Shown here piece by piece: positions 1 to 64,000 of a DNA stretch of 64,000 nucleotides. Origin of the DNA: Candidatus Cloacimonadota bacterium (GTDB lineage: Bacteria > Cloacimonadota > Cloacimonadia > Cloacimonadales > TCS61); the NCBI GenBank assembly GCA_030445745.1, contig JASUTE010000001.1, positions 62,001 through 126,000 on the forward strand. The letters are read 5' to 3'. A program made the translations under genes and the position numbers. The notes under the pieces are model-generated. The model was not told the DNA's origin. It ran no database searches and saw only the letters and a program-made list of their open reading frames with translations. The first letter of the stretch is position 1; the number at the start of each line of letters is the position of its first letter.

Positions 1-150
1 TTGTTTCTTATAAAGGAATATAAAAATTAAGAATAATACGAGCAAAGAAAGTGTTATAAGCGGAATTTGCAAGAGATGAGCTAAGATAAGTCCTGCACAC
101 CAGAAAATTGCAATTACAACAAAGGGTGGCGGCGAAGACTTCGCTTCCAT
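1..150 (-). CDS. comEC: ComEC/Rec2-like competence protein, N-terminal fragment cut by window edge
   Basis: Fifty codons are open from an ATG at 150 to the window edge. The ATG is preceded by a good ribosome site (GGAG about 5 nt upstream) and lies 15 nt after the dxr stop. The peptide starts with a short polar stretch and three prolines, then two closely spaced hydrophobic segments (about residues 10-29 and 30-47). This resembles the N-terminus of ComEC/Rec2, the inner-membrane DNA uptake channel. Only the N-terminus is visible, so the family call is tentative; another polytopic membrane protein is possible. It appears to be the last visible gene of the dxr operon. Confidence 0.45.
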   Translation of the reverse strand, partial: MEAKSSPPPFVVIAIFWCAGLILAHLLQIPLITLSLLVLFLIFIFLYKKQ

Positions 151-165
151 TATAGCTCCTGCAGA

Positions 166-1311
166 TTATATAAACTTAGTAAAATTTCTTATGGTAAAGT
201 CGAAAACCTCTTTATTGGTGTTAATTATTTCTTCCAAATTTGGCTCTGCTTTATTGGGAAATTGATCAGTAATATTAATTATTAGCTTACTAATATCCAG
301 AAATTGGATTTTATTTTGCAAAAAAAGTGTTATTGCAGCTTCATTAATGCTATTTATGATAGTTGGTAGTAAACCGCCATGGCGGCACAGTTCTACTGTA
401 TGAAAGAAAAGTGGATATCGTTGTTTGGTAATTTTTCGAAAAGTCAACTCCGCAAGCTGGGATAGATCTGTTTCTACCAAGTGTGAACTGTATCGGTCGG
501 GGAAGCTGAGAGCATATAAAATTGGGAGTTTCATAGAAGGCTGGCTCATTTGAGCTAAAATAGAACCATCGATAAACTTGACCATAGAGTGAATTATGGA
601 CTGAGGATGCAATACAACTTCGATATCTTCATAGTTTATATCAAAAAGCCAATGAGCTTCGGTCACTTCCAAAGCTTTATTAAACATAGTAGCAGAATCA
701 ATCGTTACTTTAGCACCCATATCCCAATTAGGATGATCTAAGGTTTCTTTAAGGGAAACATTTTTCAAAGCTGGTAGAGGGGTATCTCGGAAAGAACCAC
801 CCGAAGCGGTAAGTATTAAATTTCTGATATTTTTTTTCCCCTCGCCATGCAAAACTTGAAAAAGTGCACTATGTTCGCTATCAACTGGTAAAATTTTGTT
901 TTTGGTTTGCATTTTTGTCAGTATATGACCAGCCATAACTAGCGATTCTTTATTAGCTAAGGCTAAATCTTTTTCGCATTTTAAAATATTATAGGAAGGA
1001 ATTAGCCCAGCAGAACCGCTAATAGCATTTAAAGCAATATCATATTCTTCATTTTGCAGTAAATTTTGTAGTTCACTCTCGCCAAAATAAAGTTTGCTAG
1101 CTTTGGGAATTTCAAGATTTTGTTTTTGTGCGTTCGCATTAGTGATAACCAAATGGGGAATCTTAAATTCAGCAGCCAAAGAGAGTAGCTCTTTCACATT
1201 ATTGTGAGCAGTAGCTATTTGGATTTTGAAATGTTTTTTTTGTTCGCGTACAACTTCTACTGCAGATTTTCCTATTGAGCCGGTTATTCCTAAGATAGCA
1301 ATTTTTTTCAT
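166..1311 (-). CDS. dxr: 1-deoxy-D-xylulose 5-phosphate reductoisomerase
   Basis: DXR is the second enzyme of the non-mevalonate (MEP) isoprenoid pathway; it turns DXP into MEP with NADPH and a divalent metal. The 381-residue length is normal. Visible motifs: the NADPH loop GITGSIG (8-14), NKES (120-123), the metal and substrate segment DSEHSALFQ (144-152), ASGGSFRD (169-176), and the flexible-loop region beginning HPNWDMGAK (193-201). The ATG overlaps the stop of the upstream barrel gene by 4 nt, so the two are probably translationally coupled. A second MEP gene, ispE, lies at 20785-21639, so this genome uses the MEP route. Confidence 0.96.
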   Translation of the reverse strand: MKKIAILGITGSIGKSAVEVVREQKKHFKIQIATAHNNVKELLSLAAEFKIPHLVITNANAQKQNLEIPKASKLYFGESELQNLLQNEEYDIALNAISGSAGLIPSYNILKCEKDLALANKESLVMAGHILTKMQTKNKILPVDSEHSALFQVLHGEGKKNIRNLILTASGGSFRDTPLPALKNVSLKETLDHPNWDMGAKVTIDSATMFNKALEVTEAHWLFDINYEDIEVVLHPQSIIHSMVKFIDGSILAQMSQPSMKLPILYALSFPDRYSSHLVETDLSQLAELTFRKITKQRYPLFFHTVELCRHGGLLPTIINSINEAAITLFLQNKIQFLDISKLIINITDQFPNKAEPNLEEIINTNKEVFDFTIRNFTKFI

Positions 1312-2252
1312 AAATTGAAGCCAACTGAGATCCGATGTGAATTTTCTAATTCTGTATTTTGCTCGAAAGCATAATTAAATTGCCATTTTTTGTAGCCAAA
1401 ACTCATACCAGCAGTCAAATTATCGACATCGTAACCCAGTAGTAGATCAAAATTTTGCAAAATATTCATCTCTAAGCCAGCATGGTAATCTAAGCTGAAT
1501 ATGCTGATGTCTGTAGTAGCGGCGAAATCTCTATTTTCAGCGTAAATATCGGTGCCGAAATATAGTTTGCCATTTTTATTTATTAAAGGCAGCAACAGCG
1601 AGTATTGGGCTTCCAATTGTAAGTTCGGATTGACAAATTCATGGGAACCGTTACTCCACAAAATCTGGGTAGAAAAAAAATCGCGTAAGTTGGCTGCCAC
1701 CATTAATTTTTTGTTTATTGAAAGAAAGGTGGAAATATCCGCACCAAAACCGAAACCATTTTCATCTGCTAATTTGCGGTAAGCAATTTTAGGAGTTAAG
1801 CCCAAATAATAGTTCCCAATTTTTCTAGCAAAGCCAAAGTAAAATACCATATCAGAATTATTTACGGATTTGTATTCATAGGGGCGGTTATCGTAATTCA
1901 CGGAGTTATTAGGGTCTTCCAGTTTTGTTAAGGGGATATCATCGATACCGATACGGGCAATTGTGAAGGAAAGCCGCTGTTTTTTGCCTAAAACTGCACT
2001 GAAAAGGTCGTATTTTAACAAGCCGGAATATTCTTCGGCGTGCATCAATTCTAGCTTACGTGCCGGTTCTAGCGCCAGAAGAGCAGGATTCCAATATGCA
2101 AGATGCGCCGAGTTAATATCGGTTAATCCGCAATTACCTAGAGCGCTATTCCTAACACCGGAACCCATTTTGAATATCTCACCGGCATATTTATCTGCCA
2201 CAAGCAGAGAGGTAAGAAGCACTGTTAGAATTATAACTAATATTTTTTTCAT
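1308..2252 (-). CDS. PorV/PorQ-family (UPF0164) outer membrane beta-barrel protein
   Basis: A 314-residue protein with an N-terminal signal peptide (about residues 1-19) followed by the family signature region: a glycine-rich start (GSGVRNSALG), then AYWNPALLAL, as found near the start of PorV/PorQ-type proteins. The rest alternates polar and aromatic residues as in beta-barrel strands and ends in a hydrophobic residue (SVGFNL). In Bacteroidota such proteins carry type IX secretion substrates in the outer membrane; here that role is inference. It sits between pcrA (4 nt away) and dxr (4-nt overlap). A second family member lies at 25233-26258 beside a C25 peptidase. Confidence 0.8.
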   Translation of the reverse strand: MKKILVIILTVLLTSLLVADKYAGEIFKMGSGVRNSALGNCGLTDINSAHLAYWNPALLALEPARKLELMHAEEYSGLLKYDLFSAVLGKKQRLSFTIARIGIDDIPLTKLEDPNNSVNYDNRPYEYKSVNNSDMVFYFGFARKIGNYYLGLTPKIAYRKLADENGFGFGADISTFLSINKKLMVAANLRDFFSTQILWSNGSHEFVNPNLQLEAQYSLLLPLINKNGKLYFGTDIYAENRDFAATTDISIFSLDYHAGLEMNILQNFDLLLGYDVDNLTAGMSFGYKKWQFNYAFEQNTELENSHRISVGFNL

Positions 2253-2255
2253 TTC

Positions 2256-4391
2256 TTAAATCCTTGTTACATAGCTACCAATAATTTTTTTTAATTTCCC
2301 ACCCGAAAATGAGATAGTTAATTTAGCATCAACGTCTTTACCGTCAACATTTAAAATAATTCCCTTACCAAATTTTTTATGAAAAACCTTGTCGCCTATT
2401 TGAAAATGTTTACTACTTTCCAAAACAATTTTCCTATCAAAATTGATATGACTGGATTTTGCTACTACTTCTTTTTTATAAAAACGTTCATCCATTTCTT
2501 TGATAAAGTGGCTAGGCATGGTTAAAATGGAATCTCCAAAAATATTACGATTTTTGGCATAAGACATAAACAGTTGCTTTTTGGTTCTGGTGATTGCAAC
2601 GTACAATAAACGACGTTCTTCCTGTAGCTCTTTGTTTGTATCCATAGAGCGTGAATGGGGTAATAGGCCTTCTTCAAGACCCACGATGAATACATAATCG
2701 AATTCCAAGCCTTTGGCATTGTGCATAGTCATTAGTTTAACCGATTCTTCCTGTGGGTCTAAGTTGTCCAGATCAGTTTGCAGGGCAATGTTTTGCAGGT
2801 ATTCGGCTAAAGTGGGTTCTTCTTTGTTTTCGTCTAAGAATTGTTCATAAAATTCGCTGCAGGCAGAGATAAATTCTTGCAAGTTCTCAGCACGGGTGAT
2901 CTCTTGAGGGTCTTTGCTATTTTTAAACTGGTCGATTAAGCCCAAATCATCTAAAATTTTCTGTACCAATTTTGGTAAGGGAACTTCCAGTTGCTGCCAG
3001 CTTTTAGTTAACTGAGCAAAATTGTTCACGTTTGTTTGTTGCCATTTTGATAGAGTAGGGATTTTGCTGTTTATAGCTTCTAAAAGTGTTATGTTGTTTA
3101 GGAAGGCAAATTCGATGATTTTACCCATTGTGCTTTTACCAATTCCGCGGCTAGGGTAGTTTATAATTCTTAGAAAACTTTCTGAATCACTAGGATTCAC
3201 CAAAATGCGCAAATAAGCTATTATATCTTTGATCTCCTTGCGCTGATAGAAGTTTACACCTCCTACAATCTGATATTTTATGCCATATTTTACAAAAGTA
3301 GATTCAAAAATACGAGATTGGGCATTGGTGCGATAAAGAACAACACAACTGTTTAAGCTAATTTTATTTTCTTGTAGTTGCCTGATTTGATCTGCTACAA
3401 AGCTCGCTTCTGCTCTCTCGTTTTGTAAAACTTTCAAAATTGGAACAGCATCATCTTCATAGGAAGTCCAAAGTTCTTTGGGATGTCTTTCATCGTTGTA
3501 TTTAATAAGGCTGTTAGCTAAATTTAAGATTATTTTAGGTGAACGGTAGTTCCGTTCCAATTTAATAGTTTTAACATTTTTATAATCTTTTTCGAAATTC
3601 AAAATATTACGAATATCAGCACCACGCCAGCTGTAAATAGCTTGGTCATCATCTCCTACCACACATAAATTTTGGTGAGCAGAAGCGATTAGATTAACAA
3701 TTTTAAATTGAGCATAGTTGGTATCTTGGTATTCATCTATCATAACATAGCGAAATTTTTGTTGGTATTTTTTTAATATTTGGGAATGATCGTGTAAAAG
3801 ATATGCTGTATTCAAAAGCAGATCATCAAAATCCATGGCATTATTCTCTTCCAAATATTTTTGGTAGCGGTTATATATCTTGTGAACCGTTTCAGTGTAA
3901 TAATTTTTCTCATTAAATTTAAAAAAATCATCAGGTAAAATCAAAGAGTTTTTCTGCCGGCTAATAATATTGCGAACAGCTCCCATAGAAAAGAATTTTT
4001 TATCAATATCCAACTCTTTGTAAATTTTTTTAAAGACCGTTTTCTGATCGGCATCATCGTAAATGGAAAAATTACTGTCGTAGGGTAATAAAGCACTTTC
4101 ATAACGCAGTATACGGCTACAAATGGAATGGAATGTCCCTATCCATAAAGAACGGGTATTAATACCAAAATTTATTTCCAATCTATTGATGAGTTCACGA
4201 GCAGCTTTATTGGTAAAAGTTACAACCAAGATATTCCAAGGCGAAATATGTTTTTCTGAGATAAGATAGGCTGTGCGATATATGACTGATCTGGTTTTTC
4301 CACTGCCAGCACCAGCTAGTACCAGTAAGGGACCTTCTGTAGTTGTAACAACTTGCTGTTGCTCTTTATTTAAATTTTCCAACAACTGCAT
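2256..4391 (-). CDS. pcrA: UvrD/Rep/PcrA-type superfamily 1 DNA helicase
   Basis: An ATP-driven 3'-5' DNA helicase of repair and replication restart. All SF1A motifs are present in order: Walker A GAGSGKT (27-33), GTFHS, the DEYQD box, VGDDDQAIYSWRG, LERNYRS, the TMHNAKGLEFD segment, and ERRLLYVAITRTK near the C-terminus. The tail has a PcrA-like C-terminal module (GDKVFHKKFGKG). The open frame extends upstream to 4439, but I place the start at the ATG at 4391: the helicase homology begins there (MQLLENLNKEQQ) and it lies 1 nt past the stop of the upstream lipoprotein. That gives 711 residues. Confidence 0.94.
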   Translation of the reverse strand: MQLLENLNKEQQQVVTTTEGPLLVLAGAGSGKTRSVIYRTAYLISEKHISPWNILVVTFTNKAARELINRLEINFGINTRSLWIGTFHSICSRILRYESALLPYDSNFSIYDDADQKTVFKKIYKELDIDKKFFSMGAVRNIISRQKNSLILPDDFFKFNEKNYYTETVHKIYNRYQKYLEENNAMDFDDLLLNTAYLLHDHSQILKKYQQKFRYVMIDEYQDTNYAQFKIVNLIASAHQNLCVVGDDDQAIYSWRGADIRNILNFEKDYKNVKTIKLERNYRSPKIILNLANSLIKYNDERHPKELWTSYEDDAVPILKVLQNERAEASFVADQIRQLQENKISLNSCVVLYRTNAQSRIFESTFVKYGIKYQIVGGVNFYQRKEIKDIIAYLRILVNPSDSESFLRIINYPSRGIGKSTMGKIIEFAFLNNITLLEAINSKIPTLSKWQQTNVNNFAQLTKSWQQLEVPLPKLVQKILDDLGLIDQFKNSKDPQEITRAENLQEFISACSEFYEQFLDENKEEPTLAEYLQNIALQTDLDNLDPQEESVKLMTMHNAKGLEFDYVFIVGLEEGLLPHSRSMDTNKELQEERRLLYVAITRTKKQLFMSYAKNRNIFGDSILTMPSHFIKEMDERFYKKEVVAKSSHINFDRKIVLESSKHFQIGDKVFHKKFGKGIILNVDGKDVDAKLTISFSGGKLKKIIGSYVTRI

Positions 4392-4392
4392 A

Positions 4393-4788
4393 TTACCAAT
4401 AGGAAACAGGATCGGAGCGTTGTCCTTCCAACCTTTCACCCTCTATGTTCTTGAAAGCAGAGAGTTTATAATAATAGAAATATTCACCAGTTAAAATTAC
4501 TTCTTCATCTTCATAGCTTGTTATTGTAGGGTCCTCTATGGTAGCTATGCGCTCATAAGCACCGTCGTAGGAAAGCGAGCGATAGATATAGTAGCCGCCG
4601 CCCTCTTCTGTAATTAACTCGGCCGATTTTTCCCAGGTAAGAATAACTTTAGGTGGGCTTTGTATTGCTTCAGCTTCAATTCCTATAACTTTGCCTGGAG
4701 CCTGGTTGTTGTCTAAAGGATTACTATGATCTAAAGAACAGGCAAATAGTAATAAGATACAGGTAATTATGAAAATTATCTTTTTCAT
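4393..4788 (-). CDS. Small lipoprotein with a fibronectin type III-like domain
   Basis: A 131-residue protein with a lipoprotein signal peptide and lipobox LLFAC (Cys17), then SNPLDN, a sequence often seen after the lipidated cysteine in this group. Residues about 35-125 read as one FN3-like beta-sandwich (KVILTWEKS, GYYIYRS, YYYKLSAF). It is probably anchored in the outer or inner membrane and may bind protein or carbohydrate, but no specific function can be given. The stop is 1 nt from the pcrA start, and the start overlaps the stop of the preceding DUF5683-like gene. Confidence 0.75.
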   Translation of the reverse strand: MKKIIFIITCILLLFACSLDHSNPLDNNQAPGKVIGIEAEAIQSPPKVILTWEKSAELITEEGGGYYIYRSLSYDGAYERIATIEDPTITSYEDEEVILTGEYFYYYKLSAFKNIEGERLEGQRSDPVSYW

Positions 4789-5354
4789 TAGAACCTCACA
4801 CTTATGCCAGTTGGAGTTATGGCAACTCTGTTGTTAATGATATTTTGCCAGATCTCGGTATTAAATTTATTGGTTTCTATGATTGCATCATAGATATTGT
4901 AGAGCCAAACACCAGCAGCTAATCCCAAAAAAACTTGAGCTGTTTTGTAAGGTCCGTTTGCTTCGTCGTAATAATATTCGATATCTCCAATATAGTTTGA
5001 TTCCTTATATTTATCATACTGATTCATTGCTTTGTCGTAATAAATATAGCTGGTGCCTAACAAAATTATTTCTATTCCTAGAATTACATTTCCTTGGGTA
5101 TAGCGCTCGGTAGCAAAATGTCCCCAACCTGGCAACAAAGCAGCTTTCATGGCATTAATATTAACGCTTTTCTTTTGTTTTTTAAAGGTAGGAAGCAATT
5201 GCTGCTGTCTTTGTAGTTCATTTCTAAATGTTTGCATTTCCGCATAGTTTTCCCAGCCATATTTGGTGGGATCGGAGAACTGCTTTATATCGAAATTTTG
5301 AGAGAATAAATTCAAAGAAATTATGCAAATTATAAAGAGAATTATCTTTTTCAT
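4788..5354 (-). CDS. DUF5683-like envelope protein
   Basis: A 188-residue protein with a signal peptide (residues 1-18, ending FSQ) and a central block starting ALLPGWGHFATERYTQG. This is the hallmark of the DUF5683 group: a conserved LPGWG motif followed by a hydrophobic segment, a YDKYK-containing polar region, and a second hydrophobic helix (QVFLGLAAGVWLYNIYDAI). Function is unknown. It sits in an envelope operon between a TPR lipoprotein (3 nt away) and an FN3 lipoprotein (overlapping ends), so a role in outer-membrane structure is plausible but unproven. Confidence 0.65.
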   Translation of the reverse strand: MKKIILFIICIISLNLFSQNFDIKQFSDPTKYGWENYAEMQTFRNELQRQQQLLPTFKKQKKSVNINAMKAALLPGWGHFATERYTQGNVILGIEIILLGTSYIYYDKAMNQYDKYKESNYIGDIEYYYDEANGPYKTAQVFLGLAAGVWLYNIYDAIIETNKFNTEIWQNIINNRVAITPTGISVRF

Positions 5355-5357
5355 ATC

Positions 5358-6758
5358 CTATAATACCTCTTCAGATAATTTATTCAAGGGAGAAACTTTT
5401 TGTTTGAGTAGATCTACTTGCCAAATGAAGTAGTAATTTTCACCTGGAGTTAAAATATCATAACGCACTTCATATTTATATTTTCCGAAAGAGTAAAGTA
5501 CTTTCCATTCGGAAGTTCGTACTTCATCTTTACCGTGTTTTATTATCAAGCTATCTTGTAAAGCGTATACATTTTTTACTAGCTCACCATCATTATATGC
5601 AAAGATAATATCTTTGGCAAAAACTTTTGGTTCTTTATCTGCCCGCAGGATATTGCTAATTTCGAATATTTTTTGCTTAGCTTCTTTGCTTGAATATAAA
5701 TTATTAGATTGTTTATAGAGCTGCAAAGCTTGCTCATATTCATCATTGTTTTCCTTTTCTAAAGCTTCAGTTAAAAGTTCTTGTGCTTGACTTTTTCTGT
5801 TTTTTAGTTCTTCTGTTTCTGAAATTTTTCTATCAACCTGTTTATTTTGAGGATCTAAAACATAGATTTTTTTGAAAACTGCTATTGCCTGGTCGAATTT
5901 TTCTAAATTCACTAGTCTGTTCCCTTCTTCCAAGTAAGATTGGCAAATACTATCGATACGTTGCTTGGTTTTGGTTTTGTATTGGGAAGTTAGCTCGGCA
6001 GAGTTGTCGAAATTCTGTTTAGCAATTTGCAGCTTTTCATCTTGGAAAGCAGAGTCTGCTTTCAAAAAATAGGTTTTTGCCATTAAGGATTTTATTTCAT
6101 CTTGCAGTGAGCTGGGAAAAGCAAGCAATTGTTGCAAGTTTGCAATAGCTTCATCATATTTTTTTTCTGATACCATCGCCTCAATCTCGGCCAAATAGTC
6201 CGGTAGTATTTTATCGATGTATGGTATTGCTTGGGAAGCATACTTGCTATCGGGATAATTATTCCATAAATATTTGTAGTCTGAAGTTATGTGCGAGTAA
6301 TTTTGCAATTCATAGTTGAGTTCAATGCGCTTGAAGAGGATTTCTGGTAAAAGCTCCGAGTTTTTTAAATTATTTACGATATAGCCGAAATTTTCTAAAG
6401 CAGCCAATGTATCTTCTTTTGTAAGTTGATTCAACCCAATATTGTAGAAGCAATTATCTAACAGAGAATCTGCTTTAGCACTATTTGCCAGCAGAAAAAG
6501 TCTTTTGGCTAACAGCCAATTTTCTTTGGAATAAGCACGTTCACCAAGAGCAAAATAGCATTGTGAGCGCTCCAAACGTGCCTGGGTGGCAAAAGGGCTA
6601 TTAGGGTTATTTTCAATAAATTCATCGTAAACATTTATAGCATTTACATAATTTCCCTGATTGTAGAGATCGTTAGCCTTATGATATTTACTATTAATCA
6701 AGCAACCAGAAATCCCAATTGCTATTATTAAACTAAATATTAATAATTTTATTTTCAT
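5358..6758 (-). CDS. TPR-repeat lipoprotein
   Basis: A lipoprotein with signal peptide and lipobox (IGISGC) followed by many tetratricopeptide-like helical repeats, such as YNQGNYVNAINVYDEFIENN and FDQAIAVFKKIYVLDPQNKQ. The N-terminal repeats recall BamD/YbgF-like outer-membrane assembly scaffolds, but the protein is twice the length of BamD and the last 80 residues have a beta-rich look. The frame is open to 6803, inside the upstream MBL gene. I prefer the ATG at 6758, which starts directly at the basic signal peptide (MKIKLL) and overlaps the MBL gene by 26 nt; an ATG at 6770 is also possible. Confidence 0.75.
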   Translation of the reverse strand: MKIKLLIFSLIIAIGISGCLINSKYHKANDLYNQGNYVNAINVYDEFIENNPNSPFATQARLERSQCYFALGERAYSKENWLLAKRLFLLANSAKADSLLDNCFYNIGLNQLTKEDTLAALENFGYIVNNLKNSELLPEILFKRIELNYELQNYSHITSDYKYLWNNYPDSKYASQAIPYIDKILPDYLAEIEAMVSEKKYDEAIANLQQLLAFPSSLQDEIKSLMAKTYFLKADSAFQDEKLQIAKQNFDNSAELTSQYKTKTKQRIDSICQSYLEEGNRLVNLEKFDQAIAVFKKIYVLDPQNKQVDRKISETEELKNRKSQAQELLTEALEKENNDEYEQALQLYKQSNNLYSSKEAKQKIFEISNILRADKEPKVFAKDIIFAYNDGELVKNVYALQDSLIIKHGKDEVRTSEWKVLYSFGKYKYEVRYDILTPGENYYFIWQVDLLKQKVSPLNKLSEEVL

Positions 6759-7443
6759 CAGCTGTTTCATATTTTGCATTTTTAAATTCCTCTGGTACAC
6801 CATGGTTCAAGATAACTCTAGCCTTTGTATTTTCTATAAAATATACTATTTCTGAATATCTAGGATGCAGGGCATCCAGCACGATAATATCTGCTTCAGC
6901 CGCTACATATTGCAGTGAAGAGAAATTGGGAATGTCAGATGTGTAAAGTATTTTTTTTTCTGCAGAAAGAAAAATAGAATGATTCTTGTAGCTATGTGCT
7001 ATTTGGGAAGGCATTTTTTTGTATTTTTTCAAATGATCGTTCGGGATCAACTCTATCTCCGGTAGATATCTTTTCACATTTTTTAAATTGTAAATTTCTA
7101 AGGTAAAATTAAATTTTTTGGGGAAGAGATAGAGATTTTCTAACATAGATTGGAAAAAATTGATATCTTCAGGAATAAAAATCCTTAATTTTTTTGTTCG
7201 TCCTTGCAGATACAGCATTTGCAAAAGCATAAAGATACCACTTATATGGTCGGGATGAAAATGGGTTATTAAAATGTCATCTATGAAGTTTTTATCATAA
7301 CCATATTTTAAAATCTGTTCAGAAACTCCTTCTCCGGCATCCCACAACTGGTTTTGGTTGCTATAGCTTACCATTATAGCAGCGTGGTGTTTGTTTAATT
7401 CAGGCAGTGCCGAAGCGCTTCCTAAGATATGTAATTTAATCAT
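6733..7443 (-). CDS. Metallo-beta-lactamase-fold hydrolase, RNase Z-like
   Basis: A 236-residue MBL-fold enzyme. The zinc motif HFHPDH is at 61-66 and is preceded by the beta strand DDILIT. Further ligands fit LYTSDIP (Asp) and the C-terminal VILNHG (His). N-terminal LHILGSASALPE and the overall layout match the RNase Z/ElaC-like branch, but the protein is shorter than typical tRNA 3'-processing RNase Z, so the substrate is uncertain; a phosphodiesterase is the main alternative. It is translationally coupled to the upstream WecA-like gene (4-nt overlap) and to the downstream TPR lipoprotein. Confidence 0.8.
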   Translation of the reverse strand: MIKLHILGSASALPELNKHHAAIMVSYSNQNQLWDAGEGVSEQILKYGYDKNFIDDILITHFHPDHISGIFMLLQMLYLQGRTKKLRIFIPEDINFFQSMLENLYLFPKKFNFTLEIYNLKNVKRYLPEIELIPNDHLKKYKKMPSQIAHSYKNHSIFLSAEKKILYTSDIPNFSSLQYVAAEADIIVLDALHPRYSEIVYFIENTKARVILNHGVPEEFKNAKYETADENKIINI

Positions 7444-8513
7444 TTTTTCATCTGATTTTTAGTGATTTCAACCGGTATTTGGTCTAATTTATTAGCAAAA
7501 AACAGGAAGAAAATAGCAAAGAAGATGGTGGAAAGAATAAGTAAGATTACTGAACGGAATTGCAAAACGATAATTGTTACCAGTACTATGACAATGTTTA
7601 TAAGGTAGACAAAAGCGGCAGTAACTTTATCGGAGCCCATAGCATTTCCTATGCGGTGGGTAGAATGATCTTTACCTCCTTCGCTAATTTTACGGCCATC
7701 TCGTTTTCGAGTAATGCTCACCAGAGAAATATCGAAAATAGCGTAACTTAAAAGCAATACTGGCAGCAGATAGTAAAGTTGATTCTCTAAATTAGTAGAC
7801 GCATATCTGCCGATTAAAATTCCCATAGATGAAAGAAAATAACCTATAAACATACTGCCGGCATCACCTAAAAAAATCTTGGCCGGACTGAAATTGTGGG
7901 GAAGAAACCCGAAAACAGAGCCGGCAAAAGTGAGTGCCAAAAGAGCGATAAAATGGGATTCTCCTATGTACTGATTATTTTTACAGATGAAACTGAAAGC
8001 ATAGAAACCAAGGGCTAGAATTCCAGACATACCGGTAATAATTCCATCCATATTATCTAAAAAATTTAGGGCATTCATCAGGCCAACCATCCACAGCAAA
8101 ATTATAGGTAGCGAGATGTAAACTGGCCCCAAAATAGTTTGTAGGTCGTTCAAAAAAACAAAAACCAAACAGGAAGCAATCTGTCCTATTAGCTTGGGAA
8201 GCGGTTTCATGCCTCTACGATCGTCTACTAAACCCACAAACACAATTATAAAAGCTCCGATTAAATAACCGATGATATTTTTATTGAAATGGTGATGTGT
8301 GAATACCACTACGATAATTGTGAAAACAAAAAAACCTATAAAAACTGCTAAACCACCCATAAGCGGTGTTGCTTTTTTATGTAATTTGCGGGCCGAGGGA
8401 TTATCGACAAAATGTATTTTGAGGGCTAACTTAATTATTTGTGGCGTAAGATGATATACTGACAGAAAAGAAAGAATGAACACAGCGAAGTAAGCATAAA
8501 TTATATTCATCAT
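7440..8513 (-). CDS. WecA/TagO/MraY-family undecaprenyl-phosphate sugar-1-phosphate transferase
   Basis: A polytopic inner-membrane enzyme (357 residues, about ten or eleven hydrophobic helices) that loads a sugar phosphate onto undecaprenyl phosphate. Key motifs: DNPSARKLHKKATPLMGG (37-54), GLVDDRRG (94-101, the catalytic Asp pair), NALNFLDNMDG (147-157), FLGDAGS, and a late cytoplasmic HSTHRIG replacing the DHLHHR-type loop. MraY is unlikely because the gene is outside a mur cluster and the NALNFLDNMDG form is WecA-like. It probably starts O-antigen, capsule or teichoic-like glycan synthesis; the Wzc and SLBB genes at 21599-24370 could act downstream. It is the first gene of the leftward operon. 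Confidence 0.88.
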   Translation of the reverse strand: MMNIIYAYFAVFILSFLSVYHLTPQIIKLALKIHFVDNPSARKLHKKATPLMGGLAVFIGFFVFTIIVVVFTHHHFNKNIIGYLIGAFIIVFVGLVDDRRGMKPLPKLIGQIASCLVFVFLNDLQTILGPVYISLPIILLWMVGLMNALNFLDNMDGIITGMSGILALGFYAFSFICKNNQYIGESHFIALLALTFAGSVFGFLPHNFSPAKIFLGDAGSMFIGYFLSSMGILIGRYASTNLENQLYYLLPVLLLSYAIFDISLVSITRKRDGRKISEGGKDHSTHRIGNAMGSDKVTAAFVYLINIVIVLVTIIVLQFRSVILLILSTIFFAIFFLFFANKLDQIPVEITKNQMKK

Positions 8514-8536
8514 TCAACCCTTTTATCTTTTTTGTC

Positions 8537-8564
8537 CTTTTATTCTTAATCGCTATTTTGTCAA
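8537..8564 (-). promoter_or_regulatory. Sigma-70-like promoter for the WecA-to-comEC leftward operon
   Basis: On the minus strand, TTGACA (8564-8559) is followed by a 16-nt spacer and TAAAAG (8542-8537). It lies about 24 nt upstream of the first ORF of the leftward operon, in the divergent gap with smpB. The -35 box is a perfect consensus and the -10 matches four of six. It is read by eye only. Confidence 0.5.
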
Positions 8565-8596
8565 ACCATTTATATGCTTTTATAAACTGAAACAAG

Positions 8597-8624
8597 TTGA
8601 CATTGTTACTCGTTTTAATAAAAT
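8597..8624 (+). promoter_or_regulatory. Sigma-70-like promoter for smpB
   Basis: TTGACA (8597-8602), a 16-nt spacer, then TAAAAT (8619-8624), followed by an AGAGGT ribosome site and the smpB ATG at 8642. The leader would be very short (about 10 nt). This is one of several good TTGACA boxes in intergenic gaps of this window. Confidence 0.6.
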
Positions 8625-8641
8625 AAATACAGAGGTAATAA

Positions 8642-9088
8642 ATGAGGAAATTTAGAAATAAAAAAGCTTTCCATAATTACTATTTTTTGGAAGAATTGGA
8701 AGCTGGAATAGCTTTGAAGGGAACCGAGATAAAATCGATACGAGCCGGGAAGATTAGTTTTAAGGATTCTTATGCTAGGGTAGAAGACGATGAAGTTTGG
8801 CTCTATAATTTGCATATTAGCCCCTATTCGCATGCGGGAAATTTTAATCATGAACCAGAAAGAAAGCGAAAATTGCTATTGCATAAACGTGAAATAAGAA
8901 AATTGAAAAAAAAAGTAGAAGAGCGAGGTATGACCCTTGTGCCTAAAGAGTTATTTATTAATGAAGATGGTTTGGCTAAAGTGGTACTAACTGTGGCAAA
9001 AGGGAAAAAATTGTATGATAAACGAGAAGTTTTGCAAAAGAAAGACGAAGCTAGGGAGATGCAAAGAAAAATGAAATACTACAACTAA
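8642..9088 (+). CDS. smpB: SsrA (tmRNA)-binding protein SmpB
   Basis: SmpB binds tmRNA and brings it to stalled ribosomes for trans-translation. The 148-residue protein has the family blocks in order: FRNKKAFHNYYFLEELEAGI, ALKGTEIKSIRAGK with FKDSYARV, LHISPYSHAGNFNHEPERKR, REIRKLKKKVEERGMTLVP, and the basic C-terminal tail (REVLQKKDEAREMQRKMKYYN) that occupies the decoding centre. The start is set by AGAGGT upstream of the ATG. The tmRNA gene itself is not visible in this window. SmpB heads a short plus-strand unit with the two genes that follow. Confidence 0.96.
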   Translation: MRKFRNKKAFHNYYFLEELEAGIALKGTEIKSIRAGKISFKDSYARVEDDEVWLYNLHISPYSHAGNFNHEPERKRKLLLHKREIRKLKKKVEERGMTLVPKELFINEDGLAKVVLTVAKGKKLYDKREVLQKKDEAREMQRKMKYYN

Positions 9089-9145
9089 CAAAAATATTTG
9101 ATTTTGTGTAGGTTAATGTTATGTTATAATAACAAGGAGTTAAAA

Positions 9146-9586
9146 ATGGAAGAATTTCCAACAATTTTATTAGTAGAAGACAATGAAACCGACATAATAC
9201 TAATAAAACGTGCTTTCAGAAAATCCTACATAGCTAATCCACTACAGGAAGTTCAAACCCTGCAAGACGCAAAAGATTATATTTTGGGAAAAGAGAAATA
9301 TACTGATAGAGTTAAATATCCTTTACCAGTCCTAATACTCCTTGATTTGAAATTACCAGATGGTTCCGGTTTAGATTTTTTAAAATGGAAACAGGAGAAT
9401 GATAAATTTAAGCGAATACCAGTTGTGGTACTCACAGGCTCACATAACAATGAAGATATAAATAAGGCTTATGACTTAGGAGCTAATTCCTATATTATAA
9501 AACCTGTTAATTTTAGCCGTCTTATCGAGATGGTCAAATCGCTGGGAAACTATTGGTTTGTATTAAATAAAAAACCAGAAATCTAA
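9146..9586 (+). CDS. Receiver-only response regulator, Rcp1-like
   Basis: A single CheY-like receiver domain (146 residues) with no output domain. It shows the acidic pair EDN near the N-terminus, the phospho-acceptor Asp in LILLDLKLPDGSG, the Thr in VVVLTGS and the Lys in IIKPVN. The extra insert before the phospho-acceptor strand (GKEKYTDRVKYPLPV) is typical of Rcp1-type regulators that pair with phytochrome or other hybrid kinases. The frame is open from 9098, but the ATG at 9146 has an AAGGAG ribosome site at 9133-9138 and begins the domain (MEEFPTILLVEDN). No kinase is nearby. It probably works by protein-protein contact. Confidence 0.9.
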   Translation: MEEFPTILLVEDNETDIILIKRAFRKSYIANPLQEVQTLQDAKDYILGKEKYTDRVKYPLPVLILLDLKLPDGSGLDFLKWKQENDKFKRIPVVVLTGSHNNEDINKAYDLGANSYIIKPVNFSRLIEMVKSLGNYWFVLNKKPEI

Positions 9587-9601
9587 AGAAAAGGGGAAAA
9601 A

Positions 9602-10198
9602 ATGTCTAGATGGACAAAAAAAATTGAAAATAGTGTAAAATTGGCTGGAAAAGAGCAAGATCGTTCAGATTTTTTGAATGCCTTTTTCGAAAGTGAAGCC
9701 TATGTTCCCAAAAATCAAGAAGAGGAAAAAGAGTTAGAAGAATTTTCATTAGTATTACATAGCATGGCACTTCTAATTTACATAGCTAAAGCTAATAGAG
9801 TAATTGAGCCAGAGGTAAAACAGCAAATTATCGAAGATCTTACTTTTCAACTGCATCAAAGACCACCACGAGAATACCAAAAATTGAAAGATGAATTTGG
9901 TACTTACGAGAAAGAGATAATTTCCAATATTTTTGATACGATTTTAGCGGAATATGAAGAGGGAAAAGTTGATGTCAACAAAATTATTAAAGCTATTAAT
10001 ATAGTTTATAAAAATAACCTAGAAAAACGTTACTATATTTTACGCTTATGTTACTACTGTGCTTATTCCGATAATTATTTGGATAAGGAAGAAGCAAACC
10101 GAATTGCTGAAGTTGCTAAAAAATTGAAAATAGGAGATGATGTCAGACAAGCTGTGGAAGAAGAAGTTATCGACGAATTACAAGCGAGTATGCATTAA
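9602..10198 (+). CDS. TerB-like all-helical protein of unknown function
   Basis: A 198-residue soluble, all-alpha, acidic protein with no signal peptide. Two similar helical halves can be seen: SLVLHSMALLIYIAKANRVI (about 49-68) and RYYILRLCYYCAYSDNYLDK (about 143-162), followed by EEANRIAEVAKKLKI. This is the tellurite-resistance TerB/DjlA layout, where an acidic turn follows a helix (DNYLDKEE). It is 15 nt after the response regulator and shares its transcript, so it may be a signalling partner; that is inference from position. Confidence 0.55.
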   Translation: MSRWTKKIENSVKLAGKEQDRSDFLNAFFESEAYVPKNQEEEKELEEFSLVLHSMALLIYIAKANRVIEPEVKQQIIEDLTFQLHQRPPREYQKLKDEFGTYEKEIISNIFDTILAEYEEGKVDVNKIIKAINIVYKNNLEKRYYILRLCYYCAYSDNYLDKEEANRIAEVAKKLKIGDDVRQAVEEEVIDELQASMH

Positions 10199-10200
10199 TA

Positions 10201-10233
10201 AAAAAAGGGAGCTTGAATAAGCTCCCTTTTTTA
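10201..10233. terminator. Bidirectional Rho-independent terminator
   Basis: A perfect GC-containing stem, GGGAGCTT/AAGCTCCC with a 4-nt GAAT loop, flanked by A6 on one side and T6 on the other, so it can stop transcription in both directions. It lies between the plus-strand smpB unit and the end of the long minus-strand translation operon (rplS). Confidence 0.9.
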
Positions 10234-10238
10234 TAATC

Positions 10239-10589
10239 TTAGTATCTCTTTTTCTCGCTAACACGCGCCGCTTTACCTTTGGCTTTTCTAAGATAAAACA
10301 ATTTAGCTCTGCGTACACGACCATATCTTACAACTTCGATCTTGTCTATATGAGGAGAGTGGAGGGGGAATATTCGTTCTACCGCTATACCATTACTTAT
10401 CTTTCTAACAGTGAAAGTAGTAGACATCTGCATTCCTCTTTTTTGGATAACGATTCCTTGGAAAATTTGAATTCTCTCTTTGGAACCTTCCTTAATTTTG
10501 TAGTGAACCTTGATTGTGTCTCCAACTCTAAATTCTGGAAGATCTGTTCTTAGTTGATCTTTACTAGCCTGATGAACAATATCCATCAT
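10239..10589 (-). CDS. rplS: 50S ribosomal protein L19
   Basis: L19 lies at the 30S-50S interface. The 116-residue sequence shows the usual blocks: [54 protein letters not shown] and the basic C-terminal segment [16 protein letters not shown]. It is the last gene of the trmD operon (rpsP-khpA-rimM-trmD-methyltransferase-rplS) and lies just before the terminator at 10201-10233. Confidence 0.98.
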
Positions 10590-10596
10590 TCCTCCT

Positions 10597-11157
10597 TTAT
10601 TTTTCGGAAGTTAACCTATCCAAAACAATTGCCACTGCACTTCTTACCGATAGATGATTGTAAGAACTTTTGGCTCTTATTGGAGTTAAAATATAATCAG
10701 CTTCTCTGTGAAGCTGCTCAACTAACCCGTTGCCGGTTCCAAATAAAATTAGAACAGGTCTGGTTAGCTCAAGTTGCTTAAACTCCTCAAAATCACTCTG
10801 ATTTTCTCGTTCTAAAGCAGTAGTCGTCACAACAACTGGATAGATTCCTTCCTGATTTTTGATATATTCTTTTGCTGTCTCTATTGCAGGTTGGTAATTA
10901 ATGATTGATAAAGCCGAGACTCTGTCTGGGTTATATTTTTCAGCAAGATCGCTTTGCCAAAATTTTAAGATGCTCTGCAACATTTTTTCCTGTGTAGAAA
11001 GCGGATTAATCACAAAATAATTTTTTACTCCATAAGTTAGACAACTCCGGGCAATGTCGTGGATATCTAAATTTGTAATAGAAGTTGTGATTATTTCTTG
11101 CCGTTTATTGTATACTGGATGATGAACCAAACCCAGGTAGTAATTATTTTTTTTCAT
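10597..11157 (-). CDS. TM1570-type SPOUT RNA methyltransferase
   Basis: A 186-residue protein of the small SPOUT methyltransferase group known from Thermotoga TM1570 and found next to, or fused to, TrmD in several phyla. Signs are [13 protein letters not shown] at the N-terminus, [18 protein letters not shown], and the C-terminal knot region [12 protein letters not shown] and [17 protein letters not shown]. The RNA target is not known to me. Its start lies inside the 3' end of trmD (14-nt overlap), so the pair is probably made together. Confidence 0.85.
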
Positions 11158-11824
11158 CTAAAAGTTCCGGCCGTATTTTTGTTGTTTTTTCTATAGCCTT
11201 TTTACGTCGCCAATCAGCAATTTTGGCATGATTGCCCGAAAGTAGAACTTCAGGTACTTTCATACCTCGAAACTCAGGAGGTCTGGTATAATGTGGAGCA
11301 CCTAAAAGACCATTTTCATGGGAATCGGTAGCAGCTGACTCACTGTCGTTCAATACACCTTCTTGCAGGCGGGCAACGGCGTCGATAAAAACCATTGCCG
11401 GAAGTTCACCTCCCGAGAGTACATAATCTCCTATGGAATATTCAGCTGTTACCAAGCTGTCGCGTATTCGCTGGTCGATCTCTTTATAATGACCGCACAG
11501 TAGAATAAGATGATTAGCTGAGGCATAGGAACGTATAATTTTCTGGGTCAAAGGTTTTCCCTGTGGAGTAAAGTAAATTACCGGTACATTACTCTCATCC
11601 TTTACTGCAGTTATGGCTTCATACAAGGGCTCAGGTTTTAACACCATGCCAGCTCCGCCTCCATAGGGATAATCATCTACAGAACGATGTTTATTGAAAG
11701 CGTAATCTCTAATATCTGTTAGCCTAACCTCTAAAGCTTTTTTATCTCTGGCAATTTTCACCATACTTTCTTCTAAAAAATTAGTGAACATACCAGGAAA
11801 AAGTGTTAGTACATCAATTTTCAT
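11144..11824 (-). CDS. trmD: tRNA (guanine-N1)-methyltransferase TrmD
   Basis: TrmD makes m1G37 in tRNAs with G36 and prevents +1 frameshifts. The 226-residue protein has the whole signature set: LTLFPGMF near the start, YPYGGGAGMVLKPEP, LLCGHYKEIDQRI, the trefoil-knot SAM segment EYSIGDYVLSGGELPAM, and HYTRPPEFRGMKVPEVLLSG. The gene overlaps rimM upstream (4 nt) and the TM1570-like gene downstream. Confidence 0.98.
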   Translation of the reverse strand: MKIDVLTLFPGMFTNFLEESMVKIARDKKALEVRLTDIRDYAFNKHRSVDDYPYGGGAGMVLKPEPLYEAITAVKDESNVPVIYFTPQGKPLTQKIIRSYASANHLILLCGHYKEIDQRIRDSLVTAEYSIGDYVLSGGELPAMVFIDAVARLQEGVLNDSESAATDSHENGLLGAPHYTRPPEFRGMKVPEVLLSGNHAKIADWRRKKAIEKTTKIRPELLDEKK

Positions 11825-12324
11825 AACTGCATTAGCTCGTCGATATTTTTCAGAACAATCAATTTTTGTTTTTCCTCTATTTGGGAAACGAATTCTGGTA
11901 CTTTAGGTACCATAAATTCGTGTTGATTGGTTTTTACCACCAAAATTAGTTGCTCCTTGTTCCAAAAACTAGTAGTTATCTTACCGATAATTTTGTCTTT
12001 GTATTCAACCTTATAATTAAACAAAAAACCAGTTATTTCCTTGTTTACCCTTGACCATGTTTCCTGATCGAGCATCACCGTTACGTTCTTCAAATTTTTC
12101 ATCTCTTCTAAAACTTCAGTTTCCAAAATACGAAACCGGTTTTTTCTGGTTGTAGCTACTTTATCAATCGTCACATATCTCACTCTATGATCTGGAAAGA
12201 CCAAAAAAATATCTTTAAGATTTTCCAAAGATATCTTTGTTCTGGGACGGAAAATAATAAAATCATCCTCTTGGGAAATTGGAATACCCAATTTCCCAAT
12301 AGGAATTAAATCAGAAATCTGCAT
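11821..12324 (-). CDS. rimM: Ribosome maturation factor RimM (divergent)
   Basis: RimM helps 30S maturation through ribosomal protein S19. The 167-residue protein is divergent, but the N-terminal IPIGKLGIPIS, the central beta-rich region and a C-terminal PRC-barrel-like half ending VPKVPEFVSQIEEKQKLIV fit. The gene's place between a KH-domain gene and trmD is the standard rpsP-khpA-rimM-trmD order, and this supports the call more than the sequence does. It directly follows khpA and overlaps trmD by 4 nt. Confidence 0.8.
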   Translation of the reverse strand: MQISDLIPIGKLGIPISQEDDFIIFRPRTKISLENLKDIFLVFPDHRVRYVTIDKVATTRKNRFRILETEVLEEMKNLKNVTVMLDQETWSRVNKEITGFLFNYKVEYKDKIIGKITTSFWNKEQLILVVKTNQHEFMVPKVPEFVSQIEEKQKLIVLKNIDELMQL

Positions 12325-12555
12325 CTACTCGATGATTTCAAGAACCGCCCTTTTACCTTGTCTGGCAGAAACAGCATTTATTATTGTACGTATTGCACCG
12401 GCTGTGCGGCCACGCTTGCCAATAACTTTCCCAATGTCAGCTTTATTAGCCCGAAGTTCGTAGATAGTTATTTTATCACCAGCTACTTCTTTCACTTCAA
12501 TACTGCTGGGATCATCAACTAATGCCTTTACAATATACTCAATCAATTCTTTCAT
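12325..12555 (-). CDS. khpA: KH-domain RNA-binding protein KhpA (YlqC)
   Basis: A 76-residue protein made of a single KH domain with the RNA-binding loop GKRGRTAG inside IGKVIGKRGRTAGAIRTI. Proteins of this family bind RNA with KhpB and affect ribosome assembly, cell division and small-RNA function in Gram-positive bacteria. Position between rpsP and rimM is the usual one. Confidence 0.93.
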   Translation of the reverse strand: MKELIEYIVKALVDDPSSIEVKEVAGDKITIYELRANKADIGKVIGKRGRTAGAIRTIINAVSARQGKRAVLEIIE

Positions 12556-12587
12556 TTTTCACTCCCCTTTTTCAAATTTTAATCCTG

Positions 12588-12902
12588 CTATACACTTTGC
12601 TCTTCTGTTTCAATTTCGTCAACTTTTTCCGTATTTTTTTCTAATTGCATCTTGTGCCATTGTTCCAAAATTCCAGCTTTTCGACATAAAGATCTAACAG
12701 TTTGGGAAAGTTGAGCACCTACTTTTAACCATTTAATAACTTTATCTGTGTCGATCTGCAGTGTCAAAGGCTCGGTTTTAGGATCATAATATCCTAAATT
12801 ATCGAGATATTTCCCATCTCTTTTTTTCCGAGAATCTACCGCAACTATTCTATAAAATGGCTTGTTGATCGTTCCCATTCTTCTTAGTCTAACTTTAACC
12901 AT
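12588..12902 (-). CDS. rpsP: 30S ribosomal protein S16
   Basis: S16 is an early-binding 30S assembly protein. The 104-residue sequence begins MVKVRLRRMGTINKPFYRIV and continues DSRKKRDGKYLDNLGYYDP, the highly conserved S16 start, then KVIKWLKVGAQLSQTVRSL. The C-terminal 20 residues are an acidic extension. It is the first gene after the 126-nt gap that follows ffh. Confidence 0.98.
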   Translation of the reverse strand: MVKVRLRRMGTINKPFYRIVAVDSRKKRDGKYLDNLGYYDPKTEPLTLQIDTDKVIKWLKVGAQLSQTVRSLCRKAGILEQWHKMQLEKNTEKVDEIETEEQSV

Positions 12903-13028
12903 TTCAACTCCTTCTGTTTATATTTTCCCTTTTTTTAAAAAAGGACTTTTTTTTTATACCTTGATATCGTCAAGAATTATTTTTGCTATTTCCAGAATAT
13001 TAACTACTTAGCTGTGTTTATCAGGTAA
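12903..13028 (-). promoter_or_regulatory. rpsP leader region with an inverted repeat
   Basis: The gap between ffh and rpsP holds a short inverted repeat on the minus strand, CTTGA/TCAAG with a 5-nt centre, overlapping a TTGACG box (12973-12968), and then an A/T-only palindrome (CCTTTTTT/AAAAAAGG, near 12925-12943). No good -10 lies at normal spacing from TTGACG. The gap could carry a promoter or a leader control site for the rpsP-trmD operon, but neither is convincing. Confidence 0.2.
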
Positions 13029-14345
13029 TTAAAATGGAAGCATACCAGGGCTGGGCATTTTTTTTCCATTAAATTTTTTCATCATTTTTTTCATCTGGTC
13101 GAACTGTTTCAAGAGACGATTTACCTGTTGTATGGAAGTGCCACTGCCCTCAGCTATCCTTTTACGACGGCTGCCATTGATGATTGCTGGTTTTTCGCGT
13201 TCTCTGTTTGTCATCGAATAGATTATAGCTTCCACATGTTTTATCTCTTTTTCATCTACCTGCAGATTTTTTATCTTGTTCATTCCGGGTAGCATTCCCA
13301 AAAGCTGGTCTAAAGGACCCATCTTCTGTATTTGCTGCAGCTGCTGTAAAAAATCGGTAAATGTGAACTGGTTTTTTTGTAATTTTTTAGCCAGTTTATC
13401 TGCTTCATCTTGTTTGATAGAAGATTCTGCTTTTTCTATTAGGCTCAGAACATCTCCCATTCCTAAAATGCGATTAGCCATTCGGTCGGGATGGAAATTT
13501 TCTAAATCGGAAATTTTCTCACCAGTTCCTACAAATATAACTGGTTTACCGGTAACAGCCTTTATAGAAAGGGCAGCCCCGCCACGGGCATCGCTATCCA
13601 TTTTGGTTAAGATAACACCATCGAATTCCAATTGAGCGTTGAATTGTTTGGCTACATTTACCGCATCTTGACCAGTCATAGCATCGGCAACAAAGAAAAT
13701 GTAATCTGGGTTCACATTCTTTTTCAGATCACTCAATTCCTTCATCAGTTTTGTATCGATATGCAAGCGACCGGCAGTATCAAAAATAAGCAGATTGCTC
13801 TCGGATTTCTCAGCTTCTTTCACAGCTTTTTTCGCTATTTTCACCACATTTTTGCTTTTTTCATCTGCAAAAACTGGAATATCGAGTTGCTTACCCAAAA
13901 CCTGTAGTTGGTGAATAGCAGCTGGTCGATAAACATCGCAGGCAACCAGAGTTGGTGAGAAATTCTTCTTTCTATATTTAGCAGCTATTTTGGCACAGGT
14001 AGTGGTTTTACCGGAACCTTGCAACCCTACCAACATTATCTTATTCAATTTATTTTGGTGTAGTTGCGGCTGAAAGTATTTTTCTCCCATCAGGTTAATC
14101 AATTGTTCATGGACAATTTTTACCACCTGATCACCAGGCGTTATACTCTTCATCACTTCCTGGCCTACTGCTTTTTGGCTAACTTTAGAGATAAAATTTT
14201 TCACAATCTTGAAATTCACATCTGCTTCTAAAAGAGCACGCCGAATTTCCCGCATTGCTTCTTTAATATTTTTCTCATTGAGTTTGCCTTTGCCCTTTAA
14301 TTTGCGAAAAATATCATCAAAGCGTTCACTCAAATTGTTGAACAT
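13029..14345 (-). CDS. ffh: Signal recognition particle protein Ffh (SRP54)
   Basis: Ffh binds signal peptides on ribosomes and delivers them to FtsY at the membrane. The 438-residue protein has the N domain (1-85), the G domain with GLQGSGKTTTCAKIA (P-loop), DVYRPAAIHQLQ, DTAGRLHID and TKMDSDARGGAALS, and a Met- and Lys-rich M domain with the RNA-binding stretch GSRRKRIAEGSG. The gene starts directly after rpe. The SRP RNA gene was not found here. Confidence 0.98.
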   Translation of the reverse strand: MFNNLSERFDDIFRKLKGKGKLNEKNIKEAMREIRRALLEADVNFKIVKNFISKVSQKAVGQEVMKSITPGDQVVKIVHEQLINLMGEKYFQPQLHQNKLNKIMLVGLQGSGKTTTCAKIAAKYRKKNFSPTLVACDVYRPAAIHQLQVLGKQLDIPVFADEKSKNVVKIAKKAVKEAEKSESNLLIFDTAGRLHIDTKLMKELSDLKKNVNPDYIFFVADAMTGQDAVNVAKQFNAQLEFDGVILTKMDSDARGGAALSIKAVTGKPVIFVGTGEKISDLENFHPDRMANRILGMGDVLSLIEKAESSIKQDEADKLAKKLQKNQFTFTDFLQQLQQIQKMGPLDQLLGMLPGMNKIKNLQVDEKEIKHVEAIIYSMTNREREKPAIINGSRRKRIAEGSGTSIQQVNRLLKQFDQMKKMMKKFNGKKMPSPGMLPF

Positions 14346-14978
14346 TTACAACCTCAGACTTTCTATTTGCATTTTATAATCTAAATTTCCCAAAATATAG
14401 GAGCCAGCTACCAGAATATTACATCCCTTTTCTATAAGTTTAGGTGCATTTTGATTATTTACGCCACCATCCACTTCAATTTCGATCTCTGAATTCATCT
14501 GGCGGATTTTTTCTATTTTAGAATAAACAAGTGGTAAAAAATTTTGTCCACCAAACCCTGGGTTTACACTCATAAGTAACACAAAATCTAAATCTGGTAA
14601 GATTGGGAAAATTGTCTCAACAGGTGTAGCGGGATTCAGTGCTATACCTGCTCTTACTCCACCTTCTTTTAGCACAAACACTTGGCGGTGAATATGTGGT
14701 ACAATTTCCTGGTGGAAGGAAACATACTCTATTCCTATTTCAGCAAGTTTGGAAAGGTAGTCCTGGGGATTAGTTACCATCAGATGTACATCAAGTGGCA
14801 AGGAAGTAGTTTTCCTAATTTGCTCAATAATAGGAGGTCCCAAGGTCAAATTTGGCACAAAATGTCCATCCATAACATCCAGATGAATTATATCAGCGCC
14901 AGCATTTTCCAATTTACGAATTTCTTCTGCCAATTTGGTGAAATCGGCTGAAAGCAAAGAAGGTGCTATTTTTACCAT
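14346..14978 (-). CDS. rpe: Ribulose-phosphate 3-epimerase
   Basis: Rpe interconverts ribulose 5-phosphate and xylulose 5-phosphate in the pentose phosphate pathway. The 210-residue TIM barrel shows the standard motifs: APSLLSADFTKL, LDVMDGHFVPNLTLGPP (catalytic Asp and metal His), HLMVTNP, LLMSVNPGFGGQNF (catalytic loop) and EVDGGVN with AGSYI near the end. It overlaps the DUF721 gene by 7 nt and abuts ffh. Confidence 0.97.
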   Translation of the reverse strand: MVKIAPSLLSADFTKLAEEIRKLENAGADIIHLDVMDGHFVPNLTLGPPIIEQIRKTTSLPLDVHLMVTNPQDYLSKLAEIGIEYVSFHQEIVPHIHRQVFVLKEGGVRAGIALNPATPVETIFPILPDLDFVLLMSVNPGFGGQNFLPLVYSKIEKIRQMNSEIEIEVDGGVNNQNAPKLIEKGCNILVAGSYILGNLDYKMQIESLRL

Positions 14979-15271
14979 TTTTCACCTCGTTCCAAAAAGA
15001 AGACAATATCTTTAAGTGAAATGCCCAGCATCAGTTTTATATCTTCTATTATTTGCTGTTTACGCAAAACCAATTCTTGCATCCACACATTGTTAGTAAC
15101 ACCTACGAATAGGGTTTGATGCTGTAATTTTTTAAGATTGGTTCTTTCCGCTAAAAGTTTTCCTACTATTCTTTCCCAATTAAATCTTATAGTAACAAGA
15201 TCTCTATATTTTTCACCGGCAATGCTATAAACCAGTTTTTTTATAGCATCGCCGGCAAATAGAAAACTCAT
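14972..15271 (-). CDS. DciA-like (DUF721) protein
   Basis: A 99-residue protein with the DUF721 pattern: a Trp-containing helix (RFNWERIVG), then a KH-like beta sheet with LFVGVTNNVWMQELVLRKQQII. DciA proteins of this family interact with the DnaB helicase in bacteria that lack DnaC; whether this short version does so is inference. It overlaps rpe by 7 nt and follows the membrane protein gene by 2 nt. Confidence 0.75.
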   Translation of the reverse strand: MSFLFAGDAIKKLVYSIAGEKYRDLVTIRFNWERIVGKLLAERTNLKKLQHQTLFVGVTNNVWMQELVLRKQQIIEDIKLMLGISLKDIVFFLERGEKW

Positions 15272-15273
15272 AG

Positions 15274-15855
15274 CTATTTATTTTGACTGGAAAGAAGCGA
15301 AAATCCCCACCAACCAAACACAGCAATTGCCAGAGTCGCCCAATAAGTCATTCCCAAGGCGCTGTATAGGTCAGGGAATACTTCAATTATCTTATCGTTT
15401 TGGCTAACAATAAAAGCAGGGATGGCCGAGAGAACTATTAGTAGCAGATATCCCAGGAAAGTAGCAAAACTATTTTTTCCCAGAGAATTATTGATAATTA
15501 TTACCGCTAATGCCCCTAATGCCATTAAAACAGCTGCAATTACTAAAATTAGGATATTAGTAGAGGTGGGGAAGTTTGCTTGATTAAAAATAGCCAAAGG
15601 ACTTAAAATACCTAAAATTATTAAAATAATTCCAAATATGCGATGTACAAGGGCTACTGATTTCAAATTTGGTTCATGATGTTTCTGATGATTGCGTGTG
15701 TACAGATATACCAAGAGGAAAACTAAAATAAAGAAAACACCAAATACAGGCACTCCCACGGCCGGGTCATCACTACTGAATCCCATTGAAGAAAAAGCTG
15801 CTAACAACAAGACCCAACTGATTACATTGACCAATGTCTTAAAAAATTTTTTCAC
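15274..15855 (-). CDS. Six-helix integral membrane protein of unknown function
   Basis: I do not recognise a family. The 193-residue protein has about six hydrophobic segments (roughly 7-27, 33-52, 67-88, 99-124, 131-150 and 165-188) with short polar links, including a histidine-rich linker RNHQKHHEPN after the second. The cytoplasmic side by the positive-inside rule would include that linker. It lies between rplI (15 nt) and the DUF721 gene (2 nt), so it is probably co-transcribed with housekeeping genes. Confidence 0.6.
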   Translation of the reverse strand: MKKFFKTLVNVISWVLLLAAFSSMGFSSDDPAVGVPVFGVFFILVFLLVYLYTRNHQKHHEPNLKSVALVHRIFGIILIILGILSPLAIFNQANFPTSTNILILVIAAVLMALGALAVIIINNSLGKNSFATFLGYLLLIVLSAIPAFIVSQNDKIIEVFPDLYSALGMTYWATLAIAVFGWWGFSLLSSQNK

Positions 15856-15870
15856 CGTAACCTCCTCGGT

Positions 15871-16314
15871 TTACTCCTTTTCAATATTAACTTTTATATT
15901 TGTCTTAATCTCGGAAGTGAATTCTATCTCTACTTCAAAACTACCAAGTTCTTTCAGATGTTTAGGCAAGTTTATGTGAGAATAGTGTATTTCGATATCT
16001 TTTGCTGCTAAAGCATCCACTATATCATGTTCGGATACTGATCCGAAAAGATGATCATTCTCGTCTGCCTTGCGGGTAAAAGTAAGTTCCACATCTTTTA
16101 AAACATCTGCCAGAGCTTTATATTTGTTGTTAAGCTCTTCACGTAGTTTTAATGCTTCCTTTTTTATACCTTCAATTTTGTTTTTGTTGTACTCGTTAGC
16201 CATTATAGCTAAACCTTTAGGAAGCAGGTAATTTCTGGCAAAACCGTCTTTAACACTCATTATTTCGCCAGCTTCTCCAATTCTGTTTATATCTTTGGTT
16301 AGGATAACTTCCAT
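15871..16314 (-). CDS. rplI: 50S ribosomal protein L9
   Basis: L9 has an N-terminal rRNA-binding domain, a long helix and a C-terminal domain. The 147-residue sequence shows MEVILTKDINRIGEAGEIMS, the conserved VKDGFARNYLLPKGLA and the C-terminal LFGSVSEHDIVDAL. The start overlaps the stop of the DUF2232 gene by 1 nt. The order rpsF-ssb-rpsR-DUF2232-rplI is the common bacterial arrangement. Confidence 0.98.
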   Translation of the reverse strand: MEVILTKDINRIGEAGEIMSVKDGFARNYLLPKGLAIMANEYNKNKIEGIKKEALKLREELNNKYKALADVLKDVELTFTRKADENDHLFGSVSEHDIVDALAAKDIEIHYSHINLPKHLKELGSFEVEIEFTSEIKTNIKVNIEKE

Positions 16315-17171
16315 TAATTTCCTCCATCAATGTGAATTTTTCTGAAATTAAACCATACGTCAACCAATCCTATTAAAATCAGCAAAAAAATCAAGTAAGG
16401 ATTGAAAATAAATGCTAAGATCAATAAAACCAGTAAAAATTTATGATTTTTTAGATAATTGCCCCAATAGAAGTGGAGCAATGATATACCTTGAATTAAA
16501 AACAGCGGTGCTATCACAAGCAATCCGTTCAAACCTATCGTGCGTGTATTTTGGAACAAAATAAAAACCAAGATTATTAAAAGCAGATAGATAATAGCGA
16601 ACGGGATTTGAATTTTTTTATGTTCCCATTTTATGAATAATTTACGTGATAGTAACAAAAGGCCAAGGTAAGCGCCTAAAGTTAGCATCACTATCCAAAT
16701 TGCCGGGTTACAGGTTATAAAAAATTCGTGTAGATTTTCGCTAACTTGCCTAATTAACTCTAGTTGCTCACCATTTTCTATAATTCCACCTTGCAACATC
16801 TTATCGTATTGAGCAAAGATCAAGTTGATATTTTCAATTATCACTTTATGGAACAACAGGTGCCGAATTACTCCAAAGAAGATGAAATAGAGGGTAACCT
16901 GCAACAAAGTTCTCAAATAGTTAAAATCTTTGAAAATATTCACGAAAATAAGATAAGAACCTATTCCCACACCCATTATAAGGTCGTAGGCTGTGTAAGT
17001 ACTTATTGCCTTTGGAAAAAGTATTCCAAACAATAGGACTACACTGGCAAACACCGCATAGAACACATATTTACGAGGGTAATATTTATACCCTGTTATT
17101 GTTATAAAGATCAAACCCCAAAATGGGGAAAACATTCCTATGAATGCAGCTAAAACAGCAAAAAGTATCAC
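16314..17171 (-). CDS. YybS-like (DUF2232) membrane protein
   Basis: A 285-residue polytopic membrane protein with eight or so hydrophobic segments. The position between rpsR and rplI is where YybS/DUF2232 proteins lie in Firmicutes and several other phyla. N-terminal AAFIGMFSPFWGLIFITITG and the final LIFLLILIGLVDVWFNFRK fit that family, but the identity is supported mainly by synteny. Function is unknown. Confidence 0.65.
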   Translation of the reverse strand: MILFAVLAAFIGMFSPFWGLIFITITGYKYYPRKYVFYAVFASVVLLFGILFPKAISTYTAYDLIMGVGIGSYLIFVNIFKDFNYLRTLLQVTLYFIFFGVIRHLLFHKVIIENINLIFAQYDKMLQGGIIENGEQLELIRQVSENLHEFFITCNPAIWIVMLTLGAYLGLLLLSRKLFIKWEHKKIQIPFAIIYLLLIILVFILFQNTRTIGLNGLLVIAPLFLIQGISLLHFYWGNYLKNHKFLLVLLILAFIFNPYLIFLLILIGLVDVWFNFRKIHIDGGN

Positions 17172-17173
17172 TT

Positions 17174-17449
17174 TTATTTGGAAGTGGGCGAGATTAGTGC
17201 CATTTGGCGAGCTTTTTTAATCTCGGTTGCTAATTTTCGCTGATGTTTTGCACACGTGCCGGAAAAACGACGAGGTGTTATCTTGCCGCTTTCGGCTATA
17301 AATCGCTTCATCAATTTTACATCTTTATAATCGATCTCTACTTCTGGATTTTTACAAAAGAAACATCTTTTTTTGCGAAAGAAGAACTTAGGCCGTCTTG
17401 ATCTGCTTGATCTTCTGCGAGAATCTTGGCGATTATTATTTTCTGCCAT
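17174..17449 (-). CDS. rpsR: 30S ribosomal protein S18
   Basis: A 91-residue S18 with an Arg/Ser-rich N-terminal extension, then [19 protein letters not shown] and [20 protein letters not shown], followed by the basic [19 protein letters not shown]. The cysteine pair plus the later Cys and His are consistent with a zinc-binding (C+) S18. It follows ssb by 25 nt. Confidence 0.97.
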
Positions 17450-17474
17450 TATTTACATCTCCTATTTACGTTTT

Positions 17475-17912
17475 TTAAAATGGAACATCGTCGTCTGTTG
17501 TTGTAGCTTCCATCTGATTGGAATCTTGGGAACTGGAATAGTTCTGATTCGAGCTATCATTATATTCCTTTTCCAAAAAATTAACTCGGCTAGCAACGAC
17601 TTCAACTACTTTGCGGTTTTGGTTATCTCTATCTACAAATGTTCTGGTTTGTAGATATCCTTCGATAAGAACAGCGCTGCCTTTATGGAGATATTGAGCG
17701 CATCTTTCAGCTATTTTGCTCCAAACCACTACATCTATAAAACTGGTTTCCGATTGCCATTCGCCGGAAGCATCTTTGTAGTTGCGATCGAAAGCAATAG
17801 GAAGTTTTGTTACTGGTGTACCACTCTGGGTATAGCGCAATTCAATATCACGCGTTAATCTTCCACTTAAAATTACTGTGTTCACTCTGGGAAGGCGTAA
17901 TTCTTTAGCCAT
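17475..17912 (-). CDS. ssb: Single-stranded DNA-binding protein
   Basis: SSB coats single-stranded DNA and recruits repair proteins through its acidic tip. The 145-residue protein has an OB fold (about 1-108; VNTVILSGRLTRDIELRYT, FIDVVVWSKIAERCAQYL, VLIEGYLQTRTF) and a low-complexity Ser/Asn linker ending in the standard acidic tail DDDVPF. The position between rpsF and rpsR is classic. Confidence 0.98.
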   Translation of the reverse strand: MAKELRLPRVNTVILSGRLTRDIELRYTQSGTPVTKLPIAFDRNYKDASGEWQSETSFIDVVVWSKIAERCAQYLHKGSAVLIEGYLQTRTFVDRDNQNRKVVEVVASRVNFLEKEYNDSSNQNYSSSQDSNQMEATTTDDDVPF

Positions 17913-17920
17913 GTTACCCC

Positions 17921-18205
17921 CTAATTCTTAGTAAGGATATTATATCGGATAATATTTTCGTTAAAACGATATTGTGTTTCCAGTTTATCGATATTTTGGG
18001 GATCAAATTCGAAATAGTTAACAAAATAGTAAGCATCAGTTTGCTTTTGAATTTCGTAGGCTAATTTCTGTTTGCCCCATTCATCAGAATTGCTGACTTC
18101 ACCGCCATTTTTATTGATAAAATCAACAATCTGTTGATTGATCTCATTAGCTTTATCTTCTGGTAAAGCTGGCGAGACCAATAACATACTTTCGTATTTT
18201 CTCAT
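17921..18205 (-). CDS. rpsF: 30S ribosomal protein S6
   Basis: A 94-residue S6 starting MRKYESMLLVSPALPEDKA and continuing with the conserved GKQKLAYEIQKQTDAYYFV and the C-terminal YRFNENIIRYNIL. It binds S18 on the small subunit. The ATG overlaps the pth stop (4 nt). Confidence 0.97.
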   Translation of the reverse strand: MRKYESMLLVSPALPEDKANEINQQIVDFINKNGGEVSNSDEWGKQKLAYEIQKQTDAYYFVNYFEFDPQNIDKLETQYRFNENIIRYNILTKN

Positions 18206-18801
18206 TTTACCTCCTTTGGTCTTGCGATTCTAAGCTGCTCGATTTGCTCAGAATAGGATTCTTTATTTCTGCTGAAAAAATTCAGCATTTCAGAAAAATC
18301 TTTTTCCAAATACTTTGCAATCAAAGTTTCTGAAAACTGTAATACAATTTCAAGTATTTTTTTTTCTGTTTGGGAAAAATTTCCCAAAACATGTTCTGTT
18401 AAAGAGCTATTTTCGGGAGCTCCTACTCCCAGGCGTAACCTTTTGAAATCTTTGCTACCCAATGTGCTAATGATAGATTTTAAACCATTATGTCCACCAC
18501 TTCCACCGGCTTGACGCAGGCGAATGATACCCAGTGGCAGGTTTATATCATCCATACACACTAAAATATCATCAAGTTTATATTTAGTCATAGCCGCAAG
18601 AACAGCTTGACCACTCAGGTTCATGTAGGTCTTTGGTTTTATGAAAATAGCTTCTTTAAAAATGAAATAATTATAATTTTTAGCTCGTCGTTCAGTTAAA
18701 CTGTATTTTTTTTTTATTTCATCTAGAAGCTGAAACCCAATATTATGGCGATTATTCCGATATTTGCGACCAGGATTGCCCAGACCTACTATCAGTTTCA
18801 T
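18202..18801 (-). CDS. pth: Peptidyl-tRNA hydrolase
   Basis: Pth frees tRNA from prematurely released peptidyl-tRNA. The 199-residue protein has GLGNPGRKYRNNRHNIGF (active-site His20), KTYMNLSGQAVLA, the catalytic Asp stretch CMDDINLPLGIIRLRQ and GGSGGHNGLKSI. It abuts rplY and overlaps rpsF. The ctc/rplY-pth pair is conserved in many bacteria. Confidence 0.97.
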   Translation of the reverse strand: MKLIVGLGNPGRKYRNNRHNIGFQLLDEIKKKYSLTERRAKNYNYFIFKEAIFIKPKTYMNLSGQAVLAAMTKYKLDDILVCMDDINLPLGIIRLRQAGGSGGHNGLKSIISTLGSKDFKRLRLGVGAPENSSLTEHVLGNFSQTEKKILEIVLQFSETLIAKYLEKDFSEMLNFFSRNKESYSEQIEQLRIARPKEVK

Positions 18802-19481
18802 TATTCTTGAGTTTCTTTTTCTTCTTCACTTTCCCCTTCACTAGTTTCTTCACCTTCAGTAGCTTCTTCGCCTTCAACTAATTCTTCACCTTCAATTTCT
18901 TCTTCCTCTTCGGTTTCTATAATTAGTTCGCTAGGTTCAGCAATAGTGAGAATAGTGGTTTCGGGTGACAAGTTCACGTCTATCTTATCGGGGTCGAATT
19001 CAAGATCGGCTACGTGGATAGAATCACCCATATCATATTTGGTTACATCTATTTGAATAGCATCTGGCACATCTTTTGGCAAGCAGGTTATCTGGATATT
19101 TCTAACTAGAAATTCCAAAACTCCACCTTTTTTAACTCCTTCAGATTCACCAATAAGCTGTACAGGAATATCGATAGTGATGGGTTTACCTTCCTGTAAT
19201 TCCATGAAATCGATATGGAGTATTTTCCTAGTTAAGGGATGCACTTGTTTTTCTCTGATAACCGTAGTATAATTATGATTATCTAAGTTTATATCGAAGA
19301 AAGCAACCTCTCCAATAGATTTTCTATAGATCTTAAAAAAATCTGCATCATTGATGCTAATTAGGATGCCATCTCTACCTTGGCCATAGATTATAGCTGG
19401 TATCTGACCTTCATTTCGAAGTTGTTTCAAATCAGATTTCTTTTTTGTAGTTCTTTTCTGAGCTTCTACCTTTAAGTTCAT
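18801..19481 (-). CDS. rplY: 50S ribosomal protein L25 (general stress protein Ctc type)
   Basis: A 226-residue two-domain L25/TL5/Ctc protein. It binds 5S rRNA through an N-terminal beta-barrel (RNEGQIPAIIYGQG; LTRKILHIDFMEL) and has a second beta domain (PVQLIGESEGVKKGGVLEF). The last 30 or so residues are almost only Glu, Gly, Thr and Ser in EEGE-like repeats, a common feature of the long form. It lies between prs and pth. Confidence 0.96.
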   Translation of the reverse strand: MNLKVEAQKRTTKKKSDLKQLRNEGQIPAIIYGQGRDGILISINDADFFKIYRKSIGEVAFFDINLDNHNYTTVIREKQVHPLTRKILHIDFMELQEGKPITIDIPVQLIGESEGVKKGGVLEFLVRNIQITCLPKDVPDAIQIDVTKYDMGDSIHVADLEFDPDKIDVNLSPETTILTIAEPSELIIETEEEEEIEGEELVEGEEATEGEETSEGESEEEKETQE

Positions 19482-19501
19482 TCTTTTCCTCCGTTAGTAA
19501 G

Positions 19502-20449
19502 CTATCTAAACAAGATACTGATAGACTCGTTTATGTGAATTTTTTTGATAACAATAGCAAGCAATTCGGCGATAGATAATTGCACTATCTTTTTGCATTT
19601 TTTCTGTTCTGTTGTTAGCGGAATAGAATCTGTGACAAACAATTTTTCGATAGGAGAGTTGTCTAAATTTTCTATAGCCTTCCCAGATAGAATGCCATGG
19701 GAACAGGCCGCATAAACCTTTTTTGCTCCCTTTTTCTTCAGGGTGTTTGCAATGCGGATTATGCTACCGCCAGTGTCGATGATGTCATCAAAAAGTAGCG
19801 CATTTTTATCTGTAACATCGCCAATAATATTAAGTATTTCCGCTTTATCTTCGTTAGCCACACGGCGCTTATCACCAATAGCCAAAGTGCAGTTCAGCCT
19901 AGCAGCCAGTTCTCTGGCACGATGTGTGCCTCCAGAATCTGGAGAGACCACAACTGTGTTTTTTAAATCCAAATTATCTCGGAAATAACGCGCAAAAATA
20001 GGTTGCGACGTGAGGTGATCCACAGGAATATTGAAAAAACCCTGTATCTGGTCAGAATGCAGATCTAGAGCTATCACTCTATCCGCACCGGCTGTAGTAA
20101 TAAGATCTGCTACTAATTTTGCCGTAATAGGAACACGCGGCTGATCTTTTTTATCGGACCGCGCATAGGCAAAATAGGGAATAACGCAATTTACTCGCTC
20201 TGCCGACGCCCTTTTTAAGGCATCAACCATTATTAAAAGTTCCATCAAGTTGTCGTTTACTGGTCTGCAAGTAGGCTGAATTATGTAGCAATCAGCTCCA
20301 CGTACGTTTTCGTTTATTTTAACGAAAGTATTATCGTTGGAAAACTTGAAAACTTCAGCTTCGCTAAGTGGTGTTCCTGCAAATTTAGCTACTTCAGCAG
20401 ACAAGGTTTTATTAGCGTTTCCGGTGAATATTTTTAAGCGGGAATACAT
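19502..20449 (-). CDS. prs: Ribose-phosphate pyrophosphokinase (PRPP synthase)
   Basis: Prs makes PRPP from ribose 5-phosphate and ATP for nucleotide, His and Trp synthesis. The 315-residue enzyme has the class I features: FSNDNTFVKINENVRGADCY, the YARSDKKDQPRVPITAKL flexible region, VVVSPDSGGTHRARELA, and the PRPP-binding loop LFDDIIDTGGSI. It follows spoVG by 7 nt, as in the Firmicutes spoVG-glmU-prs-ctc order (glmU is absent here). Confidence 0.97.
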   Translation of the reverse strand: MYSRLKIFTGNANKTLSAEVAKFAGTPLSEAEVFKFSNDNTFVKINENVRGADCYIIQPTCRPVNDNLMELLIMVDALKRASAERVNCVIPYFAYARSDKKDQPRVPITAKLVADLITTAGADRVIALDLHSDQIQGFFNIPVDHLTSQPIFARYFRDNLDLKNTVVVSPDSGGTHRARELAARLNCTLAIGDKRRVANEDKAEILNIIGDVTDKNALLFDDIIDTGGSIIRIANTLKKKGAKKVYAACSHGILSGKAIENLDNSPIEKLFVTDSIPLTTEQKKCKKIVQLSIAELLAIVIKKIHINESISILFR

Positions 20450-20456
20450 TTTCTAT

Positions 20457-20798
20457 TTAAAGTTCTTCACTTTCTTCCGCATACTCATTAGTTTTTTCTT
20501 GGGCTTCTTCCTCGCGAGTTTCTGCGGCAGTTAAAGCTTCAGAAAGGGTTTCCTTGTATTTTGCTATGATAGTATCTTCTACCAAGCGGCGTGTTTCTGT
20601 ATTGATTGGATGAGCAATATCACGGTATTCTCCACTAGCTACTTTTCTACTAGGCATAGCTACAAATAAACCGTTGTTACCTTCGATAACCTTGATGTTT
20701 CTTATGATGAATGCATCATCGATTACCATGTTTACGAAAGCTTTTAGTTGATTTTGATTTCCTTCTCTGATAAATACTTTTACATCAGTAATGTTCAT
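20457..20798 (-). CDS. spoVG: SpoVG family regulator
   Basis: A 113-residue SpoVG homologue, beginning MNITDVKVFIREGNQNQLKA with the conserved GLFVAMPSRK and DIAHPINTETR. SpoVG proteins bind DNA and RNA and affect division, capsule and virulence genes in Firmicutes and spirochaetes. The C-terminal 30 residues are Glu-rich. The start overlaps the ispE stop, so the two are coupled. Sporulation is not implied. Confidence 0.95.
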   Translation of the reverse strand: MNITDVKVFIREGNQNQLKAFVNMVIDDAFIIRNIKVIEGNNGLFVAMPSRKVASGEYRDIAHPINTETRRLVEDTIIAKYKETLSEALTAAETREEEAQEKTNEYAEESEEL

Positions 20799-21639
20799 TT
20801 TGTACTCCTTTGGTTTTTGTTATGTAATTCCAATAGTTTTGCTTGGAATAGTGTTGCGCTAATTTTTCTGCGGTTTTTCTGTCGGGACAAAAAGCTATCA
20901 TAGTGGCTCCGCTACCAGAAAGAATAGCTTTATTAGCCCCGTTTTCCTCTAAAAAATTCAATTCTCTGTCGATCACAGCAAATTTCTGGCGTATACCCAC
21001 TTCTAATTTATTAAAACAGGTTTCTGGGTTAAATGTACTTTTAAAAAAATCCCAATCCCTATTTTCTCCGTTTAACTCTACCAATTCGTAGGCAGTTTTG
21101 CTACTTATGGCAAAGCCAGGATTTATTAGAAGTATATTCTCTATTTCTAAATTGGAAAGTGGAGTTATCTGTTCTCCGCGATCTTCACCTAAACAAGTTC
21201 CACCTTGCAAAAAGAAGTTGATATCACTACCGAATTTAGCTGCAATTTCATGTTGCTGCTTAGGGGTAAGTTGCAGCTGCCATAGTTCGGATAATGCTTT
21301 GATAGTGGTGGCTGCGTTACTGCTGCCTCCGCCTAAACCAGCTGAGATTGGTATATTCTTCTCTAAGGTTATCTCCACACCTCTTTGCACATTATATTTC
21401 TGTTTTATAAAGAACGCTATCTTGTATACCAAATTCTCTTTATTATTTAGAGAATCCAGGTTGGACAAAATTTTTATACTATCTTTTTCTGTCAAAGTAA
21501 AATTTATAAGGTCACAGAGCTCCAATTCTGTGAAAACTGTTCTTATTTCATGAAATCCATTACTCTTTTCCCTTAAAACATCGAGGAAAAGATTGATTTT
21601 AGCTGGACTTTTTAGGCAAAGCTCCGTCTTTTTTCTCAT
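20785..21639 (-). CDS. ispE: 4-diphosphocytidyl-2-C-methyl-D-erythritol kinase
   Basis: IspE phosphorylates CDP-ME in the MEP pathway. GHMP-kinase motifs are visible: SPAKINLFLDV near the start, the ATP loop PISAGLGGGSSNAA, and the C-terminal ILSGSGATMIAFC. The open frame extends to 21714, but the extra N-terminal residues are only the out-of-frame shadow of the tyrosine run of the Wzc-like gene. I place the start at the ATG at 21639 (MRKKTELCLKSP); an ATG at 21651 is the alternative. Either way the gene overlaps the upstream gene by about 40-50 nt, so it probably relies on translational coupling. Confidence 0.93.
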   Translation of the reverse strand: MRKKTELCLKSPAKINLFLDVLREKSNGFHEIRTVFTELELCDLINFTLTEKDSIKILSNLDSLNNKENLVYKIAFFIKQKYNVQRGVEITLEKNIPISAGLGGGSSNAATTIKALSELWQLQLTPKQQHEIAAKFGSDINFFLQGGTCLGEDRGEQITPLSNLEIENILLINPGFAISSKTAYELVELNGENRDWDFFKSTFNPETCFNKLEVGIRQKFAVIDRELNFLEENGANKAILSGSGATMIAFCPDRKTAEKLAQHYSKQNYWNYITKTKGVQNEHY

Positions 21640-23878
21640 CTTCCTTACCATAGTAGTAATAATAGTAGTAGTTATATTCATAGCTACTGTAGTACTTTTG
21701 AGGATGTATACCATTTATGATAGCACCGGTGAAATCGGAATCTACATTGTCCAATATCTCTTTTATTCTTTTTATCACTATCTTATCTGCTTGATTTATT
21801 CTTACAGCCAAAGCCCTTAAATCTACTTTTTTAGCTAAAATTATTGAATCTGTAACAGCCATAGTAGGTGGTGTATCCAGCAGAATGTAATCATATTTTT
21901 GTTTTAAGATATCCAAAACTTCGTCCATATGGCTGGAAGCAATTAGTTCGGAAGGGTTCGGTGGTATAAAACCCGATGTAATTATATCTAAGTTATCAAT
22001 TTTTGTTTTCTTTATAAATGTCTCCAGTGCTTTATCATGATCATAAAGGAAATCGCTGATACCTTCATTTTTTTCCAAATCGAATATTTTGTGTTGCATC
22101 GGACGGCGTAAATCCAGGTCAACCAAAATAACTTTCTTATCCATTTGAGAAAGTGCAACAGCTAAGTTGGAAATAATCGTAGATTTACCTTCTTTGGGAC
22201 CTGAACTGGTTACTAGTAAAGAAAGTGGTTGGTCCTTTTTCTTTTTGGCAACAATATTTGTACGCAGCATGCGGAATGATTCCGAGATAGATGATTTGGG
22301 TGCGTAATTTGTTATAAGTTTGCTTTCAACTTGTTGTTTTATTTGTTTTAATTCTTCTTTTTCCTTATCTGTTGCGTTTTTTATCTGCTTTTCTAAGTAA
22401 TCAATATCGGAATCATGCACTCTAATAAAGGGAATTGTTCCTAAAATTGGCAACGAAACATAATTTCTTACATCATCGAAGGTTCTTATTTTGCTGTCCA
22501 GTGAGTGTAGCAGGAAGGAAGAACCAATTCCGCCACCTAAGCCCAAAACAATTGCAATTAGCAGGTTCATTTTTTTATTTGGTTTTATTGGAGCTCCAGG
22601 AAGTTGGGCTTCTTCCACGATACGTATTTTACCCATTTTAGATTTTTCTGCAATTCTTGCTTCTTCAAATTTCTCGTTCAGCATAGTATAAGTTTTTTCA
22701 TTAATTCTATTATTTCTTTCCAGGCGGGCAAGTTCAATTTCGGCATCTGGTAGTAAAGAAAGTTGTCTATTATATTGTTCTACACTTTTACGTAGATTTT
22801 CTACCTTCGATTCAGCAATATTTTTTTCTACTCGAGCCTTCGAAATACTAGAAATTAGGTCTGCTCGATAAACCAATGGGTCGGCAGTACCAGCTTTTAC
22901 ATTCGTAGTTTTTTGTATTTCTTCGTTAAGCTGTCTTTTAGCGTTATCTATTTGATTTTTTAAAGCAACCAATTCGGGATGGTCTGGGGAGTAAGATGGT
23001 TTGCTAAGTAAGTTCAAATATTTTGACTGGTTTGTAACAATTTCCCGGCGCAATTGTTCCAAAAGTGGAGTGGTAATTATCGAATTGACGTCACTCAGAA
23101 GTTTATCTTGATCAGAAAGTTCGCTAGTAAGAAAATCTAGTCTGTTTTTGGCAACTGCATACTCGGTTTCTGCTTCTGAAAGCAATAATTCCAATTCGGC
23201 AGATTGCTCTATTATCTGGGTGGTTTCCTCCGAGAGCATCGAGATACCTTTGTCTATCTTATAGGAACGTAAATCTTCTTCGGAATTACGCAGGCGTCTT
23301 TCAGTTTCATCTAATCTGTTTTCCAAAAATTCTCGAACATTTTTGAATTCAATTCGAGCGTATTCATTATCCTTGTTTTGTAAACCCAAAGCTAAAGCAT
23401 TTGCTACTAATTTGGCTTCTCCTGGGTGAGTCGATTCGTAACTTATTTTGATTATATCGGTTTCGCGCTGTGATTCAACTGCTAGTTTTTCTTTTATCGC
23501 ACCTATCGGGCTAAATTTATCTGGCTCTTCATGATTTGCTGGATTCAAGGGTATTTCTGGATAGATCTCTGAATTTTGTATAATACTATAAGCGGCTTCT
23601 AATACCGGTCTGCTTTTCAGGATCTCGATATAATTGTTTATCGAAGTTGCTTTGTTAGCCATGGAAGAAAATAGCAGATTTTCTGAGGATTTTTCTTCCA
23701 ACATTATAGTAGATGATGCTGAATAAATTTTGGGAGAGTGAAAAGTATATATAACAGTAGCAGCAACTACTAAAACAAATATTGCTATTATAAGCCATTT
23801 ATAACGGCTAATTATATGTAGATAGTCGGTTAATTTTATCTCTTGCTCTTCAGTTTGTTCATAAAATTGATCTTGCAT
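21599..23878 (-). CDS. Wzc-like polysaccharide co-polymerase with C-terminal BY-kinase
   Basis: A 759-residue inner-membrane protein of the PCP-2a type. A Wzz-like domain spans two transmembrane helices (about 27-48 and 436-462) with a long coiled-coil periplasmic part. The cytoplasmic tyrosine kinase has Walker A GPKEGKST (560-567), Walker A' LVDLDLRRP (585-593) and Walker B YILLDTPP (664-671). The C-terminus has 11 tyrosines in 15 residues (729-743), including seven in a row: the autophosphorylation cluster. Such proteins control export and chain length of capsule or exopolysaccharide. It sits with an SLBB protein and, two genes on, a C25 peptidase/PorV pair. Confidence 0.93.
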   Translation of the reverse strand: MQDQFYEQTEEQEIKLTDYLHIISRYKWLIIAIFVLVVAATVIYTFHSPKIYSASSTIMLEEKSSENLLFSSMANKATSINNYIEILKSRPVLEAAYSIIQNSEIYPEIPLNPANHEEPDKFSPIGAIKEKLAVESQRETDIIKISYESTHPGEAKLVANALALGLQNKDNEYARIEFKNVREFLENRLDETERRLRNSEEDLRSYKIDKGISMLSEETTQIIEQSAELELLLSEAETEYAVAKNRLDFLTSELSDQDKLLSDVNSIITTPLLEQLRREIVTNQSKYLNLLSKPSYSPDHPELVALKNQIDNAKRQLNEEIQKTTNVKAGTADPLVYRADLISSISKARVEKNIAESKVENLRKSVEQYNRQLSLLPDAEIELARLERNNRINEKTYTMLNEKFEEARIAEKSKMGKIRIVEEAQLPGAPIKPNKKMNLLIAIVLGLGGGIGSSFLLHSLDSKIRTFDDVRNYVSLPILGTIPFIRVHDSDIDYLEKQIKNATDKEKEELKQIKQQVESKLITNYAPKSSISESFRMLRTNIVAKKKKDQPLSLLVTSSGPKEGKSTIISNLAVALSQMDKKVILVDLDLRRPMQHKIFDLEKNEGISDFLYDHDKALETFIKKTKIDNLDIITSGFIPPNPSELIASSHMDEVLDILKQKYDYILLDTPPTMAVTDSIILAKKVDLRALAVRINQADKIVIKRIKEILDNVDSDFTGAIINGIHPQKYYSSYEYNYYYYYYYGKEDEKKDGALPKKSS

Positions 23879-23887
23879 AATACCTCG

Positions 23888-24370
23888 CTATAGATTCGAA
23901 ATGGTTAAGTACATACTAAGAAAAATAGCTATATTAGATAGAAAATCTGCCCATCTGGTAAAGGCATAAAAAACAGTGCCTGACACTATAATTGTATCAC
24001 CGGGTTGTAAAGTGGGAATCAGATTATCATTGGCGGTTTCCATATAATCCTTCAAGTCTACCAAAATTACCTCTTCACCTTCTTCTGTGGAACGAACTAT
24101 TCTTACCTTGGAAAGTTTGGCATCTTCGGTAGGGCCATTTGCTAGAGATAATAGAGTAAGTAAATCAGTATCATCAGGCACAATGTAGAGTCCAGGTTTC
24201 CTTACTTGTCCCCAAATATAGGTTTTTATTTTTAGTTGATCAGCTTCTTGCAAGGTTCCGCTATATAAGTAGGCTGAACCAGGCGCAAAAGAAGAACTGG
24301 GGGCAGTGTCCTGACAAATAGCAACTGTGGCTATGCTTAATAAAAATAATATAATTAAAATTCTTTTCAT
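23888..24370 (-). CDS. Periplasmic SLBB-domain protein, short Wza-like
   Basis: A 160-residue protein with a signal peptide (1-19), one SLBB-like domain (about 45-130; IWGQVRKPGLYIVPDD, LLTLLSLANGPTED, LQPGDTIIVSG) and a C-terminal hydrophobic segment (about 143-158). SLBB domains line Wza-type polysaccharide export channels. It lacks the N-terminal PES domain of full Wza, so it may be a channel partner rather than the channel. It lies 10 nt from the Wzc-like gene and is likely co-expressed. Confidence 0.8.
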   Translation of the reverse strand: MKRILIILFLLSIATVAICQDTAPSSSFAPGSAYLYSGTLQEADQLKIKTYIWGQVRKPGLYIVPDDTDLLTLLSLANGPTEDAKLSKVRIVRSTEEGEEVILVDLKDYMETANDNLIPTLQPGDTIIVSGTVFYAFTRWADFLSNIAIFLSMYLTISNL

Positions 24371-24425
24371 TTTAACTCCCTTAATTTTACCAAAAATTAT
24401 CAGAATAGATTTAGGTCAAGCAAAT

Positions 24426-25223
24426 TTATTGCTCGGTTATTCTTATCGTATATACATGCGATTCCGAACCAGAATGAATGGTATATTGAGTGCCATTAAC
24501 TTCCTCATCCAAGGTGTTGCCAAAAGCATCTACTCGCCAATAGATTGTATTGTAAGAAGTTAGCTCAGGGCCTTCATATAAAACTTCATAATTAGCACCT
24601 CCAGGGTGGTCTGTAGGTTGAAAAGCCCATAATAAATCGTAGTTGCCATCAAATACAAGTAATCTATACTCTATTACCTCAGCATTTTCATTCCATTGGA
24701 AATAGAGCTCATCACCTGCAGTGTAATTATAACCATCAAAAGGTGCCAGTAGCTCTGGTTTTTGTAGTAATTTATAGCAAGTGGTATCGGAGATACTGAA
24801 ATTACCTGATGTATCGTATACCTTGATGTAATAAAACCATTTTTTGTTGATTGATGGATCGTAATTAGCAAATTGGTCGAAATAGTAATTTTGCGTAGAA
24901 TAGGCTACAGAATCGATCTTAATAGCTTCATTTTCTTGTAAATTAAATCTGTAAATCTGTAAATAATCAATATCGTCATCGGTAAAAGTTTCCCACTGAA
25001 TTTTTATCCAGTCATCTTCCGGGACGGCATCGATACCGTTGTTTTCGTAACCCACATTGTTACAATAGTTTATTATATTTTCTCCATGAAGATCGCCGCT
25101 ATCGCCCAAATGAGGTACCATTACGGGCTGTTGAGGCGGAGTGTTGTCGCTGCCCAAAGTTTCTTCACCAGCACAGGCAAATAGTAGCAAGGCTAATATT
25201 CCCCCCAAAATATAGAATTTCAT
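24426..25223 (-). CDS. Lipoprotein with FN3-like domains
   Basis: A 265-residue lipoprotein (lipobox LLFAC, Cys17) followed by a Thr/Pro-rich linker (DNTPPQQPVMVPHLGDSGD). Two beta-sandwich repeats with FN3 character follow (IKIQWETFTDDDIDYLQIYR and LYFQWNENAEVIEYRLLVFD). No catalytic signature is visible. It lies in the C25 peptidase-PorV-lipoprotein-SLBB-Wzc block, so it may be an envelope accessory of that block. Confidence 0.65.
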   Translation of the reverse strand: MKFYILGGILALLLFACAGEETLGSDNTPPQQPVMVPHLGDSGDLHGENIINYCNNVGYENNGIDAVPEDDWIKIQWETFTDDDIDYLQIYRFNLQENEAIKIDSVAYSTQNYYFDQFANYDPSINKKWFYYIKVYDTSGNFSISDTTCYKLLQKPELLAPFDGYNYTAGDELYFQWNENAEVIEYRLLVFDGNYDLLWAFQPTDHPGGANYEVLYEGPELTSYNTIYWRVDAFGNTLDEEVNGTQYTIHSGSESHVYTIRITEQ

Positions 25224-25232
25224 ATCTACCCC

Positions 25233-26258
25233 TTAAAAGTTTATTCTTAATCCCACTCTATTTGTGTTGCCTAAATTATTTGTTAAAAAGGCATAATCTA
25301 TTTCAAAATCATAAATATTTATACTTAAGCCCGCAGAAAAATTATCGCTTTCATCACTATTTACGTTGTAGTAGCCAAATCGAAGAGAGACTAATTTATT
25401 ATAATTGAATTCAAGTCCGTAATGATGAGTTCTACCATAAGCGTAATCGGTATCTTTACTTAAAATTATTTCACTTTTCCAGCTGGGAATTGTTTGGAAG
25501 TATGCTAAGCCTAATTTGGTATTGAACAGAATCTCATCTTCGTGTTTCGATTCTGTGTCCCAACTTATTGTGGTTCCACCCAAATTTTGAACATTAACTG
25601 CAAATGCGAAATCACCAAACCAGTCTATGTCTAAAATAGTGGCTAAGTCGGTTTTTCCTAAATAGGAAAAATCGTAGCCAATCCCGGTACCGATATTATC
25701 CATCATCTCGCGTCTTATATATTTCACATTAGTTCCTAGATACATATCGAAAGGAATTTCGAAAAATACCCAACCAAGATTTAAATCGTAGTGAATATGC
25801 TTGGCAAAACCAAACTGGAACAGGTCGTCTGCACTGGTGAAATTACCATCGGGCACAGCAGGCAATTGCAACTCTGGATCGGTAGCTCTTTGGTCTACAG
25901 TGGTACCCACTAGATAATTTTCTTTGTATATGGGTATATCGTCCACAGTTAAACGTGTCCAATTCACACCTAATGTTACTCCATTTGGCAGGGGTTGGCA
26001 GTAGCTAAAGTTGTCGTATTTTGCCAAGTTTTCATATAAGAAGGCACGCATCACTTCTATTTGTGCTTCTCTGATTTGAGCCAGCCCGGCAGCGTTCCAG
26101 TAGATGGCTGCACCATCATCGGCAATAGCACTATAAGCGCCAGCAAGGCCTAAAGCACGCACACCTGCTCCTATTGCCATAAAATCTCCAGCATATCTTG
26201 TGGCTGCTAAACTACAGAATATTATTACCGATAAAATAGTTAATATTGCTTTTTTCAT
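25233..26258 (-). CDS. PorV-like outer membrane beta-barrel (PorV/PorQ family)
   Basis: A 341-residue outer-membrane barrel with signal peptide (1-18), the family start AIGAGVRALGLAGAYSAIADDGAAIYWNAAGLAQI, and an alternating-strand pattern to a terminal phenylalanine (GLRINF). It is the fuller of two family members here. PorV of Bacteroidota holds type IX substrates and carries them to the attachment complex. This gene begins 9 nt after a C25 peptidase gene, an arrangement like porU-porV in Porphyromonas. PorV itself is a reasonable guess, but another carrier such as PorQ is possible. Confidence 0.8.
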   Translation of the reverse strand: MKKAILTILSVIIFCSLAATRYAGDFMAIGAGVRALGLAGAYSAIADDGAAIYWNAAGLAQIREAQIEVMRAFLYENLAKYDNFSYCQPLPNGVTLGVNWTRLTVDDIPIYKENYLVGTTVDQRATDPELQLPAVPDGNFTSADDLFQFGFAKHIHYDLNLGWVFFEIPFDMYLGTNVKYIRREMMDNIGTGIGYDFSYLGKTDLATILDIDWFGDFAFAVNVQNLGGTTISWDTESKHEDEILFNTKLGLAYFQTIPSWKSEIILSKDTDYAYGRTHHYGLEFNYNKLVSLRFGYYNVNSDESDNFSAGLSINIYDFEIDYAFLTNNLGNTNRVGLRINF

Positions 26259-26267
26259 AAAAATATC

Positions 26268-29200
26268 CTATTTTAAAATTGCCATTTTTTTGGTTTTTTC
26301 AATAGTTTTATTACCCTTTTTAGCAATGATTTTATAGAAATAAACTCCATTTGCTAAATAAAAACCATCTTTATCTCTACAATCCCATCCCAGTACTTTT
26401 CTGGGGAATTCATGATAACCAACACCTGTTTCTAAATTTTTGAAAGTTCTAACCAAGCGGCCACTGACTGTGTAAATTTTAATGGTAACCTCATCTGCAC
26501 TATCGGTTAAGGTATAGGTAAAGCGGGTTCTTCCTTCATTATGTGAATCGATAGTTCGGGATTTTACAGGGTTGGGATAGTTGGCTATCTGGATTATATC
26601 AAATTGGTTGCTCACTACAAAACGAATAACCAATTCCTGATAATTCCCATTCACATCCGTGCAGCTTAAAGCCAGGGTATGATCGCCTTTATCCAGATTA
26701 TTCAATTGATATTTCAGAGGAACATGCACCAAATTGCCGTAAGAAAATGACTGACTGTAATCTTCCTGGGGAACTAACTGGCTGTCTAAATAGATCGCTA
26801 CAGTTTGGCTGAAAATATCTATACCATTGGCATCGGACATTGTAAATGAAATTACTCCATCTTTAGATATAAAGCCGCCGTGTGTAAATTCCTGACCTTC
26901 TACATTTGCCTCTATGGTAGGCGCTCGGCTGTCGTTATTTTGAAAAACAGAGTAGTTACCTATCATGTCTAATTCAGTTTCGATATAATTTTCCTCTGTA
27001 TTCAGCTCACCGCCAACTATAACCCATTTCTCATAGTCTGCTTGCCATCTATAAATTGCTAACTTTCCTTGTTGTGCAGCAAGCTGGGTTAATGAATCTG
27101 TTGCAGAATAATAAAATTGTAGCTGAAATTCTTTTCCTTGAGGTAAATGGCCTAAACTGTCTGCTAAAAGCTCTTCATTCATTATAGAGATTTCGTAAGC
27201 TGGCGATTCACTTTCATCAGCGAAATTTATATTAACAATATCTGGTTGATTGATAGCAGTATAACTACCTTTTTTTAGGAGTGAGAGCACGGTATTTTGC
27301 TCAAATAAGTTAGCCGGCATCTCACATACTGCATTGTTGTCTAAGCTTGTAGCTATTTGTCCTGCCGCTGTTAGTTCGAATAGGTTCAACTCTATTTGCT
27401 CGGTATTGGTCGCATTGTTGTACAGATTTGTCTCAGCAAAAGATTCACCATTTTCATTTACTATAATTTTAAAAGTTTTGTTATCGTTTAAAAGCGGTAT
27501 ATTCAAGTTTTCCCAGCGTTCCTCCATAGTTTCAAAAGAGCCAATTTGTACTGAATCCATCAATGTATTATTCATAAGATCATATAATTTTAAATAGGAA
27601 GCTGGCGCTTGATTGTCACCGCTATTTTGTATTAATACTTGGAAAACAGGGTATCCGTTTGAAGTAGAGCGACGATAATTCCTAATAACTAAATCGGGAC
27701 TTACAAAATTAATTCGCTGCAGTTCGGTTTCTGTAAGTTGTTGCTGATTGTCTATAATTTTAAAATAGTAGGAAATTTGGTTAGCATCAGTGGTAGGTGG
27801 TATTTTTTCTGTTAACTCATAGCGATTGTCTGTCACAAGTTCCATCGGGATTTCAGCATAATTAACTACATAGCAGCTAATTTCTTGAATACCGTCTTTA
27901 TCAAAGAAATCGGCACTAATATTTATGGAATCGTTTTGAGTGGGAGCGGTCGGTTCAATCTGCAAATTTACATAAGCTGTTTTGCCAACTGTGAAATTTG
28001 TACTACCCACACTTTCTCCCGTATTGCTGTATGAAAAGAGTTTTACATTTCTTTGGTAAATTGCTTCATCAATTTCAGGAACTACGAAATCTTCGTAGGT
28101 TATGGTGCTGTTTACAGCGGGTATTTCAAATGGATAAAATTGTGTAAAGGGTATTTGAACATCGTTTTCATTGTATATCCTATATTTTCCACCTATTGTT
28201 TCTGAACTCACCGCAGCCGAGAAATCCAAAGAGTCGCCCTCATTTACATTATAATCAGTTAAATCAATGTCATTTTCCTGAAGTGGTAAAGTTAATCTTA
28301 TCATGGGATCTCCCAAAAGAGCACAGCCCTGAATCAGAGCTGTGCCTACTTCTCCACTTCCATACGAACTGAAAAATTTTGCCTTGGTATAGTCGCTTAT
28401 TTCCCCTAGTGAGCGTACATTTTCATTAATAATTCCCTGATTTAAATAGTTCCCAAAATATTCATCTGCATTTTCATAGCCATATCCGGTAAAGCCCATA
28501 TGCCCAATAGCACCTTTACCGGCTTGAAGTATAAGCTCTTCACCAATACAGGAACTTTGAGGATAATTGAAAGCTGAACCATAACAGGAAAGGCTGGCAA
28601 AAAGAGGGAAGTTTTCGTTATTAAAAGTGGCAACATCGGCTTTGTTCAACAGGTTGTAGTCAGCCCAAACATATCCACCACCATGTCCCATAAATTGTAC
28701 GTATAATGTGCCATCGTTAATATTGCTAATAAGGCTGGTTGTGTTACCTCCATATTCGTCAGGAATATCATCGGTATTACAGTAGACACGCGCAATATGA
28801 TAGTCTGCTGGAATGTTGTTTTTTATAATTCTCTCCGATTGTTCGGCAAAAAAGGTACCTTCACTTGGATTACCTCCAGCGGCAAAAGTAAAGCGGCTGT
28901 GCCACAGATCGGGATAATTGGGATTTTCCAAATAATGGGTTGCTTTATCGGCCATATCGTAAATTTGCTCAGGTTCCCAAATATTTATACGGCCAATACT
29001 AACATCGCCAACAATATCGTCGCCCACTACACAGCCAAACCAGTTATCACTAGCAATTGCTCCACGCTTATTTACCCAAACATTTCTGAATGGAATAAGA
29101 TTATATCTTTCTTTTTGCTTGCGTAAATATTCATTATAATCACGTTCATCGGTAATTCCATCACCCATAAAAAGTATGTGTGAAGGTCGCTGTGCCCAAT

Positions 29201-31268
29201 TATAATAAGCAAATGATATAAAATCTTTAATTGCCTCGGCTGAGCGAATGCTATGGTTGAATTCATCGAAAATGTCTTGTAGATAAACTACTTTTGTATT
29301 GTAACCTTGCTGCTGCCAGATTTCGGCATATTGCTTAACGCCATTTCTTAAACCTTCTTCCATCTCTTCCCACATAGAATCAAATTTGAATTTTTGTGGT
29401 GTGATGATAACATAATCTGCACCATTACTGTTCAATTTCAGATTGGAAGGATAATCAGGTTGAATTTTCACAGGCTTTTTCTTATTGTTTTCCGTAACTG
29501 CGAAATATTGGATATTATCTGCAATCACACTATCTTGAAAAGTGATTTTATAAGGAGCACCACCCGCTTGATAAAACGATTCTACACGCAGATTTTCCAT
29601 ATAGCTGGACCCCAATTTATACACAGAAACATCAGGCGAACTAAAGTTTTCCAATTCGAACTGATACAAGCCATAGGGTTGGTGAATTTCAGCGTAATTA
29701 TAGTCTGGTCTCGAGAATTTCATATAATCTTTATCAGTTTTATATTCTCTCCAATAGGTCATTTCAAAATAATCAAGTAACACATGTTCTTTATCACCTA
29801 TTCCTGGAATTCCCGGCAAGCGAATATAAATAGTGTTTTGCCCATTATTCAAATATGTGTTAGGAAAACCTGAGGCATTAGCAAAAATTTGCTGACGTTG
29901 ACCACTCCATTCAATATCATCAACTAAAACCGAATTAATACCACATATGGCATGATGGTCAATTTCGTAACCCTCTGTATCAGAAAGCCCCCACACAGAA
30001 ATATTACTATAAAATTTTCGGATACCGCTATCGTGCGGATATTCCAAATTAAAAGAGGTTAAATTTAACTTAGGAGCATCTATCTTTTTCCAAAACCAAA
30101 TATCCTCTCGGAAAAAATTGGGATTATAGCCAAATTGAGCACCTAAATTATCTTTTATATTTTGTTCTTCAAAATGAATTGTTTGAGGAAAGGATTCTGG
30201 TACAACGAATTGTGATTCATCGTTTACCTGTATTCCGCCATTTTCCACAGCCATACGGCAGCCATAACCTTCATGCAAAGTGAGTTCGTAAACATTTACC
30301 GAGGAGTAATCGTCGTAGTAGGTATTTTCCCCGTGATGAATCTCACCCCAAAATTCAAAGTAATCACCTGGGTCGAAAGAACCATCGGCCTCGCCCACAA
30401 AGCGAATAGGCACAGGACCATTTTTGTCTGTTAATTGCAAAAAACGGGGATCAATAGTATCCCAATCGAATTCGAGAGAATACTCTGGATATTTTTCCCA
30501 ATAGGTGGCTAAAGAATCGGTGAGATATTGGTAGGAAATTTTATAAATTCCTTCCTCAGCTACCAGTAATTGAATGGAGTCGACTATATTTTCATTTCGA
30601 TAAGATTTTTTATTTCTATTTATTTCCTTTTCCAATCTCCATTTTTTAGAAGTTTCGTTGTTCAAACAAAAATCGCTATCTAATTGATCTATGTAGTTAT
30701 TGCTGCTACGCCAATTTTTGCTGATTGTTTTCTTGCCATGCAGAGTAAATTGAATGGTGAGTTCTTTAGCTATCTGCAAACTTTTTGTAGCAGCATTGTA
30801 TTGGAAAGGATAAATTTGGAAACTACCAAAATATCTGTCACCAATAAATGCTTTTTCTCCCAATTTTATTTTTTTTTGTGGGTAGAAAAAATTCTGTTTT
30901 TCCAGAATTGGATTGACAGCTTCAGTTTCTATTTTGTCTTCTTTGTAAATTAGTTTGGGAGCTGGCTGTATTTGTACGCCATGCTTGGTTGTTATATTTT
31001 GTTCCACAATTTGTGCCTGCATATCGCCGTTTACTGGCAGTCCTACCAAATTGGAAAAATAGGGAAGTTCAGCATATCCAGTGTGGGAAGTTTTACCGTC
31101 GGCAAGGCAGAATATTTCAGAATAATTACCTGTTTGCTCAATTTTGTATTCGGGTAGAGTAAATTTAACTGTCAATGAATTATCGGTTTCTTCTATTACT
31201 TCATAAACACTAGCTAACCCACTTGTTAGCAATAAGATGCTGAATAATACGGTAAAAAAGCGTTTCAT
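26268..31268 (-). CDS. Large C25 (gingipain/PorU-like) cysteine peptidase with FlgD-like C-terminal domain
   Basis: A secreted protein of 1666 residues (start ATG at 31268, chosen for the GGAGAAG ribosome site and because MKRFF begins the signal peptide; the upstream start at 31283 is a TTG). A long N-terminal region of about 600 residues precedes the C25 domain (about 620-1000), which has the catalytic His in VQFMGHGGG and the catalytic Cys in LFASLSCYGS, and ends with ALIQGCALLGDPMI. After it come beta-sandwich domains, including a CARDB-like one (about 1220-1290), and a FlgD-Ig-like C-terminal domain (last 95 residues), which resembles a type IX sorting domain. PorU, the sortase of the type IX system, is the best parallel. 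A secreted protease that is itself a substrate is the alternative. Confidence 0.88.
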   Translation of the reverse strand: MKRFFTVLFSILLLTSGLASVYEVIEETDNSLTVKFTLPEYKIEQTGNYSEIFCLADGKTSHTGYAELPYFSNLVGLPVNGDMQAQIVEQNITTKHGVQIQPAPKLIYKEDKIETEAVNPILEKQNFFYPQKKIKLGEKAFIGDRYFGSFQIYPFQYNAATKSLQIAKELTIQFTLHGKKTISKNWRSSNNYIDQLDSDFCLNNETSKKWRLEKEINRNKKSYRNENIVDSIQLLVAEEGIYKISYQYLTDSLATYWEKYPEYSLEFDWDTIDPRFLQLTDKNGPVPIRFVGEADGSFDPGDYFEFWGEIHHGENTYYDDYSSVNVYELTLHEGYGCRMAVENGGIQVNDESQFVVPESFPQTIHFEEQNIKDNLGAQFGYNPNFFREDIWFWKKIDAPKLNLTSFNLEYPHDSGIRKFYSNISVWGLSDTEGYEIDHHAICGINSVLVDDIEWSGQRQQIFANASGFPNTYLNNGQNTIYIRLPGIPGIGDKEHVLLDYFEMTYWREYKTDKDYMKFSRPDYNYAEIHQPYGLYQFELENFSSPDVSVYKLGSSYMENLRVESFYQAGGAPYKITFQDSVIADNIQYFAVTENNKKKPVKIQPDYPSNLKLNSNGADYVIITPQKFKFDSMWEEMEEGLRNGVKQYAEIWQQQGYNTKVVYLQDIFDEFNHSIRSAEAIKDFISFAYYNWAQRPSHILFMGDGITDERDYNEYLRKQKERYNLIPFRNVWVNKRGAIASDNWFGCVVGDDIVGDVSIGRINIWEPEQIYDMADKATHYLENPNYPDLWHSRFTFAAGGNPSEGTFFAEQSERIIKNNIPADYHIARVYCNTDDIPDEYGGNTTSLISNINDGTLYVQFMGHGGGYVWADYNLLNKADVATFNNENFPLFASLSCYGSAFNYPQSSCIGEELILQAGKGAIGHMGFTGYGYENADEYFGNYLNQGIINENVRSLGEISDYTKAKFFSSYGSGEVGTALIQGCALLGDPMIRLTLPLQENDIDLTDYNVNEGDSLDFSAAVSSETIGGKYRIYNENDVQIPFTQFYPFEIPAVNSTITYEDFVVPEIDEAIYQRNVKLFSYSNTGESVGSTNFTVGKTAYVNLQIEPTAPTQNDSINISADFFDKDGIQEISCYVVNYAEIPMELVTDNRYELTEKIPPTTDANQISYYFKIIDNQQQLTETELQRINFVSPDLVIRNYRRSTSNGYPVFQVLIQNSGDNQAPASYLKLYDLMNNTLMDSVQIGSFETMEERWENLNIPLLNDNKTFKIIVNENGESFAETNLYNNATNTEQIELNLFELTAAGQIATSLDNNAVCEMPANLFEQNTVLSLLKKGSYTAINQPDIVNINFADESESPAYEISIMNEELLADSLGHLPQGKEFQLQFYYSATDSLTQLAAQQGKLAIYRWQADYEKWVIVGGELNTEENYIETELDMIGNYSVFQNNDSRAPTIEANVEGQEFTHGGFISKDGVISFTMSDANGIDIFSQTVAIYLDSQLVPQEDYSQSFSYGNLVHVPLKYQLNNLDKGDHTLALSCTDVNGNYQELVIRFVVSNQFDIIQIANYPNPVKSRTIDSHNEGRTRFTYTLTDSADEVTIKIYTVSGRLVRTFKNLETGVGYHEFPRKVLGWDCRDKDGFYLANGVYFYKIIAKKGNKTIEKTKKMAILK

Positions 31269-31332
31269 AAATCTTCTCCACAATTTTTACTGAACCACAA
31301 ATAAGTGATTTTAATAAATCTTGGCAAGTTAT

Positions 31333-32124
31333 TTAAAAATTTTCCCATATGAATTTTAATAATTCTAAGGTTGCAAGTTGCCTTATTTTAGTGCGATTCC
31401 CTCTTAATTGTAATTTTTTATGGATCTTTTTTTCTTTGTTTGCAGCTGCGATATAAACCGTACCTACAGGTTTTTCTTTAGTGCCTCCGCTGGGCCCTGC
31501 AATTCCTGTTACAGAAGCTGCAATATCGCACTGAAAAATCTGGCGAGTACTTGTAGCCATCTGGATAGCTGTTTCTTTGCTAACAGCACCATATTTTTCT
31601 AAAGTATCTTGTGGGATCTGTAAAATTTTCTGTTTAGCTCTATTGGAATAGGCTATCACACCACCCATAAAGTACTTGGAAGCTCCACTATTGGCTGTGA
31701 TGTATGATTGTATCATGCCACCAGTACAAGATTCAGCGATAGCTATTGTTAAGTTTTTAAATTGTAATTTCTTGTGTAGTTGCCAAGCAGCATTTTCCAC
31801 TTTCTGTTCCAATTTCAGCTGTGGTTTAAGCGGTTTTGATTCCCATTTATTAGCTTTACCATGCCTTACTCCGTGTTTCTCTGGTTTTGGTTGCTGCTTT
31901 CTTTTGATGTCTCGATTTGCCTCTATCTTGATGTGTTTGTCTTCGAATCTAATTTCGTCGCCTACTTTAACTTCAAACCGGGGTTTAAGCACAGTTTCAT
32001 AGTTAACTGTTACCTTGCCTTCTTTCACTATGTTGCGAATATCGGCATATTTTTCGAATATTCCAGCTGCTTTTAATAGTTGGCCAACCTGTATCTTATC
32101 GTCTCTGTCTATCCAAAATTTCAT
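31333..32124 (-). CDS. S4 RNA-binding domain fused to a CinA C-terminal (PncC-type) domain
   Basis: A 263-residue protein. Residues 1-68 look like an S4 RNA-binding domain (QVGQLLKAAGIFEKYADIRN, VKEGKVTVN, VKVGDEIRF). A charged linker (69-105) follows, then a CinA C-terminal domain (106-263) with AIAESCTGGMIQSYI, GGVIAYSNRAKQ, the NMN amidase signature SVTGIAGPSGGTKEKPVGTV and KIRQLATLELLKF. CinA-C domains deamidate nicotinamide mononucleotide (PncC). The usual N-terminal MoCF half of CinA is missing. I do not know this fusion as a standard one. It is placed 48 nt before the C25 gene and abuts proS. Confidence 0.85.
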   Translation of the reverse strand: MKFWIDRDDKIQVGQLLKAAGIFEKYADIRNIVKEGKVTVNYETVLKPRFEVKVGDEIRFEDKHIKIEANRDIKRKQQPKPEKHGVRHGKANKWESKPLKPQLKLEQKVENAAWQLHKKLQFKNLTIAIAESCTGGMIQSYITANSGASKYFMGGVIAYSNRAKQKILQIPQDTLEKYGAVSKETAIQMATSTRQIFQCDIAASVTGIAGPSGGTKEKPVGTVYIAAANKEKKIHKKLQLRGNRTKIRQLATLELLKFIWENF

Positions 32125-33648
32125 TTAGTACGCCTTTGCGAAAATTACTCTTTTCCTGCTCGGTTTGCCACAATAAATACATTTCCCCGATTCATTTTTA
32201 GCGTCCCAAGGAATAATGCGAATGGTTACCTTAAGATCATCCTTAATTTTCTCTTCACATTCAGCATTCCCACACCAAGGTGCTAAAACAAAACCGCCGT
32301 GTATCTCCGGGTTCTCTTTATTTTTGGGAGTGAAAAATTTATAAAACTCCTCTTTGTTGTCAATGTTCTTAGTATTTTTTTCTCTAAATTCTTTCGCTTT
32401 TTGATAAATATTATGTTGGATTTCGGATAGGATCTGTGGTAATTCTTCTATAAAATTATCAATCTGCAAGCTTTGTTTATCTCGTGGTGCTTTATCTCTT
32501 CTACCCATGAAAACGGAATTTTTCTTAATATCACGAGGGCCAATTTCCAAACGAATTGGAATTCCTTTTTTTATCCACTGCCAGGTTCTTTCACCACTAG
32601 TCAGGTCGCGGTCATCTAAGCGTACGATTATCTTATTTTCATCGTAGCGAACAGTTTTTAATTTTTCTTGGAGTGTAGTGATAAACTGCATTACTTCAGT
32701 TTTTTCTTCTTCATTCCGATAAATGGGAATTATGGCTACATGAGCCGGTGCCAGTCGCGGAGGTACTACCAAACCGTTATCATCGCTATGTGCCATTATA
32801 AGAGCACCGATAAGGCGGGTGGAAACGCCCCAAGAGGTAGTCCAAGCGTATTCTTCAACACCATTTTGATTTTGGAATTTTATATTGGAAGCTTTGGAAA
32901 AATTTTGTCCTAAAAAGTGGGAAGTACCGGCTTGTAATGCCTTTTTATCTTGCATCATAGCTTCAATAGAAAAAGTATGTAAAGCACCTGGAAATCTTTC
33001 CGATTCTGTTTTCTCACCTTTTATTACAGGAATAGCTAAATAATCTTCAGCAAATTTAGCATAGATGTCCAGCATCTTTTTGGTTTCTATATATGCTTCT
33101 TCTTCGGTGGCATGCACGGTGTGGCCTTCTTGCCATAAAAATTCTGTTGTGCGTAAAAATAGGCGAGTCCTTAGTTCCCAACGTACCACATTTGCCCATT
33201 GGTTTATCAACAAAGGAAGATCACGGTAAGAATTCACCCATTTGCTAAAGGAAGCTCCGATAATGGTTTCGCTGGTAGGACGCACAATAAGTTCTTCTCC
33301 TAGTTTGCCCGCCGGCCTCAGCCCACCCTTGCCATCGTCTTCCAAACGTGAATGGGTAACAACTGCACACTCTTTGGCAAAGCCTTCCACATGTTCAGCT
33401 TCTTTTTCAAAATAACTCTTGGGAATAAATAACGGAAAATATGCATTCACATGTCCAGTTTCTTTGAACATATCATCCAAATTACGCTGAATATTTTCCC
33501 AAATCGTATAACCCCACGGTTTTATCACCATGCAGCCTCGCACTTCACTATTTTCTGCCAAATCAGCAGCCATTATCACTTGCTGATACCAGGTAGGATA
33601 ATCTTCCTCTCGGGTAGGATTTATCGCTGTTCTTGACTTTTTAGCCAT
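32125..33648 (-). CDS. proS: Prolyl-tRNA synthetase, archaeal/eukaryote-like type
   Basis: A 507-residue ProRS of the shorter archaeal/eukaryotic-like class, without the editing insertion of the E. coli enzyme. Visible: the class II motif 2 region (FLRTTEFLWQEGHT), RPTSETIIGASFSKWV, motif 3 (GVSTRLIGALIMAHSDDNGL) and a C-terminal zinc-binding part (CGNAECEE, KCIYCGKPS). The ORF could begin at 33660, but the ATG at 33648 is preceded by GGGAG. It heads the large leftward operon. A promoter is suggested at 33706-33680. Confidence 0.94.
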   Translation of the reverse strand: MAKKSRTAINPTREEDYPTWYQQVIMAADLAENSEVRGCMVIKPWGYTIWENIQRNLDDMFKETGHVNAYFPLFIPKSYFEKEAEHVEGFAKECAVVTHSRLEDDGKGGLRPAGKLGEELIVRPTSETIIGASFSKWVNSYRDLPLLINQWANVVRWELRTRLFLRTTEFLWQEGHTVHATEEEAYIETKKMLDIYAKFAEDYLAIPVIKGEKTESERFPGALHTFSIEAMMQDKKALQAGTSHFLGQNFSKASNIKFQNQNGVEEYAWTTSWGVSTRLIGALIMAHSDDNGLVVPPRLAPAHVAIIPIYRNEEEKTEVMQFITTLQEKLKTVRYDENKIIVRLDDRDLTSGERTWQWIKKGIPIRLEIGPRDIKKNSVFMGRRDKAPRDKQSLQIDNFIEELPQILSEIQHNIYQKAKEFREKNTKNIDNKEEFYKFFTPKNKENPEIHGGFVLAPWCGNAECEEKIKDDLKVTIRIIPWDAKNESGKCIYCGKPSRKRVIFAKAY

Positions 33649-33677
33649 CTTCACTCCCATCTACATTTATTGAAATC

Positions 33678-33706
33678 TAAAGTTTAAAATTGTACTTCTT
33701 TGTCAA
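33678..33706 (-). promoter_or_regulatory. Possible promoter of proS
   Basis: A TTGACA box (minus strand, 33706-33701) lies about 55 nt before the proS start. The downstream -10 is poor: TAAACT at 14 nt spacing or TTAGAT at 20 nt. It is listed because perfect TTGACA boxes recur in intergenic gaps in this window. Confidence 0.3.
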
Positions 33707-33720
33707 ACGAAAATACAGAA

Positions 33721-33876
33721 TTAACTAATTTTAACTAAGTTAATTATTTTCTTCTTAATAGCCTTTTTTATGCCATTCCTACTGGGAATATACTCAGCAA
33801 AAATATTGCGAGCATAATCGCATAAGCGGATTTCACCTATATTATTGGGTACGATATGTGTATTTTGAATTTTCAT
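33721..33876 (-). pseudogene. N-terminal remnant of an RluA-family pseudouridine synthase (51 codons)
   Basis: An ATG at 33876 with a GGAG ribosome site opens a 51-codon frame that ends at TAA 33721-33723. The peptide begins MKIQNTHIVPNNIGEIRL and continues with a Ser-Arg-Asn-Gly-Ile-Lys-Lys-Ala-Ile-Lys stretch. This looks like the S4-type N-terminus of RluA-like synthases of Bacteroidota. The catalytic domain is absent: only about 70 nt separate the stop from proS. It is probably the stump of a deleted gene; a small independent S4-like protein is the other possibility. Confidence 0.5.
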
Positions 33877-33933
33877 TTTTCTCCACTAGTAGTTTTGCAG
33901 GCAAATAAAAATATGCCAAAAGTTTGTTTTATT

Positions 33934-33961
33934 TTGACATTTTTTCCAAATTTACCAATAT
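33934..33961 (+). promoter_or_regulatory. Promoter candidate for the FG-GAP protein gene
   Basis: TTGACA (33934-33939), a 16-nt spacer and CAATAT (33956-33961), followed by a GGAGG ribosome site (33968-33972) just upstream of the ATG at 33977. The -10 is weak (three of six), and the leader would be very short. Confidence 0.35.
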
Positions 33962-33976
33962 TTTCCCGGAGGCATT

Positions 33977-36211
33977 ATGAAATTTAGAAGTGTATTATTC
34001 ATCTTTTTAGTGTTTTCAGTTTTAGCTGCCACAAACTACGACAGCTATGAAAAGCGCTGGCAAGTAATTGATAAAGAAACTAAATCTGCAGATAGTTTGA
34101 AAACTGAGATAATAGAAAAATTCCCTAATTCTCCGCTAAGCTTTCAATTTTGCCAAGACGAGTTTTATGATAAACTTTATCCCATTTGGAACAACGATTC
34201 TTTGAAAGTTGTAGTTATAACGAAACTTTTACGTAAGTATCCTCAAAACCAATGGGCGCGCACTATGTACCGCTATTTGGCGCATTCTTTGTTTAACTTG
34301 AAAAAATATGAGCAATTACAGCAAACTCTAAGTGAGTTTAGGGAAAATTTTGCTGATGATTATAAACCTTGGCAGCTTTCAGCAAAATATTATGTGGAAA
34401 TGGGAAAACCAGTTAAAGCCCTTGAGTTTGCTAGAAAAGGCTACCGGTTAAGCAAAGATTATCCTGTTTTATCGCATTATCCGCCGCAGCAATGGAATCT
34501 GGAAAGACGCGCTGCCTCTGTTGTTGCTGCTGAAACCTATGCAGAAGCTTTAAAGGAAAATGGAAATTATGAAAAGATAATAGAGGTCTTAAAAACAGAA
34601 CTACAAATCAATAAACTAGGCGTGAACGATGAGAAAACAGCAGCTGGACTGCATTATTGGGTGGCTGCAGCTTATTTTAAATTAGGAAGAGAGCAGCTGG
34701 CACTGCAGCATTCTATAACTGCAGCGCAATTAGGCGATAGAGGTAATATTTATGCCAAAAAAGCGGAAAAGCTGCTTCAAGAACTTACAGGTTTTTCGGA
34801 AGAGGAACTATTGCAATTTGCCCGCCAGAAAGTAGGTTATAACCGCGTTGTTTTTTCCAATATAAACAAGCAGGTGGGGTTACAGAACATAAAAGCCAAA
34901 AGAGTGGCCTGGTCAGACTTCAACAAAGATGATTTTGATGATATTTTAGTAAATGGCAACCGGATCTTCAAAAATTTGGCTGGGAAAGAATTTATTGAAG
35001 TAACTGATAGCATTTTTCTTGAAGCTCCAAACAGTAACGGTGGCTTGTGGGCTGATTTTAACAACGATGGTTGGCTGGATATTATCAGTAAAGATCCTGA
35101 ACAAATTTATGTGCAGGAAGATGGTAAGTTCCAGCTGTTAGCAAATTTGGATAATAAAGTAAGCACGGAAGGAGTAGCTGTAGGTGATGTAAACAATGAT
35201 GGCTGGTTGGATGTATATTTGGCAAACTACGAAAGCAGACAAGATGGAACTATCAAATATCTATCAGATCAATTTTATGTGAATAAAAATGGAGAAAAAT
35301 TCTATGAAGCTAGCGAAAGAGCAGACCTGTATTCACCAGAACCCATGGCAGGACGGGGAGTGAATATGTGTGATTTTGATATGGATGGAGATCTGGATAT
35401 ATATGTTTCCAATTATAGACTCTGCGAGAATTTTTTATGGGAAAACGATGGCAGTGGTCATTTCCAAAATAAAGCTGAAAAATTTGGTTTGGCTGGAAAC
35501 GAAACAGATGGATGGTGGGGACATACGATTGGTAGCCAATGGGCTGATATCGACAGCGACGGTGATTGGGATTTACTAACCTGCAACCTAGCTCATCCTC
35601 GCTATATAGATTTTTCCAATAAAACTATGTTGTATGAAAACGAAAATCTGGAATTTAGGGATATTCGAGCTGAAGCTGGAATTAAATTTGCTGAAACACA
35701 TTCCGAACCATGCTGGGCAGATTTCAACAACGATGGCTACTTGGATCTTTATATTACCTGTGTTTATCCCCAGCGGCGTTCATTCCTATACTTAAATAAT
35801 GCTGATGGAACTTTTAGTGACGTTACATATCTAAGTGGAACTCGCTATTTCAACGGTTGGGGAGTTGCCAGCAGCGATTTCGATAATGATGGAGATGTTG
35901 ACCTGCTGGTTGCGGGTAATAAATTAACTTTGTATGAAAACAGAACCGCAAACGATTACAACTGGATTGAATTTAGAATTTATGGGGAAAATCATCTAGA
36001 TGCTATCGGCAGCAAAATAATCTTACAGCATGCCAACGATAGCCAAATTCGACAAATCCAGGGAGGAAAAGGAACTACCAACCAGAATTCACTAAAGCAA
36101 CATTTTGGTTTTAATACTGTACCAAAGTATGTAAAAATAATTTTTCCAGATGGGAAACAAAGAGTTCTGGAAAACATTATTCCCAACAATATCTATAATA
36201 TCTACCAGTAA
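33977..36211 (+). CDS. Secreted TPR/FG-GAP (VCBS) protein with UnbV/ASPIC domain
   Basis: A 744-residue exported protein of the CRTAC1/ASPIC kind. A signal peptide (1-18) leads to a TPR-like helical region (about 60-275). Then come at least six calcium-binding Asp-rich loops of FG-GAP/VCBS repeats (FNKDDFDDI, FNNDGWLDI, VNNDGWLDV, FDMDGDLDI, IDSDGDWDL, FDNDGDVDLL) forming a seven-bladed propeller-like fold. The UnbV/ASPIC domain (about 655-744; GSKIILQHANDSQIRQIQGGKGTTNQNSLKQHFGF) closes the protein. Such proteins occur on the surface or are secreted in Bacteroidota-like groups; binding partners are unknown. Confidence 0.88.
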   Translation: MKFRSVLFIFLVFSVLAATNYDSYEKRWQVIDKETKSADSLKTEIIEKFPNSPLSFQFCQDEFYDKLYPIWNNDSLKVVVITKLLRKYPQNQWARTMYRYLAHSLFNLKKYEQLQQTLSEFRENFADDYKPWQLSAKYYVEMGKPVKALEFARKGYRLSKDYPVLSHYPPQQWNLERRAASVVAAETYAEALKENGNYEKIIEVLKTELQINKLGVNDEKTAAGLHYWVAAAYFKLGREQLALQHSITAAQLGDRGNIYAKKAEKLLQELTGFSEEELLQFARQKVGYNRVVFSNINKQVGLQNIKAKRVAWSDFNKDDFDDILVNGNRIFKNLAGKEFIEVTDSIFLEAPNSNGGLWADFNNDGWLDIISKDPEQIYVQEDGKFQLLANLDNKVSTEGVAVGDVNNDGWLDVYLANYESRQDGTIKYLSDQFYVNKNGEKFYEASERADLYSPEPMAGRGVNMCDFDMDGDLDIYVSNYRLCENFLWENDGSGHFQNKAEKFGLAGNETDGWWGHTIGSQWADIDSDGDWDLLTCNLAHPRYIDFSNKTMLYENENLEFRDIRAEAGIKFAETHSEPCWADFNNDGYLDLYITCVYPQRRSFLYLNNADGTFSDVTYLSGTRYFNGWGVASSDFDNDGDVDLLVAGNKLTLYENRTANDYNWIEFRIYGENHLDAIGSKIILQHANDSQIRQIQGGKGTTNQNSLKQHFGFNTVPKYVKIIFPDGKQRVLENIIPNNIYNIYQ

Positions 36212-36212
36212 A

Positions 36213-36377
36213 TCATATACCTAAGTAGAATGTAATTAAGACACCTAATCCGGTAATTATTAAAAAGAAGACAGCAAAGGAAAAGATACGCTCTTTCCTC
36301 TGTTTTTTCACAGTGTTGTTACGTTCGTTTCGTTCCAGCTCTTGCGTTATTTTCGATAATTTTTCACGCTTATTCAT
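36213..36377 (-). CDS. Small single-helix membrane protein (54 residues)
   Basis: ATG at 36377 with a GAGGA ribosome site, stop TGA at 36213-36215, which is 2 nt beyond the convergent stop of the FG-GAP gene. The first 30 residues are charged and Lys/Arg/Glu-rich (MNKREKLSKITQELERNERN), then one transmembrane helix (about 31-53). I do not recognise a family. It is the last gene of the folC transcript (42 nt after folC). Codon use and ribosome site look real. Confidence 0.55.
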   Translation of the reverse strand: MNKREKLSKITQELERNERNNTVKKQRKERIFSFAVFFLIITGLGVLITFYLGI

Positions 36378-36418
36378 TTATTCCTCATATATTTTTTTAT
36401 GCAATTTTAATGCCAACT

Positions 36419-37699
36419 TTAAAATAACTCTTTTTTATGTTTTAATACTTCTGAAATCGTATATAATGACCCTGATATCATAACCACGTCATCATTATTT
36501 GCCTGCCTTATAGCTGTTCGTGTAGCTTCCACTACATCCTCAATTTTCTGATAAGGCACTTTGTGCTGTTTCACATATTTTTCCTGTTCTTCAAGCTCGG
36601 CAGCGCGCTGTGAGTTATTTTTTGCAATGAAGATCTTAGCGCTTACCTGGCAAATATTAGCAATAATGACCTTCAAATTTTTATCGCGTAAAATGGCAAG
36701 TACAAAATATATTTTTCGGTTAGGAAACAGTGAACGTAGATTAGAAGTGAGTACTTTTACACCTTCTTCGTTATGCGCACCATCAATTATTACCATTGGT
36801 TTTTGCTGTAAAATTTGCATACGTCCCGGCCAATTTACTTTACTGAGACCACGGCGTATTTTTTCTATCTGGGGAGTTATGTTTCTTTTTTCCAAATAAA
36901 TTTTACAAGCCGTTATTGCTAAAGCAGCATTGCAAGCTTGGTGTTTTCCGATTAGATTTACATAAATATTTTCATAGCTGCCGTCTTTATCTTCAAAATC
37001 GAAATGAGTGCCCCTATTATCAACTTCTATATTACTTACCTGGAAATCTTTGTTAACTTGTTGTACTGGGATATCTTTTTTTTCTGTTTTTTTTAAAATT
37101 ACCTGTAAAGCATTTTGGGGGATGTTACCAAGAACTAAAGGGGTATTATTTTTTAAAATTCCAGCTTTTTCGAATGCAATTTTTTCGATAGTATCTCCTA
37201 AGCTTTTAGTATGGTCGTAAGAAATACTGGTAATCACTGTTACCGTAGATTGGAAGGGACGCGTACCATCTAAACGCCCTCCTAGCCCAACCTCAAAAAT
37301 AGAAGCATCTACCTGATTATTATAGAATTGCCAAAAAGCCATAGCTGTAGTTATTTCAAAAAAAGAAGCTTCGTATTTCTCGAAAGTATTTTCCCATTTT
37401 TTATAAGTTTGCATCAATTCATCTAATTTAATATTTTTGCCATTTAAACGGATTCTTTCCCGATAATCGATTAGATGTGGAGAAGTATTTAGTCCAGTAG
37501 AAAGGCCATGTTCCAACAGAATAGCTTCGCAAATAGCTGCAGTAGAGCCTTTACCGTTAGTGCCTGCAATATGAATACCAGTTAATTTCTGATTGGGATT
37601 ATCCATTGCCTGCAAAATAGCATGGATTCTATCTAAACCCAGTTTTACATTGCCAGAATGACGTTTATAAATATATTCTAAAAATTTTTTGTAGGTCAC
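36419..37699 (-). CDS. folC: Folylpolyglutamate synthase / dihydrofolate synthase
   Basis: A Mur-ligase-family enzyme that adds Glu to dihydropteroate or tetrahydrofolate. The 426-residue protein has GTNGKGSTAA (P-loop), TSPHLIDYRERI, DASIFEVGLGGRLDGTRPF, the SYDHTKSLGD segment, EKAGI, and the second-domain signature IIDGAHNEEGVK. The folP gene at 61440 provides the preceding step in this pathway. It is transcribed leftward, with a terminator (37706-37737) between it and the upstream pilin-like gene. Confidence 0.95.
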   Translation of the reverse strand: MTYKKFLEYIYKRHSGNVKLGLDRIHAILQAMDNPNQKLTGIHIAGTNGKGSTAAICEAILLEHGLSTGLNTSPHLIDYRERIRLNGKNIKLDELMQTYKKWENTFEKYEASFFEITTAMAFWQFYNNQVDASIFEVGLGGRLDGTRPFQSTVTVITSISYDHTKSLGDTIEKIAFEKAGILKNNTPLVLGNIPQNALQVILKKTEKKDIPVQQVNKDFQVSNIEVDNRGTHFDFEDKDGSYENIYVNLIGKHQACNAALAITACKIYLEKRNITPQIEKIRRGLSKVNWPGRMQILQQKPMVIIDGAHNEEGVKVLTSNLRSLFPNRKIYFVLAILRDKNLKVIIANICQVSAKIFIAKNNSQRAAELEEQEKYVKQHKVPYQKIEDVVEATRTAIRQANNDDVVMISGSLYTISEVLKHKKELF

Positions 37700-37705
37700 G
37701 ATATC

Positions 37706-37737
37706 AATAAAAAACCTTCAGGTAGCGTCCTGAAGGT
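37706..37737 (-). terminator. Rho-independent terminator of the pilin-like gene
   Basis: On the minus strand a 9-nt stem ACCTTCAGG/CCTGAAGGT with a 6-nt loop is followed by T6. It separates the 121-residue protein gene from folC. Confidence 0.85.
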
Positions 37738-37762
37738 GTAAAATTATAATTATTCCTCAACC

Positions 37763-38128
37763 CTATTCGATTATCGATTCTGGTAATTTATGATCGGGTA
37801 GTTCTTCTTCCAAAGGACATCTTACAATTATTTCACTAGTTTCATGATTGCCTTCGATATAGTATTTATCATCTGGACGGCCTGAAGGACACACATAGGT
37901 TTTTTTAAGATAACCAGTTCGACGCAAATCTCTCTGAGTACCGTTAAAATCTAAATTACGCTCTTCCATATAACGCTCAACAGCTTTATATATGATCTTC
38001 ATATTCTTAATACACTCTTCAGTATTCTTCTTCTCGTTAATATTGAAAAAAGAAGGTAACGCCAGTATAAAAATTAATACTAAAAACGCCACAATACTGA
38101 TTAATTTGTAAATATTGAAATTCTTCAT
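37763..38128 (-). CDS. Pilin-like membrane-anchored protein of unknown function
   Basis: A 121-residue protein with one N-terminal hydrophobic helix (about 9-27) and a soluble domain. The part from ECIKNMKIIYKAVERYMEE resembles the helix of type II/IV pseudopilins, and the following GYLKKTYVCPSGR (Cys) with a second cysteine later (IVRCPLEEE) recalls GspG-like minor pilins. However, no G/A-F prepilin peptidase site is visible, so it may not be processed like a true pilin. It is a single gene with its own terminator, divergent from the serA-like gene. Confidence 0.5.
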   Translation of the reverse strand: MKNFNIYKLISIVAFLVLIFILALPSFFNINEKKNTEECIKNMKIIYKAVERYMEERNLDFNGTQRDLRRTGYLKKTYVCPSGRPDDKYYIEGNHETSEIIVRCPLEEELPDHKLPESIIE

Positions 38129-38211
38129 AAGAACTCCCTGAAATTATTTTTTGCGATTAACTTCAATTTTGCTTTTTCCGTCAAGTTCTTTTTATGAATT
38201 ACCGATATTAC

Positions 38212-38239
38212 TTGACCTTTAATGTGCTATTTGTAAATA
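38212..38239 (+). promoter_or_regulatory. Promoter candidate for the serA-like gene
   Basis: TTGACC (38212-38217), a 16-nt spacer, then TAAATA (38234-38239) preceded by TG, an extended -10. It lies 39 nt before the ATG at 38278. The -10 hexamer is weak. Confidence 0.4.
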
Positions 38240-38277
38240 ATGAAAATAGAAATCATAGGAATAAATGGAGGGAAAAA

Positions 38278-39207
38278 ATGGCAAAAAAAGTTTTAGTGGC
38301 AACTGTTAAACCGTTTGCATCCCAGGCAATTAACAAAATCACCGAAATTTGTAAAAATGGTGGTTATGAGTTGGAAATTTTAGAAAAATATGAGAGCAAG
38401 GATGAATTATTAGCTGCAGTGAAAACTGCTGAAGCTCTAATTGTACGCAGTGATAAGATAACAGCCGATGTTATCGCTGAAGCTCCACAGTTAAAAGTAA
38501 TTGTTCGTGGTGGTGCTGGCTATGATAACATCGATTTGGAAGCAGCCGGTGAAAAAGGGATTGTGGTGATGAATACTCCCGGCCAAAATTCCAATGCAGT
38601 AGCAGAATTAGCTTTTGGTATGATGGTTTACATTGCCAGGGGCCAATTTAATGGCAAACCGGGACGTGAACTGAAAGGCAAGAAACTGGGAATACATGCC
38701 TATGGCCATGTTGGTAAAAATGTAGCGCGCATTGCTAAAGGCTTCGATATGGAAGTTTGGGCATACGACCCCTATGTGGATGATGCAGATATTAAAGCTG
38801 ATGGTGTAAAACCAGTGCAAGAAGTAAAAAAGATGTATGAAAACTGTGATTATATCTCGTTGAATCTGCCATCTATCCCAGCTACACAAAAATCAATTAA
38901 TTATGAACTAATGAAAGATCTACCTCAAAATGCTACAATAGTTAATACAGCCCGTAAAGAAATTGTCTGCGAAGATAGTATGATTAAACTGTTAACTGAA
39001 AGAGAGGATCTAAAATATGTTTCCGATATTGCTCCTGTAAAAAAGGACGAGATGTTGGAAAAATTTGGTGACAGAGTCTTCTTTACTCCCAAAAAGATGG
39101 GTGCACAAACATTGGAAGCAAATGTAAATGCTGGTGTAGCAGCTATTAATCAGATAATTGGATATTTCGAAAAAGGCGATACCACCTTTCAGGTTAATAA
39201 GAAATAA
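38278..39207 (+). CDS. serA: D-3-phosphoglycerate dehydrogenase, short Bacteroides-type
   Basis: A 309-residue NAD-dependent 2-hydroxyacid dehydrogenase, probably the first step of serine synthesis. It starts MAKKVLVATVKPFASQAIN, has the nucleotide segment GIHAYGHVGKNVARIA (138-153), VRGGAGYDNID and NTPGQNSNAVAE (99-110), and Arg226 in NTARKEIV. The ACT regulatory domain of long SerA is absent. The usual catalytic His of TPHxGA is replaced: here it is TPKKMGAQT (Lys272, Lys273). I recall this from the Bacteroides/Entamoeba branch of PGDH. The frame is open from 38194, but GGAGG upstream of the ATG at 38278 fixes the start. Confidence 0.88.
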   Translation: MAKKVLVATVKPFASQAINKITEICKNGGYELEILEKYESKDELLAAVKTAEALIVRSDKITADVIAEAPQLKVIVRGGAGYDNIDLEAAGEKGIVVMNTPGQNSNAVAELAFGMMVYIARGQFNGKPGRELKGKKLGIHAYGHVGKNVARIAKGFDMEVWAYDPYVDDADIKADGVKPVQEVKKMYENCDYISLNLPSIPATQKSINYELMKDLPQNATIVNTARKEIVCEDSMIKLLTEREDLKYVSDIAPVKKDEMLEKFGDRVFFTPKKMGAQTLEANVNAGVAAINQIIGYFEKGDTTFQVNKK

Positions 39208-39216
39208 AACTTTTTA

Positions 39217-39245
39217 TTGACACGAAATGGGAGTGTTTCTAAAAA
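39217..39245 (+). promoter_or_regulatory. Promoter of the tRNA-Asn gene
   Basis: TTGACA (39217-39222), a 17-nt spacer, then TAAAAA (39240-39245), about 22 nt before the tRNA 5' end at 39268. The -35 is perfect and spacing is ideal. Confidence 0.6.
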
Positions 39246-39267
39246 GTCACCCTAAATAACGTTAAAA

Positions 39268-39342
39268 TCCTGAATAGCTCAGCGGTAGAGCGGGTGGCTG
39301 TTAACCACTAGGTCGGGGGTTCAAATCCCTCTTCAGGAGCCA
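39268..39342 (+). tRNA. tRNA-Asn (anticodon GTT), CCA encoded
   Basis: A full cloverleaf: acceptor stem TCCTGAA/TTCAGGA (7 bp), U8-A9, D arm GCTC/GAGC, anticodon stem GGTGG/CCACT with loop CTGTTAA holding GTT at 39300-39302, T arm GGGGG-TTCAAAT-CCCTC (one G-T wobble), discriminator G, and an encoded CCA at 39340-39342. A terminator follows directly. Confidence 0.96.
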
Positions 39343-39346
39343 TATT

Positions 39347-39375
39347 AAAGCCCCGAATTTCCGGGGCTTTTTATT
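39347..39375 (+). terminator. Rho-independent terminator after tRNA-Asn
   Basis: A stem of AAAGCCCCG/CGGGGCTTT with a short loop, followed by a T-rich stretch. It would end the tRNA transcript right after the CCA. Confidence 0.85.
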
Positions 39376-39535
39376 TAATAGAGCCTTTACCATTTTTCCT
39401 TAACTTTAGATTTACATTATTTCCTTGATGAATCCGATTCATTTACATTTAATATTTTTTTAAATTGGAAGTGTGGATGAAAAGGATTAAATTGGAGTAA
39501 ATTATATAAAAAATAGTTGTTATTGCTATTCACCA

Positions 39536-40798
39536 GATACAGAGCGAGAAGAGACTACGGCAGTTCAAACCGCGGGCCGGTTCGCTGCTGCTATTAACGA
39601 TAAGTTTTGAAAGCAAAATCAGTATCCGATTCTACCCAAGATTTCCTCAAAATCAAAGACTATTCTTACTAAAAATTACCATGGAAATCTACTAAATACA
39701 GTCGTATTCGAGCTCCTTTCGATACTTTGTTGAGTGCAAATCAAGCTTTAGGAATAATAAATGCGAAACCTTCTTTCGATGTTATCAATCGTAAAGTACC
39801 ACTAATCTATCAGGTGCAATCTAAAAAATTGCTGGAAATGTTTTTAGATTTTATTTGTAAGATTATACAATTGATATTAAGTAACCTTTGCCAACAGATT
39901 CTAAAGGCTAATATCTGGTGAATTGGAACCACAGAAACAGTTTATCCCTTCCAGACTGAAATGTAATCGGCAGCGGCTGCCTCTTCGGAAGCTGAGGCGG
40001 GAAAAGTAATTTTAGGTGGAAATGAAATAGAGGTGACAATTATGTTTTCCGATATCTACAATTTTATCACCTATTCTGAAGGTAAAGCACCGCCGGAACT
40101 CGTAACCAATTTGAACCAGTATTTTGAAAAAATAGCTAACTTTGTCCTGGAAAACAATAGACTCTTGGATAAATATCCAAGTGATGGTATTATAGCGCTT
40201 TTTGAAATGCCAATCTATCGTGCAAATCATGCCTTTTCAGCTTGTAGAACAGCCTTGCAGCATAAAAAATATTGTAAATAATTACAGCAAGAAGGTAAGG
40301 AATTTAACATTCCCGAAGAACTGCATTTAAAAACCAGATTGCATATAAATTCACGTGAGATAATTACCGGAAATTTCGGAGCTGCAAAACGTTGGGATTA
40401 TACTGCTATTGGTGACGCTACCAATTTAGCTGCAAGATTGGAAGGTGTGAATAAAATCTATCAGACTAATATTATATAAATCAGCGAAACAGGTTATGAA
40501 TTGGGAAAAGATAAATTAGTGTGTCGAGAACTGGATTTTCTGCAGGTGCAGGACAAAACAGAACCAACCAGAATCTATGAAATTGTAGGTGAAAAAGTTA
40601 AGAAAAAGAGTTAGAGTGGTTACATCACTATGAAGAAGCTCTACATCTGTATCGAAAAAAGAGTGGGAGAAAGCAGCAGAAATATTTTCTGAACTGATTT
40701 TACCTCCCATTACCGATCCACCTTCAAAGGTTATGCTTGACAGTTGCCGATATCTTTTTAATAAACATCCTGATAAGTGGGGTGGAATTTTAACATAG
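39536..40798 (+). pseudogene. Degraded CHASE2-domain class III adenylate cyclase
   Basis: This 1.3-kb stretch codes for recognisable but broken pieces of one gene. 39536-39921: CHASE2-like sensor fragments in more than one frame (e.g. ALGIINAKPSFDV with NRKVPLIYQ). 40003-40614: the class III cyclase core in one frame, with metal-binding Asp residues (MFSDIYNF; KYPSDGIIALF) and the adenine/ribose contacts GDATNLAARLEG, but interrupted by TAA at 40279-40281 and TAA at 40477-40479, then TAG at 40612. 40611-40798: the usual C-terminal helical tail (KEWEKAAEIFSELILPPITD) in two shifted frames. The surrounding genes are intact, so this looks like real decay. Confidence 0.85.
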
Positions 40799-40806
40799 GA
40801 GTGAAT

Positions 40807-42909
40807 ATGTATAGAAAATTGTTACCATTTTTATTGTTAATACTAATAGTTGCCAGCTGTTCTTTTCCGGAAGAATTTGGACTGCCTAGTTGGGAAACAA
40901 CTTTTCACATGAATATTCTTAACGATTCTTACAATGTATTGGAATTGGCAGAAGAAGACAGTGCATTGGTTGCGATGGGAGATACTCTTGGATTTGTAAA
41001 ATCGGATTCTGAATCGGTGAGTATTGAATTGGATCCTACCGGAGCCGTGAGTGAAGACAAAGAAATAGTAATTGGTAAAATCGAGATAAACGAACCAGAA
41101 CCAAAGCAAACAGAAATTACTATACAGGAAATGGTGGAAGAACATGGTCTTTTTGTTCCAGGTTTGAACTCTTCTATGAATGGCCAGCCTGTCATGGTTC
41201 CCTCTTTTGAACTTGAGGATATAGAAAAAGGTTTCGATAAGTTCGAAGAGTTCCAGGAAGTACATTTTTCCAGTGGATACCTGGACATGAGCTTTACGAA
41301 TAATATGATCTTCTGGTTGGGTTCGGTTGATGGTTCTCTTCCTTTCACGGCTACTCTTAAAGGGGTTTATACAGATGGAACAATTCAAGAGCTAATTAGC
41401 TTGGATTTTCCGCAAGGAATAGCTCCTAATGGCGGAGTTGTGGAATATAACAATTACGATATTTCTGGAATGGTAATTCCTGATTCACTTAGAATGATAA
41501 TACATGGTTGGAGTGATGGTACAGCAGGGAATGTGGAAATTTTGGACTATTATGCTGGTTTGGATATAGAAGTTGATTTCGAAGATTTTGTGATAGACCA
41601 TGCTGTAGCACCTATTCCGGCTCAAGCTATCGATGATTCGGTGGAAGTGGAAGTTAGCGACGAATATGAAATCTATGAAGCTACAATTGAAGAAGGTGAA
41701 TATTTCTTGAACTTGGATATAGAAAACCAAATAGATTTGAATATAAATGCCGAAGTTTATATCGATAACATTTATGATCCCACCGGTAATTCCTATGAAA
41801 CATCATTTACAATTCCTCGTAGCCAAGGAGGAACTTCCTATTTCCAAAAAGATATAAATTTAGCTGGATTTTCTGTTGGAGATGGCAGTGAACCTGTTCA
41901 GATAGTGAAAATTGATTTTTATACCTATACCCAAGATACCGAAGATGAAGTTAGGATCATAGATGCTAACGATAAATTCACAGTACATGCAAACTTGCAG
42001 CCTCTTGATTTTGCCTACATAAATGCTGTTATCAGCCAAGAACAGGATATTGATCCCATTACAGGCGATATAGAGATAGATTTGGATGTGGAAACAGAAG
42101 GCGATTTTGAAATGGTAGGTGCTAGCCAGATGAAGTTAGATATCTCCTATGGGAATTCGAAAATCCCAGCACGTTTGGAATTAAATCTTACAGCTTCCAA
42201 TAATGAAGGTGAAACTGTAGAATTGATTGAATACTCTACCGGAAATGCGCCTATCATCGGTATTCCAGCTCAATCCAATTTCACAATCATTAAAGATTTT
42301 AGCGACTATAATTTAAATGAGATACTCTCTATAATTCCAACTAATATCCAGTATGAGGTTGATCCCATAGTGGGCGGTATTGGTTCAGAAGCTGCGGAGT
42401 TTTACGCTGGAGATACGCTCTATGCCGATATCGAGTTTTCTAGCAAAATAGATTTGGCAACTGATAGCTGGATAATTCCTCAGGAAGATGGCGAGCCGCA
42501 AACCAATGAAGAAGATGTAGCAGATTTTGATCAGGATATTTACGATACGTTCAAAAATGGTCGAATAAACCTGAAATACATCAATACAACCGGTGTGGAT
42601 GTAAAAGCAGAAATCTTGATTTCAGCTACTGAAAACGATCTTGTTCAGCAACTCTACCAGTTCGAAAATCCAGATACTACCAAGATAACAATTATCAGTA
42701 TTCCATATTTGGAAACAACTAACGAAACTATGGAAAAGCAGGTGGAAGTAAAACAAACTGACTTGAAATATCTTTTACAAGATACAGCCTATATCGGTTC
42801 TCGTATTGGGGTTTACAGTGAGCAAGGTACTCCTCTTAGTGGCAGCGTGCAAATTCAAGCTGAACTTGAAGTGCAAATTTTAGCTGGTGATCATTTATTG
42901 GATGACTAA
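40807..42909 (+). CDS. Large acidic lipoprotein of unknown function
   Basis: A 700-residue lipoprotein (lipobox IVASC; first Met at 40807 with AGGAG upstream; the frame is open to 40777). The mature part is almost entirely beta-rich, acidic and built of repeated sandwich-like stretches (FDVEDF-type Asp/Glu-Phe motifs), with no enzymatic signature. It precedes a DUF5723-like outer-membrane barrel by about 12 nt and probably works with it on the cell surface. I do not recognise a named family. Confidence 0.7.
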   Translation: MYRKLLPFLLLILIVASCSFPEEFGLPSWETTFHMNILNDSYNVLELAEEDSALVAMGDTLGFVKSDSESVSIELDPTGAVSEDKEIVIGKIEINEPEPKQTEITIQEMVEEHGLFVPGLNSSMNGQPVMVPSFELEDIEKGFDKFEEFQEVHFSSGYLDMSFTNNMIFWLGSVDGSLPFTATLKGVYTDGTIQELISLDFPQGIAPNGGVVEYNNYDISGMVIPDSLRMIIHGWSDGTAGNVEILDYYAGLDIEVDFEDFVIDHAVAPIPAQAIDDSVEVEVSDEYEIYEATIEEGEYFLNLDIENQIDLNINAEVYIDNIYDPTGNSYETSFTIPRSQGGTSYFQKDINLAGFSVGDGSEPVQIVKIDFYTYTQDTEDEVRIIDANDKFTVHANLQPLDFAYINAVISQEQDIDPITGDIEIDLDVETEGDFEMVGASQMKLDISYGNSKIPARLELNLTASNNEGETVELIEYSTGNAPIIGIPAQSNFTIIKDFSDYNLNEILSIIPTNIQYEVDPIVGGIGSEAAEFYAGDTLYADIEFSSKIDLATDSWIIPQEDGEPQTNEEDVADFDQDIYDTFKNGRINLKYINTTGVDVKAEILISATENDLVQQLYQFENPDTTKITIISIPYLETTNETMEKQVEVKQTDLKYLLQDTAYIGSRIGVYSEQGTPLSGSVQIQAELEVQILAGDHLLDD

Positions 42910-42921
42910 GAATAGGAAGTG

Positions 42922-44148
42922 ATGATGAAAAAAATACTAACAATTACAATAATAGTGTTAATAACCGTAAATACTTTTGCCTATTTCGATAATTTTTCGG
43001 AAAACCCTGCTCTATATGCAAGCCGCCAATATTTTGAATTTTACTTTCCTGGCTATTCCCATAATGTCAATGTATATAATTCTTTAATAAACTTAAGTGA
43101 TCTGAGTATGTTCGAAAAAGACCATCAGCTTACCAATTCCGAAAAAGAAACATTAACAGAACGGGATTTGGATCTGGATGCCTATATCGATTTTAAACCC
43201 CTAAGTTTTGGCTACCAAAATTGGAATCTGGATATAGCAGTTTATGGAAAGCTGAATGCTAATGTCTTAAAAAAAAAATATACTGAAATTATTTTTTATG
43301 GCAATGAAGATGAACATTATACTGCCAGCAGTGGTAAGGGGTCTTGGGGTATTTCTTTTGTAAAAACCAGAGCCTCTTATGCTTATGATAAATCTCTTCA
43401 ACTAAGTTTTATTCCGGAATCCATCACTAAATTCAAATATTGGGATAATACTGTGAATTATGTGCGAGAAATGCCAATATATGTAGGTGCGAATTTAAAC
43501 CTATACAATGCCTTAGCTTATGGTGAGGTAACCAAGAGCGAGCAAAAATTTGGTACCTGTACCGATAGCACCTACTACAACTACGATATGCAATTTATCT
43601 ATACAGATGACGAAACAGAATTGGCTAGCGCTGTTGGTTTTGGTTTGGGATTTAAAGCTAAACTTCCCGAAGGCTGGTTTCATTTTAGTGTAGATGACCT
43701 GTTTGCTGAGTGGGAATATTCCAACCTTGCTGGGGCAGAATACCAGGGAACTTATGTAGATTCACTACTCTACTTCGATGAGGATTATGAACCATTTGAC
43801 GATAGCGTGGAAAATGATTCTTTGCGGGTAGATTTTAAAAAAGTACATATAAAACCTACAATTGTGTGGGGAGTGCAGCATAGGTTGTATAAAAAAGTGC
43901 ACGGACTTTTTAAATATACCTCTTCCGATTATAAATGGGAAGGGACTGAATTCGGAATTTATATGAAGCCTCTTCCATGGCTACCTTTGCAAACCTCTGT
44001 TGGGTTTGGCGAAGATACTCGTTGGAATTTTGGATTGGGAATAGATTTAGCAAATTTCGAATATACAACTGCAATTACATTTATGAACGGCCTTTTTGCC
44101 AAATCACGGGGAATAGGTGTAAGTTCTGGAATAAAATTTAAATTTTAG
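42922..44148 (+). CDS. DUF5723-like outer membrane beta-barrel protein
   Basis: A 409-residue protein with a signal peptide (about 1-21) and a long run of amphipathic strands rich in Tyr, Phe and Trp. The terminal strand ends in Phe (GVSSGIKFKF). The N-terminal YFDNFSENPALYAS and the layout fit the DUF5723 barrel group seen in Bacteroidota-like bacteria. The first ATG after AGGAAG is at 42922 with a second at 42925; a GTG at 42919 is in frame. It is paired with the upstream lipoprotein. Confidence 0.65.
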   Translation: MMKKILTITIIVLITVNTFAYFDNFSENPALYASRQYFEFYFPGYSHNVNVYNSLINLSDLSMFEKDHQLTNSEKETLTERDLDLDAYIDFKPLSFGYQNWNLDIAVYGKLNANVLKKKYTEIIFYGNEDEHYTASSGKGSWGISFVKTRASYAYDKSLQLSFIPESITKFKYWDNTVNYVREMPIYVGANLNLYNALAYGEVTKSEQKFGTCTDSTYYNYDMQFIYTDDETELASAVGFGLGFKAKLPEGWFHFSVDDLFAEWEYSNLAGAEYQGTYVDSLLYFDEDYEPFDDSVENDSLRVDFKKVHIKPTIVWGVQHRLYKKVHGLFKYTSSDYKWEGTEFGIYMKPLPWLPLQTSVGFGEDTRWNFGLGIDLANFEYTTAITFMNGLFAKSRGIGVSSGIKFKF

Positions 44149-44156
44149 GAGGTTTT

Positions 44157-44336
44157 ATGCCAATTATCACAATGGAGAATGCAGGAGAATTAACCCTTCA
44201 GCAGAAGAAAGATTTAATTAAAAAATTCACCGATGCGGTTGTGGAAGTTACTAAAAAGCCAGCCTCAGCAGTTTATGTAAGAATCGATGAAGTGCCGCGT
44301 ACCAATTTTGGTATTGGAGGAAAAGCTTTAGATTAA
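44157..44336 (+). CDS. 4-oxalocrotonate tautomerase family protein
   Basis: A 59-residue protein starting MPIITMENAG; after Met removal the N-terminal Pro is the catalytic base of 4-OT-like tautomerases. The family block LTLQQKKDLIKKFTDAV, then KPASAVYVRIDEVP and NFGIGGK, all fit. An AGGAGG ribosome site precedes the ATG at 44157. It ends 4 nt inside the convergent VWA gene. The natural substrate is unknown. Confidence 0.9.
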   Translation: MPIITMENAGELTLQQKKDLIKKFTDAVVEVTKKPASAVYVRIDEVPRTNFGIGGKALD

Positions 44337-46285
44337 AGTAGTCCCCATTTACGGCGGAGAAACAGTTCTAAACAAAAACAGAATAAAAATAGAGCGATTA
44401 TATACCACTTTTTGTAAAGAGGTATTTGTTGCTCTATTTTTTGGGTTTTAATCTGGGCTTTCTGAATAGATAGCTGTTTAAGGTCATGGTAGACACTACC
44501 ATCACTGATATGGCTCACATAGTTCAAATTATTGCGATTGAAACCTAAATTGAATTTTTCCAATTGGGCCTTCTGCACAATAAATTCACCATTAGCCTGT
44601 AATTTATAGCGGTTATCTGAAACCTGAAATTTATAGTGCCCTGGCTCTAAGTTACCAGTAAAGTTAGCTACAAATCTATCTTGCTGTGGACTCATATAAA
44701 CTTGCGCTATTTTTTCGTCATCTTGGTTAAAAAGTTCTGCCTTAGCTTCCAAATCTTGAATTAAATTATAAGCTTCATCGTATGCTTGCAAAAATATATC
44801 TATCTCTTCACCTTGGATATAGCTATTTTGACTGGGATATGCAATAAATCTGTCGGTTTCGCTGCTACCAAGCCATTGCAAAATATCTGAAAAGAATTGA
44901 TGGAAATTGGCATTTTCCACTTCCATTTGCCACTGCCAAATATCGTGGAATAAAAATTCCAACACTTTGCCTTTGAAAAAATAATTAAACAAAATTGCTG
45001 GTGATTTCTGCTGATTGTTGAACTCAGCCAAAACCTGGCTCTGGGCTTTAGGCTTGGCAAAATAGTAGGCTAAAGGAGCAATTTTAACTTGTTGAGAACG
45101 CCAAAGCTGAAAAGTAGTGAATTGATCTGCCTCATTAGAAATCCGTACACTACTTTTGCGTGCTGACTTAAATGAACTTCCTAAAATCGTGCTAAACTCT
45201 GCTGCTAAAGGTTTACCTATACTCAAAAGTGAATTCCCGTTTTTTAGGAAGTTTTCTACAAAATCCAAATTTTCTATTTTTAAAGTTCCATTATTTATTA
45301 TTATCAAAACGTTAGTTTTAGCTAAATTTTCCGGTGAGAGTTGGAACGGATATTTTTCGGGAATAATGGTCTGATATTGCCAATTTTCTTGTCGTTTAAT
45401 ACAATCTTTCAAAAATTTCACATCCCAGTTAAGCTTATCGCTTAAAATTGTGATCTTAAAATCTCTTTTACTTACTTGCACAGCACCATAATAGAAATTA
45501 TTTTGTTCGTTTGTTTCGTTTATTTTTTCACTGCTTATCTTCACTGTTAAACGTTTTAATCCCGTTTCTTGAAAAGCATGCTCGAAATTTATTTTATCAA
45601 AACTTTTTTGAGAAAAATCACATTCTTTTTGAGCTACAGTTTTCCCATCTACCTGCAGTTCAACCTCTGCCATGCCTTTAAAATGGGAGGCTACTGCTGT
45701 AACCACTATCGGGTTAACTTCATCTTGCAGCGCTTTTGTATTGTGCTGCACTTCTTCTATACTCAAATCTTCATAAACCAAATTTTGATTTGGATAATAC
45801 ACATCTATGGGTATTTGTAAAGATTGTAATTGTTCTAACTCTTCATCTTGAAACCAGCCATCAGAGAATAACAGGATAGTTTTGGTATTAGATAAATCCT
45901 CCTGCTTTTGCAACTCAGCCATAGTTTTCAGCAGATAAGTTTTGTTGCTACTACCCTGTAATCCGTCGGCAAAAGTGTAGTTAACTACATTATAGTTTGC
46001 TTGCTTGTATTTTTTTTCTACTATTGGCTTAATGTTACTAAAATAGTTTCTCTTTTTTTCATCTATACTAGCTGAATTATCGGTTAATATTATTACTTTC
46101 TCGGGGTTAGAGCGCTTGCTTACATAATTCCAAATAGGATTAAGCAGAAATAAAAGTACAATGAAAAGTACTATTATTCGTAATGCCATTAGTAGATAAC
46201 GTTTTACTGGTGTTAGCTGTGGCGTTGTTTTCCTATAAAAAAGCCAACCAATTGCGAATGCTAATATCAATGCTAAAAAAATCAT
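44333..46285 (-). CDS. VWA-domain membrane protein
   Basis: A 650-residue protein with two N-terminal helices (about 2-14, 32-51), a VWA domain beginning VIILTDNSASIDEKKR (MIDAS DxSxS) and running to ALQDEVNPIVV, then beta-sandwich and amidotransferase-like regions, and a last helix at the C-terminus (about 628-643). It resembles the VWA proteins of the BatA/DUF-like aerotolerance group and the large C-terminal-glutamine-amidotransferase-fold membrane proteins of Bacteroidota and Planctomycetota. No function can be given. It overlaps the radical SAM gene (4 nt) and the convergent 4-OT gene. Confidence 0.75.
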   Translation of the reverse strand: MIFLALILAFAIGWLFYRKTTPQLTPVKRYLLMALRIIVLFIVLLFLLNPIWNYVSKRSNPEKVIILTDNSASIDEKKRNYFSNIKPIVEKKYKQANYNVVNYTFADGLQGSSNKTYLLKTMAELQKQEDLSNTKTILLFSDGWFQDEELEQLQSLQIPIDVYYPNQNLVYEDLSIEEVQHNTKALQDEVNPIVVTAVASHFKGMAEVELQVDGKTVAQKECDFSQKSFDKINFEHAFQETGLKRLTVKISSEKINETNEQNNFYYGAVQVSKRDFKITILSDKLNWDVKFLKDCIKRQENWQYQTIIPEKYPFQLSPENLAKTNVLIIINNGTLKIENLDFVENFLKNGNSLLSIGKPLAAEFSTILGSSFKSARKSSVRISNEADQFTTFQLWRSQQVKIAPLAYYFAKPKAQSQVLAEFNNQQKSPAILFNYFFKGKVLEFLFHDIWQWQMEVENANFHQFFSDILQWLGSSETDRFIAYPSQNSYIQGEEIDIFLQAYDEAYNLIQDLEAKAELFNQDDEKIAQVYMSPQQDRFVANFTGNLEPGHYKFQVSDNRYKLQANGEFIVQKAQLEKFNLGFNRNNLNYVSHISDGSVYHDLKQLSIQKAQIKTQKIEQQIPLYKKWYIIALFLFCFCLELFLRRKWGLL

Positions 46286-47256
46286 AGGTATTGTTTTGCT
46301 TTCTTCTTTTTAAAGCTAAAATAATTTGTCTTTGAACAGAGAGTTATTGGCAGTTTTGTTATATTTAATGTTTTTTTTAGAAATTTAGCATTTTTGTGGT
46401 TGAAACCAGTTAATAAAGAGATATATCGCGGATTTAAGAATAAAGTGTGATTTTTTTTATAGTTTCTAATAAGTTCTTGGCATAAAATGCGCCCTTTCAC
46501 TATTTCTCCCAAAGCAGGATGATATGGACCAGCGATCACTTCGTCGATATCGGAATGTAGTCCTATTTTTATTATCTGAATATTATTCTGAGAAAATTTT
46601 TCACTTGCTTCTGCACAAATCGTTATTGCTTCAGACAGTGATAAAGGTTTATAAGCTCCATTTTTATACAAATTCTCTAATTCTGTATTGGCAAGTACCA
46701 CAGTTGGGTAAAGGCGTACGTAACTTGGTTGTAGATTTGCAGTGATTTCTAATGTTTTTTCCCAGGTTGATGGCAGAAAACCCGGCAGACCTGGCATAAG
46801 TTGAATTCCAAGTTTAAAGCCATTTTCTTTTATCAATTGGCAGCTGGTCTGTGATGTTTGGGAATTATATCCACGCTTGCTAGCAGTTAAAACATCATCT
46901 GAAAAGCTTTGAATTCCCAATTCTATCACAGTTACTTTATTTTGGCGTAGATTTGCCAAAATCGATTCGTCGATAAAATCGGGACGGGTAGATATGCGAA
47001 TACCATTAAGCTTGGGAAGATAGGGTTGAACTAGAGCAAAATATTCCTTCTGTAAACTTAAAGGAAGGCTAGTGAAAGTACCTCCAAAAAAAGCTACCTC
47101 CTTCGTTGTTTCCAGGTTTTTTTTGCAAAAATCAGCTAATAACTGCTCAGCTTTTTCAAAATTAAAACCACTACTCTTTGTTATAGCTTTCTGATTGCAA
47201 TACAGACATTGGAAAGGGCAACCTTGATGTGTGATGAAGAGTGGTAGAATCTTCAT
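46282..47256 (-). CDS. Radical SAM protein, Elp3/HemN-like branch
   Basis: A 324-residue radical SAM enzyme. The iron-sulfur motif CxxxCxxC is at Cys13, Cys17 and Cys20 (QGCPFQCLYC), followed by AFFGGTFTSLP (SAM contact region), STRPDFID, ELGIQSFSD and QLMPGLPG. These features match the Elp3/coproporphyrinogen oxidase-like group that is often next to rnc in bacteria. It lacks the acetyltransferase domain of true Elp3, so the substrate is unknown. The gene abuts rnc. Confidence 0.85.
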   Translation of the reverse strand: MKILPLFITHQGCPFQCLYCNQKAITKSSGFNFEKAEQLLADFCKKNLETTKEVAFFGGTFTSLPLSLQKEYFALVQPYLPKLNGIRISTRPDFIDESILANLRQNKVTVIELGIQSFSDDVLTASKRGYNSQTSQTSCQLIKENGFKLGIQLMPGLPGFLPSTWEKTLEITANLQPSYVRLYPTVVLANTELENLYKNGAYKPLSLSEAITICAEASEKFSQNNIQIIKIGLHSDIDEVIAGPYHPALGEIVKGRILCQELIRNYKKNHTLFLNPRYISLLTGFNHKNAKFLKKTLNITKLPITLCSKTNYFSFKKKKAKQYL

Positions 47257-47990
47257 TATAGCTTTAATTTTGTACAGGCACTCTTAGCTGCCTGTTGCTG
47301 AGCTTCTTTCTTGCTATTGCCTTTGCCACTACCCCAAAGTTTTTGGTTAATGTAAACCTCTACGGTAAAAGTTTTATCGTGATCTGGCCCGTTTTCCGAA
47401 ATTATTTTGTATTCTGGTACTACCTGATACTTCGATTGAGTGAATTCCTGCAACTTGCTTTTATAATTGGTCATATCTTCTTCCGCAAGAGGGGATTTGT
47501 AATTTTTCACAATAAATTTATGGATAAAATCTGCCGCAGCTTTGATATCACTATCTAAATAGATGGCACAAATCAAAGCTTCCATAGCATCACCCAAAAT
47601 AGACCTGGAAAGACGGCCTCCATTTCTTGCAGCTTCAGAGCTAAGTAAAATATATTTTCCCAGATTAAATTCTTTAGCTTTTAATGCTAAAAATTTTCTA
47701 GAAACCAGTTTAGCTTTTAATTTAGAAAGATTTCCCTCGGTATAATGTGGAAATTTATTAAAGATAAATTCTGCTACTATTAAACCTAAAATAGAATCTC
47801 CTAAAAATTCCATTCTTTCAAAAGCAGAGTATTTTTCTTCTTTACTGTGGTAGGAAGTGTGCGTAAGTGCCGCTTTTAACAAAGAAGAATCGGTAAAATG
47901 ATAGCCGATAACTTCTTGCAATTGTTCTAAATTAGCAATTTCTTCGGTAGCTGTTTTATCCGAGATTAGCTGTTTTATTAAATTTTTCAA
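47256..47990 (-). CDS. rnc: Ribonuclease III
   Basis: RNase III cleaves double-stranded RNA in rRNA and mRNA processing. The 244-residue protein has an N-terminal extension of about 25 residues, the catalytic signature ERMEFLGDSILGLIVAEFIF, the second acidic patch LGDAMEALICAIYLDS, and a C-terminal double-stranded RNA binding domain (YKSKLQEFTQ, GSGKGNSKKEAQQQAA). It stands downstream of fabF, the common Gram-positive-like plsX-fab-acpP-rnc order. Confidence 0.96.
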   Translation of the reverse strand: MKNLIKQLISDKTATEEIANLEQLQEVIGYHFTDSSLLKAALTHTSYHSKEEKYSAFERMEFLGDSILGLIVAEFIFNKFPHYTEGNLSKLKAKLVSRKFLALKAKEFNLGKYILLSSEAARNGGRLSRSILGDAMEALICAIYLDSDIKAAADFIHKFIVKNYKSPLAEEDMTNYKSKLQEFTQSKYQVVPEYKIISENGPDHDKTFTVEVYINQKLWGSGKGNSKKEAQQQAAKSACTKLKL

Positions 47991-48003
47991 AACAAATAAA
48001 ATT

Positions 48004-48028
48004 GGAAGGACGGGATAACCGCCCTTCC
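48004..48028 (-). terminator. Hairpin between fabF and rnc
   Basis: A stem of nine pairs with one A-C mismatch (GGAAGG-A-CGG paired with CCG-C-CCTTCC on the plus strand) and a 5-nt loop. On the minus strand it is followed by AATTTTATTTG, a weak U tract. It may be a partial terminator after fabF or a processing stem in the rnc leader. Confidence 0.55.
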
Positions 48029-48035
48029 CATAGTT

Positions 48036-49277
48036 TTAATATTTTTTAAAGATTATTACCCCATTATGTCCACCAAATCCTAAAGAATTGCTGAGCGCAT
48101 AGGAAATTTCCAGATCATATTTACCTGAAATTGTATAGTCGAGATCGCAATCTGGATCGGGGTTTTCTAAATTAATAGTGGGGTGAATTTGCTGAGTTTG
48201 GATAGATTTACAACAAACTATTGCCTCTATACCGGCGGCTGCACCTAAAGTGTGGCCAACCATCGATTTAGTGGAATTTATTTTCAATTTATAAGCATGC
48301 TCTCCGAACACATTCTTTATAGAAGCTGTTTCAATTTTATCGTTCAATGGTGTAGAAGTTCCGTGAGCATTAACATAATCGATCATTTCTGGTTTTAACC
48401 CAGCATCTTGTAGAGCCATATTCATCGCTCTGGTTCCGCCTTCACCATCGGGAGCGGGTGCAGTAATATGGTAAGCATCACAGGAAGCACCGTAACCCAC
48501 TATTTCAGCATAGATTTTCGCTCCCCGCTTTTTAGCATGTTCCAATTCTTCCAAAACAAGTATTCCAGCTCCTTCAGCCAAAACAAAACCATCGCGTTCA
48601 GCATCGAAGGGGCGACAAGCTTTCTCAGGTTCATCATTACGGGTACTGATCGCCTTCATAGAAGTAAAACCAGCTAACGTAAGCGGTGTAACTGCAGCTT
48701 CTGAACCACCCGCAAGAATTATATCGGCATCTCCGTATTGAATAGAACGATAAGCTGTGCCTAAAGCATGGTTTGCTGAAGCACAGGCAGAAGTAATATT
48801 AAAATTTATTCCACGTAGTTTGTATTCAATAGCTACCTCTGCGGGAGAGGCGTTTGATATCATTTTAGGTACGAAGAATGGGCTAATCCTTTTGGGGCCT
48901 TTCGTCACCATTTTTCTTGCTTCAGTTTCGAAGGTATACATACCACCAATTCCAGAGGAAATAATAACTCCCGCTTTGTCTCTATTAAATTTTGCTTCCA
49001 ATAGTTTGGCATCTTGCAGAGCTTCTTTGGCAGCTACAAGAGCAAATTGGGTGTAACGGTCTAATTTTTTTATTCGTTTTCGTTCGAAATGATCTTTCGG
49101 ATCGAAGTGCTTTACCTTGCCTGCTATATGACTGGCATAATCATCGGTTATTTCAAAGCGTTCGATTCTTTTAATTCCGCTCTTGCCAGCTAATAAATTT
49201 TTCCATGTATCTTCGGTATTATCGCCTATGGCATTCAAGGTGCCTAATCCAGTAATAACAACCCTTCTTTTTGACAT
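48036..49277 (-). CDS. fabF: 3-oxoacyl-[ACP] synthase II
   Basis: FabF (KAS II) condenses malonyl-ACP with acyl-ACP in fatty acid elongation. The 413-residue protein has the nucleophile in TSACASANHAL (Cys165) and both catalytic His residues, in NAHGTSTPLND and MVGHTLGAAAG. It begins MSKRRVVITGLGTLNAIGD and has the C-terminal NSLGFGGHNG. It lies 74 nt after acpP, with a hairpin between them. Confidence 0.98.
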   Translation of the reverse strand: MSKRRVVITGLGTLNAIGDNTEDTWKNLLAGKSGIKRIERFEITDDYASHIAGKVKHFDPKDHFERKRIKKLDRYTQFALVAAKEALQDAKLLEAKFNRDKAGVIISSGIGGMYTFETEARKMVTKGPKRISPFFVPKMISNASPAEVAIEYKLRGINFNITSACASANHALGTAYRSIQYGDADIILAGGSEAAVTPLTLAGFTSMKAISTRNDEPEKACRPFDAERDGFVLAEGAGILVLEELEHAKKRGAKIYAEIVGYGASCDAYHITAPAPDGEGGTRAMNMALQDAGLKPEMIDYVNAHGTSTPLNDKIETASIKNVFGEHAYKLKINSTKSMVGHTLGAAAGIEAIVCCKSIQTQQIHPTINLENPDPDCDLDYTISGKYDLEISYALSNSLGFGGHNGVIIFKKY

Positions 49278-49312
49278 TTTTCAATACCCCTTTTTGTAGT
49301 AGATAAAATTTG

Positions 49313-49338
49313 GGTGGAGTCTATAAAGAAACTCCACC
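49313..49338 (-). terminator. Intergenic hairpin between acpP and fabF
   Basis: A perfect 8-bp stem GGTGGAGT/ACTCCACC with a 10-nt loop, followed on the minus strand by CAAATTTTATC. The U tract is weak, so this could be a leaky terminator or mRNA-stabilising stem that raises acpP over fabF. Confidence 0.5.
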
Positions 49339-49351
49339 ACATCAATGTTAA

Positions 49352-49585
49352 TTAGTTTAATTTTTCTTTTAGGAATTCTATAGCTTTTCCTACAGTGGTG
49401 AGTTTCTCAGCTTCTTCATCTTCAATATCGATGTCGAACTCTTCTTCAAATTTCATGATCAGTTCAACAGTATCCAGGGAATCTGCTCCCAGATCTTCGA
49501 TGAAATTAGCATCCATGGTAACTTCATTTTCGTCCACGCCTAATTCATCAACAATGATTTCTTTCACTTTTGCTGTTACATCCAT
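49352..49585 (-). CDS. acpP: Acyl carrier protein
   Basis: A 77-residue acidic protein with the phosphopantetheine attachment motif [13 protein letters not shown] (Ser in DSL) and the typical helix IEFLKEKL at the end. It carries growing acyl chains as thioesters. It lies between fabG (19 nt) and fabF. Confidence 0.99.
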
Positions 49586-49604
49586 TATTTCCTCCTAATT
49601 TAGA

Positions 49605-50345
49605 TTACATTACTAAGCCGCCATCTACGCAGATGGTCTGGCCGGTTATATAATTTGCTTCTTCAGAAGCTAAAAATAAACACAAATTAGCCACATCGTG
49701 GGGGGTACCCATACGATTCAAAGGAATTACTTCGGCATATTTGTCAATAACTTCTTGGGAAAGATTATCGGTCATCTCGGTTTTAATGAACCCAGGAGCA
49801 ATTGCATTAGCACGAATATTGCGACTGGCAAATTCTTTAGCAGTAGATTTAGTTAAAGCAATTATGCCTCCCTTAGAAGCTGCATAATTGGCTTGTCCAG
49901 CATTTCCCATAATTCCAATCACAGAGGCAATATTCAAAATAACGCCATTTTTCTGTTTCATCATATAACGACTTACCTTTTGGGTACAGTTGAAGGTTCC
50001 TTTTAAATTTACATTTATCACTGCATCCCAATCTTCCTCTTTCATTCTCATCATTAAGTTATCTTTGGTTATGCCAGCATTATTCACCAGTATATCAATC
50101 TGCTTAAACCTTTTATAGATCTGTTTAAAAATATCAGTGATCTGTTGGGAGTTGGTTACATCTGCAATATAACCAGTAGCATCTTCTTGCAATTTATTCA
50201 ATTTAGCCACAGCTTTGTCTATGCTATCTTGGTTTAAATCAAGGATTACAACTTTTGCTCCTTCAGAAGCAAATTTCTCAGCTATACTGTAACCTATACC
50301 ACGAGCACCACCTGTAATAACTGCTACTTTATTCTCTAATCGCAT
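49605..50345 (-). CDS. fabG: 3-oxoacyl-[ACP] reductase
   Basis: FabG reduces beta-ketoacyl-ACP with NADPH. The 246-residue short-chain dehydrogenase has GGARGIGYSIAEKFA (cofactor loop), NNAGITKDNLMMRM, the catalytic Tyr-Lys in NYAASKGG, the Ser in NIASVIG and the C-terminal TGQTICVDGGLVM. It lies between fabD and acpP. Confidence 0.97.
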   Translation of the reverse strand: MRLENKVAVITGGARGIGYSIAEKFASEGAKVVILDLNQDSIDKAVAKLNKLQEDATGYIADVTNSQQITDIFKQIYKRFKQIDILVNNAGITKDNLMMRMKEEDWDAVINVNLKGTFNCTQKVSRYMMKQKNGVILNIASVIGIMGNAGQANYAASKGGIIALTKSTAKEFASRNIRANAIAPGFIKTEMTDNLSQEVIDKYAEVIPLNRMGTPHDVANLCLFLASEEANYITGQTICVDGGLVM

Positions 50346-50358
50346 CCTTATTCCTTTT

Positions 50359-51660
50359 CTAATTTAGGGTTTTAAAAAATATATCCATCAATCTGCGGTT
50401 CATATCGGAAGTTTCTAAACCGCTCTCTTTTAATCTTTTCATAATGTTGAAAGCATATTCGAAATTTTCTTTATATTCTTCCAAGTCGGAATGGAATTTT
50501 GCTCGGTTTTCTATTGTGATATCGTAATCATTCTGAGAAATATAATCCAAAACTTTAATAATGGAAGCACGGGGTTTTAAATAGAAGTTTATAGGTTGTA
50601 GCTCCTCCGATAATTTATGATCGTTGTGGATCATTTTTTCTACCAGATCTTTCAGAACTACACTCAATTCATCTTTTTTGCTTGTCACCTTTTCTATGGA
50701 ATCATCGAACTTTTGTTTTAGGTTCTCAATAATTTTTGCTTTTACATCTTGCAAATCTTCCAATTTACTAAAGCTAATTACCTTTACCTTGCGGTTGATT
50801 TTGCGCATCATCCCTGACAGTACTTTTTGGGGACCAAATTCAATAAACAGGTCAACTCCCTGGTCTATCAAAAATTCCATTGATTCCAGCCATCTCACCG
50901 AAGATGTTACTTGCTGTGCCAGATTTTGTTTTATTTTTTTTATATCGATGGTAGGTTGTGCATCTACATTGGAAACCAAAGGAATATAGCTGGGGGTGAA
51001 GAAGATATTTTCCATCTCTTGGCTTAGCCAATCTGCCGCTTTTGCTATTAATGGCGAATGAAAAGGTCCTCCTACAACCAGTGGCACAATACGTTTAGCT
51101 CCTTCTGCTTTTGCCAGCTTGCAAGCTTCTTCTACACCAGTTTTACTGCCAGAAATAACTGTTTGTACAGGTGTATTGAAATTTGCTGCAATCACTGTAT
51201 CTTTTTGGGAAGCAAGTTCGCAGATTTCTTGCACTTTACTCGGCTTTAAACCAATAATTGCTGCCATACCATATGGTTTGCCTTCATTCGCTTCTATCAT
51301 AAATTGCCCACGTTTATATACTAAGTACATGGCATCTTCCAAGTTAAGTACATTGTTCGCGACTAAGGCAGAAAATTCTCCCAAGGAATGTCCAGCAACA
51401 AAATCTGGTTCCAAATCCAGCTCAGCTTGCAAAGTGCGCAGTGCAGCAATGCTATGGAAAAGAATAGCGGGCTGGGTAAAGCGAGTTTCTTTTAGCTTTT
51501 CTTCAGGGCCATTTATCATAATATCTGCTAAATTGATATCATTTTTTCTTTCGAAATTTTCCATAATCTTTTGTAGTTGTTCATTATTTTCTATGAAATC
51601 CTGAGCCATGCCCACATACTGGGCACCCTGTCCTGGGAAAATAAAAGCTATTTTAGACAT
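50359..51660 (-). CDS. fabD: Malonyl-CoA-ACP transacylase with a C-terminal extension
   Basis: FabD loads malonate on ACP. Residues 1-307 carry the family core: IFPGQGAQYVGMAQ (7-20), the nucleophile motif GHSLGEFSA (90-98; Ser92) and VGGPFHSPL (His201). Usual FabD ends near residue 310; here another 125 residues follow (about 308-433), with helix-like charged stretches (KKDELSVVLKDLVEKMIHND) and no match I recognise. The extension is in frame, ends before the fabG start, and shows no frameshift. It lies between fabH and fabG. Confidence 0.93.
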   Translation of the reverse strand: MSKIAFIFPGQGAQYVGMAQDFIENNEQLQKIMENFERKNDINLADIMINGPEEKLKETRFTQPAILFHSIAALRTLQAELDLEPDFVAGHSLGEFSALVANNVLNLEDAMYLVYKRGQFMIEANEGKPYGMAAIIGLKPSKVQEICELASQKDTVIAANFNTPVQTVISGSKTGVEEACKLAKAEGAKRIVPLVVGGPFHSPLIAKAADWLSQEMENIFFTPSYIPLVSNVDAQPTIDIKKIKQNLAQQVTSSVRWLESMEFLIDQGVDLFIEFGPQKVLSGMMRKINRKVKVISFSKLEDLQDVKAKIIENLKQKFDDSIEKVTSKKDELSVVLKDLVEKMIHNDHKLSEELQPINFYLKPRASIIKVLDYISQNDYDITIENRAKFHSDLEEYKENFEYAFNIMKRLKESGLETSDMNRRLMDIFFKTLN

Positions 51661-51668
51661 AATTCCTC

Positions 51669-52664
51669 TTATACTCGAATTAGTATGCTGCCAGAGGTTA
51701 ATCCTGCTCCAAAAGAAGCCATTAAAACCAAATCGCCACTCCGTATTTTCCGTGCACGAATTGCTTCATCCAGGGCAATAGGAATGGTGGCAGAAGATGT
51801 ATTAGCATATTTTTCAATATTTACGATAACTTTATTGCTATCTATTTTCAGCTTTTTACCCAAAGCTTCTATTATGCGCAAATTAGCCTGGTGAGTAATA
51901 AGCCAATGGATTGATTTTACATCAAGGTCATTTCTTTTCAAAACTGTTTCGCAGGCATTGTACATCGATTTTATAGCTAATTTAAATATCTTGTTACCTT
52001 GCATTTCCACAGTATGCTTATTTTCTTTGATTGTATTAGTTGAAGCTGGATTACGAGAGCCACCAGCTGGTTGAATAAGATATTCGTAGTAGGTGCCATC
52101 TGCAGTAATTTCACTATCGATAATACGGGATATGTCTTTTGTTTCTGCTCGTGAAACAATAGCAGCCCCTGCACCATCGCCAAAAAGAACGCAGGTGTTG
52201 CGATCTTTCCAATTAGTAATTTTGCTTACAATTTCCACTCCAATTGTTAACACATTTTTCGCAATGCCGTTTTCTATGTATTGTCTGGCCATATCCATGG
52301 CGTATATCCAGCCAGTACAGCCAGCAGAGAGGTCAAAAGCAGGGATATTTTTCAGTCCGAGTTTTTTCATCAGAATACAGGCTGTAGAGGGAAAGGGATG
52401 ATCAGGGCTAATAGTGGCTACTACAATCATATCAATATCTTTGGTTCGTAAATTTGCAGCTTTAATAGCTTTTATTGCAGCATTATAAGCCAAATCAGAA
52501 GAAGCTTGATCTTCCGAGGCAATATGCCTTTCCCACATACCAGTTCGTTGTTTTATCCATTCATCGGAAGTGTCGACGATTTTTTCTAAATCGTGATTAT
52601 TCAATATCTTATCTGGTAAATAACGTCCAGTTCCAGAAATTTTAGCATAATATTTTGCTACCAT
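51669..52664 (-). CDS. fabH: 3-oxoacyl-[ACP] synthase III
   Basis: FabH makes the first condensation from acetyl- (or branched) CoA and malonyl-ACP. The 331-residue protein has Cys116 in DLSAGCTGWIYAM, the His in THQANLRIIEALG and the last active-site Asn in the NTSSATIPIAL region. It lies just downstream of plsX. Confidence 0.97.
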   Translation of the reverse strand: MVAKYYAKISGTGRYLPDKILNNHDLEKIVDTSDEWIKQRTGMWERHIASEDQASSDLAYNAAIKAIKAANLRTKDIDMIVVATISPDHPFPSTACILMKKLGLKNIPAFDLSAGCTGWIYAMDMARQYIENGIAKNVLTIGVEIVSKITNWKDRNTCVLFGDGAGAAIVSRAETKDISRIIDSEITADGTYYEYLIQPAGGSRNPASTNTIKENKHTVEMQGNKIFKLAIKSMYNACETVLKRNDLDVKSIHWLITHQANLRIIEALGKKLKIDSNKVIVNIEKYANTSSATIPIALDEAIRARKIRSGDLVLMASFGAGLTSGSILIRV

Positions 52665-52666
52665 TC

Positions 52667-53662
52667 TTAGTTCCTCTCATAATACTCACGCGTATGCTCC
52701 ATAAAACCCGATTGGGAAATATGGGAAGCAAATTTTATCGCATTTTTTATTGCTATGGCATTAGCTTTGCCATGTGAAATAACAGAAATACCATTTAAAC
52801 CTACTAAAAGTGCTCCACCATATTCAGAATGATCCATCTTTTTCTTTAAGTAAGTGTAAACTGGAAAAGAGAGTAAAGCCCCAATTTTGGCTATCCAATC
52901 TTTCTTGATCTGCTCTTTCATCATTGCAAAAATAGAAACTGCAGCACCTTCAACTGTTTTCAACATCACATTTCCCACAAAACCATCGCAAACAACCACA
53001 TCTACCACACCTTTCAGCAGCTCTTCACCTTCAATATTGCCAACAAAGTTGATGTCTTGATAGTTTTTTAGTTTCATATGAGCTTTTTTCACAACTTCGT
53101 TGCCCTTAGCGTCTTCTTCGCCAATATTCAAGAGCGCTACTTTGGGATTGGAATTTTGATAGAAAAATTTGGAATAAAGGCTTCCGAGCTTGGAAAATTG
53201 TACCAAATTATCTGCTGAGCAGTCCACATTAGCACCTACATCCAAAATTATCTCAGGTTGTTTTTGGGTGGGAAGGGTTATAGCAATAGCAGGCCTCAGC
53301 ACGTTCTTTATGCGTCCATAGGAAAAAAGTGATGCAGCCATCACAGCGCCGGTATTACCAGCACTAACCATAGCTGCCGCTTTGCCTTCTTTATGCAGTT
53401 GGATAGCCTTTACTAAAGAAGAATCAGGCTTTTGCTTAACCACTTTAGCAGGAGAATCTTCCATTGTGATTTTCTGACTGGCCGCTACGATTTCAATACG
53501 CTCCTTATCGAAGTAGAATTTGGCTAATGTTTTTTCCAATTCTTGTTGGTTTCCCACTAGGATGATTTTTTCGCAAACATCTTCCTTAATTGCAAGAATT
53601 GCACCTTCTACTTCAGGAGAAGGTGCATTGTCACTACCAAAAGCATCTAAGGCGATTTTCAT
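52667..53662 (-). CDS. plsX: Phosphate acyltransferase PlsX
   Basis: PlsX makes acyl-phosphate from acyl-ACP for phospholipid synthesis. The 331-residue protein begins MKIALDAFGSDNAPSPEVEG and has the conserved AMVSAGNTGAVMAA, LDVGANVDC, NIGEEDAKGNE, VVVCDGFVGNVMLK and EYGGALLVGLNG. It directly follows rpmF (rpmF-plsX order). Confidence 0.97.
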   Translation of the reverse strand: MKIALDAFGSDNAPSPEVEGAILAIKEDVCEKIILVGNQQELEKTLAKFYFDKERIEIVAASQKITMEDSPAKVVKQKPDSSLVKAIQLHKEGKAAAMVSAGNTGAVMAASLFSYGRIKNVLRPAIAITLPTQKQPEIILDVGANVDCSADNLVQFSKLGSLYSKFFYQNSNPKVALLNIGEEDAKGNEVVKKAHMKLKNYQDINFVGNIEGEELLKGVVDVVVCDGFVGNVMLKTVEGAAVSIFAMMKEQIKKDWIAKIGALLSFPVYTYLKKKMDHSEYGGALLVGLNGISVISHGKANAIAIKNAIKFASHISQSGFMEHTREYYERN

Positions 53663-53842
53663 TTATTCCTTTATTTCAATTTCCTTCTTACCATTATAAT
53701 ATCCACATTTTGTACAAATATTGTGAGGTCTGCAAGGTTCTCCGCAGTTTGAGCAGGTTACATAGGTTGGCATAGCTGCTTTGTAATGAGTTCTTCTTTT
53801 GTCTCTCCTGCTTTTTGATACTTTTCTTTTCGGTACAGCCAT
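53663..53842 (-). CDS. rpmF: 50S ribosomal protein L32
   Basis: A 59-residue protein: MAVPKRKVSKSRRDKRR is the L32 N-terminus, and two cysteine pairs (CSNCGEPC-like and CTKCG) form the zinc ribbon. It starts at ATG 53842 and its stop is one nt from the plsX start. It heads the rpmF-plsX-fabH-fabD-fabG-acpP-fabF-rnc operon. Confidence 0.95.
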   Translation of the reverse strand: MAVPKRKVSKSRRDKRRTHYKAAMPTYVTCSNCGEPCRPHNICTKCGYYNGKKEIEIKE

Positions 53843-53917
53843 TTTTATAACTCCCTTGTATTATTTTAACTTATTATTTTTCAAACATCTATGTGCACGT
53901 TATTTTCAAGATGAACC

Positions 53918-53945
53918 AAATTATTTTCAGCTGTTGAGGTGTCAA
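53918..53945 (-). promoter_or_regulatory. Promoter of the rpmF-fab operon
   Basis: On the minus strand TTGACA (53945-53940), a 16-nt spacer and TAATTT (53923-53918), about 75 nt before the rpmF ATG. The -10 is weak. A second TAAAAT closer to the gene could serve as an alternative -10. Confidence 0.4.
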
Positions 53946-53977
53946 GTGATTTCATATAAAATGAATTTAGTTCAATT

Positions 53978-55276
53978 TTAGCTCTCGCCTAAGATAATTG
54001 GCTGCTTGGCAATAGGTTCTGCACTTAATTGGTAACATTTTGCCAATTTAGCTGCTACAGCTTTTCCTGTTTTCTTGTTGTTGGCAAAAACTGTTCCGAG
54101 TTTTTCATCTTTTTGCAGTTTATCTCCAATTTTGTAGGGCAGATAAGCTCCGGTAGAGTGATCTATCTTAGATTCTAACGTTTTCCGACCAGCATTTAAA
54201 TCTACCAAAGCATAGCCAATAGCCTGTGAATCGATATTTTTAATATATCCCGTAGCTGGAGATTTGATATTTAATTCATATTTGGCTTGAGGCAGCAGCG
54301 AGGTATCGTCGCATACTGCTGGATCACCACCTTGGGTTTCTATGAAATTTTTGAAAAAATTCAGTGCTTTGTGGTTGGTAATAACTTCTGTAATCATTTT
54401 TTCAGCTTTGTTTCTGTTTTGTTCAATACCGGTCAAATTCAGCATTTGTATAGCTAAAGCTTTTGTTATTTGTTCAACATCGGCAGGCATTTTCCCTTTC
54501 AAGAATTCAATAGTTTCCAAAACTTCCAAACTATTACCTACATAATTTCCTAACGGAGCATTCATATTGGTGAATATTACTTTTACTTTTTGGCCTAGAT
54601 TTTCACCAGTGGTTTTGAGCAATTTGGCTAATTTTTTAGCATTTTTCATATCTTTAATAAAAGCTCCTGAGCCAATTTTTAGGTCGATTACCAAATTAGC
54701 TGCACCTTCTGCAATTTTTTTACTCATTATACTGGCAGTTATCAACGGTAAACTTTCCACGGTGCCAGTAACATCTCGTAATGCGTATATGCGTTTATCG
54801 GCGGGTACTAATTGCTGGCTTTGGCTGATTATTGCAAATCCATTCTTTTCGATTAGTTGTTTGAATTCGTTATCAGAAAAATCTGTTCGGAATCCTGGAA
54901 TTGATTCCAATTTATCTAAAGTACCACCGGTGTGACCTAGTCCTCTGCCAGAAATCATTGGAATTTTGCAACCACAAGCTGCTGCAATTGGGGTAAGCAT
55001 CAAGCTTATTTTATCGCCTACACCGCCGGTGGAATGTTTGTCTACAGTATGCCATTTTGGAGGAAACTGCAACTGTTTGCCAGATTCGATATAGATCTTG
55101 GTTAGAGTCTCCACTTCCTGAGGTTGCATATCAGAGAAGAAGATTGCCATAAGTAGGGCGCTCATTTGATATTCAGGAATCTTATTTTGCAGATATAGCT
55201 CGACAAAATTCCTAATTTCTGCTTCTTCTAATTTATTACCATTACGTTTTTTTATTATTATTTCTACCGGATTCAT
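53978..55276 (-). CDS. deoA: Pyrimidine-nucleoside (thymidine) phosphorylase
   Basis: The enzyme cleaves thymidine or uridine to base and sugar 1-phosphate. The 432-residue protein shows the family motifs: the alpha-domain start IIIKKRNGNKLEEAEI, the phosphate loop KHSTGGVGDKISL, ISGRGLGHTGGTLDKLESIPG, SLPLITASIMSKK and LKIGSGAFIKD, and the long linker to the alpha/beta domain. It lies 3 nt after the transglutaminase-like gene. Confidence 0.95.
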   Translation of the reverse strand: MNPVEIIIKKRNGNKLEEAEIRNFVELYLQNKIPEYQMSALLMAIFFSDMQPQEVETLTKIYIESGKQLQFPPKWHTVDKHSTGGVGDKISLMLTPIAAACGCKIPMISGRGLGHTGGTLDKLESIPGFRTDFSDNEFKQLIEKNGFAIISQSQQLVPADKRIYALRDVTGTVESLPLITASIMSKKIAEGAANLVIDLKIGSGAFIKDMKNAKKLAKLLKTTGENLGQKVKVIFTNMNAPLGNYVGNSLEVLETIEFLKGKMPADVEQITKALAIQMLNLTGIEQNRNKAEKMITEVITNHKALNFFKNFIETQGGDPAVCDDTSLLPQAKYELNIKSPATGYIKNIDSQAIGYALVDLNAGRKTLESKIDHSTGAYLPYKIGDKLQKDEKLGTVFANNKKTGKAVAAKLAKCYQLSAEPIAKQPIILGES

Positions 55277-55279
55277 ATT

Positions 55280-56830
55280 TTACCACCAAATCTGTTTTTC
55301 ATTTTTAAAACTAAAAATTCGTTCATTTCCAATATCGTTAGTTTTTGTCAAACGATATATTCTATTGGCTGGAATATTGGAAAAATGTAGGGCCTGTCCC
55401 GTGGTTGTTTTCTTCCCCAGAGAAATCCATTTTTTATGCCAAAAGAATAATTCATATTTTCCCTCTTCACCCTCAAAATATAAGGAATCGGATGGACTGG
55501 TAAACTTAGCTTTATCGACAGCGGTAAAAGTTATGCTCAAATTTTTCGCTTTTTTGCCATCCAAAACATACTGTTTGCCATTTTTTTGTAGAATAAAAGG
55601 TGGGCCTGCCGGAATCACCTTACGGTTATAATAGCAAGGCAGGTACATAATTTCTAAACCCATATCGATGAATTCTGCTGAATTTTGTTCTATCTCTGCC
55701 CAATCTATAGGACGCCAAGCCCCATTGTTGAAAACAGCAAGAAACAGGAAACGTGAATTTTCTGGCTGTGGATATTTCAGGGTATCTAATTTCACAACAA
55801 TATCGTTTACTTTAGTATAAAACGGGGTTACATCGCGGCTGAATTTACTTCCTAACCATGGAGGTATTCGGTCGGCATTGTTTTGTTGAAAAGCCAGATT
55901 TTGCTGCTGCTTCCGAAATGATTTGCGGTATACTTTGGCAACTTTATGCGCTAATTCATACTCTCCCGGGTTTACTTCGCACCCCATAAAAGGAATGGTT
56001 TTGCCATCTAAAGTTATTAATGCATTCCAGACATGGTTGTTATTTGAATCTGCCCAATAGGGAGTATAATCTGCAGCTACACAGATACCATTAGCTCGCA
56101 TAGCATAGATAGCAAAGGTGCTCATATCCTCACACCGTCCTTTGCCGCTTCTTAGCATTTGCATAAAACTTTGGTCGGTAGGATGCAGATAATATTTGCT
56201 ATCGAATTTAACCCAACTTTTCAATTTTTCGTTTATATAAGTTGCAGCTTCTATCATATCTTCCGGGTTTTCTAATTTTTGCGGCAAATCCTGATATTCT
56301 TTTAAGAAAAATTGGCGCCAATTTCCTATAGGTTCGTTATTAACGCGATAGGGTAGAATGTATTCTTGGAATGATTGATAAGGAAACTGTTGTGCCCAGG
56401 GTTTATTTTTCCAAGCTTGATATGCTAATTCCACATTATTTATCAGATACTGAGAAGAAATTGCTTGTACATCTTCTATTTTTTTTGCTTTGTCCCAGTG
56501 CAATTTTCCATATTGATTTTCCAGGGAATCCATAGCTGCTTTAGCTTTTTGGTAGGAAGCATAATCTTCTATATGCCACTCTATTTGATTGTTTTGTGCA
56601 TCGAATAATCCAAATTCAAAATAATGGTGTCCCTCTATATTTTCCAATAAGAAATATAAAGAACTCAACTCTAAAAAATTACCTTTATTCTGAAAGTAGT
56701 TAATAGCTTTTTTTAGTTCTAAGCTATTATCACCAGCAGCTTGCAATATTTCTTGGAAAACAGTGGGATAGCTGATGGTGACACAACCTGCTATAGCTAA
56801 AAACAAAGATAAAATTATTATCTTTTTCAT
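55280..56830 (-). CDS. Transglutaminase-like lipoprotein
   Basis: A 516-residue lipoprotein (Cys16 in LAIAGC) with a transglutaminase-core in the middle: Cys233 in GKGRCEDMSTFA and His266 in NNNHVWNALI. The third member of the triad is not obvious. The N-terminal 200 residues are helical and the C-terminal part is beta-rich. Possible roles include protease or cross-linking activity at the envelope; none is proven. The start overlaps the aroDE-like stop (4 nt). Confidence 0.8.
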   Translation of the reverse strand: MKKIIILSLFLAIAGCVTISYPTVFQEILQAAGDNSLELKKAINYFQNKGNFLELSSLYFLLENIEGHHYFEFGLFDAQNNQIEWHIEDYASYQKAKAAMDSLENQYGKLHWDKAKKIEDVQAISSQYLINNVELAYQAWKNKPWAQQFPYQSFQEYILPYRVNNEPIGNWRQFFLKEYQDLPQKLENPEDMIEAATYINEKLKSWVKFDSKYYLHPTDQSFMQMLRSGKGRCEDMSTFAIYAMRANGICVAADYTPYWADSNNNHVWNALITLDGKTIPFMGCEVNPGEYELAHKVAKVYRKSFRKQQQNLAFQQNNADRIPPWLGSKFSRDVTPFYTKVNDIVVKLDTLKYPQPENSRFLFLAVFNNGAWRPIDWAEIEQNSAEFIDMGLEIMYLPCYYNRKVIPAGPPFILQKNGKQYVLDGKKAKNLSITFTAVDKAKFTSPSDSLYFEGEEGKYELFFWHKKWISLGKKTTTGQALHFSNIPANRIYRLTKTNDIGNERIFSFKNEKQIWW

Positions 56831-58155
56831 AATTTGCCCTTCAATTGTTTAATGAAATATTTCAACTGTTCTTCTGCCTGCCAATACCAGAATTGTTGAC
56901 CAGAAACAAACTGAAGTGAATTTTGCTGACAGAATTGTACTAATTCAGTTGGTTTTTTCTGGTAGGGAAGATCTATAAGTTTTGTGAATTTAGGAAGCAT
57001 TTCTTGCTGCAATGATGTTGTAGAGGTGCCTCTCGGTGTGCAATTTACCAACAAGTGATACTGAGAAATTGGAGCAGAAGTAGCACTTTTCAAGTTAAAT
57101 TTTTTTATAAATTTCTGCAGTTTAGTTTTGTTTCTACCATCTACGTATATATTTTCTTTAAACTTTTTAGCTGCCAATAAAAAGGTTGTAGCTGTACCTC
57201 CGTAACCCCACAAGAGAATTTTATGATGTTCATTTATCTGCAAATGTGTTAAAGCTTTTTGGAAGGCAATGATGTCGGTGTTTGCAGCAATATTGCTAGA
57301 TGGCAAAAACAGATTTATGGGTTGTTTTTGATCTAATTTTTTAGCTATTTTTTCTTTAAACGGCATAGTTATTGAAAAACCCAAAAAACCGCTGTTTCCC
57401 AGCAGCCAGTCCCAGAAATCATTAAAATTATCGCAGTAAAAGGGTAGGTAAACAGCGTCATAGTTGTGGCTATTGAAGTATTGATTATAAAATTCCAAAC
57501 CTAAAGATTTTGCAACCTGCTCTCCTCCTACTATGCCTCCAATGCTACTGTTAGCGGTTAGTTTTTTCAATCTGAATTTATCTGCTTCCTGTCTGGTGAG
57601 TTGATTAGGTGCAGTAGGAAATTTTTCCAAACCATAAAAAGTAGCTGCTGCACCCAAAAATTTGTATAAAGCCCTGCTTAATTTTCCTAATTTGCCCAAA
57701 CCAGCCCAAATAACAGGTTTATCGCTTGTTTCTATTAGTTTTTTTATTTGGCCTAATTGTTGGTAACTGTTTATTGGAATTGCTAATTTCAAAAATCTGG
57801 CCGGAAGTTGGTTTGCTAGGGCTATTATATTTTCTAACTGGTTAATTTCCCATTTCCCAAAATTATGATATGACAGCACCAGATTGTGAGAAGGGAGATT
57901 AATTTTTTTATCATATTTAAGAATTTCCCAATCAACCAAGCAGTCATATTTTGCTATCATTTTTTTATAAAATATATTTTTCTGAGTTTTAGCGAAATGT
58001 CTTTTTCCACCCTCATCCGGTTCTCGTATGGTTAAAATTGTTTTTTTATCTACATTTTGGGCAAATTGATTCAAGCTGTGCAGGAAATCTAAGCGATATT
58101 CTTTCCAACTGGTAATATTTTCATTTAAATCGGCAGGTAAGGAACAGATTATCAT
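56827..58155 (-). CDS. Fused type I 3-dehydroquinate dehydratase-shikimate dehydrogenase (AroD-AroE)
   Basis: A 442-residue two-domain protein of the shikimate pathway. Residues 1-200 resemble class I AroD: YRLDF (20-24), ILTIREPDEGG with Arg44, Glu77, His97 in SYHNFG, and the Schiff-base Lys123 in FLKLAIP. Residues about 205-442 resemble AroE: Lys267 in TMPFKEK, Asp294 in NTD, the NADP loop GYGGTAT (317-323) and NCTPRGT. The AroE shikimate-binding motif is changed: GEQVAKSLG replaces the usual hSlSP form. I put the start at 58155, where ATG overlaps the aroC stop as ATGA. Confidence 0.87.
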   Translation of the reverse strand: MIICSLPADLNENITSWKEYRLDFLHSLNQFAQNVDKKTILTIREPDEGGKRHFAKTQKNIFYKKMIAKYDCLVDWEILKYDKKINLPSHNLVLSYHNFGKWEINQLENIIALANQLPARFLKLAIPINSYQQLGQIKKLIETSDKPVIWAGLGKLGKLSRALYKFLGAAATFYGLEKFPTAPNQLTRQEADKFRLKKLTANSSIGGIVGGEQVAKSLGLEFYNQYFNSHNYDAVYLPFYCDNFNDFWDWLLGNSGFLGFSITMPFKEKIAKKLDQKQPINLFLPSSNIAANTDIIAFQKALTHLQINEHHKILLWGYGGTATTFLLAAKKFKENIYVDGRNKTKLQKFIKKFNLKSATSAPISQYHLLVNCTPRGTSTTSLQQEMLPKFTKLIDLPYQKKPTELVQFCQQNSLQFVSGQQFWYWQAEEQLKYFIKQLKGKL

Positions 58156-59450
58156 TGTTGTTTGCGGCTTTCCGCTAAAATTATTTTCCAAATTTTCTCT
58201 ACTGCAGCAGAATTTAGCTGCCACTCTTTGGCTTTTATCTGCAAATTTTGTAATAATTTTTCTTCGCGCTGTATATCTTTCACTGACATCTCTTTTTGTT
58301 TTTTTAGTTTTCCAATCGCCTGTGAAATATGGTTTCTACGAGTCAAAGCAATTAAAATGTCTTCATCGATCTTGTCGATAGATTCGCGTAGATCTGTTAA
58401 GTTCTGGGTTTTATTTTCCACCAGTTTTTGGTAGGAAGCAGCATCTGCCAGCACCAGTTTCACCATAGCGATAGCTGCTGGTATAAGGCGTGGAACTACA
58501 CAGACATCATGCCGACCAGATATGCTAATTGAGGCACTTTTGCCGGATTTAGTGATAGTTTGCTGTCGCCTGGCGATAGAGGGAGTAGGTTTTACTACAA
58601 AGCGGAATTTTATCTGTTCACCAGTGGAGATGCCACCTAAAATACCGCCGCAATGATTGCTAAGAAAACCCTTTTCATTCATCTGATCGTTTGCTTGTGA
58701 CCCAGTTTGAGCTGCTAATGCAAATCCATCCCCAAATTCTATTCCTTTTACAGCTCCTAAAGATAAAATAGCTTCAGCTAAAGCAGCATCTAGTTTTCTA
58801 AAAACAGGATCTCCCCAGCCAGGGGGAATATTATCTATCACAGCTTCCACTATTCCGCCTACTGAATTTTTCTTCTCTTGCACTTGTTGCAGGTAATTTT
58901 CCACTGCAGTTATGTTGTTATCTGGCCACCAAAGTGTATTTGATGGTGGAATACATTTTTTAGCAGCTTTCATTTTTCCTATTTGCACAGCATACATTTG
59001 AATTTTTATATTTTGCAGAAGATAATCGACTATTTCAGCTGCGGCTACCCGACATATTGTTTCTCGGCCAGAAGCGCGGCCACCTCCACGATAATCGAAT
59101 ATCTTAAATTTCTTAAAATAGGAAAAATCTGCATGGCCGGGACGGAAGAGATTTTTTATATCTTCGTAGTCCTGGGAACGTGCATCACGATTGGGGAAAA
59201 TTATACAAATGGGCATACCGGTAGTTATGCCGTCAAAAACGCCAGATAAAATCTGGTAATCATCTGTTTCCTGGCGGGCAGAAGTGAATTTATTCTGTCC
59301 GGGTTTTCTTCTGGCTAAAGCAGATTGCAGCTGCTGATGTGGGAATACCAAACCTGGCTTGATATCTTCCAGTACCACCCCCATCGCTTTTCCATGGCTT
59401 TCGCCAAAAGTGGTAATACCAAAAAATTTTCCCCAACTATTCGATTTCAT
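58152..59450 (-). CDS. aroC: Chorismate synthase fused to an AroQ-type chorismate mutase
   Basis: A 432-residue protein. Residues 1-345 are chorismate synthase (EPSP to chorismate, FMN): GESHG (16-20), RPGHAD (103-108), [13 protein letters not shown] (119-131), [15 protein letters not shown] (264-278) and [10 protein letters not shown] (312-321). Residues about 351-432 match an AroQ (chorismate mutase II) domain: Arg355, Arg371, Lys383, Asp392, Arg395, Glu396 and a terminal Gln432 align with E. coli R11, R28, K39, D48, R51, E52 and Q88. One protein could thus make chorismate and convert it to prephenate. Usual AroC ends near 360-390. The aroDE-like gene follows with an ATGA overlap. Confidence 0.95.
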
Positions 59451-59469
59451 CTTTACTCCTTTTCCAAAA

Positions 59470-59496
59470 AAAATATTTGGATTAAAGGTATGTCAA
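59470..59496 (-). promoter_or_regulatory. Promoter candidate of the aroC operon
   Basis: TTGACA (minus strand, 59496-59491), a 15-nt spacer and TATTTT (59475-59470). The aroC ATG at 59450 follows, with GGAG upstream. The -10 region is A/T-rich, so the exact hexamer is uncertain. Confidence 0.4.
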
Positions 59497-59567
59497 CTAA
59501 AACGTTTATCTTCTATGCTATTGCAAGTATGAATTATAATTTTTTCTATGAAAATTCCAAAAGTAAA

Positions 59568-59594
59568 TTGACATTTTAACTCTAACATTAAGAT
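59568..59594 (+). promoter_or_regulatory. Promoter candidate of the exbB operon
   Basis: TTGACA (59568-59573), a 15-nt spacer and TAAGAT (59589-59594), then GGGAGG (59614-59619) and the ATG at 59624. The -10 matches four of six. Confidence 0.4.
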
Positions 59595-59623
59595 AGCGGA
59601 AAAAGAAAGTGACGGGAGGTACG

Positions 59624-60277
59624 ATGTTCCTATTAGCATTTTTACCCGGTGAAGAAACCAATTTACTAAATCTGGCAGCCAGAGGTGGTATTTTGATGGC
59701 GGTATTGCTATTGATCTCTATAATTGCTGTAGCCATCATCATTGAGCGGTTGATAAAGATAAATAGAGCAAACAAGTTAAAAGATGAATTTTTGCAGGGA
59801 ATATATGAAGATTTGGCAGCAGGTTACAATGATAAAGCAATACAAAAATGTGAAGAGAAGAAAAATTCAGCATTGGCAGGTGTGTTAGCCAAAATTATTG
59901 ATAATTTTCAAAAACAGGTTTTTAATGATCGTGAGACGGTAGAGCTAGCAATTAATAACCAAATACACAGGTTAGAACGAAATTTAGGCACACTTTCCAC
60001 TTTTGCAGCTATAGCACCTTTAATTGGATTTTTGGGAACTGTGACGGGTATGGTTAAAGTTTTTATGCAGATTGGCGAGACTGGCGGTGGAGTGGATATT
60101 AGTTTGCTTGCAAATGGTATTTGGGAAGCGCTTTTAACTACTATCGGGGGGCTAACAGTTGGCATTGTAACTATTCTCTTCTATAATTATTTAATAAGTA
60201 AATTAGAGGTGATTGAACAAAATTTGGAAGAAGAAGCACACAACTTTTTGGCTACTGTGAAAAATTTGAGGAGTTAA
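59624..60277 (+). CDS. exbB: ExbB/TolQ/MotA-family proton channel protein
   Basis: A 217-residue inner-membrane protein with three transmembrane helices (about 20-42, 130-150 and 168-190). It has the TolQ/ExbB signature in the third-helix region (ATIAPLIGFLGTVTGMVKVF, ending in the GIWEALLTTIGGLTVGI box). With ExbD and TonB it uses the proton gradient to drive outer-membrane receptors. The frame is open from a GTG at 59609, but GGGAGG places the start at 59624. A TolQ-type role is an alternative. Confidence 0.9.
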   Translation: MFLLAFLPGEETNLLNLAARGGILMAVLLLISIIAVAIIIERLIKINRANKLKDEFLQGIYEDLAAGYNDKAIQKCEEKKNSALAGVLAKIIDNFQKQVFNDRETVELAINNQIHRLERNLGTLSTFAAIAPLIGFLGTVTGMVKVFMQIGETGGGVDISLLANGIWEALLTTIGGLTVGIVTILFYNYLISKLEVIEQNLEEEAHNFLATVKNLRS

Positions 60278-60278
60278 C

Positions 60279-60695
60279 ATGAAAAGCCGTCTTAAGAAAC
60301 AACGTATCTCTTCTTTGGGGCTTATATCATTCACCGATGTTATCTTCTTGCTTATTATATTTTTGCTTATCTCTTCCAATTTTGTTACACATGCCGGTAT
60401 CAAGGTAGATCTGCCTGGAGCAGCTACTCACCAGAATGAATTTACTAAAAATATTAGTATTACCTATACCAAGGATGATAAAATATTTGTAGGCGAGCAA
60501 CAGGTTGACTGGAATAATTTGGCCGAAGTGCTATCTGCTCGACTAATCGAAGATCCACAACAGGTTGTGGTTATTCGCGCTGACCAGGAAATAGCACTAA
60601 AAAAAATTGTTAAAATAATAGATTTAGCCAAACTTTCAGGTACAGAACGCTTTTTCATAGCAACCCAGATACAAAAACAAGAAAATGAGTACTAA
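60279..60695 (+). CDS. exbD: ExbD/TolR-family protein
   Basis: A 138-residue protein with one N-terminal transmembrane helix (about 17-36) containing the Asp of the proton channel (LISFTDVIFLLIIFLLIS), then a periplasmic ExbD domain (VDLPGAATHQN; ISITYTKDDKIFVGEQQV; LIEDPQQVVVIRADQEIA). It is 1 nt from exbB and its stop overlaps tonB. Confidence 0.95.
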   Translation: MKSRLKKQRISSLGLISFTDVIFLLIIFLLISSNFVTHAGIKVDLPGAATHQNEFTKNISITYTKDDKIFVGEQQVDWNNLAEVLSARLIEDPQQVVVIRADQEIALKKIVKIIDLAKLSGTERFFIATQIQKQENEY

Positions 60696-61431
60696 AAATT
60701 TGGCATTTGTTGTCTCTATTTTTTTGCATCTGCTCTTGGGGTTAGCAGGCTATCTTTATCAGGTTCAATTGCCCCAGGTTGAACAAAACGAAGTTATCGA
60801 AGTTTTGCAATTTGGAATTCCCCAAGAAGCAAACAACCAGAAAATCTTACAGCCAGCTGGATCTGCTGCTATTACAAAACAATATTCGCAGGGGAATAGC
60901 GGTAACATTATTCCTAAAAAAGTTGAACTGCCACCTGCAGCAGTTTCCCAGCCAGAAAACTTATATTCTCCAGAGTTCAAAGAATTAGCTATGTCAACTT
61001 CCAAACAAACAGAAGATATTGGGAATGTGCAACAACCAATTCAGAGTAATATAGCTGCAAAAGGAATAAAACGAGAGCTAGAAGAGAAGCCAGATTTGGG
61101 AGATGAAGGAGATTTTTTAAATAGCCTTTCAGAGCGGCTTACAAGAGGAGATAATGTTTCTCCATATATTTTGGAGGGAGAAATATCTAGTCGCACGATT
61201 TTGCATAAGCAGATTCCCGAATATCCGCAAGGAATACAGAAAAATGCTCGGGTAAAAATTAAATTTCAGGTAACAGCACCTGGTGAAGTTGCTAATGTGG
61301 TGCTAGTACAAAAAGCCGATCCGATTTTAGATAGAATAAGTGTAGAAGCAATAAAAAAATGGCGATTCAACGCTATTGAGCAAGAGGTGAAGCAAACTGG
61401 CTTTATCACCTTTATATATCAGATAAAATAG
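60685..61431 (+). CDS. tonB: TonB-like energy transducer
   Basis: A 248-residue protein with an N-terminal membrane anchor (about 5-25), a Gln/Pro/Glu-rich periplasmic linker, and a C-terminal TonB domain (about 170-248) with YPQGIQKNARVKIKFQV, GEVANVVLVQKADPILDRIS and AIKKWRF. It overlaps exbD by 11 nt. It would link the inner-membrane motor to outer-membrane receptors; no TonB-dependent receptor gene is in the window. Confidence 0.9.
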   Translation: MSTKNLAFVVSIFLHLLLGLAGYLYQVQLPQVEQNEVIEVLQFGIPQEANNQKILQPAGSAAITKQYSQGNSGNIIPKKVELPPAAVSQPENLYSPEFKELAMSTSKQTEDIGNVQQPIQSNIAAKGIKRELEEKPDLGDEGDFLNSLSERLTRGDNVSPYILEGEISSRTILHKQIPEYPQGIQKNARVKIKFQVTAPGEVANVVLVQKADPILDRISVEAIKKWRFNAIEQEVKQTGFITFIYQIK

Positions 61432-61439
61432 GAATAAAG

Positions 61440-62636
61440 ATGGATAGGATTTTAACTATTAACAATCTGCAGACAGCTAAACTGGAGCTGCAAAAAATTG
61501 GAGTGTCACGGCGTGGAATTGAGGCAATGTGCGGTAAAATGCAGAATTTAAATATCAAACTCTGTGATATAGAAATAGGAGCAGCTAATATTTTAAAGCA
61601 AGAGATGCTAAAATTGGGCGGAGATGCTGCTGTTGCAGCTGGAGTGGTAGAAGGTGTGCTGCAGAGTACCGATGTTATTTTAATGGGAAATAGAGTACAA
61701 TTGCAAAAATTGGATCTTTCTAACTACCACAAGTTTCATCTACCAGATTTGGAAGTAAAAATAAAAGAACTGCTAAAGCTATACAGCTCGCACCAGCCCA
61801 CATTGCTAAATTGTAGGGGGAAAGAATTAAAATTGGATACAACTAAAATTATGGGTATTTTGAATGTGACTCCAGATAGTTTTTCGGATGGAGATAGATA
61901 TACCGATAAGGATAAGGCAGTAGAACACGCTCTGCAAATGGTAAGAGAAGGAGCTGAAATCATCGATATTGGTGGAGAATCTACTCGCCCTGGAGCGCAA
62001 CCAGTGTCTTCTGCGCAAGAACTAGAACGAATTATACCAGTTCTCAAAGCTATTCGCAACAAAAGTGATGCCATAATTTCCATAGATACCAACAAAGCAG
62101 AGGTTGCTAAACAGGCAATTTTAGCCGGAGCCGATATAGTAAACGATATCAGTGCTCTGCGCTTTGATGATAAAATGATAGATGTATTAAATCAATTTCC
62201 TAATGTGCCCATAATTTTAATGCACATGCAAGGCACTCCGCGCAACATGCAGAAAAATCCACATTATAACGATGTAATACAAGAAATTTTGACATTTTTG
62301 CAGAACAGAATAAAATTTTGTCAGCAAAATGGAATAAACAAAGACAGAATTATTATCGATCCCGGTATTGGCTTCGGCAAACATTATAACGATAATGTGG
62401 AGATTTTACAAAAAATAGGAGAATTTCGCAGTTTGGGAGTGCCAGTATTGCTGGGAGCTTCCCGCAAAAGCTTCCTAAAAAAAATATATGAAGAAAAAGC
62501 AGAAAAGCGGCTTAGTGGTACTTTAGCTACTACAGCTTGGGCAAGCTGGAATAAAATAGAAATTGTGCGAGTGCACGATGTGAAAGAAAATTTCCGCTTA
62601 TTACAAACTTTAAATGAGATAGAGAGTTTAACATGA
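61440..62636 (+). CDS. folP: Dihydropteroate synthase, long form with N-terminal domain
   Basis: DHPS joins pABA to the pterin in folate synthesis. The core starts about residue 134 with KIMGILNVTPDSFSDGDRY and continues with DIGGESTRPGAQPVS, SIDTNKAEVA, DISALRF, LMHMQGTPRNMQKNP, IDPGIGFGK and LLGASRKSF. The first 130 residues form an additional domain (PILLQGGDAAVAAGVVEG-like central block) known from long DHPS forms such as in Thermotoga and clostridia; its role is unclear. It ends with an overlap onto cdaA. Confidence 0.95.
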   Translation: MDRILTINNLQTAKLELQKIGVSRRGIEAMCGKMQNLNIKLCDIEIGAANILKQEMLKLGGDAAVAAGVVEGVLQSTDVILMGNRVQLQKLDLSNYHKFHLPDLEVKIKELLKLYSSHQPTLLNCRGKELKLDTTKIMGILNVTPDSFSDGDRYTDKDKAVEHALQMVREGAEIIDIGGESTRPGAQPVSSAQELERIIPVLKAIRNKSDAIISIDTNKAEVAKQAILAGADIVNDISALRFDDKMIDVLNQFPNVPIILMHMQGTPRNMQKNPHYNDVIQEILTFLQNRIKFCQQNGINKDRIIIDPGIGFGKHYNDNVEILQKIGEFRSLGVPVLLGASRKSFLKKIYEEKAEKRLSGTLATTAWASWNKIEIVRVHDVKENFRLLQTLNEIESLT

Positions 62637-63373
62637 GCTTTTTAGTTCCCAATTTAACTGATATTATTGATATTCTCATGGTAGCGTTCATTTTGTACAA
62701 CCTCATCATATTGTTTAGAAGAACAGGTGGTTTTCAGATATTGCTGGGTTTGGGAGTAGTGCTGCTAATGTATTTCGTAGCTTCACTGATGAAACTGGAG
62801 ATGATGACTACTTTCCTAAGAATTTTGAAGGATTATTGGGTGATAGTATTTGTCGTTATCTTCCATCCAGAAATTCGCAGTATTTTCCGTAAAGCGATGA
62901 CCAGTAAAGATGTATTTTCTTTTTTTCGGGGTAAGACAAAAAAAGTGAATACGCCACTTTTAAATGCTATCTCTATTCTTTCTTTTAGGAAAATAGGCGC
63001 TTTAATAGTGCTGGAAAATAACAGGAAATTAGATCATTATGTGGAAACTGGTGAAATAATTGATGCTAGAATTTCTACCAAGTTAATTCTAACTATTTTC
63101 AACAACAAAACTATTTTGCACGATGGTGCAGCAATAATTAGAGGAGAAAGAATTTGGGCTGTTAAAGTGGTACTGCCACTTTCTGAAAATTTGGAATATA
63201 CTCAGAAATTTGGCACCAGACACTTAGCTGCTATTGGCATAAGTGAAGAAACAGATGCATTTGTTATTGTAGTTTCAGAAGAAACTGGGCGTATATCCGT
63301 AGCTAAGAATGGCGAAATTTTTACTGCTCTATCTTTAGATGAACTTTCGCAAAGGATAAAAGATGCTACCTAA
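62633..63373 (+). CDS. cdaA: Diadenylate cyclase CdaA
   Basis: CdaA makes c-di-AMP from two ATP. Three N-terminal helices (about 8-28, 33-52 and 66-80) precede the DAC domain with IIRG, the DGA motif (164-166, HDGAAII), GTRH (194-197) and VSEETGRISVAKNGE. The third residue of the usual RHR motif is Leu (R196-H197-L198). The gene follows folP with a 4-nt overlap, a pairing known from Bacteroidota. Confidence 0.93.
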   Translation: MSFLVPNLTDIIDILMVAFILYNLIILFRRTGGFQILLGLGVVLLMYFVASLMKLEMMTTFLRILKDYWVIVFVVIFHPEIRSIFRKAMTSKDVFSFFRGKTKKVNTPLLNAISILSFRKIGALIVLENNRKLDHYVETGEIIDARISTKLILTIFNNKTILHDGAAIIRGERIWAVKVVLPLSENLEYTQKFGTRHLAAIGISEETDAFVIVVSEETGRISVAKNGEIFTALSLDELSQRIKDAT

Positions 63374-63998
63374 GAAAAGGCCGAGGCTGGTTGCTATAAC
63401 AGGCAGTATAGCTTCTGGCAAAAGTGAAGTGTGCAAATGGTTGGAAAATCAAGGATACCAAGTTTACTATGCCGATATAATAGCTCATGAATGTTTACAA
63501 CAGGATTTTGTCAAAAAGCAGCTTTATTATAGATTCGGTAAAAATATTTTTGCTGAAGATGGGCAAATAGATAGAGCTAAGTTAGCCAAAATTGTGTTTA
63601 ATAATCCCCAAAAATTGAAGTTTCTGAATTCTGTTATTCATCCCCTAGTACGCCAAAAAATGCAGAAAATTATTGATCAATCGGATAAAAATCTCCTAAT
63701 TTTCGAGATTCCTTTACTTTTCGAAGCTGGACTGCAAAGTGCCTTCGACCTTACCGTTAACATCTCGGTGAACAAACAGGTGCAGCAGAAGCGCTTGCAA
63801 GCACGAGATGATATTTCACCAGAACAGCAAAAGCAACGTATGGAAAGTCAGATGGGTAATGATGAAAAAAATGAAAAAGCCGACCTGGTAATAGACAATA
63901 ATGGTAGTTGGGAGCAACTCTATAATGAATTATATAAATTAAAATTGATAATTGAGGCTCTTCCAAGAAAACCTATTGACAGATTATCGGACTTGTGA
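63363..63998 (+). CDS. coaE: Dephospho-CoA kinase
   Basis: CoaE makes coenzyme A from dephospho-CoA and ATP. The 211-residue P-loop kinase has GSIASGKS (14-21), the YYADIIAHE segment, FLNSVIHPLVRQKM, EIPLLFEAG and QRMESQM near the end. Its start overlaps the cdaA stop by 11 nt, and it ends 2 nt before the window end, so the gene is complete. Confidence 0.95.
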   Translation: MLPKKRPRLVAITGSIASGKSEVCKWLENQGYQVYYADIIAHECLQQDFVKKQLYYRFGKNIFAEDGQIDRAKLAKIVFNNPQKLKFLNSVIHPLVRQKMQKIIDQSDKNLLIFEIPLLFEAGLQSAFDLTVNISVNKQVQQKRLQARDDISPEQQKQRMESQMGNDEKNEKADLVIDNNGSWEQLYNELYKLKLIIEALPRKPIDRLSDL

Positions 63999-64000
63999 TA

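Follow-up and report, generated by a model that had tools for sequence, protein, structure and literature searches.

What does a bacterium gain when its chorismate-producing enzyme is joined to an enzyme that uses chorismate up? The window, a 64,000-nucleotide stretch of a Candidatus Cloacimonadota genome, raises this question through a gene whose product combines a chorismate synthase (AroC) with an AroQ-type chorismate mutase. The features that bear on the answer are:

58152..59450, minus strand: AroC-AroQ fusion gene, 432 amino acids (single frame; Pfam PF01264 and PF01817; AlphaFold2/Foldseek)
58440..59423, minus strand: chorismate synthase domain, Pfam residues 10-337, with FGESHG, RPGHAD and GGRASGRET motifs; closest fold 1um0
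58155..58391, minus strand: AroQ chorismate mutase domain, Pfam residues 354-432, with R355, R372, K383, D392, R395, E396, S428 and Q432; superposes on 1ecm
56827..58155, minus strand: AroD-AroE fusion (type I dehydroquinase and shikimate dehydrogenase), PF01487 and PF08501 over cut-off
61440-62636: folP (dihydropteroate synthase)

The fusion frame runs uninterrupted for 432 codons from an ATG start. Chorismate synthase occupies residues 1 to about 343 and is followed by a short linker and the mutase, from about 350 to 432. Both Pfam matches are complete and over their cut-offs, Chorismate_synt at 392 bits against 27 (E 1.6e-117) and CM_2 at 63 bits against 27 (E 3e-17). This bears out the initial annotation, which had described a full AroC followed in one frame by an AroQ domain and had placed the latter in residues 351-432. 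It had also called the architecture uncommon, and this too holds. We found no description of the pairing in open-licence papers. The protein has no prephenate dehydratase domain (PF00800, Pfam), and beyond its mutase domain no CM_2 match occurs anywhere in the genome, which is 2.04 Mb long and 99.3% complete.

The chorismate synthase part scores above the NCBIfam equivalog cut-offs (398.8 against 321 and 377 against 212; PRK05382 and TIGR00033). Across 40 sequences H19 and H106 are nearly invariant, and G16-S18, R125 and S127-T131 are invariant. The domain is a full-length member of the chorismate synthase family, from which FMN-dependent activity and a tetrameric state are predicted.

The residues R11, R28, K39, D48, R51, E52, S84 and Q88 of the E. 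coli mutase correspond, in that order, to the eight mutase residues listed above, the last of which, Q432, is also the final residue of the protein. The set is therefore complete, as originally claimed, with two corrections: Arg355, Lys383, Asp392, Arg395, Glu396 and Gln432 had been named correctly, but Arg371 is one position off the invariant R372, and S428 belongs to the set and had been omitted. In E. coli numbering, R11, R28, K39 and R51 are present in all 49 full-length homologues, E52 in 48, S84 in 43, D48 in 38 and Q88 in 32. In one family (f10, L050-L060) the mutase domain stops just before the Gln88 position, and to judge from these sequences its activity may be low or dependent on help. 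Among the sixteen closest pairs dN/dS was about 0.05-0.36 for the mutase domain, indicating purifying selection, and 0.06-0.17 for AroC.

The AlphaFold2 model has a mean pLDDT of 85.4, with about 90 across the mutase helices. After the last AroC helix (319-344) come the three helices of the AroQ fold (351-386, 393-409 and 414-431). Foldseek paired the mutase part with the E. coli mutase structure 1ecm at an rmsd of 0.9-1.0 Å, and 1um0 was the closest match to the AroC part. The model is of a monomer, and the intertwined dimer of AroQ enzymes lies outside it; to our knowledge every AroQ enzyme pairs with a second copy. Domain score, three-helix fold and residue set place the domain in the AroQ-alpha family, and they predict mutase activity and a dimer.

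The fusion is not an isolated gene. The ATG of the AroD-AroE gene overlaps its stop codon by four bases (ATGA), and AroD-AroE lies directly downstream in 43 of the 44 loci checked. By domain content the two linked genes thus carry four activities, AroC, AroQ, AroD and AroE. AroB is encoded elsewhere in the genome and is present in 28 of 40 relatives. With two linked genes and a distant aroB, the shikimate pathway appears to be retained. The AroD-AroE protein scores under the cut-off of the equivalog PRK09310. By eye, the Ser-x-Ser shikimate-binding motif of its AroE part reads S-L-G, and the catalytic lysine and aspartate look retained. A transglutaminase-like protein, probably exported, is encoded at 55280-56830, and about 19 loci retain it downstream of AroD-AroE.

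The initial annotation proposed that the fusion commits flux at the branch point, towards phenylalanine and tyrosine and away from tryptophan and folate. Neither half of this proposal fits the genome. Profile searches that were positive in all 14 control genomes found no prephenate dehydratase here and one among 40 relatives; that relative (G027, L064) has the fusion plus a separate P-protein (mutase-dehydratase). Prephenate dehydrogenase (TyrA) was found neither in this genome nor in any of the 40 relatives, with all 14 controls again positive; two weak PDH_N matches in relatives were glycerol-3-phosphate dehydrogenases. There is thus no recognised route from prephenate to phenylalanine or tyrosine.

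On the chorismate side, the search covered the PF00425 enzymes (TrpE, PabB, MenF and EntC) and MqnA. No PF00425 enzyme was found in this genome; five of the 40 relatives were positive. MqnA was also missing here and was found in four of the 14 controls, as expected of a patchy pathway. We therefore reject competition with tryptophan, folate or menaquinone branches for this genome, since no recognised branch is present to be starved. The presence of folP implies use of pABA, yet PabB was not found.

Other possible fates of prephenate were also considered. CmoA gave no match over cut-off in this genome, and the matches below it are probably other methyltransferases. There was no plausible candidate for PheC: two SBP_bac_3 matches sit in frames of more than 740 amino acids that resemble sensor proteins, and not in a free enzyme of about 250; a strongly diverged PheC may have gone undetected. 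The neighbourhood of aroB showed no prephenate enzyme, its genes being mostly glycosyltransferase- or flippase-like by eye.

We consider the protein to be a bifunctional chorismate synthase/chorismate mutase, with a probability of roughly 0.8; both activities and the dimerisation are inferred. It is most likely that both fused activities work. The N-terminal domain would convert EPSP to chorismate, and the C-terminal domain, paired with a second copy, would convert chorismate to prephenate. In this lineage the shikimate pathway would then in effect end with prephenate and not chorismate, and as no known enzyme diverting chorismate was found among those searched, the fusion would have little to compete with. 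What counts against a bifunctional enzyme is that, with prephenate dehydratase, TyrA, CmoA and a plausible PheC all absent, the mutase step has no known purpose.

Direct transfer of chorismate from the AroC site to the AroQ site would be an addition to bifunctionality, not an exclusive alternative to it. The two sites catalyse consecutive steps, and in the model only a short linker separates helix 319-344 from helix 351-386. However, a fusion of consecutive enzymes, CM-CDT, gave no kinetic evidence for channelling (PMC10520331), and with no recognised competing branch there would be little to gain. We regard channelling as improbable.

It is similarly doubtful that the mutase-like domain serves chiefly as a sensor that controls chorismate synthase on binding chorismate or prephenate, with catalysis secondary. 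The AroQ domain of the Bacillus DAHP synthase is regulatory, and 5go2 and 5gmu were among the Foldseek matches. The lack of a known prephenate consumer in the genome, the loss of Gln88 in family f10 and the variability of D48 would also suit a sensor. Against this, the fused domain is the sole CM_2 domain in the genome and retains all the essential charged residues, and we know of no feedback control of chorismate synthase.

A different reaction on the AroQ fold, such as an elimination like that of isochorismate-pyruvate lyase, is less probable still. PchB structures (2h9d, Foldseek) are among the matches of the predicted fold, and the isochorismate lyase model PRK07075 matches below its cut-off, but the mutase models score higher, the protein has every residue of the mutase catalytic set, and the genome lacks an isochorismate synthase (PF00425).

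An assembly error or a chance read-through of two genes, for which the unfused neighbouring aroC and aroQ genes of one relative (G024) might speak, can be dismissed, because the same join recurs in 56 independently assembled species genomes, with full-length copies 43-61% identical to the window protein, and in named public MAGs.

The initial annotation had raised a mistaken assembly of two genes, and on this point the join stands. Among 124 Cloacimonadota species genomes 58 had matches: 56 have both domains in one frame, G024 has adjacent separate genes and G033 has the mutase only. Neither part was matched in the other 66. The junctions of the fused frames were inspected in homologous loci, and the full-length copies fall into ten families. 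In an alignment-based scan almost all of the nearest named records came from Cloacimonadota, Candidatus Tenebribacter and Candidatus Zophobacter among them. Among the sequences sampled for the AroC tree, the 49 full-length fusions fall into a single group, whose stem has low support. Two records labelled Armatimonadota (L068 and L069) also have AroC-mutase fusions, with tails 58-59% identical and the same gene neighbourhood, and are probably mislabelled Cloacimonadota MAGs.

Outside Cloacimonadota, AroC and the mutase are mostly encoded by adjacent separate genes. The aroC gene of Dehalococcoidia overlaps one for aroQ-pheA, and a separate mutase gene follows aroC in a Bathyarchaeon and in two Clostridia (L098 and L105). 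In another locus (L108) a mutase-AroE-AroK fusion lies beside aroC. In G024 (L061) the genes are arranged aroF-aroB-aroA-aroC-aroQ; its AroC is distant from that of other Cloacimonadota and may have been gained by horizontal transfer. As aroC and aroQ lie side by side in other phyla, the Cloacimonadota fusion probably arose by the joining of neighbouring genes in an early ancestor, the simplest origin we can infer. In three rumen Clostridia (L115, L116 and L122) a single frame encodes AroC-AroQ-AroK. In their relative L147 AroC is separate and AroQ is fused to AroK, so the rumen clostridial join of AroC to AroQ arose independently.

The domain pairing, of which we found no description in open-licence papers, joins the maker of a branch-point compound to its consumer. 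It has been kept across Cloacimonadota and has arisen independently on at least one other occasion. The absent prephenate consumer is nevertheless a stronger and more interesting lead than the fusion itself. That a conserved pathway should stop at prephenate with no known user points to a missing enzyme, and part of the aromatic-compound pathway in this genome appears still to be discovered. It is quite possible, although we would put it at rather less than an even chance, that the Cloacimonadota pathway reaches prephenate and that phenylalanine, tyrosine or another product is finished by an enzyme unrelated to the known dehydratases and dehydrogenases. If so, the AroC-AroQ fusion marks a pathway with an undiscovered last step.

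Several known systems resemble this one in part. In the enteric P-protein (AroQ-PheA) and T-protein (AroQ-TyrA) an AroQ-alpha mutase is likewise fused to a neighbouring pathway enzyme. There, however, the mutase is N-terminal and its partner uses prephenate, whereas in Cloacimonadota it is C-terminal, its partner makes chorismate, and the protein lacks a prephenate dehydratase, TyrA or ACT domain. In the DAHP synthase-AroQ fusions of Bacillus and Porphyromonas the mutase is also joined to an upstream shikimate enzyme, but DAHP synthase catalyses the regulated opening step of the pathway, while AroC acts directly ahead of the mutase. Like the M. tuberculosis AroQ-delta mutase (MtCM), which depends on a partner to be fully active (PMC7762937), the f10 mutases have no Gln88 equivalent. 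The f10 domains retain the lysine, whereas MtCM does not; MtCM is also a free-standing protein, and its activator is DAHP synthase. The fusion of the rumen Clostridia has the same one-frame order of AroC and AroQ as that of Cloacimonadota, but with a distant AroC and an additional C-terminal shikimate kinase. Dehalococcoidia (with aroQ-pheA), the Bathyarchaeon and G024 keep the same gene order in separate genes, which is likely to be the state that preceded fusion.
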